NCBI GenBank assembly: GCA_011391125.1
Contig: JAABRE010000043.1
Span: 1-45,126, forward strand
From: Synechococcales cyanobacterium S06
GTDB lineage: Bacteria > Cyanobacteriota > Cyanobacteriia > Cyanobacteriales > JAABRE01
DNA length: 45,126 bases
Direction of reading: 5' to 3'
A program made the translations under genes and the position numbers. Every line of letters begins with the position of its first letter. Positions within the stretch are counted from its first letter, which is position 1. Of this stretch, positions 1-45,126 are shown one piece after another. A model generated the notes under the pieces. It saw nothing but the letters and a program-made list of their open reading frames with translations, was not told the origin of the DNA and searched no databases.

Positions 1-394
1 TTATTTCGACGTTAAAAGATGACAATTTATCAGTTGATAAAGTGGGAGTTAATATCCATAAAAAAGCGTTTTCTTCTGGTAATAATTGCGACTTATTTTT
101 CCTTTTTTCTCTCTTAATTGCTCCTCGAATATCCGTTAATTTACCCAAACATTCCATTATTTGATAATCCTCGACGGGATTCCTAAACACTTCAAATAAA
201 CAAGTTGTTTGCGCTAATTTTCCTAATAATCCCAAGGTTTCGGGAGTAGTTGGTACTGGTTTTGTCGGCCTAAAAAATACGTCAACTTCCCGTCTTTCGG
301 CGTTAACATCAAAACCCGAAGTTGCTTCTCCGTAATCTTTGATTAATTCAGGTAAATATTCTTTGACAAATTCATCGTGAGGAAATTGACTCAT
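1..394 (-). CDS. Conserved cyanobacterial hypothetical protein, partial (C-terminus off window)
   Basis: The reading frame starts at an ATG at 394 (MSQFPHDEF) and stays open to the window edge, giving about 131 residues without a stop. The protein is hydrophilic, with an acidic/aromatic N-terminus followed by REVDVFF, LGLLGKL and a WILTPTLS segment. I recall this arrangement from a family of cyanobacterial hypothetical proteins of unknown function, some of which resemble the Rpn/PD-(D/E)XK group, but that is memory rather than a search. It lies just beyond the prfA terminator, so it is probably transcribed separately. The C-terminal part is missing because of the window boundary, not a mutation. 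Confidence 0.7.
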   Translation of the reverse strand, partial: MSQFPHDEFVKEYLPELIKDYGEATSGFDVNAERREVDVFFRPTKPVPTTPETLGLLGKLAQTTCLFEVFRNPVEDYQIMECLGKLTDIRGAIKREKRKNKSQLLPEENAFLWILTPTLSTDKLSSFNVEI

Positions 395-420
395 AATTTT
401 AGCTTCAATAATTAATACAA

Positions 421-455
421 AAAAAATCCGATTTAGGGGAAAAAATCGGATTTTA
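421..455 (-). terminator. Rho-independent terminator of prfA
   Basis: Read on the minus strand, the stem AAAATCCGATTTTTT / AAATCGGATTTT with loop CCCCT is followed by a T run, immediately after the prfA stop. The same ATCCGAT/ATCGGAT stem occurs at two other gene ends in this window (19870-19903 and 22841-22902). Confidence 0.75.
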
Positions 456-459
456 AATC

Positions 460-1584
<1,125 letters not shown>

Positions 1585-1596
1585 TCAAGAAATGTA

Positions 1597-2023
1597 CTAA
1601 TTTTTAATAGATTGTCGGGTGTTCGTGTGCGATCAGCGTAACCCACTAAGAAATAAGGGGTTGGTGCGTTACATTTTATTAACGCACCCTACAAAAAACT
1701 AATTTTTAATAGATTGTAGGATGGGGAGTGGGATCAGCGTAACCCACTAAGAAATAAGGGGTTGGTGCGTTACATTAGACCTCTTGCGAAACTCAAAATG
1801 ACTTGATTGTCATACTGAGCGAAACGTAAGTGTAGCGAAGTATCTCAGAGATTCTTCGTTACACTCAGAATGACACTTTTTCGTACTTTCGCAAGAGGTC
1901 TATTTTATTAACGCACCCTACAAAAAACAAAAGACAAAAGATTGTAGGGTGGGGAGTGCGATCAGCGTAACCCACTAAGAAATAAGGGGTTGGTGCGTTA
2001 CATTTTATTAACGCACCCTACAA
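1597..2023. repeat. Three copies of a palindromic TAGGGTGCGTTA-type repeat
   Basis: About 430 bp without a gene between prfA and rpmE. Three copies of a roughly 85-100 bp unit lie at 1597-1697, 1698-1927 and 1940-2022. Each contains GCGTAACCCACTAAGAAATA and ends in an inverted repeat (ATTGTAGGGTGGGGAGTGCG against ACGCACCCTACAA). The middle copy is lengthened by an inserted 125 bp MITE. The structure is that of a non-coding palindromic element common in cyanobacterial intergenic DNA. Confidence 0.85.
1777..1901. mobile_element. Nested 125-bp MITE with AGACCTCTTGCGAAA ends
   Basis: The perfect 15-bp terminal inverted repeats AGACCTCTTGCGAAA...TTTCGCAAGAGGTCT bound the element. Comparison with the two uninterrupted neighbouring repeat copies shows that ATT at 1774-1776 is duplicated at 1902-1904, a 3-bp target duplication. 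The interior is itself partly palindromic (TCATACTGAG...CTCAGAATGACA). No coding capacity. Related ends occur near 18.6-18.7 kb. Confidence 0.85.
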
Positions 2024-2035
2024 AAAACAAAAGAC

Positions 2036-2066
2036 AAAAGTAAGGGAAAAACCCTTTTACTTTTGC
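2036..2066 (-). terminator. Terminator downstream of rpmE
   Basis: An inverted repeat of AAAAGTAA...AGGG and CCCTTTTACTTTT closes the long ribosomal gene run. On the minus strand it is followed by a T-rich stretch (GTCTTTTGTTTTTTG). It lies about 25 bp past the rpmE stop. Confidence 0.6.
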
Positions 2067-2088
2067 CTTTATCTGGTGATGAAAACCG

Positions 2089-2346
2089 CTATGATTCAGT
2101 TGTTTCAGTTGTTTCAGTTTCGGTTTTCTTTTTATTGCGATCGAGCATACCGTATTTACGCAAGAAACGATCAACCCGACCTTCAGTGTCAATGATTTTT
2201 TGAGTACCAGTGTAAAAGGGGTGATTTCCCGACCAGACATCAACGTTAATTAGGGGTCTAGTTGAGCCAATTGTCATAATGTGTTCGCCGTTACAAACAA
2301 CTTTGGCTTCGGGATACCAAGTGGGGTGAATATCAGATTTAGGCAT
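2089..2346 (-). CDS. rpmE: 50S ribosomal protein L31
   Basis: L31 is a small large-subunit protein that bridges to the 30S head. The 85-residue sequence has the family features [16 protein letters not shown], the [13 protein letters not shown] segment and FLRKYG. The zinc-binding Cys set of C+ forms is not complete (only one Cys, in VVCNGEH), so this looks like a zinc-independent variant, as is common in cyanobacteria. The C-terminus is a low-complexity Thr/Glu tail. It is the last gene of the ribosomal run, 78 bp after rpsI, and I see no strong ribosome binding site in front of it. Confidence 0.97.
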
Positions 2347-2424
2347 AATTATTTTTTGTTGTACTTAGTTAATGGTTTGAGAGAAAAATGATCACTGATG
2401 CGCCACCAATGACCAAAAATTCGA

Positions 2425-2886
2425 TTAACGTTTGGAGTATTGAGGAGCTTTACGAGCTTTGTGCAAACCGTATTTTTTCCGCTCTTTTGCTCTGGGGTCC
2501 CTGGTTAAATAACCTTCAACTTTTAACGGTTGACGATTTTCGGGGGCAAGTTGACATAATGCTCTTGCTACACCCAATTTAACTGCGTCAGCTTGGCCGG
2601 TTAAACCACCACCGCTAACTTTGACAATGATGTCATATTCGTTTTCTAAACCCAAAGTTTCTAAGGGAGCTTTCATGCTGCTAACATAGGTGGGAATACG
2701 ATTAAAATAATCACTTCCACTCATATATTCCTTAATCGTGTTGGTTCTTTTCGTTTTTTCGTCTCTAACCCAACGGGTATGAGCTACTTTGATTTCGCCA
2801 GTACCGGGGACTAAACGCACTTGGGCGATCGCACATTTACGGCGGCCAGTGCCGGAATAAATAGCTTTATTGGTGGTAGTTGCCAT
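2425..2886 (-). CDS. rpsI: 30S ribosomal protein S9, with an internal insertion
   Basis: S9 places its basic C-terminal tail near the P-site tRNA. Family landmarks are clear: [15 protein letters not shown] at the start, [15 protein letters not shown] and [14 protein letters not shown] in the middle, and the terminal [14 protein letters not shown] tail. At 153 residues it is longer than the roughly 137 I expect for cyanobacterial S9. The extra residues lie between GTGEIKV and [10 protein letters not shown], where a basic stretch ([20 protein letters not shown]) replaces the usual three- or four-residue turn. The frame is uninterrupted. The start overlaps the rplM stop (TAATG), indicating coupled translation. 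Confidence 0.97.
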
Positions 2887-3338
2887 TAGTTAGCTCCTGG
2901 AATAGTATTAATGGTTAAGGTTTCAGGTTGTTGTGCTTGGTGGGGATGTTCAGCACCGGTGTAAACTTTTAATTTAGTGAAAAGTTGACGACCCAATGTG
3001 TTTTTAGGTAGCATTCCTTTAACCGCTTGTTCAATGATTCTCTCAGGAATACGAGCTTGTAACTTGGCAAAGGTTTCAGTTTTCATCCCACCGGGACGAC
3101 CTGAATGACGACGATATAATTTTTGGTCTGGTTTTTTGCCGGTAACTACGACTTTCTCCGCATTTAAGACAATGACAAAATCTCCAGTGTCCATGTGGGG
3201 GGTAAAAGTAGGTTTATTTTTACCCCGTAAAATCATGGCGATTTCGGTGGCTAAACGACCTAAACGCTGATCCGCAGCATCCACTACGTACCATTTCTGC
3301 TCTAAATTATCCTTGGTCGGTAAAGGGGTTTTATTCAT
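2886..3338 (-). CDS. rplM: 50S ribosomal protein L13
   Basis: An early-assembling large-subunit protein that binds 23S rRNA. The 150-residue length and the motifs [45 protein letters not shown] and [13 protein letters not shown] are diagnostic. The stop shares a base with the rpsI start, the usual rplM-rpsI coupling. truA lies 15 bp upstream. Confidence 0.98.
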
Positions 3339-3353
3339 TATTGTTTCCCTAGT

Positions 3354-4184
3354 CTAACTATTAAATACAAATGTTGGTTGGGTATCAAACCAAATGTGTT
3401 CCGGAAAAGGCGGCGACGGGTAGCCCACTCTTAACAAGCAAAGACCTTTAGCAGGAGCAGAATATTTGACTAAGTCCCTTTGTTGATTCAGCCAAATATC
3501 GGTGAAGTTTTCCGGCGATCGCTTACCGATCCCCACTTCCACTAACAGTCCCACTAATAATCGCACCATTCCATATAAAAAGCCGTTGGCTTGTATTTCT
3601 AAGTGCAAAAACGGTCCGCGTCGGTAACACTCTACAGCTTGCACTTCTACCCAAGCATGAGGCCGAGTTGATCCTGCCCGTTGAAAGGCCGCTAAATGAT
3701 GTTTACCAATTAAAGGATTTAAGGCTGCTTGAATTAAAGATTCTTCTAAGGTTTGATAATAGTAATGCCAAGTATAAGGTTTGACAAACAAATTCGGAGT
3801 TGGGTCAGTATAAAAGCTATAGCGGTAACGTCTCCAGAGAGCGTCAAATCGAGCGTGCCAATCTTGGGGAACGTTCGCTGAAGCTCTGATCAGGATACCG
3901 TCTGGTAAACGACCATTGAGCATTTTTGCCCATTTATCGGCCGGAATCGGTCCACTATATTGAAAGTGTGCCACCTGGGCCGCTGCATGGACTCCGCTAT
4001 CAGTTCGTCCTGCTCCATGGATGGTTACTGGCCTACCTGTCACAGAGGCGATCGCCTGTTCTATTTCTGACTGTACCGTCACCTGATTTGGTTGACGTTG
4101 CCAACCGTGATAATTAGTCCCCAAATATTGAATTAGGAGAGCTACTTTCTCTTGATCAGCTGACGATTCTTGCCTATTTGTCAT
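3354..4184 (-). CDS. truA: tRNA pseudouridine(38-40) synthase
   Basis: TruA isomerises uridines 38-40 of the anticodon arm. The catalytic Asp is in GAGRTDSGVHA (about residue 62), and the N-terminal LLIQYLGTNYHGWQRQ and the MVRLLVGLLVEVG helix match the family. The 276-residue length is normal. It sits between rplQ and rplM, the standard cyanobacterial position, with spacings of 10-15 bp, and so is probably co-transcribed with the ribosomal genes. Confidence 0.97.
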   Translation of the reverse strand: MTNRQESSADQEKVALLIQYLGTNYHGWQRQPNQVTVQSEIEQAIASVTGRPVTIHGAGRTDSGVHAAAQVAHFQYSGPIPADKWAKMLNGRLPDGILIRASANVPQDWHARFDALWRRYRYSFYTDPTPNLFVKPYTWHYYYQTLEESLIQAALNPLIGKHHLAAFQRAGSTRPHAWVEVQAVECYRRGPFLHLEIQANGFLYGMVRLLVGLLVEVGIGKRSPENFTDIWLNQQRDLVKYSAPAKGLCLLRVGYPSPPFPEHIWFDTQPTFVFNS

Positions 4185-4194
4185 CGGCGATCGG

Positions 4195-4545
4195 TTAAAC
4201 TAACTCAATAATGGCCATGGTGGAATTATCACCGCGACGACTTACGGTTCTAATAATTCTGGTGTAACCACCGTTACGGTTGCCATAACGTTCTTGAGCT
4301 TGAGCAAATAAAGCATGAACCAAATTTTTATCATAGATATACCCTAATGCTCTTCGTCTAGCTGCTAAAGAACCATCTTTAGCTAGGGTAATCATGCGCT
4401 CTACCTCGTTTCTAACCGCTTTAGCACGAGCTTTGGTGGTGGTAATTTGACCATGACGAATCAATTCGGTGGCCAACGATCTTAGTAAAGCCTTGCGTTG
4501 ATCCGCTGGCAATCCTAATTGCGGCACTCGACATCTATGACGCAT
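4195..4545 (-). CDS. rplQ: 50S ribosomal protein L17
   Basis: L17 lies near the peptide exit tunnel. The 116-residue sequence begins [20 protein letters not shown] and contains [19 protein letters not shown], both family signatures. It follows rpoA in the alpha-operon order, but a 154-bp gap with an array of CAACTAT heptamers separates them. The sequence TAAGGAGGATAAAAAT just upstream gives a strong ribosome binding site. Confidence 0.98.
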
Positions 4546-4633
4546 TATTTTTATCCTCCTTATTTATTGGTCAGTTAACAGTTTTTTGTTAGTTGTTACT
4601 TTATAATCAATAACTAATAACTCATCTGAATTA

Positions 4634-4694
4634 TTAACTATCAACTATCAACTATCAACTATCAACTATCAACTATCAACTATTAACTATCAAC
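4634..4694. repeat. Heptamer array between rpoA and rplQ
   Basis: Eight or so head-to-tail CAACTAT units with minor variants (TTAACTAT). It lies inside an otherwise compact ribosomal run and would be transcribed as part of the rpoA-rplQ intercistronic RNA. Confidence 0.9.
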
Positions 4695-4699
4695 TAAAC

Positions 4700-5647
4700 T
4701 TACGCTTTAGCCGCTTTTTCCAGGGGCAAAGTAATGCCTAAACGTTTTTGCAAAGCCTCAATTACTTCCTCAGCGGATTTTTGACCAAAGTTTTTGATTT
4801 CCAAGAGATCCTCTTGACTATAATCAAGTAAATCCGCCACTGAGTTAATTTGAGCCCGTTTGAGACAGTTATAAGCGCGAACTGATAACTGTAATTCCTC
4901 AATGGGTATTTGGCTAGTGGGATCGAGATCCTCGGGATAATCCTCTTGAATTGCTTCCAAAGTTAAATCTTTGAGAGGATTAAACAAATCGACAACAATA
5001 TTAGCGGCATCAGAAAGGGCTTCTTCGGGTTTAATACTACCGTTAGTCCAAATTTCGAGGATTAAGCGATCTTTCTTGGCAATTGAGCCATCAACCCTGG
5101 CATCTTCCACGGTGTAATTTACCTTGGTAACAGGCATAAACACCGAGTCAATTTGCAAGAAGTCCAAGGAGCTATGATCATCTTTACTTTTATCAACAGC
5201 CCTGTATCCCTTGCCTTTTTCTATGTAAAATTCCATTTCCAGTTTTGCGCCCTCTGCTAAGGTGGCGACATACTGGTTAGGTTCTATTACTTCGACTTCT
5301 GAGGGGAGTTCAAACTGAGCCGCTGTAACTGTTCCGGGTGTATTAGCTACCAGTCGGCCAATTTGGCGTTGACTGGTATAACTTTTCAGGACAACTTCCT
5401 TCATATTGAGCATGATTTCCAACACATCCTCTCTCACACCCGGAATGGTTGCGAATTCATGGTTTACTCCAGCGATTCGGAGTGCTGTTACTGCCGTTCC
5501 TTCGAGGTTGGACAATAACACCCGTCTGAGAGCATTCCCCATTGTTGTCCCTTGACCGCGTTCGAGAGGTTGTAGGACAAATTTACTATATTGACTCTGA
5601 TTTTTCTGAGTCTTAGATTCTACACACTCAATTTGAAACTCCGCCAC
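4700..5647 (-). CDS. rpoA: RNA polymerase subunit alpha
   Basis: RpoA nucleates RNA polymerase assembly, and its C-terminal domain contacts UP elements and activators. The N-terminal domain has QPLERGQGTTMGNALRRVLL, and the C-terminal domain has LSVRAYNCLKRAQINSVADLL and KNFGQKSAEEVIEAL. The frame is open to an ATG at 5686, but I favour the GTG at 5647 (VAEFQIECVES). It has GGGAGGTCA about 7 bases upstream and gives the usual cyanobacterial N-terminus and a 315-residue protein. Confidence 0.97.
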   Translation of the reverse strand: MAEFQIECVESKTQKNQSQYSKFVLQPLERGQGTTMGNALRRVLLSNLEGTAVTALRIAGVNHEFATIPGVREDVLEIMLNMKEVVLKSYTSQRQIGRLVANTPGTVTAAQFELPSEVEVIEPNQYVATLAEGAKLEMEFYIEKGKGYRAVDKSKDDHSSLDFLQIDSVFMPVTKVNYTVEDARVDGSIAKKDRLILEIWTNGSIKPEEALSDAANIVVDLFNPLKDLTLEAIQEDYPEDLDPTSQIPIEELQLSVRAYNCLKRAQINSVADLLDYSQEDLLEIKNFGQKSAEEVIEALQKRLGITLPLEKAAKA

Positions 5648-5706
5648 AGAGTGACCTCCCTTATCAGTTATCTTGCTATGTTTCAATCAGTTTCGGTTTT
5701 AACTGA

Positions 5707-6099
5707 CTATACTCGACGTCGTTTAGGTGGACGGCAACCATTGTGAGGAATGGGGGTAACATCTCTAATTAGGGTAATTTCCAAACCCGAGGCTTGAAGT
5801 GCCCGAATGGCTGTTTCTCGGCCTGCTCCAGGTCCAGATACCATTACTTCTAATTGACGCATTCCCTGTTCCATGGCTCGGCGCGCTGCCCCATCTGCTG
5901 CGGTTTGTGCCGCAAATGGTGTGCCTTTTTTCGCTCCTTTAAAACCACTTGAACCGGCTGTTCCCCAAGAGATTACATCTCCTTTGGTGTCAGATATGGT
6001 AACAATAGTGTTATTAAAAGTGGATTGAATGTGAGCAATCCCACTAGGCACATTTTTTTTCTGTTTTTTTGGTCCTGTTTTTTTCTTGGGTTTAGCCAT
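5707..6099 (-). CDS. rpsK: 30S ribosomal protein S11
   Basis: S11 forms part of the 30S platform near the mRNA exit. The 130-residue protein has [34 protein letters not shown] and the C-terminal [18 protein letters not shown]. The Lys-rich N-terminus ([15 protein letters not shown]) is typical of cyanobacteria. It lies 27 bp downstream of rpsM and 59 bp before the GTG start of rpoA. Confidence 0.98.
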
Positions 6100-6126
6100 T
6101 TTCTCCAGAAAATTAGTTCAATATGT

Positions 6127-6510
6127 TTATTTCTTACCGGGAGCTTTTTTCTTCCCAGCAACTGTTACCCGTCTGCCTCGACGAGTTCTTGCATTGGTTC
6201 TCGTGCGTTGTCCTCGTACGGGTAATCCCATGCGATGACGACGACCACGATAGGTGCCAATGTCGGCTAAACGCTTGATGTTCATTGCTTCCCAACGTCT
6301 GAGATCGCCTTCGATCTCGTAGTCAGCTTCCACACAAGCGCGTAACTTGGCGACATCTTCGTCAGATAAATCCCGTACTCTCGTATCAGGATTAACTGCG
6401 GTTTTGTCCAAAATCTCATGTGACCGTGATAATCCAATGCCATAGATATAGGTCAAACCTATTTCTATGCGTTTCTCACGGGGTAGATCTACACCTGCAA
6501 TCCGTGCCAC
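6127..6510 (-). CDS. rpsM: 30S ribosomal protein S13
   Basis: S13 sits at the 30S head and contacts tRNA and the 50S bridge. It begins [20 protein letters not shown] and ends with the basic [15 protein letters not shown] tail and a GKKKAPGKK extension, 127 residues in all. Translation begins at a GTG (6510) preceded by a strong GGAAGGAGAG site. It is 23 bp downstream of rpmJ. Confidence 0.98.
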
Positions 6511-6533
6511 GCTTTTCTCTCCTTCCTAACTTC

Positions 6534-6647
6534 TTAACCCTGACGTTGCTTATGTTTGGGATTTTCGCAAATCACCATTACACGACCGCGTCTTTTGATC
6601 ACGCGGCATTTTTCACAGATTTTTTTAACAGAGGCTCTTACTTTCAT
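6534..6647 (-). CDS. rpmJ: 50S ribosomal protein L36
   Basis: A 37-residue gene too short for routine ORF lists. The translation begins [20 protein letters not shown] and ends [10 protein letters not shown]. The zinc-ribbon residues C11, C14, C27 and H32 are all present, so this is the zinc-binding form. Its place between infA and rpsM is the conserved order. Confidence 0.97.
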
Positions 6648-6812
6648 GTCCTGTCCTGCAACACTGCAAGCTTATAATTATATCAAGTTTAATGTACTTT
6701 TTCAATCCTAAATCTTCTCATTCAAGAAATCCCAATCTAAATTTTTTGGCCTAATTATTTAGGACTGGGTTAAGAAAGATTTATTTATTGATTTCTAAGA
6801 AACTAATTGAGG

Positions 6813-7037
6813 TTACTTATTTCTAAGTCGATAAGTGATTCTTCCTTTACTCAAATCGTAGGGAGTTAGTTCTACTTTCACTCGATCGCCTGGAAGTATT
6901 TTAATATAGTTCCGGCGGATTTTACCTGCAATATGAGCCAAGACGTTAAAACCATTATCTAAATCCACTCTAAACATGGCATTGGGCAGTGATTCTGTCA
7001 CTGTCCCTTCCATTTCAATCAAATCCTGTTTAGCCAA
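6813..7037 (-). CDS. infA: Translation initiation factor IF-1
   Basis: IF-1 is a single OB-fold protein that occupies the 30S A site during initiation. The segments [36 protein letters not shown] and [10 protein letters not shown] are diagnostic. The frame extends upstream to 7088, but the family N-terminus ([10 protein letters not shown]) begins at a TTG at 7037, with GAGGAAAAC about 8 bases upstream. That start gives the usual 74 residues. The 165-bp gap after it to rpmJ is AT-rich without a feature I recognise. Confidence 0.95.
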
Positions 7038-7183
7038 AATGTTTTCCTCAAATGTTATAAAAATAGAATCACACTGACCTTTAATCAAAGGTTAAAATAA
7101 GTTTTCTTACCACAAAAAAGGTCAGTTTGACAATCTATCCTTAAATATCTTATCAAATATTTCCGCTTAGATGAGGAATTCAT

Positions 7184-7741
7184 TTAATTCTTGATTATTT
7201 GTTGCAAAGCTTGGGTAACTTCCTCGGAAGTGCGATCGCCCGGAACGGCAAAAAGAGTACCTTGCTTTTTGTAATAATCAATTACGGGAGCGGTTTGTTG
7301 ACGATAAACATCTAAACGGTGTTCAATGGTATGCTCATTATCGTCTTTGCGTCCTCGATGTAATAAACGATCAAGAATCACTTCATCTGGTACTTCGAGG
7401 TCGATGACATAATGACATTCTTGCTGCATATCGGCCAATAAATGGTCTAAAAAGGCAGCTTGATTCACATTACGAGGAAAACCGTCTAAAATCCAGCCAT
7501 TTTTGGCATCTGGTTGACTTAACCTTTCGCGAATCAAATCTAAGATTAAGTTATCAGGTACTAAATCGCCTTCATCCACATACCCTTGGGCTTTTTTGCC
7601 AAGTTCGGTTTGGTCAGCGATGGCCTGTCTTAACATTTCTCCTGTGCCAATAATCGGAATTTCACAAAGAGCCGCTAAACTGCCGGCCTGAGTACCTTTT
7701 CCTGCTCCAGGTGGTCCCAAAAAAATAATTCTTGCACTCAT
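7184..7741 (-). CDS. adk: Adenylate kinase
   Basis: Interconverts ATP plus AMP and 2 ADP. The P-loop GPPGAGKGTQ is at residues 9-18, the AMP-site DGFPRN follows at mid-protein, and LLHRGRKDDN marks the LID region. The 185-residue length shows the short-LID form without a zinc finger. It lies between secY and infA, as in many bacteria. A heptamer array fills the gap to secY. Confidence 0.97.
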   Translation of the reverse strand: MSARIIFLGPPGAGKGTQAGSLAALCEIPIIGTGEMLRQAIADQTELGKKAQGYVDEGDLVPDNLILDLIRERLSQPDAKNGWILDGFPRNVNQAAFLDHLLADMQQECHYVIDLEVPDEVILDRLLHRGRKDDNEHTIEHRLDVYRQQTAPVIDYYKKQGTLFAVPGDRTSEEVTQALQQIIKN

Positions 7742-7744
7742 TTT

Positions 7745-7822
7745 CAGTTATCAGTTAACAGTTATCAGTTATCAGTTATCAGTTATCAGTTAACAGTTAA
7801 TAGATAACTGTTAACTATCAAC
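7745..7822. repeat. Heptamer array between secY and adk
   Basis: Repeats of CAGTTAT/CAGTTAA, with a partly complementary AACTGTTAACTATCAAC segment at the secY end, so the transcript could fold. It occupies nearly all of the 88-bp gap. Confidence 0.85.
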
Positions 7823-7829
7823 TTCTTAG

Positions 7830-9146
7830 TTATTGCTTAACCATGCCCTCGTATCTTTGGGAGATCACGTAGGTTTGGATTTGTTTGGCGGTATCAATGG
7901 CCACACCAACCAAAATCAAGAGAGAAGTAGCACCGATACCTCTGAAGGTAGTTACTCCGGTGGCACTTTCGACAAAAGTTGGCACTGTGGCCACCAAACC
8001 GAGGAAAATTGCTCCTAAAAAGGTCAAGCGATTGATGACCTTTTCCAAGTAATCGCTGGTAGTTTTACCTGGTCTAATTCCGGGGATACTAGCGCCCATT
8101 TTCTTAAGATTTTGGGACATATCCACGGGATTAACCACTAAAGAAGCGTAAAAATAGCTAAAAAAGAGGATCAAAACCAGATAAACGCCCACATAAACCC
8201 AACTTCCGGGTTGTAAAGCATTAGCCACAGTAGCTAAAGTTTTACTAACGGGACTTTCGCCACCAAAGAAACTCGCCAACGAGGAAGGCAAAATCAAAAC
8301 CGCTGAGGCAAAAATAATGGGCATAACCCCACCTTGATTAAGTCTCAGGGGTAAGTAGCTGGTACGTTCCCGATATAATTTCTTGCCAACTTGACGGCGG
8401 GCTGAAATAATGGGAATACGACGACTGCCTTCTTGGACAAAAACGATCCCGACGATCATGACCAAGAATACAAACAAGAGCAGGACAACTTGGGCGATCG
8501 CTTCCCGGCCTCCTTGTTGGGCAAACTCAATGGTATTACCCAAAGTTTTCGGTAAAGTTGCCACAATGTTAACGAAAATCAACAAAGAAGCACCATTACC
8601 AATACCCTTTTCAGTAATAACTTCAGAAAGCCACATCACAAACATTGAACCAGCTGTCAATGCCAAGGTTGTTTCGGCGACAAACCAGACTCCAGGTTCA
8701 GCTGCATAAGGTTGCAACAGACCAATGGTGATGCCCAAACTCTGAATCACAGCCCAACCCACAGCCACATAGCGAGTAATCTGAGATATTTTACGACGGC
8801 CGGCTTCACCTTCATTTTTTTGCAAGTCTTCTAAGGCTGGAATGGCCGAAGTAAGTAACTGCATAATAATGGAGGCATTAATAAAAGGTAAAATTCCGAG
8901 GGCAAAAATGCCCAAAGCGGAAAGACCACCACCGGTAAAAATATCCAGAAAACCTAGGGCTGGTAAATTTTGGACAGCTTCCGCAAAACGGGTGCGATCG
9001 ATACCTGGTACGGGGATAAAAATACCCAATCGTACTAAAATCAACAAACCAATGGTGACAAGCAACCGGCCTCTGAGACCAGCTGCTTGAGCCATTTGCA
9101 TAAAAGTTTCTTGAGCAGTTGGTGTTTTATCTCGACTGACGACCAT
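7830..9146 (-). CDS. secY: Protein translocase subunit SecY
   Basis: Central channel of the Sec translocon in the plasma and thylakoid membranes. At 438 residues it shows about ten hydrophobic helices. The plug region GIDRTRF...GLSALGIFALGILPFINA, the SLLIFVNIVA segment and the cytosolic loop YRERTSYLPLRLNQGGVMPIIFA all match SecY. The ATG at 9146 has an AAGAGGT site upstream. It follows rplO, separated by a 113-bp heptamer-rich gap. Confidence 0.98.
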   Translation of the reverse strand: MVVSRDKTPTAQETFMQMAQAAGLRGRLLVTIGLLILVRLGIFIPVPGIDRTRFAEAVQNLPALGFLDIFTGGGLSALGIFALGILPFINASIIMQLLTSAIPALEDLQKNEGEAGRRKISQITRYVAVGWAVIQSLGITIGLLQPYAAEPGVWFVAETTLALTAGSMFVMWLSEVITEKGIGNGASLLIFVNIVATLPKTLGNTIEFAQQGGREAIAQVVLLLFVFLVMIVGIVFVQEGSRRIPIISARRQVGKKLYRERTSYLPLRLNQGGVMPIIFASAVLILPSSLASFFGGESPVSKTLATVANALQPGSWVYVGVYLVLILFFSYFYASLVVNPVDMSQNLKKMGASIPGIRPGKTTSDYLEKVINRLTFLGAIFLGLVATVPTFVESATGVTTFRGIGATSLLILVGVAIDTAKQIQTYVISQRYEGMVKQ

Positions 9147-9158
9147 GTTATACCTCTT

Positions 9159-9259
9159 TTCAGTTGATAGTTGACAGTTGATAGTTGACAGTTGATAGTT
9201 AACAGTTGATAGTTAACTGTTATTATCTTACTTTTAACTGAAAAACTATTAACTATTAA
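9159..9259. repeat. Heptamer array between rplO and secY
   Basis: Alternating CAGTTGA/TAGTTGA units run for about 60 bp, followed by complementary TTAACTATTAACTAT units next to rplO. The two halves are inverted relative to each other, so a long hairpin could form in the transcript. Confidence 0.85.
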
Positions 9260-9709
9260 CTATTTACTGAGGACTTCACAACTTCCGCCGGCGGCTTCAA
9301 TTTTTTGGCGTGCACCGGCGGTAAAAGCGGCGGCCTTAACATGAACAGCCACACTTAATTCACCATCGCCAAGAAGTTTCAAAGGTCCATCATTAGTAGT
9401 GACAATACCTTTAGCCATTAAAGACTCTAAAGTCACTTCACTATTAGCGTCTAAAGAGGCTAAATTTTTAACATTAATGACGGTGTACTCTTTTCTGTTA
9501 ATAACTGTGAAATGTTTTAACTTAGGTACGCGGCGATAAAGGGGCATTTGTCCACCTTCAAAACCGGCTTTCGTACCTGTACCAGAACGAGATTTTTGTC
9601 CTCTCATCCCGAAACCACAGCTTGCACCTTGGCCAGCAGAGATACCTCTACCGACACGACGGCGGCGTTTTGTTGAGCCTGCTTGGGGGGCAAGATCATG
9701 TAATTGCAT
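9260..9709 (-). CDS. rplO: 50S ribosomal protein L15
   Basis: A late-assembling 23S-binding protein. It begins [20 protein letters not shown] with the Gly/Arg-rich [20 protein letters not shown] segment and continues [19 protein letters not shown]. The frame reaches a codon at 9736, but the ATG at 9709 gives the conserved N-terminus. It is preceded by GGAGAATCAATT, giving 149 residues. Confidence 0.97.
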
Positions 9710-9742
9710 AATTGATTCTCCGGGGATAACAAACAAAGAAAA

Positions 9743-10288
9743 TTAGGAGTAAATTTGCTCAATAGGAATACCTCTTTCTTGAGCTGCTTCAGGGAAGGTT
9801 CTCAGGGTAGAAAGAGCGTCAACCGCTGCTCTGGCATTATTGAGAGGGTTATTTGAACCTAATTGTTTAGCGAGGATGTTTTTCACCCCGGCCAATTCTA
9901 ATACGGTTCTGACTGCACCACCGGCAATTACACCAGTACCAGGTGCAGCGGGGCGCATAATCACTCTGGCTCCGCCAGCTTCTCCGTTGGCCACATGGCT
10001 AATGGAGTTAGATTTGGTTAAGGCGATATTAATTAATTGTTTTTTGCCGTCAACAACACCTTTGCGGACTGCGCCGATGACATCGCCGGCTTTACCAACG
10101 CCCACACCAACTTCACCTTTTTCGTTGCCGACGACAACGATCGCCCGGAAGCTGAGTTTTTTACCACCTTTAACTACTTTACTAACACGGCGGATTTGAA
10201 TAACTCTCTCCTGCCAGTTAGATTCTTTTTCTTTGGTACGCTTATTTTTATTGCGCCCCTGGCCTTTGCCAGTTGTTTTTGCTGCCAT
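9743..10288 (-). CDS. rpsE: 30S ribosomal protein S5
   Basis: S5 helps form the mRNA entry site and influences decoding fidelity. It has [40 protein letters not shown] and the C-terminal [20 protein letters not shown] domain. The 181-residue length includes a Lys-rich N-terminal extension usual in cyanobacteria. It sits between rplR and rplO. Confidence 0.98.
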
Positions 10289-10315
10289 AATCTTTAGCCT
10301 TTATATAGTGAATAA

Positions 10316-10678
10316 TTAGAACTCTAATCCAGCTTCTCGGGCAGCGTCAGCAAGGGCTTTAACACGGCCATGATATAAATTACCACCACGGTCAAAAACC
10401 ACTTTAGCGATGCCTTTTTCCTTGGCACGTTCAGCGATTAATCGGCCTACTTGAGCGGAAGCTTCACTGTTTGCGCCCGAAGAGAGTTGTTCTCTCAAAC
10501 TAGGTTCCAGGGTAGAAGCCGCAACTAAGGTATGTTGCGCTACATCGTCGATAATTTGGGCGTAGATATGTTGATTGGAGCGAAATACGGCTAAACGTGG
10601 CCGTTCGGCTGCACCAATTAAAGTGCGACGTAACCGACGGTGACGACGTTGAACTAATTTTTTGCGAGCAACTTTCAT
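10316..10678 (-). CDS. rplR: 50S ribosomal protein L18
   Basis: A 5S rRNA-binding protein. The 120-residue sequence has [35 protein letters not shown] and [20 protein letters not shown]. It begins 2 bp after the rplF stop, pointing to translational coupling. Confidence 0.98.
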
Positions 10679-10680
10679 AG

Positions 10681-11220
10681 TTATTTCTTACCTGTCTTAC
10701 CAGCTTTACGTCTAACGGCTTCGCCTTGATAACGAATACCTTTGCCTTTATAGGGTTCAGGTGGACGTACGGCTCTAATTTTCGCCGCTACATTGCCCAC
10801 CACTTCTTTGTTAATACCGCTAATGGTAACTAGGGTATTTTTTTCAACCGCCACTTGGATACCTTCAGGCATTTCCATTTCTACGGGTTTGCTATAACCC
10901 ACATTGAGGGTTAAATTTTTTCCTTGAGCTTGGGCACGATAACCCACGCCGATAATTTCGAGTTTCTTCTCAAAGCCTTGGGATACCCCATCCACCATGT
11001 TGGCGACGAGGGTACGAGACAAACCATGGCGTTGTCTAGCTGTACGAGAAGTTTCGGTTGTTACTACTGTTAATGTATTTCCTTCCTGTTCGACTTTGAC
11101 GTAGGAGGATAAGTCCCACTCTAATGAGCCTTTGGGACCTTTAACGGCGATATTTTGGCCGTTAATTTCTACAGTCACTTTATTAGGAAGGGTAATAGGA
11201 CGTTTGCCAATACGAGACAT
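10681..11220 (-). CDS. rplF: 50S ribosomal protein L6
   Basis: Binds near the factor-binding site of the large subunit. The 179-residue protein begins [15 protein letters not shown], has [19 protein letters not shown] in the middle and ends with [20 protein letters not shown]. The two homologous L6 subdomains are both present. It is 15 bp downstream of rpsH. Confidence 0.98.
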
Positions 11221-11235
11221 TTTTATTTACTCCTT

Positions 11236-11637
11236 TTACCAAATGTAGCAGAGAATTTCACCGCCAACGTTTTGTTTTCTAGCTTCTCTGTCGGTCATAA
11301 TTCCTTTTGAAGTGGAGATAATCGCGATACCGATTCCTCCAAGCACTCTGGGAATTTCTTTACAGTTGGAGTAAACTCTTAAGCCAGGTTTACTAACACG
11401 CTTCAAGGTTCTAATAATCGGTTGACGATTTTTACCTTTGTATTTGAGGGAGATTACTAGGTATTTATTGATACCTTCTCCGGTTTCTTCGTATTCGCCG
11501 ATAAAGCCTTCGCTTTTCAGGACGTGGGCAATGCTTTTGGTCATTTTAGTCGTGGGCACTTTGGTAGTGCTATGACCTACTAAACCAGCATTGCGGATAC
11601 GAGTGAGCATATCTGAGATAGTGTCGGTTGCCGCCAT
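11236..11637 (-). CDS. rpsH: 30S ribosomal protein S8
   Basis: Central-domain 16S rRNA binder, and in many bacteria the translational regulator of the spc operon. It has [20 protein letters not shown] and the C-terminal [19 protein letters not shown]. The 133-residue length is normal. No rpsN lies between it and rplE, the usual cyanobacterial arrangement in which S14 is encoded elsewhere. Confidence 0.98.
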
Positions 11638-11689
11638 TCTTCCCTAATTTTTCCTCATAGTAGTCAATATTCAGGGGCGTTTTGCACCC

Positions 11690-12235
11690 TTACGATTTTC
11701 TGAAAGGCATACCCATTTCTTTTAAGAGGGCGCGACCTTCTTCGTCTGTGTTGGCTGTGGTAACAATTGCGATGTCCATGCCGCGAATTTGATCAATGGA
11801 GTCGTATTCAATCTCAGGGAAGATCAATTGTTCTCTTACCCCTAAACTGTAGTTGCCACGACCATCGAAACTTTTAGGACTAATACCACGAAAGTCACGA
11901 ATCCTGGGCAAGGCCAAGTTAATTAAACGATCCAAAAAGGAGTACATTTTGTCACCTCTGAGTGTCACCATGACACCGACAGGCATTCCTTCACGGATTT
12001 TGAAGCCGGCGATCGCCTTTTTGGCTCTGGTAACAACTGGTTTTTGACCAGTGATAGTCGATAATTCCTTGAGAGAAGATTCTAATGCCTTAGCGTTTTG
12101 TGATGCTTCTCCTAAACCACGGTTAATAATAATTTTCTCAAGTTTAGGTACTTGATGAATATTGGTATAACTGAATTGTTCTTTCAGTTTAGGAATAATG
12201 GTTTCTTGATATTTTGCTTTTAGATTCTGGTGCAT
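11690..12235 (-). CDS. rplE: 50S ribosomal protein L5
   Basis: 5S rRNA-binding protein of the central protuberance. The 181-residue sequence has [58 protein letters not shown] and the C-terminal [19 protein letters not shown]. It stands 62 bp after rplX, where AGAAAAGGGTCTTCTAAA upstream of the start offers a ribosome binding site. Confidence 0.98.
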
Positions 12236-12297
12236 TTTAGAAGACCCTTTTCTCTGGGCTTGGTCAGAGAAACGAAATGGATAAAAAGGCGACTCGA

Positions 12298-12651
12298 TTA
12301 GTCGATAATTTCGCCGGTTTTTTTCAATTTACGGACTTTACGTCCGTCTTCGGTCAAGGTATAGCAAACGCGGCTTACGACTTTTTCTTTTTCAGAATAA
12401 AGCATAACGTTGGAGCTATGGATGGGAAACTCAAGGTTACTAATTTGCCCTGATTCGCCTTCCTGTCTAGGTTTAATGTGCTTAGTTTTCACATTAACTC
12501 CTTCCACAATTACCTTACTTTCTTTGGGTAAAGTCTGAACGATTTTTCCTACTTTGCCTTTATCTCTGCCAGAGATAACCTGTACGGTATCACCTTTTTT
12601 TACGTGCATTTTGGCACGGAGAGAAGCGGTCTTTTTCTTGCGTTGTACCAT
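12298..12651 (-). CDS. rplX: 50S ribosomal protein L24
   Basis: Assembly-initiating 23S binder with a KOW motif ([20 protein letters not shown], residues 18-37). [20 protein letters not shown] is the second signature. The 117-residue length matches cyanobacteria. Its ATG overlaps the rplN stop by one base (TGATG), implying coupling. Confidence 0.98.
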
Positions 12652-13019
12652 CAGATTACCTCCGGTGCAAGTGAGACAATTTTAGTGAAGTTTTTATCCC
12701 GTAATTCCCGTGCCACTGGTCCGAAAACACGAGTACCTTTAGGATTGCCATCCGCATTAATAATAACGGCGGCGTTATCATCAAAACGGATGCTCATGCC
12801 ACTTTCGCGACTGACTGTTTTACGAGTTCTCACAATTACGGCGCGAACAACGTCGGATTTCTTCACTGCCATGTTAGGAATGGCATCTTTAACTACGGCA
12901 ATAATTTGATCGCCGATGCCGCCATAAGTACAGTTACCCGTACCTAACACTCGCAGACACATTAATTTCCGAGCGCCGCTGTTATCGGCGACGTTGAGAT
13001 AAGTTTGCTGTTGAATCAT
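12651..13019 (-). CDS. rplN: 50S ribosomal protein L14
   Basis: Forms part of the intersubunit bridge region. The 122-residue protein begins [20 protein letters not shown] and has the internal [20 protein letters not shown] and [20 protein letters not shown] segments. It overlaps rplX and follows rpsQ by 31 bp. Confidence 0.98.
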
Positions 13020-13050
13020 TTTATAAACTTAATCAGCTATAAAGGGTGAA

Positions 13051-13296
13051 TTACTTACCAGAATCCAGTATTTCTGCGATTACCCAGCGTTTGGTTTTGC
13101 TGAGGGGTCTGGTTTCTCTGATTCTGACGCGATCGCCTTCTTGAGTGCGATTTTCTTCGTCATGGGCCTTGTATTTTTTGGTTGTCACGACAATTTTGCC
13201 GTATTTGGGATGGGGGGAGCGGTTTTCAATGGCTACCACGGCGGTTTTATCCATTTTATTACTAACTACGACTCCGACCCGTTCTTTTACTGCCAT
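13051..13296 (-). CDS. rpsQ: 30S ribosomal protein S17
   Basis: Primary 16S rRNA binder. The 81-residue protein has [20 protein letters not shown] and the [18 protein letters not shown] signature, an OB-fold pattern. It lies 6 bp downstream of rpmC. Confidence 0.98.
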
Positions 13297-13302
13297 CTGG
13301 GT

Positions 13303-13530
13303 CTATTCCTCCTGTTTTGCTGTTTGGTTAATGCCCAATTTTCTCTCATGTTCCACGGTCAGCAGTTGTGCTAAACGGTGTTTTTTATGTTTGAATTCAT
13401 GGGGTTTAAAGGGTTGGCTAGTAGCCCTTCTCATTCTTAACTCAAACAATTGACGCTTAATCGCTACAATTTCATCGGACAATTCTTGTTCACTCAGTTG
13501 GCGAACTTCTGCTACTTTAGGCAAGGGCAT
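13303..13530 (-). CDS. rpmC: 50S ribosomal protein L29
   Basis: Exit-tunnel rim protein near the trigger-factor docking site. The 75-residue sequence has ELSDEIVAIKRQLFELRMRR, the family signature, and a predominantly helical composition. Its start overlaps the rplP stop (TAATG). Confidence 0.97.
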   Translation of the reverse strand: MPLPKVAEVRQLSEQELSDEIVAIKRQLFELRMRRATSQPFKPHEFKHKKHRLAQLLTVEHERKLGINQTAKQEE

Positions 13531-13949
13531 TAAACGTACTCCTCATCACGGCGAACGAATTTGGTTTTGATGGGTAATTTCTGAGCGGCCAGACGCATAG
13601 CTTCTCTAGCAATTTCCTCAGAAACTCCGGCAATTTCGAACATAATCCGGCCGGGTTTTACCACTGCTACCCAATATTCGGGTGAACCTTTACCTGAACC
13701 CATACGAGTCTCAGCTGCGCGCATGGTGACAGGTTTATCTGGGAAAATACGAATCCAAATCTTACCACCCCGACGGATATAACGAGTCATGGCACGACGT
13801 GCGGCCTCGATTTGACGGGCGGTAATCCAACAAGGTTCGGTGGATTGGAGGGCGTATTCACCAAAGTTAAGGGTGTTGCCACGGCTGGCCAATCCGGTCA
13901 GTCTACCTCTTTGTTGTTTACGGAATTTTGTTCTTCTGGGACTTAACAT
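13530..13949 (-). CDS. rplP: 50S ribosomal protein L16
   Basis: Organises the A-site region and 23S helix 38. It begins [20 protein letters not shown] and contains [20 protein letters not shown] and [20 protein letters not shown]. The 139-residue length is standard. A 97-bp gap with heptamers separates it from rpsC. Confidence 0.98.
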
Positions 13950-13950
13950 T

Positions 13951-14043
13951 TCAGTTACCAGTTATCAGTTATTTAGTGATCAGTTAACGGTTAACGGTTA
14001 ACAGTGATTGAGTTAACAGTTATCATTGAAAAACAACTACTAA
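13951..14043. repeat. Heptamer-type repeats between rpsC and rplP
   Basis: Short CAGTTAT, TAACGGT and GTTAACAG units occupy most of the rpsC-rplP gap. It is the fourth ribosomal intercistronic site with such repeats and is more diverged than the others. Confidence 0.7.
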
Positions 14044-14046
14044 CTA

Positions 14047-14772
14047 TTAATTACTCTCGGAGCGGTCCTCAAATTGCTGTCTTCTTTTTTGACGGCGAGG
14101 AGGTTGATTGGCGTCTTTGTTAGCTAAGTCTTCTTGACCAGGGATAATTTCGCCCTTGAAAACCCAGATTTTAATACCTAAAATCCCGTAAATGGTTTTA
14201 GCGGTGCGATAAGCGTAATCAATGTCAGCACGCAAAGTATGCAAGGGAACACGTCCTTCTCTGGTCCATTCAGTACGGGCGATTTCTGCACCGTTTAAAC
14301 GACCACTTACCTGAACTTTAATCCCTTTAACTTGGGCTTTTTGTGCTCTTTGAATAGCCTGTCTTACTACCCGGCGGAAGGAAACCCGTCTTTCGAGTTG
14401 GCCAGCGATAAACTCAGCAATCAAGACTGCATCTGCATCAGCTTGTGATACTTCGATCACGTTAATGCGGATTTGGCGATTACTTTTTAAAGCTGCTTGT
14501 AATCCGGTGCGAAGTTGCTCAATTCCTTGGCCACCTCTACCGACCACCACACCTGGTCTCGCAGTATGAATGGTTAAATCAATCTGATCTGCTTTACGTT
14601 CAATGCGAACGTCAGCGATGCCAGCGTTATTTAACTTTTCATCTACATAGCGACGAATTTGATAATCTTCTTGCAATAATTCAGGGTATTTTCTGCCGTC
14701 TGCATACCAACGAGCCTTATGCTCTTTGGTGATACCCAGACGAAAACCGATTGGATGAATCTTTTGTCCCAC
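14047..14772 (-). CDS. rpsC: 30S ribosomal protein S3
   Basis: Head protein at the mRNA entry channel. The KH domain [18 protein letters not shown] and the C-terminal GCK-like [19 protein letters not shown] and [17 protein letters not shown] segments are clear. The 241-residue length includes a basic Gln-rich tail. Translation starts at GTG (14772), preceded by GAGGAAACAAGA. Confidence 0.98.
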
Positions 14773-14805
14773 TCTTGTTTCCTCGTTAGCTTACTATGCT
14801 CGTCT

Positions 14806-15162
14806 TTATTTGGTTGCTGGTGCAACTGCTACGGTGATGTGACAGGTAGGCTTATGAATCCGATAAGCACGACCTTGAGCTCTGGGTCGAAAACGCTTGA
14901 GTGTTGGGCCTCCGTCGGCAAAAGCTTGACTAACTACCAGGTCAGTTGGTTCTAACCCGTTGTTATGTTCGGCGTTTGCTACTGCTGAACGTAATACTTT
15001 CAGTATTGGTTCACAAGCCTTGTAAGGCATGAATTCTAAAATGATCAGTGCTTCCCGATATTGACGACCGCGAATTTGATCTAACACCCGTCTGACTTTA
15101 TAAGGAGACATCCGGATGTAGCGGGCGATCGCTTTTACTTCTTTGGTACTATCTATAGCCAT
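14806..15162 (-). CDS. rplV: 50S ribosomal protein L22
   Basis: L22's extended hairpin lines the exit tunnel. It has [35 protein letters not shown] and [18 protein letters not shown]. An upstream in-frame TTG exists at 15174, but the ATG at 15162 gives the usual cyanobacterial N-terminus ([15 protein letters not shown], 118 residues), so I prefer it. No strong ribosome binding site distinguishes them. Confidence 0.97.
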
Positions 15163-15182
15163 AGTTGTGCGCAATGTTTAGT

Positions 15183-15464
15183 TTATTTTCGACCCGCTTT
15201 TTTGTCACTTTTGGCATGACCCCTAAAGGTTCTGGTGGGGGCAAACTCACCTAATTTATGTCCTACCATTTGTTCTGAAACAAAGACAGGAACATGGGTT
15301 TTACCGTTATGAACAGCGATGGTATGTCCCACCATGTCAGGGAGAATGGTAGAAGCTCTGGACCAGGTTTTGATGACCTGTTTTTCGCCTTTTTCGTTGA
15401 GCTTTTCTATTTTTGCTAGTAAGTGATCAGCGACAAAGGGACCTTTTTTTAATGAACGACCCAT
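15183..15464 (-). CDS. rpsS: 30S ribosomal protein S19
   Basis: Head protein that contacts A-site tRNA and S13. The 93-residue sequence begins [20 protein letters not shown] and ends [20 protein letters not shown], both family signatures. It lies 18 bp downstream of rplB. Confidence 0.98.
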
Positions 15465-15482
15465 AGTTTTTCCTAATTTAGT

Positions 15483-16325
15483 TTACTTACCTTTACCACT
15501 AGGACGGCGACGAACAATTAATGCGCTACTGCGTTTTTTCTTGTTACGAGTTTTTGCACCTAATGCTGGTTTACCCCAAGGTGTAACCGGACCTGAACGA
15601 CCAATTGGAGCGCGTCCTTCACCACCACCATGGGGGTGATCACAAGGGTTCATGGCACTACCACGAACATGGGGTCTGACACCCAAGTGTCTCTTACGGC
15701 CTGCTTTGCCTAGTTTGATGTTTCTAAATTCAGCATTTCCCACTTGACCAATGGTCGCATAGCATTCTTTACGAACCATACGAACTTCTTTGGAAGGAAG
15801 TTTAATGGTGACATAATCGCCTTCTTTAGCTACTACTTGGGCGGAAGCACCGGCGGAGCGTACCATTTGTCCACCTTTTCCAGCTACGAGTTCAATATTA
15901 TGAACATCTGTACCTAAAGGAATGTTAGACAGGGGTAAAGCGTTACCAACTTCATAGGGTGAATCAGGTCCAGAAATGATGACTGTTCCTACTTCTAAGC
16001 CGTTGGCGGCTAAAATATAGCGTTTTTCGCCATCTTTGTAGAAAAGAAGGGCGATTCGAGCATTGCGGTTAGGATCATATTCGATCGCCGCTACTTTAGC
16101 CGGAACATTGTGTTTATCACGACGGAAGTCGATCTCACGATATAGTTTTTTATGGCCACCACCACGATGGCGACTGGTAACAACACCACGGTTATTACGA
16201 CCTTTGGGATTATGTTTATATCTGGTGAGGGACTTTTCCGGTGCGGTTTTGGTGATTTCCGAGAAGTCAGAGACTGACGCTTGACGAGTTCCCGGGGTGC
16301 ATGGACGATAGGAACGAATACCCAT
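15483..16325 (-). CDS. rplB: 50S ribosomal protein L2
   Basis: One of the most conserved ribosomal proteins, close to the peptidyl-transferase centre. It begins [20 protein letters not shown] and has [20 protein letters not shown]. The active-site-proximal [20 protein letters not shown] contains the conserved His of the GGGEGR loop. It ends [19 protein letters not shown]. 280 residues. Confidence 0.98.
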
Positions 16326-16349
16326 AATTTTAAGTTTATTTCCTAATTA

Positions 16350-16652
16350 CTACACTTCTGGGAACAAGGCGATGGTATTGCCTTCTTTCAAGGTAACGAT
16401 GGCTCTTTTATAGAGGGGTTTAAAGCCCAGAAAGCGACCAACACGGCGTTTTTTCTTCGGTGGACGAATGGTATTAACGCTGGTTACTTTGACATCGAAT
16501 AAACTTTCAATGGCGGCCTTAATTTCTGGTTTAGTGGCTTTGGGTACGACATCAAAAACATATTGATTATCTTCTAAAAGTCGAGTGGCTTTTTCGGTAA
16601 TAATCGGTTGTTTAATTAAATCGGCCAAATCACGAAGGTTAGTTCTACTCAC
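16350..16652 (-). CDS. rplW: 50S ribosomal protein L23
   Basis: Exit-tunnel protein that docks trigger factor and SRP. The 100-residue sequence has [37 protein letters not shown] and [15 protein letters not shown]. Translation starts at a GTG embedded in the rplD stop region (GTGAGTAG), an 8-bp overlap that implies coupled translation. Confidence 0.98.
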
Positions 16653-17274
16653 CGTAAACCTCCTGAATTTTCCCTAGTGCTTCTTGAGTGACGACTATTT
16701 TATTGGCATGAAGGATGTCAAAGACATTTAAACCGTCAGCCTTAATTAACTTAAGAGTCGGGATGTTTCTGACTGAGAGTTCTACGTTGTCATTCATTTC
16801 TGATACAATCAATAAAACTTTCTGATCTCCCACTCCCCAACGCCCTAAAGCACTAATCATGTCTTTAGTTTTGGGTCGTTCCAATTGTCCGGCAAAGTTT
16901 TCAACTACAACGATATCTTCAGAACGACTAATTAAAGCGGTTCTGAGGGCGAGTCTTCTTTCTTTGCGATTCATTTTGAGGTTATAATCTTTAGGTTTTG
17001 GTCCAAAGATCACACCACCACCACGCCAAAGGGGAGAACGAATGGATCCAGCTCTCGCTCTACCTGTTCCTTTTTGTCGCCAAGGTTTACGGCCACCGCC
17101 TCGAACTTCGGCTCTAGTTTTAGTCGAGACTGTTCCCTGACGGGAGTTGGTCAGTTGTCTAACTAAAGCTCTATGGACGATCGACTTGGCGCTTCCTTCT
17201 TTGGCTACTTTTAATTCAAGGGTGGCTTCGCCTGTTTGTTCCCCTTGCCAATTTTTTACTGCACAGTTAACCAT
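16645..17274 (-). CDS. rplD: 50S ribosomal protein L4
   Basis: 23S binder lining the tunnel; in Escherichia coli it also autoregulates the S10 operon. The signatures are [39 protein letters not shown] and [20 protein letters not shown]. The 209-residue length is normal. It overlaps rplW by 8 bp and lies 70 bp after rplC. Confidence 0.98.
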
Positions 17275-17344
17275 TTTCGATAAACTTCCGTTATCTATTG
17301 ATATTTTTTATAGTGCTGGCTAGATGCCTGCTTTTTCAGGTTGC

Positions 17345-17983
17345 TTATTTACCTACTTTTTTGGCAGGAGTAATACTCAAAACGTTGCCTGGTTTACCAG
17401 GTACTGCTCCTTTAACCAAAATGAGATTTTTTTCAGTGTCAACCCTTACTACGGTTAACTTTTTGATGGTGACAGGAGTAGCGCCATAACGGCCAGCCAT
17501 TTTTTTACCAGGATAGACACGCCCGGGGGTTGTTCCTGCACCGATGGAACCAGGAATACGATGGCTTTTTGAACCGTGAGACATTAAGCCTCGGGCAAAA
17601 TGATGGCGTTTTTGATAGCCAGAAAAACCACGTCCCATGGTCACACCGGTTACATCAACCAATGCGCCGGAATTGAATATATCTGCTGTGATTGCTTGAC
17701 CTAATTCAAAACTGCTTATATCGTCAAGACGATATTCTTTGAGATGACGAAGGGGTTGTGCGCCTGATTTTTTCAAGTGACCTAATTTAGGTCGATTGAG
17801 TTTTTTTTCTGTAACTTCTTTATACCCAACTTGGATGGAGTTATATCCTTCCGTTTTTTGGGTTTTGATTTGGGTTACGATACATGGCCCAGCTTGGATG
17901 ACAGTAACAGGGATAGAATTACCTGTTTCGGGGTCAAAAATCTGAGTCATGCCTAATTTAGTGCCGAGAATACCGACGGACAC
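17345..17983 (-). CDS. rplC: 50S ribosomal protein L3
   Basis: First gene of the ribosomal run; L3 nucleates 50S assembly. The 212-residue protein has [39 protein letters not shown] and [20 protein letters not shown]. Translation begins at a GTG (17983) with AGAGAGGC about 7 bases upstream. No rpsJ precedes it; in cyanobacteria S10 is usually with the str genes. Confidence 0.98.
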
Positions 17984-18419
17984 AGTTAGCCTCTCTTTTT
18001 GCTAGACAACAGTTTAAAACTGAACAAACCAACAGATCCTGTAAGTTTGTCCGCGTTTAATTGGTGGATTGTTCTTATTTAGCTAAGATGTCATCCAGTT
18101 TACAAAACCAGTACAACGAATAAATTAATATCTGTAGATAATTTGGTTTTGCGTGGTTTTTTGCCCTTCGGACTTAAAGGTTTATACCTTCAGTATCTTT
18201 AGGAAACCGTTTATCAGAGGTAATGGCTAAAGCCGTTACATGATTTGTTACCATGCGGGTTAACGCTAATCTTGTGTAAAAATTAGCTATCTTTGCGGCT
18301 GTCTTTTTTTACCCCGCTAGAGGCTTTCTGGGTTGAGTAATTTTTTACTATTCCCGAGGTTGACAGCTACCGTTTGGTCACAATTGTCCACTATAAACCA
18401 TTAGGATCACTTTACGCAA
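17984..18419 (-). promoter_or_regulatory. Candidate promoter and long leader of the rplC ribosomal run
   Basis: More than 400 bp without a gene precede rplC. On the minus strand TTGCGT at 18419-18414 and TATAGT at 18395-18390, 18 bp apart, make a plausible sigma-70 promoter. That would give a leader near 400 nt. The leader has a possible stem (GTAACGGC-TTTA-GCCATTAC, near 18218-18240) and other short complementary stretches. A ribosomal-protein feedback site is possible, but I see no match to a known leader motif. Confidence 0.35.
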
Positions 18420-18524
18420 GTTTTTTTTAAAAAACTTTTTTGATGTTATGTTCGATGCTCCGTGGAATTTTAGTGGCTGATTTTATAGTAATTCCAATTA
18501 AGATTAAAACAGTTGAAAAATAGG

Positions 18525-18577
18525 TTCGTAGTTGCGCTTTAGCGCTTTTTAGGACTAAAGTCCAACAACAAACTAAA
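18525..18577. repeat. Palindromic GTTGCGCTTTAGCGC repeat
   Basis: GTTGCGCTTTAGCGC followed by AGGACTAAAGTCC and ACAACAAAC forms nested inverted repeats. A related start (TTGTTGCGCTTTAGCGCTACC) occurs at 30070-30107, so it is a dispersed palindromic element. Confidence 0.6.
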
Positions 18578-18623
18578 AACTTTTGTTTAATTTTTATTGG
18601 GAATTACTATACTAAGGAATATT

Positions 18624-18746
18624 AGACTTCTTGCCGAAGTCAGGTAATAGGTAATAGGTAATAGGTAAAGAAATTGACGCTTTCTGTAGGAAAATTGATT
18701 TTATTCTTAGTTTCGCAAGATGTCTAATAGACCTCTTGCGAAAGTC
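18624..18746. mobile_element. Degenerate AGACxTCTTGC MITE plus a solo terminal repeat
   Basis: AGACTTCTTGCCGAAGTC at 18624 and TTTCGCAAGATGTCT ending at 18725 bracket about 100 bp containing TAATAGG heptamers. They are diverged versions of the terminal repeats of the MITE at 1777-1901. A further single copy of that terminus, AGACCTCTTGCGAAAGTCT, follows at 18729. No coding content. Confidence 0.6.
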
Positions 18747-18810
18747 TCTAAAAACAAAAAATGAAGAAAGCAGGGTGTTTCAAAGTCGAGAGCAAAAGTT
18801 GAAGACCCTC

Positions 18811-18845
18811 ACCCCCAACCCCTCATCCCAAAGGGAGAGGGGAGC
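18811..18845. repeat. CCTCACCCCC...AAAGGGAGAGGGG repeat
   Basis: A short element containing ACCCCTCATCCCAAAGGGAGAGG-type sequence. It recurs at about 37024-37070. Dispersed copies of this kind are common in cyanobacterial intergenic DNA. Confidence 0.65.
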
Positions 18846-18888
18846 ATATTTCCTAATATTTAAAACCTACTTTTTAAGTATTAGGAAA

Positions 18889-19062
18889 ATGATATTTAAA
18901 CTCATATTAGGCAAAGGTTTCAAAAATAGCAAATTTTACTTTGAATTAGGGCAAGAAGATCAAGTCCAGTATTTTGCTGATATTTTCAAAGCAGGAAAGG
19001 AAATTGAAGAGGCGATCTCCATTGGGAGGAGGAATTTGCGGCCTAACGATCAATTATGGTAA
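18889..19062 (+). CDS. Small ORF of doubtful status upstream of ndhN
   Basis: An ATG at 18889 with AGGAAA just upstream opens a 57-residue frame (MIFKLILGKGFKNSKFYF...NDQLW). The composition is hydrophilic after a short hydrophobic start. I recognise no family. The same frame continues upstream into a dispersed repeat, so the longer version is an artefact. It may be a small gene or simply an open frame. Confidence 0.2.
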   Translation: MIFKLILGKGFKNSKFYFELGQEDQVQYFADIFKAGKEIEEAISIGRRNLRPNDQLW

Positions 19063-19144
19063 TATTTAGTAAAAAAATAAGCAAAATTAGGCTAAAAATA
19101 TTAAGATAATTGTAGATCCATTTTGAGAAAAAAGTTAGGAACTA

Positions 19145-19621
19145 ATGCCATTATTTACTACTGGAAAATCGTTTATTCGCGAATTAGAAAAGTCAGGAGC
19201 TTTGGCTGTCTATGCTCCTTTGGAGGGTGGTTTTGAGGGGCGTTATCAGCGACGTTTGCGGACTAATGGTTACACTACTTTTAATCTTACTGCAAGGGGT
19301 TTAGGTGATGTAGCTGCTTATTTGACGGGGGTTCACGGTGTTAGACCTGCTCATTTAGGCAAGAAAACTATTGGTAATGAAGCCATGGTCGGTCCAGTTT
19401 ATTTTGTTCCTCCCATTGCTGGTTATCAATTAGATAATTTACCTGCTAATTCTAAAGGGTTGGTTTTATGGATTATTGAGGGTTTTATTTTATCTCGTCA
19501 AGAGGTGGAATATTTAATTAATTTACCCAAGGAAGAACCCCGGATTAAGGTAGTATTAGAAATGGGTGGAGAACGTTATTTCCGTTGGCAACCTTTAACA
19601 CAGGCGATCGAGGCGGCTTAA
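19145..19621 (+). CDS. ndhN: NAD(P)H-quinone oxidoreductase subunit N
   Basis: NdhN is a cyanobacteria/plastid-specific peripheral subunit of the thylakoid NDH-1 complex, which takes electrons from ferredoxin for cyclic flow and respiration. At 158 residues the length is normal. The N-terminus FTTGKSFIRELEKSGALAVY, the core GVHGVRPAHLGKKTIGNEAM and YFVPPIAGYQLDNLPANSKG match my memory of the family closely. It is monocistronic: a MITE begins directly after its stop, with a terminator beyond. Confidence 0.93.
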   Translation: MPLFTTGKSFIRELEKSGALAVYAPLEGGFEGRYQRRLRTNGYTTFNLTARGLGDVAAYLTGVHGVRPAHLGKKTIGNEAMVGPVYFVPPIAGYQLDNLPANSKGLVLWIIEGFILSRQEVEYLINLPKEEPRIKVVLEMGGERYFRWQPLTQAIEAA

Positions 19622-19622
19622 T

Positions 19623-19861
19623 TAGGGTTTGCTGAATAAAGGGCTGGTGAGGGCGAGTTGATAGTTGATAGTTGATAGTTGATAGTTGATAGTTGATAGT
19701 TGATAATTTGACCGCGTCTTTTGACGAGCAAAAATCTTGATTAATCCCAGTAAATGTAAGGTTTTTTACTATTATTTGTTGAAATCCTTGCACTTAATTC
19801 AAGTCCAACCAACTTTAAAGTCTTGATCTACATAGCTTTCAGCTTTTTTCCGTAAACCCTA
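19623..19861. mobile_element. TAGGGTTT MITE, copy A
   Basis: The ends TAGGGTTT and AAACCCTA flank 239 bp that also occur, in the opposite orientation, at 27921-28138 and 33726-33942. Shared blocks include the GCTGAATAAA end, the ATTAATCCC/TAAATGTAAGGTTTTTTACT block and AGCTTTTTTCCGTAAACCC. An internal array of GATAGTT heptamers is longer here than in the other copies. TA at both ends would fit a TA target duplication (IS630/Tc1-mariner style), though TA may equally be part of the repeat. Confidence 0.85.
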
Positions 19862-19869
19862 ATTAATTC

Positions 19870-19903
19870 AAAAATCCGATTTTTAGTCAAAATCGGATTT
19901 TTA
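19870..19903 (+). terminator. Terminator after ndhN
   Basis: AAAAATCCGATTTT-tagtc-AAAATCGGATTTTT is a strong stem with a T run. It lies between the MITE and the Slr1339-type gene and can end ndhN transcription. Confidence 0.7.
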
Positions 19904-19972
19904 TCAAGTTAATTTCTTTTAACTCTATTTGAAAAATTGGATTTTTAAATAATGTTTAGGAGGCTAAATATT

Positions 19973-20629
19973 ATGGAAGAAATTGATAAATTTTTGACGG
20001 AAATTCAAGATCAATGTGAGAAAAAAAAGGAGATAAATACTCCTAAATCGAGGGATAAAATAGACGAGTTTTTAGGTGATTTTATGAGTAATTTTCAAGA
20101 AAATAAAACCGAAAAAAAATCGAATAGTAATGATTTATTTGAGGATATTAAGCAAAATTTCACTCAAAGAAAATCTCAAGAAAATAAGCAAAATGAGGAC
20201 TTATTTGAGGATATTAAGTCTAATTTTACCCAGGGAAAACCTAGCACAAATAAGGAAAAATGTCAAGGCCAAAATCAGAATTTAGAGGCAGTTTTTGCGG
20301 ATGTGCAAGCTAAATTTGTGGAGCAAAAAAAAGAGAAACAAACTACTAAGTTATCTGATTCTAATTTAACTGAAATTCAAGCTAATTTTCAACAGAAAAA
20401 AGCGCAAACAGAGGTTAATAAACCCTCAAATATTGAAGCAATCAAAGAGGAAGAATTAAATAAACAAAGACGGAGAAAAGCTTTAGTAAAACAAGCAGAA
20501 ATCTGGTTAAAAAAATTAGATCCTTATTCCGATGAAGGGTTTTGGTTTCAGCAATTTGCTGATAGTTACGATTCAAAATTAGAGGCTGCAATTGATTATT
20601 TAAGTGTCTTAAATGACAAAAAATCTTAA
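19973..20629 (+). CDS. Salt-stress protein of the Slr1339 type with repeated charged motifs
   Basis: The start ATG at 19973 (MEEIDKFLTEIQ) is set by a consensus AGGAGG 9 bases upstream, inside the longer open frame. The 218-residue protein is highly charged and probably largely disordered or coiled. It contains six degenerate repeats of the type (L/V)F-x-(D/E)-(I/V)-(K/Q)-x-N-F-x-Q-x-K: FLTEIQDQCEKKK, FLGDFMSNFQENK, LFEDIKQNFTQRK, LFEDIKSNFTQGK, VFADVQAKFVEQK and LTEIQANFQQKK. The C-terminal QAEIWLKKLDPYSDEGFWFQ resembles the conserved end of the cyanobacterial Slr1339 salt-stress family, from memory. The molecular role is unknown. Only 9 bp separate it from the next gene, so the two are very likely co-transcribed. 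Confidence 0.75.
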   Translation: MEEIDKFLTEIQDQCEKKKEINTPKSRDKIDEFLGDFMSNFQENKTEKKSNSNDLFEDIKQNFTQRKSQENKQNEDLFEDIKSNFTQGKPSTNKEKCQGQNQNLEAVFADVQAKFVEQKKEKQTTKLSDSNLTEIQANFQQKKAQTEVNKPSNIEAIKEEELNKQRRRKALVKQAEIWLKKLDPYSDEGFWFQQFADSYDSKLEAAIDYLSVLNDKKS

Positions 20630-20638
20630 TAGAAACAG

Positions 20639-22834
20639 GTGAATAAAATTATATGGTTAAATGAAATTGAAGAATCAGATTATCTAATAGTTGGTGATCC
20701 AGTTTTTAATTTAAGTTATTTACAACAAAATAATTATCCGGTGGTTAATGGTTTGGTGGTTAATAGTTTAATTACGAGGGATTTTTTGTCTAATTTTGAG
20801 CGTAATTTTGAGGGTTTGGATGTTGATAATTATCAAACGTTGCAATATCTTTCTCAACAAAAATACCAAGAAGTTATTAACTACAATTTACCTGATGATT
20901 TGGGATTAAGTTTAACTAAAGAAATTGCTAAATTAAATAGTAAATTTGTCATTTGTCGTTATTCTTTTATAGAAAGTAATAAACATATTCATAATTTAAG
21001 TAGTTTGTTAGATGGTGAGTTTGTTATTATTAATTCAGCCAATATAATCACGGGAATAAAACAACTTTGTGGCAATTTATTCACAGCTAAAATATTATTT
21101 TATTGCCAAAAAATAGGGCTTAAATTTGAGGATATTCAATTTAGTATTATCGTTCAATCAATTAAAGATTATTTTGCTTCCGGTTTTGTGCATATTAACG
21201 AAAATATAATCAATATTAAAGCAAGTTATGGTTTAAGTTATGGTATTTTCAGGGGAGAAGTGTTAGCAGATTTATACGAAATAGATGGTCAATCAGGTGA
21301 TATTCTTAAACAAGAATTGGGTAAAAAAAGTGTTTATTATCCCCTTAATTTAAAATTTAAAATAGTATCTGAAACTGAACAAAATAAATATTGTTTAAAT
21401 AATTATGTTTTAAAAGAATTAATTGATTTAAGTCAAGATTTTTTTAATAAAACCCAAAATTATGATGGTTTTGAATGGGTTATTTGCAATCATAAACTTA
21501 TGATTAATAGGGTAATTAAGGTTAATAATAAACCAAAAAGTAATTATCAAAAATTAGCAAAACCTGAACCTATTTTAAAGGGAATTGCGGCCTCAAACGG
21601 CAAAAAATATGCTAGTGTTCAAGTAATTTCTGGGTATAATTATCATTTTCAACCCATTGAAATGGGCAAAATTTTAGTAACTAAAAATGTGACTCCCGAT
21701 TGGCTACCTTTGCTCAAAAAAGCTGCGGGAATTATCACCGAAGAAGGTGGAATTACTAGCCATGTAGCGATTATGGCCAGGGAATTGGGGATTCCAGCCA
21801 TTGTGGGGGCAAAAAATGCGACGAAGTTGTTAAAAACGGGGGAATCCATTGTTATTGATGGTAATACTGGTAATATTTATGCGGATGTTCAAGGGTTAGA
21901 AAATGAAGTAATTTTGTTGAGTGATATTATTTCTAAAAATGCGAATAATTTGGTTAATTTTGAGACAGAAATTAGGACTAAATTATTAGTGAATTTGAGT
22001 GAAAGTTCCTTAATAGATCGAGCAGTAAATTTACCTATTGATGGTGTTGGTTTAATCCGTGGTGATTTTATTTTACTTGGTTTAATTTCTGAGTCTTCCC
22101 TGAGTTTAAAAGAGTGGTTAGAGGAGGAAAATAAGCTAATTTTAGTTAACAAATGGGTTAATTTAATTAGTAAATTTGCAAAAAGTTTTGCTCCTAAACC
22201 AATTTTTTATCGTTCTTTAGATTGGTTAAATTTCAATAATTTAACTGAGATTAATCCTTTATCTTCTGAAAGAGGAACTTTGAGTTATTTATCTGAAGAT
22301 TCCTTGTTTAATTTGGAGTTAGAAATGTTAGCGAGGGTTCAATCTTTTGGTTATACTAATGTTAATTTAATTTTACCTTTTGTGCGTAGTGTAGATGAGT
22401 TTATTTTCTGTCGAAATTTAGTAAATAAAATCGGTTTAAATAGGTATAAGTCCTTTAAATTATTAATTATGGCCGAAGTACCTTCGGTGATTTTTTTGTT
22501 ACCTGAATATATGAAAAATGGGGTTCAAGGTATTGCAATTGGAACGAATGATTTAACCCAATTACTGTTAGGAATAGAACGGGAAAAAAGTTTTAAAATT
22601 TCTAGTTTAACTGCGATTAATCCTGCTGTATTATCAGCACTTCAGCAGTTAATTAAGGTTGCTAAGGAAGGTGGGATTTATACTTGTATTTGTGGACAAG
22701 CACCGGCGGAATATCCCGAATTAATTAATTATTTAATTGATTGGGGAATTGATGCTATTTCTGTGGATTTAGAAGCGATAGAAAGGACTTTTCAGGTAAT
22801 TTTAGCGAGGGAAAAAAATATTAAACAACCATAA
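20639..22834 (+). CDS. PEP synthase-like protein with degenerate ATP-grasp half
   Basis: GTG start at 20639; 731 residues. The C-terminal two-thirds matches PEP synthase/pyruvate phosphate dikinase. The swivel domain has the phospho-acceptor His375 in EEGGITSHVAIMARELGIPA. The PEP-binding TIM barrel has R525 (YRSLDW), R545 (ERGTLSY), E613 (MAEVPSV), N637-D638 (IGTNDLTQLLLG) and C685 (CGQAPAEYPE). The N-terminal 300 residues keep only the outline of the nucleotide-binding domain: the usual RSSxxxED(L/A)...SFAG segment reads FVICRYSFIESNKHIHNLSS. I therefore doubt it makes PEP from pyruvate and ATP. It could be a PEP-dependent phosphotransferase, or catalytically inactive. Codon use is strikingly AT-rich. 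It is paired with the Slr1339-type gene. Confidence 0.75.
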   Translation: MNKIIWLNEIEESDYLIVGDPVFNLSYLQQNNYPVVNGLVVNSLITRDFLSNFERNFEGLDVDNYQTLQYLSQQKYQEVINYNLPDDLGLSLTKEIAKLNSKFVICRYSFIESNKHIHNLSSLLDGEFVIINSANIITGIKQLCGNLFTAKILFYCQKIGLKFEDIQFSIIVQSIKDYFASGFVHINENIINIKASYGLSYGIFRGEVLADLYEIDGQSGDILKQELGKKSVYYPLNLKFKIVSETEQNKYCLNNYVLKELIDLSQDFFNKTQNYDGFEWVICNHKLMINRVIKVNNKPKSNYQKLAKPEPILKGIAASNGKKYASVQVISGYNYHFQPIEMGKILVTKNVTPDWLPLLKKAAGIITEEGGITSHVAIMARELGIPAIVGAKNATKLLKTGESIVIDGNTGNIYADVQGLENEVILLSDIISKNANNLVNFETEIRTKLLVNLSESSLIDRAVNLPIDGVGLIRGDFILLGLISESSLSLKEWLEEENKLILVNKWVNLISKFAKSFAPKPIFYRSLDWLNFNNLTEINPLSSERGTLSYLSEDSLFNLELEMLARVQSFGYTNVNLILPFVRSVDEFIFCRNLVNKIGLNRYKSFKLLIMAEVPSVIFLLPEYMKNGVQGIAIGTNDLTQLLLGIEREKSFKISSLTAINPAVLSALQQLIKVAKEGGIYTCICGQAPAEYPELINYLIDWGIDAISVDLEAIERTFQVILAREKNIKQP

Positions 22835-22840
22835 CAAAAG

Positions 22841-22902
22841 AAATCCGATTTTTGGCAGTTTGTTAGGTTTTGATCTTTAATTTTTGCTTAAAAATCGGAT
22901 TT
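22841..22902. terminator. Bidirectional terminator between convergent genes
   Basis: AAATCCGATTTTT and AAAAATCGGATTT form a perfect 13-bp inverted repeat separated by about 36 bp. It lies in the 95-bp gap between the PEP-synthase-like gene (+) and zipN (-), where a terminator serving both is expected. Confidence 0.6.
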
Positions 22903-22929
22903 CTGCATAGCCATAAAAACCAATAATTA

Positions 22930-25059
22930 TTATTTAATAATTTTTAAGTCCTTAATTAACCAGGTTTCATTAACCAGAATTAAGTCATAACTAACAACTA
23001 AATTAGAGTTATAGGATTTGTTTTCCATGAGTTTTTCTCCTTGGTAATATTTAGCATTTTCTACGATGTCTGCTTCTATGATTCCCTGTTCAGGTTTTTG
23101 CTGATTAATTTCCACTTTTTTAATCAGAACTTGATGTTCATATTCAAAATAAGCTTGACTATTTTTAATGGAAGTTGCTCTTTTAAGTTGAACAGATAAA
23201 ATGGGGTCGGTTAAAATTGCCTTTAAACTATCAATTTGATAATCTTTACCAAAAGCTTTGGCTTTTGCATCTAACCAAGCTTGGATAATTTCTTTGGCTG
23301 TATTTTCATCCAGTTGTCCGGAGGGTAAACTAATCTCAGTTTCCGGAGCAGGAATTGGAACAGGAGGTTTAGTCAAGTTAATGGCTAAACTATCCATATC
23401 TGCGACTATTTCTGGGGATTTATTGCTATTTTTAAATAAGATATAACCAAGAGAAAAAGCAGCAATAATTACAACTAAAGGTATCACAATTAAAGGAATT
23501 TGCGGCTTATTTTTTAGTAATTTTTTGGTTTTTCTTTTAGGATAATTCTCTTGTTTTACTCTCGATTTTTTACGAGGAGATTTAGCAGCAGAAGGAAGTT
23601 TAGAAAGTAACCAAATTAAGATTTTTTTGAGTTGATTAGGTTGTATTCTGGCTAAGTTTGCTGGTCTTTTTTCCTCCTGATTTGTCGCAGAATTTACCGG
23701 TTTTTGGACTACTATATCCGAAGAAGATTTAGGAGGATTAATAATAGGAGTTTGGGGAAGATTTAAGGGAGTTGGAGTGGTTTTTCTTGAGATTGATTCG
23801 GGATTTTCTTCTCCAAGTAATTGCTCTAAATATGTTTGAACTTGAGGAGCAGCAAAATATTCCGTTAAGGAAACTTCCCGATTAATTAAGTCTTGAAAAT
23901 GTAAAAAAACTTCGTTTTGTAACCATCTTTCTGTATATAAACATAAACCATGTAATAAATCAGAATCTCCGAGGGAATTTTCCCGAATAAAAGCAATTGA
24001 TTCGTATTCTTGGCTTAATTCTAAAACTTGGCCTGCTTCTTCTGTTTGTCCTAAAAGTAGGCTACAAATTGATTGTTCTAAATGAACATCCTGTTTTTTA
24101 GCTAAGATTAATAATAATTTTTTAGCCCTTAAAATTAACTCCGGTTTTTTGTCAGCAAAACCCCTTGCTAAAAGTGCATAAACAGCTAAATAAGTAGCAA
24201 CAGCAGAAGGTCTTTTCGCTTCAAATTCAAAGATTTCTTGTTGTTCTGCTACGGTTAAATAACTGCGTAATTGTTGGATAAAACGCAGAAAATCATCGAT
24301 AGTTAACCCCGATTTATCATCACCTAATCCTTCGATTCCGCCCCTTTCTTGGAGCATTTCTTGTAGTAATCTAATCCCTTTTCGTCTATTAGTGATATTC
24401 TGATCATGAGTTGCTAATAATTCTAAAACTCGATAGGGTCGTAATTTATATAAATCCGCTTGAATTTCCCCTTGAATACTAGGAAATAATCCTTCTCTTA
24501 ATAATAATTCCTGTCCAGCTTTTCCCGAAGCAACTGCGTTTTCATATTCCCTTTGTTGCCATTGTTCCCTACCTAATTCTAAACATCCTAAAGCAATGGT
24601 AAGAATTAGATCGTTTCTAATAGTTTTGGCATCATTTGTGGCCTCTATTTTTTGATTAGTTTCCTCAATTAAATAGGAATCTCCTAATCTTAAAACTAAC
24701 TCATATTCGCCTAATTCTTGCAGAATCAAAAGTGCGCCTAAAAATTGATCTTGACTAATTTCTAACCAAGGATTAGGATCAGATAAAGATGAGGATGGTT
24801 CTGGGGCTGAATTTTCGTGATCGACAGTTTTTATGTCATAATTTTTGAGAAATTGGGTATTATATTGACTGCGTTTTTCTGGATCTGAAAGTTCAGTATA
24901 AGCTTGATCTAACAATTGCTGCCGCGCAGTAATAGCGAGATCGCTATATTCGCGTCTCGGCATTTGCAAGCGACGATCTTGATATGCTTGGGTTATCTGT
25001 CGAGAAGTTGACTGAATTGGCACTCCTATTATTCTGTAATAATCAAGCGGTATGCGCAC
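22930..25059 (-). CDS. zipN: Cell division protein ZipN/Ftn2 (ARC6 homologue)
   Basis: Anchors FtsZ rings to the plasma membrane in cyanobacteria and is homologous to chloroplast ARC6. The 709-residue protein has an N-terminal J-like domain (LDYYRIIGVPIQSTSRQITQ) that lacks the HPD motif, as usual for this family. A long helical cytoplasmic region follows, then a basic Pro/Ser linker. One transmembrane segment lies near residues 520-541 (PLIVIPLVVIIAAFSLGYIL). The C-terminal IMS/ARC6-like domain has AKEIIQAWLDAKAKAFG and a final ETWLIKDLKI. It is divergent from aspS and convergent with the PEP-synthase-like gene. Confidence 0.93.
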   Translation of the reverse strand: MRIPLDYYRIIGVPIQSTSRQITQAYQDRRLQMPRREYSDLAITARQQLLDQAYTELSDPEKRSQYNTQFLKNYDIKTVDHENSAPEPSSSLSDPNPWLEISQDQFLGALLILQELGEYELVLRLGDSYLIEETNQKIEATNDAKTIRNDLILTIALGCLELGREQWQQREYENAVASGKAGQELLLREGLFPSIQGEIQADLYKLRPYRVLELLATHDQNITNRRKGIRLLQEMLQERGGIEGLGDDKSGLTIDDFLRFIQQLRSYLTVAEQQEIFEFEAKRPSAVATYLAVYALLARGFADKKPELILRAKKLLLILAKKQDVHLEQSICSLLLGQTEEAGQVLELSQEYESIAFIRENSLGDSDLLHGLCLYTERWLQNEVFLHFQDLINREVSLTEYFAAPQVQTYLEQLLGEENPESISRKTTPTPLNLPQTPIINPPKSSSDIVVQKPVNSATNQEEKRPANLARIQPNQLKKILIWLLSKLPSAAKSPRKKSRVKQENYPKRKTKKLLKNKPQIPLIVIPLVVIIAAFSLGYILFKNSNKSPEIVADMDSLAINLTKPPVPIPAPETEISLPSGQLDENTAKEIIQAWLDAKAKAFGKDYQIDSLKAILTDPILSVQLKRATSIKNSQAYFEYEHQVLIKKVEINQQKPEQGIIEADIVENAKYYQGEKLMENKSYNSNLVVSYDLILVNETWLIKDLKIIK

Positions 25060-25377
25060 GGTTATTTCCCTTAATTAAAAAAACTAAATTTAAAGTAATA
25101 TTAACAAATAAATATATTTATCTTTAATCTTCTCTCAATTCTGAGTAAAGATCAAGTTTAAAGATGGTCTCTCAGTTTTAAAATATAACATTATTAATCG
25201 TCCTTATTTAACATTTAAAAAACGTCAGTTTAATCTTAAACTATGGATGTGATTCTTGCTCATAATGATTTTTTTTCCTAAAAAAAACGAACAACGCCCC
25301 TTAATGTGATCGTAAAATTGTCATGTTTGGTGTTAATCTTAAAGACGCTGTATTTTAGCAAGTATCATTGATTCATT
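25060..25377. other. Divergent zipN-aspS promoter region
   Basis: 318 bp without a gene, AT-rich. It must hold both promoters of two divergent genes. I see no clear operator, NtcA-type GTA-N8-TAC site or repeat. AAAAAAACGAACAACG near 25280 and TATTTTAGC near 25352 are the only motifs that stand out. Confidence 0.5.
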
Positions 25378-27159
25378 ATGCGAACTCATTATTGTGGCGA
25401 ATTGCGCCGTGAACATATCGGCCAAACTGTGAGCATTTGTGGTTGGGTTGACCGTCGTCGCGACCATGGTGGTGTAATCTTCATTGATTTACGCGATCGC
25501 ACCGGCACTGTACAAATTGTAAGTGATCCTCAACGCACCCCCGAATCCTATTCTGACGCGGAAAGCCTCCGCAATGAATATGTGGTGCAAATTGTTGGCA
25601 CTATTAGTCAGCGTCCAGAAGAATCTCTCAACGCAAAAATTGCGACGGGAGAAATCGAAATTTACGCCACCGAAATTTCGATTTTAAATAGTGTCAATAA
25701 ACAACTCCCCTTTCAGGTTTCATCGGCTGATCAAGAAAATGTCAGAGAAGACCTACGCTTAAAATACCGTTATTTAGACCTCCGACGGGAGCGGATGAGC
25801 AAAAATTTACAATTGCGTCATCAAGTTGTCAAAACCATCCGTAACTTTTTAGAAGAACAGGAACACTTCCTGGAAATTGAAACTCCCATCTTAACCCGTT
25901 CCACCCCCGAAGGAGCGCGGGATTATTTAGTACCTTCGCGAGTCAACCCCGGCGAATGGTACGCCCTACCGCAGTCGCCCCAATTATTCAAGCAGTTGTT
26001 AATGGTATCAGGTTTTGACCGATACTACCAAATTGCCCGCTGCTTCCGGGACGAAGACTTAAGAGCCGACAGACAACCGGAATTTACGCAACTTGACATG
26101 GAAATGAGCTTCATGTCCCTAGATGAAATCCTCGACTTAAACGAGAGATTAACCTGTCAAATCTTCAAAAAGGTTAAAAACATTGAGATTGCGAGACCTT
26201 TCCCCAGAATAACTTATGCTGAATCCATGGACCGCTATGGAACCGATCGCCCAGACACCCGTTTCGGTTTAGAATTAGTGGAAGTGTCGGACATCATGAA
26301 AAATTCCGGATTCAAAGTATTTTCCAGTGCGATTTCTTCGGGAGGAATTGTCAAAGTTTTACCCATACCAAACGGTAACGAAACTATCTCCAATGTCAGG
26401 ATCAAACCAAGTGGTGACTTATTCAATGAAGCCTGCGCTGCGGGAGCAAAAGGAATCGCGTATATTCGAGTTAGGGAAAACGGAGAAATTGATACAATTG
26501 GGGCGATCAAAGATAATTTAAGCGAAGAACAAAAACAGGAATTACTAACAAAAACTAACGCCAAAGCAGGGGATTTATTATTATTTGGAGCGGGGGATAA
26601 AGACACAGTTAATAAGTCCTTAGATCGTTTGCGTCAAGTAGTAGGAAAACAATTAGGATTAATTGATGAAAATAAGATTAATCTAGTGTGGGTAACCGAG
26701 TTTCCCATGTTTGAATGGAATGGCGATGAAAAACGTTTAGAAGCACTGCACCATCCCTTTACAGCTCCCTATTCCGAGGATTTAGAAGACCTAGCAAATG
26801 CGCGAGCTCAAGCTTACGATTTAGTTTACAATGGTTTAGAAGTTGGCGGTGGAAGTTTAAGAATTTATCAGCGAGAAATTCAAGAAAAAGTGTTTGCAGC
26901 CATCGGTTTATCTACCGAAGAAGCTAACAATAAATTTGGCTTTCTTCTCGAAGCATTTGAATATGGAACACCTCCCCATGGAGGTATTGCCTACGGTTTA
27001 GATCGTCTGGTAATGTTATTAACAGGAGAAGAGTCAATTCGCGATGTAATTGCCTTTCCCAAGACCCAACAAGCAAGTTGTTTATTAACAGATGCTCCCT
27101 CACAAGTGGATAAAAAACAGTTAAAAGAACTGCACGTCAATTCCACTTACAAACCCTAA
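25378..27159 (+). CDS. aspS: Aspartyl-tRNA synthetase
   Basis: Charges tRNA-Asp; in bacteria lacking AsnRS the same enzyme can be non-discriminating. The 593-residue length is the bacterial type. The N-terminal OB anticodon-binding domain has [20 protein letters not shown]. The class II motifs are present: motif 2 [20 protein letters not shown] and motif 3 [14 protein letters not shown]. The bacterial GAD insertion domain lies between about residues 280 and 420. It starts at ATG 25378 and appears monocistronic. Confidence 0.98.
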
Positions 27160-27554
27160 TTAGGACAGGACATTTTCATTCTCAGATGTGAAAACGTTGG
27201 GGACTTAGGGTATTGGGGGATTGGGGGGATTTTTCACTCTCGGATTTGCCATCATAATTAAAAGTCAGAAAATTCTCAATTTGTGGCTATAAATTATCAA
27301 AAAAGATTGCTTATTCACTGTTTAATGTTCCTTGTTCAAAATAAAAAATTTAGAATGAAAACACCCTGCTAATTAGGATGAGTAAGATTATCGGAATGAA
27401 TAGGATTATTTGGAGAAGTTAAGATGATTAGATTTTAAGTTTCTAATTATGTTTGCTATTTTTCCTCTTAATCCTAATTTTATTTTTAGCCAAGCTCATT
27501 TATTGGGTATAATTAAAAATTGCACTAAATTAACCCTAATTCGGAGGATAAATC
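27160..27554. other. aspS-rpmB intergenic region
   Basis: About 395 bp with no credible gene. It has a G-rich stretch near 27196-27226 (GGGGGATTGGGGGGA), which could form a G-quadruplex-like structure on the plus strand, then AT-rich DNA up to the rpmB ribosome binding site (CGGAGGATAAATC). A promoter for rpmB is probably at TTGGGTATAATT (27503-27514). Confidence 0.45.
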
Positions 27555-27791
27555 ATGTCTCGTAAATGTGAACTCACCGGTAAAAAAGCCAATAACGCTT
27601 TTGCAGTATCCCACTCCCACCGTCGCACTAAAAGATTACAAAATGCTAACTTACAATCAAAACGTCTTTGGTGGCCTGAAGGTAAACGTTGGGTAAGATT
27701 ACTGCTTTCGACTAAAGCGATCAAAACCATTGAAAAGAAAGGCTTACAAGCTATGGCTAATGAAGCAGGCCTCAATCTTAATAAATATTAA
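27555..27791 (+). CDS. rpmB: 50S ribosomal protein L28
   Basis: The 78-residue protein begins [20 protein letters not shown], followed by [19 protein letters not shown] and [18 protein letters not shown], all L28 signatures. Only one Cys remains of the zinc-ribbon set, so it is the zinc-independent form. A strong CGGAGGATAAATC site precedes the ATG. A heptamer array begins immediately downstream. Confidence 0.97.
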
Positions 27792-27792
27792 T

Positions 27793-27920
27793 GTAGTTGA
27801 TAGTTGACAGTTGACAGTTGATAGTTGATAGTTGATAGTTGATAGTTATTACCTATTACCTATTACCTATTACCTATTACCTATTACCTATTACCTATTA
27901 CCTATTACCTATTACCTATT
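27793..27920. repeat. Two heptamer arrays back to back
   Basis: GATAGTT/GACAGTT units (27795-27847) are followed directly by about ten CCTATTA units (27848-27920). The second array abuts MITE copy B. Confidence 0.9.
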
Positions 27921-28138
27921 TAGGGTTTACGGAAAAAAGCTGACAGCTAGGTAGATCAATACTTTCAAGTTGCTGGGACTTGAATTAAGTGCAAGGATTG
28001 CAACAAATAATAGTAAAAAACCTTACATTTACGGGGATTAATCAAGATTTTTGCTCGTCAAAAGACCCGGTCAAACTATCAACTATCAACTATCAACTAT
28101 CAACTCGCCCTCACCCGCCATTTATTCAGCAAACCCTA
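27921..28138. mobile_element. TAGGGTTT MITE, copy B
   Basis: A 218-bp element in the opposite orientation to copy A, with ends TAGGGTTTAC and GCAAACCCTA. The internal heptamer tract is four or so CAACTAT units. An open frame inside it (starting MQGLQQIIVKNLTFTG) recurs in copy A only because the repeat recurs. Confidence 0.85.
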
Positions 28139-28149
28139 TTTATTACCTA

Positions 28150-28668
28150 TTACCTATATTGTTCACAATCTCGTAACCATAAACGCATTGCTTCGCCAAT
28201 AATACTATTGGTGGTATTTTGGGGAGGAGAAGGGAGACTGTTAGGATTGGTTGAACCAAAACGCGAGAAAGCATGCACTAATCGCCAACCATTTTTAGTA
28301 TATGTTAAAAATATCCAGTGAAAATTTTGAGTTTCGACGGGTTTATTATTAATATATTTACGTTCTAAAGTAGTAAAAAATAACTGCTGTGAAGCTTCAG
28401 AGAAAAGGGGTTGATACTCTTGATTGGTTAAATTTAAAGGCATAAAATCAGGTTTGCCAGCGATAATTATATAGCTATAAATATCGTTATTTCTATTTAA
28501 TTTACGCGCAGATTGTATCACTCGATTAGCATAACTAGGAAGTTGGGGAATTAATAGAGTTGTTAAACTTTCTAGGTCTTGGGGACAACTTGATTTTGAA
28601 GGCTGACTAACTGAAGAAATGCTCATAGATAGCCAGCCGGCGATGATCAAGGGAATAAATTTAAACAT
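28150..28668 (-). CDS. Secreted conserved hypothetical protein
   Basis: The 172-residue protein begins with a likely signal peptide (MFKFIPLIIAGWLSMSISS), so it is probably exported to the periplasm or thylakoid lumen. The rest includes SYANRVIQSARKLNRNNDI, FHWIFLTYTKNGWRLVHAFS and a C-terminal IIGEAMRLWLRDCEQYR. I recall similar short secreted cyanobacterial proteins with the WIFLTxTxNGWRLV pattern, but no function. It follows the DUF29 gene by 18 bp on the same strand. Confidence 0.75.
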   Translation of the reverse strand: MFKFIPLIIAGWLSMSISSVSQPSKSSCPQDLESLTTLLIPQLPSYANRVIQSARKLNRNNDIYSYIIIAGKPDFMPLNLTNQEYQPLFSEASQQLFFTTLERKYINNKPVETQNFHWIFLTYTKNGWRLVHAFSRFGSTNPNSLPSPPQNTTNSIIGEAMRLWLRDCEQYR

Positions 28669-28686
28669 GATAAGATAAATTAGGAA

Positions 28687-29133
28687 TTATTCTTGCCAAA
28701 ATTCCTTAGTTAATAGGTCATCTATCTTAACAGAAAATGGATTAACTTTAGGGAAAATTATATGATATTCTTTGGACATAATTTGGTAAGCTTGTTGATA
28801 ACAATCATCGAAAATATTAACTAAGAAATTCTTTAAACTCGGTGAATCTTTTAGAATTCTATTTAATTGATATTGAGTCCGATTTAGTGTAACTTCCCAT
28901 CCACTATAACAATCAGGAAGTCCAACATAACGACGTTTTAAAGCGTGTTCAAATAAGGTAATTAACCGATTTTCTAATTCTCTTTTATCACTTCTTCCCA
29001 AGGATTCTACCTCTTCAATTAAATTTTCAATATCTAACTCATCTAAATGACCTAATTTTAATTGTTTAACTGTTTCATCTATCCATAAATTAAAATCCGT
29101 ATCATAGAGAGTTTTAACTTTAGTTAAAGTCAT
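28687..29133 (-). CDS. DUF29 family protein
   Basis: The 148-residue sequence has the DUF29 layout: YDTDFNLWIDETVKQLK, the acidic ELDIENLIEEVESLGRSDKR, LITLFEHALK and a basic-aromatic middle ending NRTQYQLNRILKDSPSL. DUF29 proteins are abundant in cyanobacteria, often near toxin-antitoxin and transposon genes, but their function is unknown. Two more, closer to each other than to this one, occur at 35.7-36.7 kb. Confidence 0.88.
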   Translation of the reverse strand: MTLTKVKTLYDTDFNLWIDETVKQLKLGHLDELDIENLIEEVESLGRSDKRELENRLITLFEHALKRRYVGLPDCYSGWEVTLNRTQYQLNRILKDSPSLKNFLVNIFDDCYQQAYQIMSKEYHIIFPKVNPFSVKIDDLLTKEFWQE

Positions 29134-29214
29134 CTATTTTCTCCTTATTAAGCTAAAAATAATACTCAGAAATTCCCCGTCTTGAAGACATCGGATTTCT
29201 GACCCTATCTGTGA

Positions 29215-29907
29215 TTATGAATTATTATTTAATTCGGCGCAAATTTTACCCCAAGCTTCAACAGGAGAATTTGCTCCGGTAATCGGACGACCAATGACTA
29301 TATAATCTGCACCCGCTTTAATTGCTTGGAAAGGAGTCATCACCCGTTGTTGATCGCCTTTTTCGGCCCAAGTTGGTCTGACTCCGGGGGTAACGATGGT
29401 AAAATCAGCACCGCAAATTTGACGCAATTGAGCGACTTCTTGGGGAGAGCAAACTACTCCATCTAAACCGGATTCTTGGGCTAAAATTGCCATTTGTAAG
29501 GCATATTCGGGCAATTCTAAGGGTATTTTCAAGTCAAACGCTAATTCCCTTCCATTTAAACTGGTTAACACTGTAATTGCAATGATTTTCGTTTTACTTC
29601 CCTTTTCTAACATCGCATTTTTTGCCATTTGTAAGGCTTTTTTCCCTGCTGTCGCATGAACGGTCAGCAAGTCAACTTCGTATTTTTGAGCAGAAAGGCA
29701 AGCACCCATGACGGTATTGGGAATGTCATGGAATTTCAGGTCAAGGAAAATCCTTTTTCCTCTGTCTTTGAGAATTTCGAGGATTTGAGGACCACAACTA
29801 ACGAATAATTGGAGGCCCACTTTCCACCACAGTACATCGGGGAGTAAGTCAAGGAGGGCGATCGCTTCCTCAAGGGTCGAAACATCTAGGGGAATGATGA
29901 TATTCAT
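29215..29907 (-). CDS. pyrF: Orotidine 5'-phosphate decarboxylase
   Basis: Makes UMP from OMP, the last step of pyrimidine synthesis. The catalytic [10 protein letters not shown] and the C-terminal [20 protein letters not shown] and [14 protein letters not shown] are diagnostic. The frame runs on to 30069 through a heptamer array that encodes six LLPITYY repeats, but the family N-terminus ([15 protein letters not shown]) starts at the ATG at 29907. That start gives a normal 230 residues, so I call it there. No good ribosome binding site is visible because repeats reach up to the start codon. Confidence 0.96.
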
Positions 29908-29908
29908 G

Positions 29909-30038
29909 GGGTAATAGGTAATAGGTAATAGGTAATAGGTAATAGGTAATAGGTAATAGGTAATAGGTAATAGGTAATAGGTAATAGGTAATAGGTAATA
30001 GGTAATAGGTAATAGGTAATAGGTAATAGGTAATAGGT
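29909..30038. repeat. Long TAATAGG heptamer array abutting the pyrF start
   Basis: About 18 near-perfect head-to-tail units, the longest and most uniform array in the window. Because 21 bases encode seven residues, the minus strand reads as LLPITYY repeated six times in frame with pyrF. Confidence 0.95.
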
Positions 30039-30069
30039 CAAAATTAATTATGTAAATGTAAAAGTTCAT

Positions 30070-30107
30070 TGTTGCGCTTTAGCGCTACCAGCTCGATAGG
30101 CACAACA
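30070..30107. repeat. Palindromic GTTGCGCTTTAGCGC repeat, second copy
   Basis: TTGTTGCGCTTTAGCGCTACC followed by GATAGGCACAACAA gives nested inverted repeats like those at 18525-18577. It lies in the pyrF-tyrS gap. Confidence 0.6.
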
Positions 30108-30213
30108 ATAAACCTTCTTTCTTTTTCACAATTAATTTTGCTTAGATACTTAGGTAATAGGTTTTTAGGTAAGAGATAATTAAGAATAACTGTTAACTAC
30201 CAACTGTTAATTA

Positions 30214-31434
30214 TTAACTATTAACTGTTAAACGGATAAATTTTTTCTTGCCAACTTGTAACACTTTACCAGAGAGGGATTCAGTGGTATCAAAAATTTG
30301 GTCAACGTCATTGAGGCGATCGCCATCTAAACGCACTGCACCACCTTGAATTTGGCGACGACCTTCGCCACTACTTTGACATAAACCAGTGGCACTGAGG
30401 AGATAGAATAACTTAGCGGGGAAATTAATTCCAGTTAAGGAAAATTCGGGCACCGATTCGGCGTTGGTAGTTTGACCTGCAACCAAAGTGAGGGCTGCTT
30501 GTTGAGCATTTAAAGCGGATTCCTTACCATGGAATTGCGAAACAACTTCCAAAGCGAGTAATTTTTGCTTATCTCTGGGGTTTTCGGGTAACTCCTCAAG
30601 GTTTAAATTAGTTAGTAATTCAAAGTAGTCATTAATCAGGGAATCGGGGGTTTTTTCGAGTTTAGAATACATAGAAAGCGCATCTTCCCTTAATCCTACA
30701 TAATTTCCTAAAGATTTCGACATTTTTTGGATACCATCTGTACCTAATAAAATGGGTAACAGTAAACCAAACTGGGGTTTTTTGCCAAAATGACGTTGCA
30801 AATCTCGTCCAACGGCCATGTTAAATTTTTGGTCAGTGCCTCCTAACTCGACATCAGCTTCAACAGCCACGGAATCATAACCTTGCATTAAAGGATAGAG
30901 GAATTCGTGGAGATAAATGGGATTTTCCTGATGATAACGCTCAGAAAAACCTTCTTTTGCTAACATTTGCCCTACTGTCATTGTACCCAACAGACGCAAA
31001 ATTTCGCCTAAATCCAGTTTAGATAACCATTCCGAGTTATAGCGAATTTCTAACCTTCCTTTGGTCTGAAAATCTAAAATCGGGCGTAATTGTTCTAGGT
31101 AGGTTTGCGCATTTTGCTTGACTTGTTCGGGAGTTAGTTGGCTTCTAACTTCGGATTTTCCGGTGGGATCACCAATTTGGGCGGTAAAATCACCAATGAT
31201 TACTACGGCAGTATGACCCGCATCTTGAAATGCTCGTAATTTTCGAAAGGGGATGGAATGTCCTAAATGAATATCTGTTCCAGTGGGATCAATACCTAAT
31301 TTCACCCGTAAAGGGCGATCGCTTTGTGCTAAAAATAAAGGTAAGTTTTCTAAGCTATTTTCGGAGTCAGGTTGATGGGGAAAAATGTCCGCTGTTCCTC
31401 GCTGTAGCCAATTAAGATTATGGTGGTTCGACAT
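30214..31434 (-). CDS. tyrS: Tyrosyl-tRNA synthetase
   Basis: Class I synthetase for tRNA-Tyr. The HIGH-type motif is in [20 protein letters not shown], the KMSKS motif in [15 protein letters not shown], and a C-terminal S4 RNA-binding domain covers the last 60 residues. The frame is open to 31545, but [20 protein letters not shown] at 31434 looks like the real start and gives 406 residues. No clear ribosome binding site supports either choice, so the start is less certain than the identity. Confidence 0.96.
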
Positions 31435-31738
31435 GGTAGGCTTTTTTGTAAAAAAATAATTATGATGATTTACAATGGTCATAGATTCTCTATTGTCACT
31501 TACCCTTGACTTGTCTGCAAGTGTCTGGGAAAATTTCCTCCTCAAATTAAGCTCTCAAAATCCCTGATCATCTAAAAAATATACTAAACTCATTTACAAT
31601 TAATTAATTATCTTTAGTGTTTATGAGAAAAATTTTATGATTCGTAAAAATTTAATAACAGTGGGGGATCAAGAATAATCTATTCAAAATCTATCTTTTC
31701 AATATTTTGTACTCTTTTAGTAAGGAATTAATATTACA

Positions 31739-33664
31739 GTGTCATCTAGTACCATTCAACAAAAAAAAGAACGAAAGAAATCATCTTTAGCCGAATTTTG
31801 TGGTGGAGTTGGTCAAGTAGCAGGGGGCACGATTCTCGGTTTAAGTATGTTAGCAAGTTCCGTGGTGGCGGGGGGATTGGTTGGTTTAGCCATTAGTTTC
31901 CGCAATTTACCCGATGTCCGTCTTTTAAGCAATTATGTGCCCACCGAAACTAGTTACGTCTATGATATTAAGGGTCTTCCCCTCGCTCAAATTCATGGGG
32001 AAGAACATCGCGATGTTGTGCCACTAGACAAGATTGCGCCGAATTTAAAACGCGCTGTGATGGCGATCGAAGACAGTAATTTTTATGATCATAATGGTAT
32101 TAATGGCTATAGTATTGGTCGTGCTGTCGTAGTTAACTGGCAAAAAGGAGCAGTAGTCGAAGGTGCTTCCACGATTACGATGCAGTTGGTGAAAAACCTC
32201 TTTTTATCCACCGATCGCACTTTTACCCGTAAAATTTCAGAAGCGGTTTTAGCGGTCAGAATTGAGCAGGTTTTTGAGAAAAACGAAATTTTAGAAATGT
32301 ATCTCAATAATATCTATTGGGGTCATAATAATTACGGTGTGGAAACAGCCGCCCAAAGTTATTTTAATAAATCAGCTTCGGAGTTAACTTTACCAGAAGC
32401 AGCGGCCATGGCTGGTTTAATTCAAGCTCCAGAACGATACAGCCCTTTTATCAATTATGAATCCACCAAAGTCCGCCAAAAACAAGTTTTGGACCGCATG
32501 GCGCAATTAAATTGGATTACCCCCGAGGAAGCGAAAAATGCGGCTGCAGCTCCGTTAAAAGTGGGCAAACCGACAGCTTGGTCCACTAGCAAACTCCCCT
32601 ATATTACTGATGCTGTTTTAGCGGAGTTAAATGAGCGTTTCGGCAAGGATACCGTGATTAAGGGGGGAATGCGCATTCAAACTACGGTAGATTACTATTT
32701 CCAAACCCAAGCTGAAGAAATAGTCCGCAGAGCCCACCGTCGAGTTAGGGGAAGTGGCCGTCGCTCCGGTGAAGTGGCTTTAGCGGCTGTTGATCCCCGC
32801 ACCCATTTCGTCAAGGCTTTAGTTGGTGGTACGAACTACGAAAAAAGCCAATTTAACCGCGCCATTCAATCCCGTCGCCAACCCGGTTCATCTTTTAAAC
32901 CTTTTGTTTATTACACCGCTTTTGCTAGTGGGAAATATACCCCCGATTCGGTCATTAATGATGGTCCAGTGCGTTTCCGCGAAGGTGGTAGTTACTATAC
33001 CCCGAAAAATTACGGTGGTGGTTATTCGGGTCCCATGTCGATTAGAACAGCACTGGCAAATTCCGCCAATGTTCCCGCTGTTATTGTCGGCCGAAAGGTT
33101 GGCCTTAACAACGTGATTGATGTTTGTCGCCGTTTAGGGATTAAAAGTCCCTTAGAACCAGTGGTTTCCTTACCTTTAGGTCCCATTGGTGTGACTCCTT
33201 TGGAAATGGCGGGGGCATATGCTACTTTTGCCAATATGGGTTGGCATTCTGACCCTACTGTAATGATCAGGGTGACAGACAGTGAGGGCAATATTCTTTT
33301 AGATAATACCCAACCCCCGAAACTTATTTTAGATCAATGGTCTAGTGCCGCTCTCACCAATGTTTTGCAGGGTGTCATCAATGGTGGTACTGGTGCAGCC
33401 GCCAACATTGGCCGTCCCGCCGCAGGTAAAACGGGTACGACTTCCTCGGAAAAAGATGTTTGGTTTGTGGGTTATACTCCCCAGTTGTCCACAGCGGTTT
33501 GGCTTGGCCAAGACGACAATCGCACTTTAGGTGGTGGTGTTACCGGTGGTGGTTATGCTGCTCCCATTTGGCGCTCTTTCATGAGTTATGCGATGAAAAA
33601 TGAACCGGTTAAATATTTCCCTTCTGCTTCTACTTTCCCCCGCCCAAATAGAAGTAAGAAGTAA
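31739..33664 (+). CDS. Class A penicillin-binding protein (PBP1A type)
   Basis: Bifunctional peptidoglycan synthase of the plasma membrane. GTG start at 31739 with AAGGAATT upstream; 641 residues. A short cytoplasmic basic segment precedes one transmembrane helix (residues about 22-52). The GT51 transglycosylase has AVMAIEDSNFYDHNGI and GASTITMQLVKNLFLS. The transpeptidase domain has the SxxK motif in RQPGSSFKPFVYY, SxN in ALANSANVPAV and KTG in PAAGKTGTTSSEKDVWFVGY. All catalytic residues are intact. Codon use is less AT-rich than in its neighbours, fitting a well-expressed core gene. Confidence 0.95.
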   Translation: MSSSTIQQKKERKKSSLAEFCGGVGQVAGGTILGLSMLASSVVAGGLVGLAISFRNLPDVRLLSNYVPTETSYVYDIKGLPLAQIHGEEHRDVVPLDKIAPNLKRAVMAIEDSNFYDHNGINGYSIGRAVVVNWQKGAVVEGASTITMQLVKNLFLSTDRTFTRKISEAVLAVRIEQVFEKNEILEMYLNNIYWGHNNYGVETAAQSYFNKSASELTLPEAAAMAGLIQAPERYSPFINYESTKVRQKQVLDRMAQLNWITPEEAKNAAAAPLKVGKPTAWSTSKLPYITDAVLAELNERFGKDTVIKGGMRIQTTVDYYFQTQAEEIVRRAHRRVRGSGRRSGEVALAAVDPRTHFVKALVGGTNYEKSQFNRAIQSRRQPGSSFKPFVYYTAFASGKYTPDSVINDGPVRFREGGSYYTPKNYGGGYSGPMSIRTALANSANVPAVIVGRKVGLNNVIDVCRRLGIKSPLEPVVSLPLGPIGVTPLEMAGAYATFANMGWHSDPTVMIRVTDSEGNILLDNTQPPKLILDQWSSAALTNVLQGVINGGTGAAANIGRPAAGKTGTTSSEKDVWFVGYTPQLSTAVWLGQDDNRTLGGGVTGGGYAAPIWRSFMSYAMKNEPVKYFPSASTFPRPNRSKK

Positions 33665-33692
33665 AAAGTAAGAAGTAAAAAGTAAGAAGTAG
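33656..33692. repeat. GTAAGAAGTAAAAA short tandem repeat at the PBP gene end
   Basis: GTAAGAAGTAAAAA-type 14-bp units overlap the last codons and stop of the PBP gene and continue about 30 bp. Confidence 0.7.
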
Positions 33693-33725
33693 TTAACAAT
33701 GAATAATTTATTATTCGTTGTTAAT

Positions 33726-33942
33726 TAGGGTTTACGGAAAAAAGCTGACAGCTATGTAGATCAAGACTTTCAAGTTGGTTGGACTTGGATTAAGTGCAAG
33801 AATTTCAACAAATAATAGTAAAAAACCTTACATTTACGGGGATTAATCAAGATTTTGCTCGTCAAAAGACCCTGTCAAACTATCAACTATCAACTATCAA
33901 CTATCAACTTGCCCTCACCAGCCATTTATTCAGCAAACCCTA
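33726..33942. mobile_element. TAGGGTTT MITE, copy C
   Basis: A 217-bp element in the same orientation as copy B and nearly identical to it over most of its length. The ends are TAGGGTTTAC and GCAAACCCTA, with TA at both borders. The flanks AAT/ATT extend the inverted repeat. Confidence 0.85.
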
Positions 33943-33953
33943 ATTATTTATTG

Positions 33954-34475
33954 TTAACTGTTAATTGTCTTACAATAAGTAGCACTTGAACCTGTTTTTT
34001 GAGTGGGATTATAGTCCCCTGAACGACTCATCCCAATAAAATTAGAAATAATTAAACACCTTTGATAACTAATATTGTCCGCTATTTTATCAATTACCAT
34101 GGTTCCTAAGACATTCGATCGCCCCCGATAATCAAAGACTATTTGATTATTTTTAGAAGCGTAATTATGTCTTAAATTAACATCTTTTAAAGTGCGATCG
34201 CCGGTGACAAAACAATCACTGGTAATAGTCGGATTATTAGTATTAGTAAGGGGTAAAAAAATAGTACAATTCTTACTTTTCATGATCGCTTGACGTTGAA
34301 CTTCTTGTACGGCGCTCAGTAGAGTAGAAGCGGCACTATTAATTTTTGCCCTTTGATACATTCCCAAAAAACTAGGGGCACTTAAACTGGCTAAAAGACC
34401 AATCAAAAACAGCACGATTAATTGCTCAAGTAAGGTAAAACCAAGCAAGTCAGAATCTTTAGTCCCATAGTTCAT
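33954..34475 (-). CDS. Type IV pilin-like protein (GspH/FimT family)
   Basis: The prepilin leader ends LGFTLLEQL, with cleavage expected between G and F and the conserved Glu5, followed by the hydrophobic helix LIVLFLIGLLASLSAPSF. The 173-residue protein has paired Cys in its C-terminal half (DCFVTGDRTL, QRCLIISN, YCKTINS). It is a clear paralogue of the pilin-like protein at 39326-39874: both share SAPSF/GAPSF, VQRxAIMKSK, SDCFVxGDRTL and the final GDYN. It stands alone, 4 kb from the pseudopilin cassette. Confidence 0.88.
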   Translation of the reverse strand: MNYGTKDSDLLGFTLLEQLIVLFLIGLLASLSAPSFLGMYQRAKINSAASTLLSAVQEVQRQAIMKSKNCTIFLPLTNTNNPTITSDCFVTGDRTLKDVNLRHNYASKNNQIVFDYRGRSNVLGTMVIDKIADNISYQRCLIISNFIGMSRSGDYNPTQKTGSSATYCKTINS

Positions 34476-34478
34476 CTC

Positions 34479-34711
34479 TAACTACCTCTGTTGATAAATC
34501 AAATAGAGACATTATCACTGATGAATGCTCAAGAAATCTGTTTGCTTGAATACAAAACTAGATGAATTCTGGTTCGCTGTAGGCAAAATTGAGAAATTAA
34601 GTAGGTAATGATAATTAATTGTCTAAATCTAAGCTACTTGGTATCGTACTCTCGGAGCTAAGTTGAAGGTTGGTGCGTTACGCTTGGAGCTAACACACCC
34701 TACTAACTCCA
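34479..34711. other. Intergenic stretch upstream of the detached pilin gene
   Basis: No gene. The part next to the pilin start should hold its promoter. Fragments of the GGTGCGTTACGC/TAACACACCCTACTAA repeat occupy 34669-34705. Confidence 0.4.
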
Positions 34712-34905
34712 CCAAGGGGGCGATCGCCTCCCTTGGTTTTATCCATAATTTAACCAATCCTTAACCTTAATTTAACTTTATTATGGTATAGTCACGTTAG
34801 TTGCTGGCGGTGTTGGTGCCGTACTCTCGGAGCTAACACACCCAACAATTTAGCTTGGGTGCGTTACACTCCTAACACACCCTACTAACTTAAGTTATTT
34901 GTGGG
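34712..34905. repeat. Left direct repeat flanking hicBA
   Basis: About 190 bp repeated in the same orientation at 35482-35664. Shared blocks are a HIP1-containing CCAAG(G/A)GGGCGATCGC, the TTTAACC array, CACGTTAGTTGCTGGCGGTG and CTAACACACCCTACTAACTT. The two copies bracket the HicBA module. Confidence 0.8.
34738..34778 (+). promoter_or_regulatory. Pho-box-like array 1 (four units, 11-bp period)
   Basis: TTTATCCA, TTTAACCA, CTTAACCT and TTTAACTT begin at 34738, 34749, 34760 and 34771, each separated by 3 bp. A TATAGT (34787-34792) lies 8 bp beyond. The layout matches the SphR/PhoB Pho box described for cyanobacteria. No plus-strand gene follows within 500 bp. Confidence 0.5.
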
Positions 34906-34951
34906 CCTAAAAAATCCATCAATCCTAGTTGATTGTTCAAAATCTGATTAG

Positions 34952-35170
34952 TTAAAGATTTTCCCATTCTTCTCTACTAATTTTTGCTTGACGTAGAATT
35001 CTGGCCAATAAACTTGGGCTGATATCTTGTTCATGGGGATTGGGGAGAGTTAATCTAAAGTCTTTTTTGATCATGTATTGATGTTTACCACCGGAATAAG
35101 GACCTTCAAAACCGATTTTCTGCAAGTAACTAATTAACTTTTTTCTTGTAATTGGTTTCAATGGAGGCAT
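34952..35170 (-). CDS. hicA: HicA-type toxin (mRNA interferase)
   Basis: A 72-residue dsRBD-like protein with the HicA pattern: KPITRKKLISYLQKIGFEGP, then the catalytic-His segment GGKHQYMIKKDFRLTLPNPH, and a C-terminal RILRQAKISREEW. HicA proteins cleave mRNA when not bound by HicB. The ATG shares its first base with the antitoxin stop (TAATG), so translation is coupled. The gene looks intact. Confidence 0.93.
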   Translation of the reverse strand: MPPLKPITRKKLISYLQKIGFEGPYSGGKHQYMIKKDFRLTLPNPHEQDISPSLLARILRQAKISREEWENL

Positions 35171-35412
35171 TAGGCAACCTCTTGGTGAAAATTAAGATCG
35201 ATGCCAGCTAAAATAGGTAAAGAATGCCCTAATTGCAATCCTAAAAGAATCCACCCTTCCAAAACACTTTGCAATTCTTCTCGACATCCTTCTAGGGTTG
35301 AATGATTAGCCCAGACCCCTTCACAGTTAGGAATTTCACCATAATAGGTCTGATCTTCTAAGACCTGATAGGTTGCTTGTTTCATGGCGGCGACTATATA
35401 TTCTGTCAACAT
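35170..35412 (-). CDS. hicB: HicB-type antitoxin
   Basis: The 80-residue protein has the partial RNase H-like HicB fold: YQVLEDQTYYGEIPNCEGVW, then ANHSTLEGCREELQSVLEGW. It lacks a C-terminal DNA-binding domain, so repression would depend on the complex or another factor. It is first in the operon, ahead of the toxin, and the pair is bracketed by direct repeats. Confidence 0.93.
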   Translation of the reverse strand: MLTEYIVAAMKQATYQVLEDQTYYGEIPNCEGVWANHSTLEGCREELQSVLEGWILLGLQLGHSLPILAGIDLNFHQEVA

Positions 35413-35481
35413 TGCGGCTACTTTTTAATCTTTTCTCCCCATCTTAACATAACACTACTTTAGCCAGAACCACCCACAGCG

Positions 35482-35664
35482 CCAAGAGGGCGATCGCTTC
35501 CCCTTGTTTTAACCATGATTTAATAAATCCTTAACCTTAATTTAACCTTATTATGGTATCTTCACGTTAGTTGCTGGCGGTGTTGGTGCGTTACGCGATG
35601 AGCCAAGTTGAATTTTGGTGCGTTACGCTCCTAACACACCCTACTAACTTAAGTGATTTGTAGG
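35482..35664. repeat. Right direct repeat flanking hicBA
   Basis: Partner of 34712-34905. It carries the second Pho-box-like array and ends CTACTAACTTAAGTGATTTG, where the GTAGGTCTTGTACCTAC palindromes begin. Confidence 0.8.
35508..35548 (+). promoter_or_regulatory. Pho-box-like array 2 (four units, 11-bp period)
   Basis: TTTAACCA, TTTAATAA, CTTAACCT and TTTAACCT begin at 35508, 35519, 35530 and 35541. TATGGTATCT follows. It is in the hicB upstream region but directed away from hicB. Confidence 0.5.
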
Positions 35665-35727
35665 GGTAGGTCTTGTACCTACCCATTCCACCATCAAGAT
35701 TGTAGGGGTAGGTCTTGTACCTACCCA
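35660..35727. repeat. Two GTAGGTCTTGTACCTAC palindromes
   Basis: TGTAGGGGTAGGTCTTGTAC-CTACCCA occurs at about 35661 and 35701, and a third copy lies at 36242-36268 between the two DUF29 genes. Each is a near-perfect palindrome. Confidence 0.85.
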
Positions 35728-35732
35728 GCCCA

Positions 35733-36185
35733 CTATTTACTAGGGAACCAATCCTCATCTAACAATTGTTCTAAAGTGTAAGGACATTGTTCAGGGAAAA
35801 CATTAAGACCCGATTTTTTGCTAACATATTTAGCAGCATCACGATAAATTTTATCTAATTCTTCTGTTAAATAATTGCGAAAATTGCTAGTCATTCTATT
35901 TCTTAATTGAGTACGAAAACCGACAATTTCAGCGCTCCAATGGTTAGAATTGCGGTCAAATTCACTATCCCAATACTGTAGTAATAAAAGATGCCTAATT
36001 ATCTGTTCTAATAAACTGCTAACCTGATGTTTTTTCTCACTACCCAAATATTCTAACTCCTCAATCAAATTGTCTAAATCTAATAAATTAAATTTTCTAC
36101 TTTTGAGTAAATTAACTGTTTCCTGTAACCAAAGATAATCATCTATTTCATACAATTCCTTAAGGTTATATTGTAATTGCATCAT
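35733..36185 (-). CDS. DUF29 family protein, downstream member of tandem pair
   Basis: The frame is open to 36299, but the paralogue next door begins MMQLQYNLK. The same codons occur here at 36185, preceded by AAGAGGACTC, so that is the start (150 residues). DUF29 features: LYEIDDYLWLQETVNLLKSR, LDLDNLIEELEYLG, LLEQIIRHLLLLQYWDSEFD and a C-terminal PYTLEQLLDEDWFPSK. It differs from its twin mainly around residues 20-60. Function unknown. Confidence 0.88.
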   Translation of the reverse strand: MMQLQYNLKELYEIDDYLWLQETVNLLKSRKFNLLDLDNLIEELEYLGSEKKHQVSSLLEQIIRHLLLLQYWDSEFDRNSNHWSAEIVGFRTQLRNRMTSNFRNYLTEELDKIYRDAAKYVSKKSGLNVFPEQCPYTLEQLLDEDWFPSK

Positions 36186-36273
36186 AAAAAGAGTCCTCTT
36201 AATTAAACCGAATAGGAGACGCAATTGCCCACCATCGAGATTGTAGGGGTAGGTCTTGTACCTACCCAGTCCA

Positions 36274-36726
36274 CTATTTACTAGGAAACCAATCCTCATT
36301 TAACAATTGTTCTAAAGTGTAAGGACATTGTTCAGGGAAAATATTAAGACCAGATTTTTTGCTAACATATTTAGCAGCATTGCGATAAATTTTATCTAAA
36401 TCTTCTGTTAAATAATTGCGAAAATTGCCAGTCATACTGTCATTTACTTGAGTACGAAAACCGATAATTTCGGCGGACCAATGGTTAGAATTGCGGTCAA
36501 ATTCACTATCCCAATATTGTAGTAATAAAAGATGTCTAATTATCTGTTCTAATAAACTTCTAATCGCTAACTTATCTCTTCTGCTCAAACTTTCTAACTC
36601 CTCAATTAAATTATCTAAATCTAATAAATTAAAATCCCTATTTTTCAGTAATTTAATAGTTTCTTCTAACCATAAATTATCATCTATTTCATATAAGTCC
36701 TTAAGGTTATATTGTAATTGCATCAT
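36274..36726 (-). CDS. DUF29 family protein, upstream member of tandem pair
   Basis: 150 residues from ATG 36726 (MMQLQYNLKDLYEIDDNLWL), with AAGAGGACTT upstream. Roughly four-fifths of aligned residues match the neighbour by eye. The C-terminal 90 residues are nearly identical, while LESLSRRDKLAIRSLLEQ replaces LEYLGSEKKHQVSSLLEQ. Uneven divergence suggests gene conversion or selection on the N-terminal half. Confidence 0.88.
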   Translation of the reverse strand: MMQLQYNLKDLYEIDDNLWLEETIKLLKNRDFNLLDLDNLIEELESLSRRDKLAIRSLLEQIIRHLLLLQYWDSEFDRNSNHWSAEIIGFRTQVNDSMTGNFRNYLTEDLDKIYRNAAKYVSKKSGLNIFPEQCPYTLEQLLNEDWFPSK

Positions 36727-37160
36727 AAAAAAAGTCCTCTTAATTAAACCCCAATTGCTTGATTATAAAGATTTTTTTGGACAATAAGTAAAATACCTAC
36801 TGTCATTTATGTTAACACTTTCTCACTAAGGCGATCGCCAGGCGCCACCCTTAGTGAGCGGACACCAAGCTTAACCTGAATTTAACCTAAATATGTTAGG
36901 TAGGGTGGGAAATTGCGGCGATCAATTATGGAGGAAAATTCAAATTAGGAGGCGCAATTGCCTACTCGACAATTATTTTACCATTAATTATATTTATAGC
37001 ATTTTCAGATTAAATGAGATACAACCCCTCACCCCCCTACCCCCCTCATCCCAAAGGGAGAGGGGGAAAAGAGTCCTCATAAATTTGGCAAGTGCTATAT
37101 CTATTTACTTAATTATGTTATAATCGAAAATAATTTAATTAAATAAAAACTAAACAAACA
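36727..37160. other. Intergenic region with repeats and a Pho-box-like pair
   Basis: 434 bp without a credible gene. It holds a HIP1 site near 36831, the Pho-box-like pair at 36870-36888, AGGAGGCGCAATTGCC at 36946-36961, a CCTCACCCCC/AAAGGGAGAGGGGG repeat at 37024-37070, and an AT-rich stretch before the next gene. Confidence 0.5.
36870..36888 (+). promoter_or_regulatory. Pho-box-like array 3 (two units)
   Basis: CTTAACCT (36870) and TTTAACCT (36881) are 11 bp apart, followed by ATATGTTAGG. It is the only array pointing toward a plus-strand gene (37161), about 270 bp away. Confidence 0.4.
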
Positions 37161-37502
37161 ATGGTAAAACTAACAATAGAAATACCAGAAGAGTTAGCCG
37201 AAAATTTAAAACCGTGGTCAAATAAACTGCCCGAATTACTAACAGAAATAATAGCAAAGAAAGCCTCTTCTTCGCCAAAATATAATCAAGTTTATGAGGA
37301 ATTTATTTATTTTTTAGGGCAAAAACCTAGTTATGAAGAAATAATAAATTTTAAAATTTCACCAGAAAGTCAAGCAAGAATAGCCTTATTACTAGAAAAA
37401 AATAGAGAAAATAGCCTCAATTTAGAAGAACAAGCCGAACTAGCTATTTATGAACAGTTTGAAAATATGGTAATTTTATTAAAAGCTAAAATAATCAAAT
37501 AA
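37161..37502 (+). CDS. Conserved cyanobacterial hypothetical, partner of an HNH gene
   Basis: The 113-residue protein begins MVKLTIEIPEELAENLKPWS, with a long helical acidic C-terminal half (RIALLLEKNRENSLNLEEQA). The N-terminus resembles short antitoxin-like or ribbon-helix proteins. I recall this family sitting directly upstream of HNH-nuclease genes in cyanobacteria, as here, with 5 bp between the two. The function is not established. An antitoxin-like or regulatory role for the nuclease is inference only. Confidence 0.7.
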   Translation: MVKLTIEIPEELAENLKPWSNKLPELLTEIIAKKASSSPKYNQVYEEFIYFLGQKPSYEEIINFKISPESQARIALLLEKNRENSLNLEEQAELAIYEQFENMVILLKAKIIK

Positions 37503-37507
37503 TAAAA

Positions 37508-38179
37508 ATGTCCTTAGCAATATCAATTAAAAAACAAGTATTTGAAAGAGCAAAAGGAAGATGTGAATATTGTCTAATTAACGAGAAATTTTCGCCTTAT
37601 CTGAACTGCTGAGAATACCCCTCCTTCGGACAGCTAAACTTGTTAGAGTTTAGGTAGGACAAGGAGGGGATGAAAAGCAGACGATATTCTTGACAATCTT
37701 GACACTCAAACAAAAAAGAATTAAAATAAGTTTTGTCTTAAATTTTTGCGTAAAACGCTAGCTGAAATTGCTGCAATCAAACAAAAACTGAAAGATTAAA
37801 TAAGATTAAATGCGGTCGGACAGCCCGTATTAAAAAATGCTTGTGGACTCGATGCGACGGGGACGCGGAAACTTCTGTTTCCGCGTCTAGTTGGCAGGGT
37901 GTGAAACAAGAATCTCCGACCTCGGTCAAAATTACCTCCTGAGCATAGCGAAGGGTCAGGCTAACGCCTGCGCGTTGCGACAGGTGATTTTAGAACGCGG
38001 TCGTGAGAGTGTCAATTAATCCTCGTAGGAATAAATGGTCAGATCATTTTACTGTCGAAAATGGTAAAATAATCGGACTAACCGAAATCGGCAAAGCTAC
38101 TACTAAGTTGCTACAAATAAATAATGAAACCAAAATTATTCAACGTCAATTATTAAGCAAAAAAGGTTTTTACCCCTAG
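37508..38179 (+). pseudogene. HNH endonuclease gene broken by an IS-derived insertion
   Basis: The start at 37508 encodes MSLAISIKKQVFERAKGRCE-YC, the typical N-terminus of cyanobacterial HNH proteins, and then runs into foreign sequence with a stop at about 37612. After the insertion, the frame from about 38016 to the TAG at 38177-38179 encodes NPRRNKWSDHFTVENGKIIG, then LTEIGKATTKLL and a basic tail. That is the conserved C-terminus of the same family. The central part with the HNH catalytic residues is absent, so the gene is dead. Confidence 0.85.
37600..38015. mobile_element. Deleted IS200/IS605-type element (tnpB tail and right end)
   Basis: The frame at 37839 reads ACGLDATGT and, after a +2 shift, 37901 reads VKQESPTSV; both are typical of TnpB C-termini. 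The sequence after it folds (AAAATTACCTCCTG...CAGGTGATTTTA, with an inner stem) like the right-end/omega-RNA region and ends in TCAA at 38015. At the left, CCCCTCCTT...AAGGAGGGG (about 37618-37669) brackets an inner AGCTAAACT/AGAGTTTAG stem, another end-like hairpin. Most of tnpB and any tnpA are missing. Confidence 0.75.
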
Positions 38180-38195
38180 GAGCGATCGCCAAAAC

Positions 38196-38214
38196 CTTAA
38201 CCTAAATTTAACCT
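38196..38214 (+). promoter_or_regulatory. Pho-box-like array 4 (two units)
   Basis: CTTAACCT (38196) and TTTAACCT (38207), 11 bp apart, sit directly behind a GCGATCGCC site and are followed by TTATGTGCT. It lies just past the HNH pseudogene stop. Confidence 0.4.
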
Positions 38215-38232
38215 TTATGTGCTGAGCCTTAA

Positions 38233-38301
38233 ACTGTAGGGTGCGTCAGATTTTGAAGTTAATTGTTCTAGTCATAATGGTTTTGTCTGACGCACCCTAC
38301 C
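38233..38301. repeat. GTAGGGTGCGTCAGA palindromic repeat
   Basis: GTAGGGTGCGTCAGA at the left and TCTGACGCACCCTAC at the right are perfect inverted repeats of 15 bp around about 40 bp. Non-coding. Confidence 0.85.
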
Positions 38302-38306
38302 CAAAC

Positions 38307-38347
38307 TTTAACCAAATTTTAACAAAATCTTAACCTAGATTTAACCT
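38307..38347 (+). promoter_or_regulatory. Pho-box-like array 5 (four units, 11-bp period)
   Basis: TTTAACCA, TTTAACAA, CTTAACCT and TTTAACCT begin at 38307, 38318, 38329 and 38340 with exact 11-bp spacing. TTATGTGTTATT follows. The next gene lies on the opposite strand. Confidence 0.5.
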
Positions 38348-38367
38348 TTATGTGTTATTAACGGGGA

Positions 38368-38583
38368 TTAAACGGCGATCGGTGTAAGATGATAAATACG
38401 AGCAAATTGACTAGCGGTTTTAAGGTCATCTTGACAGAGAGCGGCCCGAACTTGATCTAATTTTTCAGCATCAGCTAAGGATAAATAGGGAGACCATTCA
38501 TCAGCTGTTTTAATCAGCTCAATGTCAACTTCAGCTAAATACATTCCGACACGAAGGATTTTAGTATGAGGTTTTGTAATCAT
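38368..38583 (-). CDS. Small conserved cyanobacterial hypothetical protein
   Basis: 71 residues starting MITKPHTKILRVGMYLAEVD, then EWSPYLSLADAEKLDQVRAA and ASQFARIYHLTPIAV. I recall this family (SPYLS...A.KLD.VR.AL) as a common small cyanobacterial protein, often next to putative toxin partners. Here no partner is adjacent. The function is unknown. Confidence 0.7.
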   Translation of the reverse strand: MITKPHTKILRVGMYLAEVDIELIKTADEWSPYLSLADAEKLDQVRAALCQDDLKTASQFARIYHLTPIAV

Positions 38584-38612
38584 AGTTTGAGAAAACAGAT
38601 AATTGACTGATC

Positions 38613-38677
38613 CAAAAACCTGGTTTCTCCTGATTAAGCAAAAATCCCCTTAAACAGTTCAAGAAACCAGGTTTTTA
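38613..38677 (-). terminator. Terminator of the pseudopilin cassette
   Basis: AAAAACCTGGTTTCT and AGAAACCAGGTTTTT form a 15-bp inverted repeat with a loop of about 35 bp, directly after the last cassette gene. On the minus strand it ends in a GGTTTTT run. Confidence 0.6.
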
Positions 38678-38682
38678 AAAAA

Positions 38683-39306
38683 CTACTTAGCACGGGCAAA
38701 AGCGGTGGTTTTCACCTTCACATAGTCATCAGATTTTGATCCTGTTTTACCATACATATATAAATCAACTCGGCGATTATCGCTATAAATACAAGCATAA
38801 AAACCTTTACCTGTGGTAATATCATTAGGAATAAAGGTAGCAGAAGCTGTGGTGCAAGCAGTCTTAATTGGATTAATTTCACTAGTAGAAGGTACTACCA
38901 AAGCATCTACTAAAACAGCATTGGGATTAGTACCTTCTTTTCTGTTGACAATAAAATTATTTAGCCAAATTGAACCAGCACTAGAACTACTATCTGTAGA
39001 GTAAGTAACCGCAGAAGCAGAACTTGGTATAGTTAAAACTAAATTATTACTACTTGCCGTAACATTACTAGACATTTTCACCTCCTCGGAAATAAATTCC
39101 ATGGCGCGGTTAAGTTCAAGTTGGCGTTGGGTTTTAGATTGCTCAGATTGATTGACTTCTAGGATAGAAACCAAACCATAACCGGCTCCGCCAATGACAA
39201 TGGTACTCATCACCGTAGCAACCAATAACTCAATGAGGGTAAAACCTAACGGTGAGTTATGGTGTTTAAATATATTTATAATATTAATCAATAGTCGATT
39301 TTTCAT
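38683..39306 (-). CDS. Pseudopilin, PilW/HpsC-like
   Basis: A 207-residue protein with a type III prepilin leader, LGFTLIELLVATVMSTIVIGG, cleaved before Phe and with Glu5 present. A long N-terminal helix (SILEVNQSEQSKTQRQLELN) and a beta-rich C-terminal domain follow. It is the last gene of a four-gene cassette, 19 bp after the GspH-like gene. By analogy with cyanobacterial minor pilins and Hps pseudopilins it would sit in a pilus or polysaccharide-secretion assembly; the exact system is inferred. Confidence 0.8.
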   Translation of the reverse strand: MKNRLLINIINIFKHHNSPLGFTLIELLVATVMSTIVIGGAGYGLVSILEVNQSEQSKTQRQLELNRAMEFISEEVKMSSNVTASSNNLVLTIPSSASAVTYSTDSSSSAGSIWLNNFIVNRKEGTNPNAVLVDALVVPSTSEINPIKTACTTASATFIPNDITTGKGFYACIYSDNRRVDLYMYGKTGSKSDDYVKVKTTAFARAK

Positions 39307-39325
39307 GGCTAGTTACCATTCTTTA

Positions 39326-39874
39326 TTAATTTTGAACAGCTTCACAGTTATTTGTTGTTTCATTATAGTCACCTAAGCGGATTAATCCCAAAGGTTGAGA
39401 AATAAAAGCACATTTTTGAATGTTAGGGTTATCTTTATGTTCAAAAATAATTACACCTTCTAAGAACATTGAAGGAGAGCTATCATTATCTTCCGTTGTA
39501 TTGTTTCCCTTAAAATCAAAGATAAGGCGATTCTCAGGAAAGGCCTCGCTATAATTATGGGTAATTTTGACCTCAGTTAAAGTGCGATCTCCCATGACAA
39601 AACAATCACTGGAGAGAACAGGTTCAATAGAGTTGCTTGAACCACTGGCCGGTAAATCAATAAAGCAGCTTTTGCTTTTCATGATGGCGATTCGTTGAAC
39701 TTCTTCCATGGCCGAGCGGAAGGTATTAGCAGCCTCTGTTACCTTACCTCTTTGCTGCATACCGAAAAAACTAGGAGCTCCCAAAGAGCCTAAAACACCG
39801 ATAATCACAAGTACCACTAATTGTTCTACAAGGGTAAAACCTAATTGTCGATTAGTTGCAGTTAAACGCCGCAT
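39326..39874 (-). CDS. Pseudopilin, GspH/FimT-like
   Basis: The leader is QLGFTLVEQLVVLVIIGVLG, with Glu5. The 182-residue protein shares VQRIAIMKSKSCFIDLP, SDCFVMGDRTL and a terminal GDYN...C with the detached pilin at 33954-34475. Its start overlaps the preceding gene by 23 bp, so the two are translated together. The Cys residues may form stabilising disulphides. Confidence 0.85.
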   Translation of the reverse strand: MRRLTATNRQLGFTLVEQLVVLVIIGVLGSLGAPSFFGMQQRGKVTEAANTFRSAMEEVQRIAIMKSKSCFIDLPASGSSNSIEPVLSSDCFVMGDRTLTEVKITHNYSEAFPENRLIFDFKGNNTTEDNDSSPSMFLEGVIIFEHKDNPNIQKCAFISQPLGLIRLGDYNETTNNCEAVQN

Positions 39875-40406
39875 CTGGGATCACCTCCGTATATAATGTT
39901 GCTACTTCTTTGTTATCTGATGTATTTTTTACTAAATAGGTTAATTGCAAAACATTAAAGGGAGAAGTAGGAGAAACCGTTGCTGTACGAGTTAAATTAT
40001 ATTCAATAGTGTTTATTTTGAGTTTTGTAGTCGGATTATTAGGGAGAAGGACTCCGACTAATGCTTGAGCATAACCATCAGTAGCAACTGTAGCTCCACA
40101 ATAATCTTGATGTTCATCATCAGTCACATATAAAGAATCATTAATATCTGTAATTGAATCATCCCCTAAAAGTGCGGCATTATACCTCACCTCCTCTAAA
40201 TCCTGCTGTATTAATAAAAGGCCTTCCGTGTATTGTTGACTTACTAACCTGGAATAAGCCGCTAATAACATCGCTTGTCCACTGACTAAGAGGAAAATAC
40301 TGGCAATGAGCATACCGACGATGACATCGATAATGGTGAAACCTTCCTCAGTGTTTGCCGAGGGTAGTTTTAATATTTTAATCTTCATATAAACCCCATA
40401 ATTCAT
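39852..40406 (-). CDS. Pseudopilin, PilV/GspI-like
   Basis: The leader EEGFTIIDVIVGMLIASIFL has Asp in place of the usual Glu5, a conservative but unusual change. The 184-residue protein has a globular part with conserved-looking Cys (DYCGATVA and the terminal FNCN). Two starts are possible, ATG 40406 (AGGTAG upstream) and ATG 40388 (GGGG upstream). I keep the longer. Confidence 0.78.
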   Translation of the reverse strand: MNYGVYMKIKILKLPSANTEEGFTIIDVIVGMLIASIFLLVSGQAMLLAAYSRLVSQQYTEGLLLIQQDLEEVRYNAALLGDDSITDINDSLYVTDDEHQDYCGATVATDGYAQALVGVLLPNNPTTKLKINTIEYNLTRTATVSPTSPFNVLQLTYLVKNTSDNKEVATLYTEVIPDAAFNCN

Positions 40407-40503
40407 CTACCTTTCTTACATATTATTATAAGGCAAAAAAAGGGTAGGGTGAGCATTGCCCACCCTACTTTGTAGGATTAATTATTTACCTAATCGGAAG
40501 TCA

Positions 40504-42063
40504 TTAGGGAGTAACTGGTTCTTTTGTAAAACCACTAACATTGCTAATTTGTTTATTTGTTGACGAAGGAATTGGAGTTCCTGTATCTGTATAAAGATAG
40601 GTAAATAAGTCTTTCAGATCTTGCCCAGTAACGGCCTGTAAAACTTTCGGAGGTGCTCCATTAGTGCTATAACTATTAACCCATAAACCTCCTGCGATTT
40701 TAGGATTACCTTTCATCGTTGTACTTGCTTTAGGTGCGAAAATGAAAGCGTATATGTCAGCAGTACCCTTTAATTCAACTGATGTGGCATTTTGAAGGAA
40801 AAAAGACCAATTAGCAGCACTAGCGGAAACTGCACTACCAATTTGAGCATTTCCTCCCAGTTCAAAAGCTTCAGACTGATTTAAAAGCCACGCAACTTTG
40901 GCTTTGTTTGTTGCCAATGAACCTAATTTTGCATTATTACTAATATCCAATTTTCCATCAACATACATAATAATACGATCTTTTCCCGTATTAGTTCCAA
41001 AGGTGACATCCGCTGGTAAATTACAATCACCAGTAATGCGATACTTGTAAACTTTTCCTGTACTTGGTGGAGAGCTTGCATTATAGGTATTACCATCTGC
41101 ATCTTTATCGCCATTGGCTGGATAGTTATATTTTGTGTTAGCTGTATCTATAACTGTCTCTGTAACTGTTTTCTTACCTACAGTTTTAGTTACAGTTTTA
41201 AAAGCTGTACAAGCTGATAACTGATTAACTTTACCTTGGCTAACAAGGGTTGTAAATTCGCTAGAACTAGGATAGTGAGGTAAGGGAGGGAAAGGCATAC
41301 CATTCAAATCTTTTACCATTGACCCTTTTGTACTTGTTAAAGGAGGTGTTTGGTTTCCGTTGGGAACCGATGCGATAGGTAATACGGGAAGATCATCTAA
41401 TAGAGACTTATTAAATGAACCATTACCAGTTTGACAACCTGAACTGTCTAAAACATTGCCATGAACCTGAGACTTCGTATTAAATTGTTTGGACCAAAGA
41501 CCCACACCATCTAAACCATAAAAATCAAGAAAAGTATCTTCTTCACCATCTGCGAGTTTAATATCATATTTGAGCTGAGTTTTTGCTGGCTTATCATTCA
41601 ATTTGCCTTGAATGGTTAATACTCCTTGATTGCTACCTTTATATTCATAACTAACGAGTCGATAAGAGCCATTTCCAGCAGTTTTCCAATCGCTGGTATT
41701 AGCAAAGTTTTCGATAGTTTGAACGTCAACAGTGCTATTTGTTGTATAATTAGGACAGAGTTCATCAGTTATTACCGGAGTGTCATTAGAAATGGTAGTC
41801 CATTCTGTCTGGTCGTCCGCTGTTAATAATTGAGGATTTTGATTCAAAAAACTTAGATATCGAGTTGCTCCAGCTTCGGCTATTCCTCCTACTTGAGTTG
41901 TGGATTTTTGGGCGGCGGCAGTATTTTGACTAAGTTGTCCACGGGCGACCATGGTGAAACCCACAGCCATGGAGATTAAACCAAGACCGATGGCTAATCC
42001 AGTGGTAAAGCCTTTTTCGTTATATTTGCCGGCTAATAAAGCTAATTTTATTTTGGTATTCAT
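40504..42063 (-). CDS. HpsA-like large pseudopilin
   Basis: The 519-residue head gene of the cassette. Near the N-terminus it has KGFTTGLAIGLGLISMAVGF, a prepilin-like helix without Glu5. It is followed by QLSQNTAAAQKSTTQVGGIA-EAG and RYLSFL, which resembles cyanobacterial HpsA and the large Slr2018-type protein encoded with minor pilins. The remainder is a large secreted-type region rich in Asn, Ser and Thr, with a parallel-beta look near the end (LDISNNAKLGSLA, LGGNAQIGSAV, ELKGTADIYAFIF, MKGNPKIAGGLW). In Synechocystis such genes are needed for motility; a role here is inferred. The ATG has AAGGATT upstream. Confidence 0.72.
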   Translation of the reverse strand: MNTKIKLALLAGKYNEKGFTTGLAIGLGLISMAVGFTMVARGQLSQNTAAAQKSTTQVGGIAEAGATRYLSFLNQNPQLLTADDQTEWTTISNDTPVITDELCPNYTTNSTVDVQTIENFANTSDWKTAGNGSYRLVSYEYKGSNQGVLTIQGKLNDKPAKTQLKYDIKLADGEEDTFLDFYGLDGVGLWSKQFNTKSQVHGNVLDSSGCQTGNGSFNKSLLDDLPVLPIASVPNGNQTPPLTSTKGSMVKDLNGMPFPPLPHYPSSSEFTTLVSQGKVNQLSACTAFKTVTKTVGKKTVTETVIDTANTKYNYPANGDKDADGNTYNASSPPSTGKVYKYRITGDCNLPADVTFGTNTGKDRIIMYVDGKLDISNNAKLGSLATNKAKVAWLLNQSEAFELGGNAQIGSAVSASAANWSFFLQNATSVELKGTADIYAFIFAPKASTTMKGNPKIAGGLWVNSYSTNGAPPKVLQAVTGQDLKDLFTYLYTDTGTPIPSSTNKQISNVSGFTKEPVTP

Positions 42064-42422
42064 AATCCTTGAACCCCCATTTTGGTTATAAGTGTTTTTG
42101 ATAATCAGTAACTTTAATAAATAAGGATCAATATATTATTTTCTCCTTGTTTTTATTATAATTTAAGGTTCTGCTCTTTTAGAAAACTTCACGAAAACTT
42201 TACAAAACTCCCCTATCTCAGTGTTTTCACGGATCATTAATGTTCATTAATTAGGGGTTTTTCTGTATTATTACTAATAAAAAACTGAGTTTTTTCTAGT
42301 TTTGATTGATTGTTTTGTCGTTACTTAGGGATTGTTAAGTCCATTATGGTATTTAATTAAGCTTGATTTATGTTAGTGGTTGACCTAGTATCAATATTAA
42401 TACTATAATAAAGTTAAATTCT
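42064..42422. other. Upstream region of the pseudopilin cassette
   Basis: 359 bp without a gene, strongly AT-rich. It should contain the cassette promoter (minus) and the promoter of the split hicA (plus; ACTATAATAAAG at 42401-42412 is a plausible -10 region). ACGAAAACTTTACAAAAC (42191-42208) is a small direct-repeat-like motif; I cannot assign it. Confidence 0.45.
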
Positions 42423-42898
42423 ATGGCACAAATCGAAAAACTTGTTGCTAATTTTACAAAAAATCCCCAAAAATGTGGCGTTGCATAGTTGCGAGATGAT
42501 TTGATATTTATTCTCAATGTAGGGGTAGGTCTTGTGCCTACCCCTACATTGGTATCCTGCCCTGGGCAACCACAAGGGTTGCCCCTACTGCCTACCCTGG
42601 GCAACCACAAGGGTTGCCCCTACATTGGTATCCTGCCCTGGGCCACCACAAGGGTTGCCCCTACTGCCTACCCTGGGCAACCACAAGGGTTGCCCCTACA
42701 TTGGTATCCTGCCCAAGGCAACCACAAGGGTTGCCCCTACATTGGTATCCTACCCTGGGCAACCACAAGGGTTGCCCCTACATTGGTATCCTGCCCAAGG
42801 CAACCACAAGGGTTGCCCCTACATTCCAAGCAAAGGTTTATCAAGTTAAACAAGTTTTTGCGGCTCTTAATAAACTTGAGGAAATGAAATATGATTAA
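42423..42898 (+). pseudogene. hicA: HicA toxin gene split by a palindromic repeat array
   Basis: ATG 42423 encodes MAQIEKLVANFTKNPQKCGV-A and then a stop at 42486. The frame ending at 42898 encodes AKVYQVKQVFAALNKLEEMK-YD, overlapping the downstream antitoxin start by 8 bp. Together these are the N- and C-termini of the HicA family that partners this kind of HicB (N-terminal KLVAxxLxNPxxVRF, C-terminal GKAKPYQVKQVLxAIxKLE, recalled). The catalytic-His middle is missing and replaced by the repeat array at 42519-42826. The toxin is inactive. Confidence 0.82.
42519..42826. repeat. Array of seven GGCAACC-acaa-GGGTTGCCCC palindromes
   Basis: After one GTAGGTCTTGTGCCTAC palindrome come seven copies of a 23-bp palindromic unit ending GTTGCCCCTAC. 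They are separated by either ATTGGTATCCTGCCC(TGG/AAG) or TGCCTACCCTGG spacers, in the order long-short-long-short-long-long-long. Open frames through it (WYPALGNHKGCPY type) are artefacts of the repeat. Confidence 0.92.
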
Positions 42899-43217
42899 TT
42901 ACGAACATTATACCTATCGCATTATTTGGTCTGCTGAAGATGAGGAATTTGTCGGATTATGTGCTGAATTTCCTAGTTTATCTTACCTTGACCAAAATCG
43001 TTATCAAGCTTTAGATGGTATTACTAATTTGGTTCAGGATGTTATTACTGATCTGCTTGCCAATAATGAACAAATACCTCAACCTATTACACAAAGGAAT
43101 TATAGTGGTAAGTTTCAAGTGCGCATCCCCCCTGAACTTCACCGAAAATTGGCGATCGAGGCCGCGGAGGAAAATGTTAGCTTAAATCGTTATGTTAGTA
43201 ATAAACTGGCTTCCTGA
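42891..43217 (+). CDS. hicB: HicB-type antitoxin with C-terminal ribbon-helix-helix domain
   Basis: 108 residues. The N-terminal HicB fold YTYRIIWSAEDEEFVGLCAE-FPSLSYL is followed by a DNA-binding domain, SGKFQVRIPPELHRKLAIEA, ending VSLNRYVSNKLAS. It should bind and neutralise HicA and repress its own operon. The frame is intact although the toxin gene in front is broken, so it is now an orphan. Loss of the toxin before the antitoxin is the expected order. Confidence 0.92.
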   Translation: MINYEHYTYRIIWSAEDEEFVGLCAEFPSLSYLDQNRYQALDGITNLVQDVITDLLANNEQIPQPITQRNYSGKFQVRIPPELHRKLAIEAAEENVSLNRYVSNKLAS

Positions 43218-43222
43218 AAAAG

Positions 43223-43504
43223 TCAAATTAGGGCGATTGCCTTGATTTCCTTGGGTTTATTGAGTGCTAAATCATGATTAGTCTGTAAATTCATCCAAAA
43301 TTCTGGTGTTGTGTTCAATGCTTGAGCTAATAACCATGCGGTATCGGGAGTCACACCACGTTTACCCCTAATAATTTCATTAATTCGTTGTACTGGTATA
43401 TTCAAATGAGTTGCCAAAGCTACTTGAGTAAGATTGATGGGTTCGAGGAACTCTTCTAAAAGAATCACCCCAGGATGGGTGGGAATACGGTTAGTGGGTA
43501 TCAT
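43223..43504 (-). CDS. higA: HigA-family antitoxin (HTH, XRE type)
   Basis: 93 residues beginning MIPTNRIPTHPGVILLEEFL, then EPINLTQVALATHLNIPVQR and INEIIRGKRGVTPDTAWLLA, the helix-turn-helix of the HigA/VapI family. The terminal FWMNLQTNHDLAL is also characteristic. It would repress a higBA operon and neutralise HigB. No intact toxin gene lies upstream; only a possible C-terminal remnant remains. Confidence 0.92.
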   Translation of the reverse strand: MIPTNRIPTHPGVILLEEFLEPINLTQVALATHLNIPVQRINEIIRGKRGVTPDTAWLLAQALNTTPEFWMNLQTNHDLALNKPKEIKAIALI

Positions 43505-43510
43505 TTTTTT

Positions 43511-43640
43511 CTTTAATCGTGGTAATCAATGATTTGAACTTCGCTGATATTGCCATAAGTTTAGACTAACATTATTGCTTCCTTAGTCCCTATTCGTTCG
43601 GTGTGAATCCTCGCTACAGTGAGAAAAGTTAAATCTTTGG
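43511..43640 (-). pseudogene. Possible degraded toxin gene upstream of higA
   Basis: On the minus strand, just ahead of higA, a frame ends GNISEVQIIDYHD and stop, which resembles the DxEIVDYH end of one HigB class. The same frame upstream reads TVARIHTERIGTKEAIMLV, interrupted by one TAA, and does not look like HigB. I regard it as a remnant of uncertain origin. GGTAGCG...CGCTACC (43652-43672) is a palindrome behind it. Confidence 0.3.
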
Positions 43641-43704
43641 TTATAAGATTAAGGTAGCGTTCGCTGCGCTACCTATGTAAATTTAATTAATTAAGGATAA
43701 TACC

Positions 43705-44031
43705 ATGAATACTGTAACTGATAACGACCTCAGAGAATTAAAAGATTTAATCAAGGATTTAAGGACTGAACTTAAATCGGAAATCTTAGACTTTAAAAAC
43801 GAGTCTATTAGAAATCAACTAATATTAGAAGGAAAAATAAACAATTTAGAAACAAAAGTAACGGGTTTAAGTGTTCAAATATCTGAGTTAAAAGAATACT
43901 CATCTAAAAGACTTGATGATAATAACACTCGTTTAAATATAACTACCACCGGTTTTTTAACTATTATTGGTATTTTTGTCACTGCTTTATTAGGGATTAT
44001 CGCTAAAGTGGTATTTTTCCCGAATATTTAA
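43705..44031 (+). CDS. Coiled-coil protein with C-terminal membrane anchor
   Basis: 108 residues. The first 75 are strongly charged and heptad-like (LRELKDLIKDLRTELKSEIL, KINNLETKVTGLSVQISELK), suggesting a long coiled coil. The last 30 form one hydrophobic helix, TTGFLTIIGIFVTALLGIIA, with a short tail: a tail-anchored topology. AAGGATAATACC gives the ribosome binding site. I recognise no named family, though similar short proteins accompany accessory loci. Confidence 0.7.
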   Translation: MNTVTDNDLRELKDLIKDLRTELKSEILDFKNESIRNQLILEGKINNLETKVTGLSVQISELKEYSSKRLDDNNTRLNITTTGFLTIIGIFVTALLGIIAKVVFFPNI

Positions 44032-44084
44032 GTGAATTTGGCTATCCCTATATCTTGTGTAAAAATGTATATTTTGTGGCAAAT

Positions 44085-44120
44085 ACTGTAGGGGTTAACG
44101 GCCGTTCACCCCTACAAAGC
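44085..44120. repeat. GTAGGGGTTAACGGCCGTTCACCCCTAC palindrome
   Basis: A single near-perfect palindrome of about 28 bp (GTAGGGGTTAACGG / CCGTTCACCCCTAC) after the coiled-coil gene. It could double as a terminator. Confidence 0.65.
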
Positions 44121-44135
44121 CACTTTTATTTATAG

Positions 44136-44255
44136 GTAAGGTAGGGCCAAAATATAGCAGTCGTTTGTTGTGTAGAGACGTTGCATGCGACGTCTGTATA
44201 CAACTCATTTAGGATTGCTTTAGTATTAGTTAATCTCAGTTGGCCCCACCCTACT
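44136..44255. mobile_element. Short inverted-repeat element (GTAGGG-GGCCAA ends)
   Basis: AGGTAGGGCCAA on the left and TTGGCCCCACCCTAC on the right bracket about 95 bp. The interior has a palindrome around GTTGTGTAGAGACG-TTGCATGC-GACGTC. MITE-like, non-coding. Confidence 0.55.
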
Positions 44256-44258
44256 TGA

Positions 44259-45077
44259 CTACTTAGTTTGGGAATCTTGTTTAATTTTTTCCCGTATAAT
44301 TTCTAAAGATAAGTTTAAGATTCGGGCAATTTGTTCGGGAGTTAATCCTTCTTGATTAAGTACAGGTATCATGTTTAATTTAGTTTGTTCTACACCTTCT
44401 AATAGACCTTTCTCTTCACCTTCAGAATAAGCTTCTTGATAAAATTTGGTATTTTTTAAATCACTTAAACTAAACATAGCTTCAATTTCCTCCCTTGTTT
44501 TTTCTGGTACTTTATACACTAAAATTGTTTCAATTAAATCAATAAAATTCGCTTTAACTTTGTCATCCGTTAATATTTGTTTAGCTTCCTCGATCACTTG
44601 TTTGGCGGTTGAGACGGCCTGCTGACTTGGTTCTATAATTAGTTTAACAAGTTTCACTCCTAAAGATTGATTGCCTAAATCTCCTAATTCATCTAAATAA
44701 ATGCGATTAACTCGACTAAGTTGCAAAAGTTCACCGAATTGAGTTGGTTGGAATCTTTCAATATTGCGACTAGGATAAATTACAATTACTTGCCAAGGAT
44801 TAATTATTTTATACTGTTTTAACAACAAAAATAATTCGCTAAAAATGCGATCGTATAAATCATCATCCGGCTGAAATTGCACTTCAACTAAGTAAAAAGG
44901 TAAGGATGGATCATTGATTTTTGGTAGAAATAAACCATCAATTCTAAAAGATACTTGTTTGATTTCCCGAGAGGTAAATTCATAGTTATTCTCCGTTTCT
45001 GAAGGCAGTTTAATTAATTCAAAAAAACTACGAGGAAATTCGAGAAAAAGACGGTAAAAAATCGAATCTGTTTTCAC
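44259..45077 (-). CDS. DUF2887/Rpn-type PD-(D/E)XK nuclease-like protein
   Basis: 272 residues beginning MKTDSIFYRLFLEFPRSFFE, with FRIDGLFLP...FYLVEVQFQPDDDLYDRIFS in the first 90. D48 or so and E-x-Q in VEVQFQ fit the PD-(D/E)XK pattern of Rpn/transposase-like DUF2887 proteins, abundant in cyanobacteria. The C-terminal region has EGLLEGVEQTKLNMIPVLNQ and a final LTPEQIARILNLSLEII helix. Rpn proteins promote recombination in E. coli; activity here is not shown. No neighbour is obviously linked. Confidence 0.85.
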   Translation of the reverse strand: MKTDSIFYRLFLEFPRSFFELIKLPSETENNYEFTSREIKQVSFRIDGLFLPKINDPSLPFYLVEVQFQPDDDLYDRIFSELFLLLKQYKIINPWQVIVIYPSRNIERFQPTQFGELLQLSRVNRIYLDELGDLGNQSLGVKLVKLIIEPSQQAVSTAKQVIEEAKQILTDDKVKANFIDLIETILVYKVPEKTREEIEAMFSLSDLKNTKFYQEAYSEGEEKGLLEGVEQTKLNMIPVLNQEGLTPEQIARILNLSLEIIREKIKQDSQTK

Positions 45078-45126
45078 TGGTTTTTACTAATAATTATTAA
45101 TTAATTTTTAATTATTGGTAAGGTGG

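Follow-up and report, generated by a model that had tools for sequence, protein, structure and literature searches.

A two-gene locus in the genome of Synechococcales cyanobacterium S06 raises the question of whether an apparent PEP synthase that has lost most of its ATP site could still move phosphate from PEP to a histidine, and, if so, whether the repeat protein encoded immediately upstream is the acceptor. We addressed this question for the window, i.e., the whole 45,126-nucleotide stretch that was analyzed (positions 1 to 45,126 of contig JAABRE010000043.1), and for the relatives of both genes across the cyanobacterial phylum.

The Gene Pair and Its Genomic Setting

Examination of the ORFs in the window upheld the two genes of the initial annotation, together with their placement and spacing: gene 1 (19973-20629, 218 aa) and gene 2 (20639-22834, 731 aa, with a GTG start) both lie on the plus strand and are separated by 9 bp. 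Their description as an operon is plausible here given this short gap, but does not carry over to the relatives, in which the pairing is not conserved. Downstream, a convergent ARC6/Ftn2-like gene, recognized by its Pfam ARC6 domains, occupies 22930-25059 on the minus strand. This neighbor (cluster c5) is shared with three relatives (L071, L072, and L074) and is an older companion of gene 2 than the Slr1339-family gene 1; it is linked to gene 2 by synteny only and lies outside its functional system. The conserved neighbors considered as partners of gene 2, namely a divergent gene found in 10 genomes, which visual inspection of the sequence suggests is comF-like, and the convergent ftn2 of the three relatives, were rejected, as neither is co-directional with it.

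The gene pair is flanked by an AT-rich palindrome. The form AAAAATCCGATTTT-n5-AAAATCGGATTTTT lies upstream of gene 1 (19870-19902, unstranded), and the same arms, set wider apart, recur just after gene 2 (22841-22902, unstranded) as well as near the start of the window (423-454). Perfect copies number seven in the genome against none in a backwards control, and within the window there are 12 arm matches where 1.1 would be expected. The element is possibly a terminator or a dispersed, terminator-like repeat. Elsewhere, the window features a minus-strand gene cluster (33954-42063) whose N-terminal motifs (GFTLxE, GFTIID) resemble those of type IV pilins, two adjoining and nearly identical ORFs of 188 and 150 aa (35733-36726; MMQLQYNLKxLYEIDD...) suggestive of a recent tandem duplication, and an ORF of GNHKGCPY/TTRVAPT-type repeats (42489-42887) that is probably non-coding repeat DNA.

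Gene 2 Retains the PEP Site and the Phospho-Histidine

The gene 2 product displays the Pfam order PPDK_N, PEP-utilizers, and PEP-utilizers_C, which is the three-domain order of PEP synthase (EC 2.7.9.2). The N-terminal domain (aa 25-289; 20711-21505, plus strand), derived from the ATP-grasp fold and with a degraded nucleotide site, matches PPDK_N at 52 bits. It is followed by the swivel domain bearing the phospho-histidine (aa 341-411; 21659-21871, plus strand; E 1.2e-29), with the codon for H375 at 21761-21763, and by the PEP/pyruvate-binding domain (aa 442-720; 21962-22798, plus strand; E 8.7e-44), which contains R474, R525, R545, E613, N637, D638, and C685. The end of the protein (22799-22834) does not have the RLLLEAAR-type C-terminal tail common to most family members.

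Alignment with E. coli PpsA bore out every active-site residue named in the initial annotation: H375 corresponds to H421, R525 to R578, R545 to R608, E613 to E680, N637 to N703, D638 to D704, and C685 to C751. Overall, eight of the eight PEP-site and phospho-His residues are kept. The protein nevertheless falls well below the PEP synthase equivalog cut-offs, scoring 361.6 against 739.75 bits for TIGR01418 and 379.7 against 598 bits for NF005057.

The ATP Site Is Degraded within a Retained Fold

The eight ATP-site columns that we compared are those that we take, from established knowledge of PPDK and RPH, to be equivalent to the corresponding residues of these enzymes. Only two are filled in gene 2, namely Arg127 (R107) and Glu320 (E279). 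The other six are changed from PpsA: Lys27 to P21, Gly142 to S122, Thr146 to G126, Asp318 to G277, Gln334 to R291, and Arg336 to I293, with the caveat that the N-domains align at about 20% identity, which leaves single columns uncertain, Q334 and R336 in particular, which a second alignment placed opposite a gap. Codon 21 (Pro; 20699-20701, plus strand) stands at the position of the essential Lys of PpsA, PPDK, and RPH (K22 in the latter two). In RPH, the K22A mutant is inactive and R117A or T136V abolishes the overall reaction, whereas the Glu mutant E297A shows that this residue is dispensable (PMC4844700); thus, one of the two ATP-site residues that gene 2 retains is one that RPH can spare.

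A structure model built from a shallow 14-row alignment of the window protein with distant PEP synthases from IMG/VR contigs reached a moderate confidence (pLDDT 67.6, pTM 0.55); a single-sequence prediction (pLDDT 30.5) was set aside. Modeled residues 1-296 match the ATP-binding domain of RPH (5hv6_A) with Z 21.9 at 3.8 Å over 274 residues, and the loops of low confidence (21-23, 125-127, and 198-209) coincide with the expected ATP-site region. Going by this model, the N-domain retains an ATP-grasp-like fold. Hence, the earlier assertion that gene 2 has lost a recognizable nucleotide-binding segment holds for the residues, six of eight being gone, but is overstated for the fold, since both Pfam and the fold comparison still recognize the domain.

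A Cyanobacterial Paralog Family with Uneven Conservation

Gene 2 is a member of a paralog family, new here, that is found in many cyanobacteria and is distinct from canonical PpsA. Literature searches for slr1339 and PEP synthase-like proteins yielded no description of it. Anabaena 7120 has two genes named PEP synthase, alr3147 and alr3397 (PMC4788461). The relatives, 30-44% identical to the window protein, are present in most of the 40 related Cyanobacteriales. Across a sample of 194 genomes from the phylum, the family profile matches at E 1e-120 or better in 57; at least one of these is an outlier whose ATP site is intact (G063, L120). A pattern-based search of genome contigs recovered distant matches only, and a search of viral contigs for the window gave no match. 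Full-length canonical PEP synthase genes occur on at least 13 IMG/VR contigs that are catalogued as viral (L137-L149), and the 12 that were checked have all eight ATP-site residues; either auxiliary metabolic genes or contamination from a host could explain their presence.

In a tree restricted to the His and PEP domains, the canonical PpsA sequences form a single branch with 100% SH-aLRT support. One sequence with a degraded site (L085) and one with an intact site (L120) fall near this branch, and the tree leaves the deeper order of the family unresolved. A 574-aa member in G090 was considered as a natural case of N-domain loss and rejected: its gene (L136:795-3153, minus strand) is split into two overlapping frames, likely by a frameshift, and the N-terminal part lies in the overlapping frame just upstream.

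Residue retention across 43 family members differs between the two halves of the enzyme. Mean retention is 0.96 for the eight PEP-site and His residues, with H421, R511, R578, E680, D704, and C751 at 1.00, as compared to 0.61 for the other C-domain positions that are invariant in 19 canonical PpsA proteins; in the first alignment, five of 27 members have His for the PEP-site Arg R608. For the eight ATP-site residues, the corresponding figure is 0.46, as compared to 0.38 for the remaining PpsA-invariant N-domain positions. Thus, conservation of the PEP site is stricter than that of the domain that houses it, and the ATP site is conserved hardly more than its own domain. The family positions conserved at 85% or above comprise mostly Gly, Trp, Leu, and Pro, together with K141, Q173, and D211, and none of them is an ATP-site residue. 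All 19 canonical PpsA proteins carry the full set of eight ATP-site residues, apart from a Ser that replaces the Thr in one of them.

These patterns fit a PEP-to-His half that is under selection and an ATP half that is being lost, and are what would be expected if many lineages were each shedding the ATP half on their own while still needing the PEP-to-His half. The initial proposal of an enzyme that works through PEP and phospho-His and has no functional ATP site is supported and extends, as a conserved pattern, to the whole family. We place the probability that gene 2 is a PEP synthase paralog that gave up its ATP half and keeps PEP-to-His phosphotransfer at roughly 0.5.

ATP-site decay is graded within the family, with one to seven of the eight residues left per member. 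Against this reading, some members keep six or seven and may still use ATP, and His takes the place of the PEP-site Arg R608 in the five members noted above. Gene 2 itself might be an ATP-using, perhaps slow, PEP synthase with an ATP site that is divergent rather than dead. Many relatives do keep the Lys (58%), Arg (74%), Gly (63%), Glu (81%), and Gln (70%) of this site, the N-domain fold is intact, and three genomes (G015, G019, and G039) have a family member and no canonical PpsA. Of these three members, the one in G015 keeps three of the eight ATP-site residues, while those in G019 and G039 keep six and could be working PEP synthases. However, each of Thr146, Asp318, and Arg336 survives in just 7% of the family, with Ser often in place of the Thr; the window protein is without the Lys whose loss inactivates RPH; and its genome already encodes a separate, intact PpsA (C20, 841 aa). 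For gene 2, we therefore consider continued ATP use unlikely.

About equally improbable is that gene 2 is a pseudoenzyme that performs no phosphotransfer and acts instead as a sensor binding PEP or pyruvate, or as a partner that regulates PpsA. The degraded catalytic ATP site would suit such a role, most relatives carrying a family member also have PpsA, and mixed dimers of the two are conceivable, as dimerization through the PEP domain in this superfamily would allow them. Yet the phospho-His and the catalytic Cys are present in 43 of 43 members, neither of which a pure sensor would need, and the three genomes without canonical PpsA imply that the family is not only a PpsA subunit.

The Slr1339-Family Protein Is Probably Not the Partner

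Gene 1 belongs to the Slr1339 family, matching NF047397 at E 2.5e-33 with 115.9 bits against a cut-off of 45, and a Pfam search returned no match for its product. The "salt stress" label of this family is an NCBIfam name only, and we found no mention of slr1339 in the literature searched. A regular expression run on the translation confirmed the six degenerate repeats reported earlier (19988-20389, plus strand; consensus about DLFEDIKxNF), with cores at aa 6-15, 32-41, 54-63, 76-85, 106-115, and 130-139, followed by a conserved C-terminal region.

The initial annotation had put this protein forward as a candidate partner that could accept phosphate from gene 2, a possibility to which the shared strand and the 9-bp gap lend some appeal. 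However, among the 38 genomes of the phylum that have both families, the two are adjacent (within 5 kb) in just one, which is that of the window; on shared contigs of other genomes, they lie 0.4-6.2 Mb apart, and adjacency was found in none of 12 further relatives. Co-occurrence of the genes, which the initial annotation had suggested as a check, is strong across the phylum (p = 1.6e-14), which reflects that a single order accounts for most occurrences of either gene. Within that order it is no better than chance (37 genomes with both, 12 with the gene 2 family only, 14 with Slr1339 only, and two with neither; Fisher p = 0.49). Moreover, the translation of gene 1 contains no histidine at all, which excludes a PTS-type His acceptor. 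Given that adjacency is seen only here, the pairing in the window looks like a local rearrangement. The neighboring repeat protein is thus probably not the partner of gene 2, and its being the phosphate acceptor is very improbable.

A Proposed Mechanism and Its Implications

For the preferred reading, that of a PEP-to-His phosphotransferase, the inferred chemistry would begin with the PEP-binding barrel and the swiveling phospho-His domain, which would move phosphate from PEP onto His375 with the release of pyruvate. The phosphate might then be handed on from His375 to an acceptor, if there is one, or the reaction might run in reverse. The former ATP-grasp domain would be kept as a folded scaffold or a docking surface.

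Any acceptor in this mechanism is something other than HPr, and nothing points to the Slr1339-family protein encoded upstream. HPr (PF00381), the enzyme I N-domain, and EIIA are all absent from the genome, which is 99.98% complete, with all three models being positive in E. coli and other controls. As a candidate acceptor, HPr was further rejected on its presence in only six of 40 relatives, and most of the copies in these six lie in the same reading frame as an enzyme I-like match. It is conceivable, though we regard this as tentative and distinctly less probable than the phosphotransfer reading itself, that many cyanobacteria, mostly without HPr, own a PpsA-derived, PEP-driven His phosphotransferase for an undiscovered protein or metabolite, that is, a PTS-like use of PEP with a PTS-independent origin.

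General profiles label this family as PEP synthase, and its residues suggest that ATP use is gone or disappearing in most members, whose PEP chemistry is preserved. If true, it is an error for metabolic models to count these proteins as PpsA, and an unassigned PEP-dependent phosphotransferase is present in many cyanobacteria.

Comparison with Known Systems

The closest comparison is with PpsA itself (E. coli PpsA, Neisseria 2ols, and the archaeal 9dae and 8a8e), with which gene 2 shares the three-domain order, an identical PEP site and phospho-His, and a profile-profile probability of 100% over the whole length. It departs from PpsA in its ATP site (2/8), in scores far below the equivalog cut-offs, and in its separate branch in the tree. 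Pyruvate phosphate dikinase likewise has the same three domains and fold, but gene 2 scores only 69 bits against a cut-off of 843 and has lost the ATP site. RPH has an ATP-grasp domain of the same fold (5hv6_A, Z 21.9) and, like gene 2, a swivel His domain; its overall domain make-up is different, it uses ATP and binds rifampin rather than PEP, and its essential Lys22 is missing from gene 2.

Enzyme I differs from gene 2 in possessing the HPr-binding N-domain PF05524 (PEP-utilisers_N), which is absent from the window protein and from 25 relatives. In the absence of this domain and of HPr, gene 2 is excluded from being an enzyme I, although it might work like one, as the initial annotation had suggested. 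As in gene 2, the phospho-His domain of enzyme I precedes a PEP-binding barrel, and the C-terminal half matches in sequence; the fold match to 2hwg has Z 24.0 over 382 residues at about 24% identity, and enzyme I takes its phosphate from PEP alone (PMC8100219).
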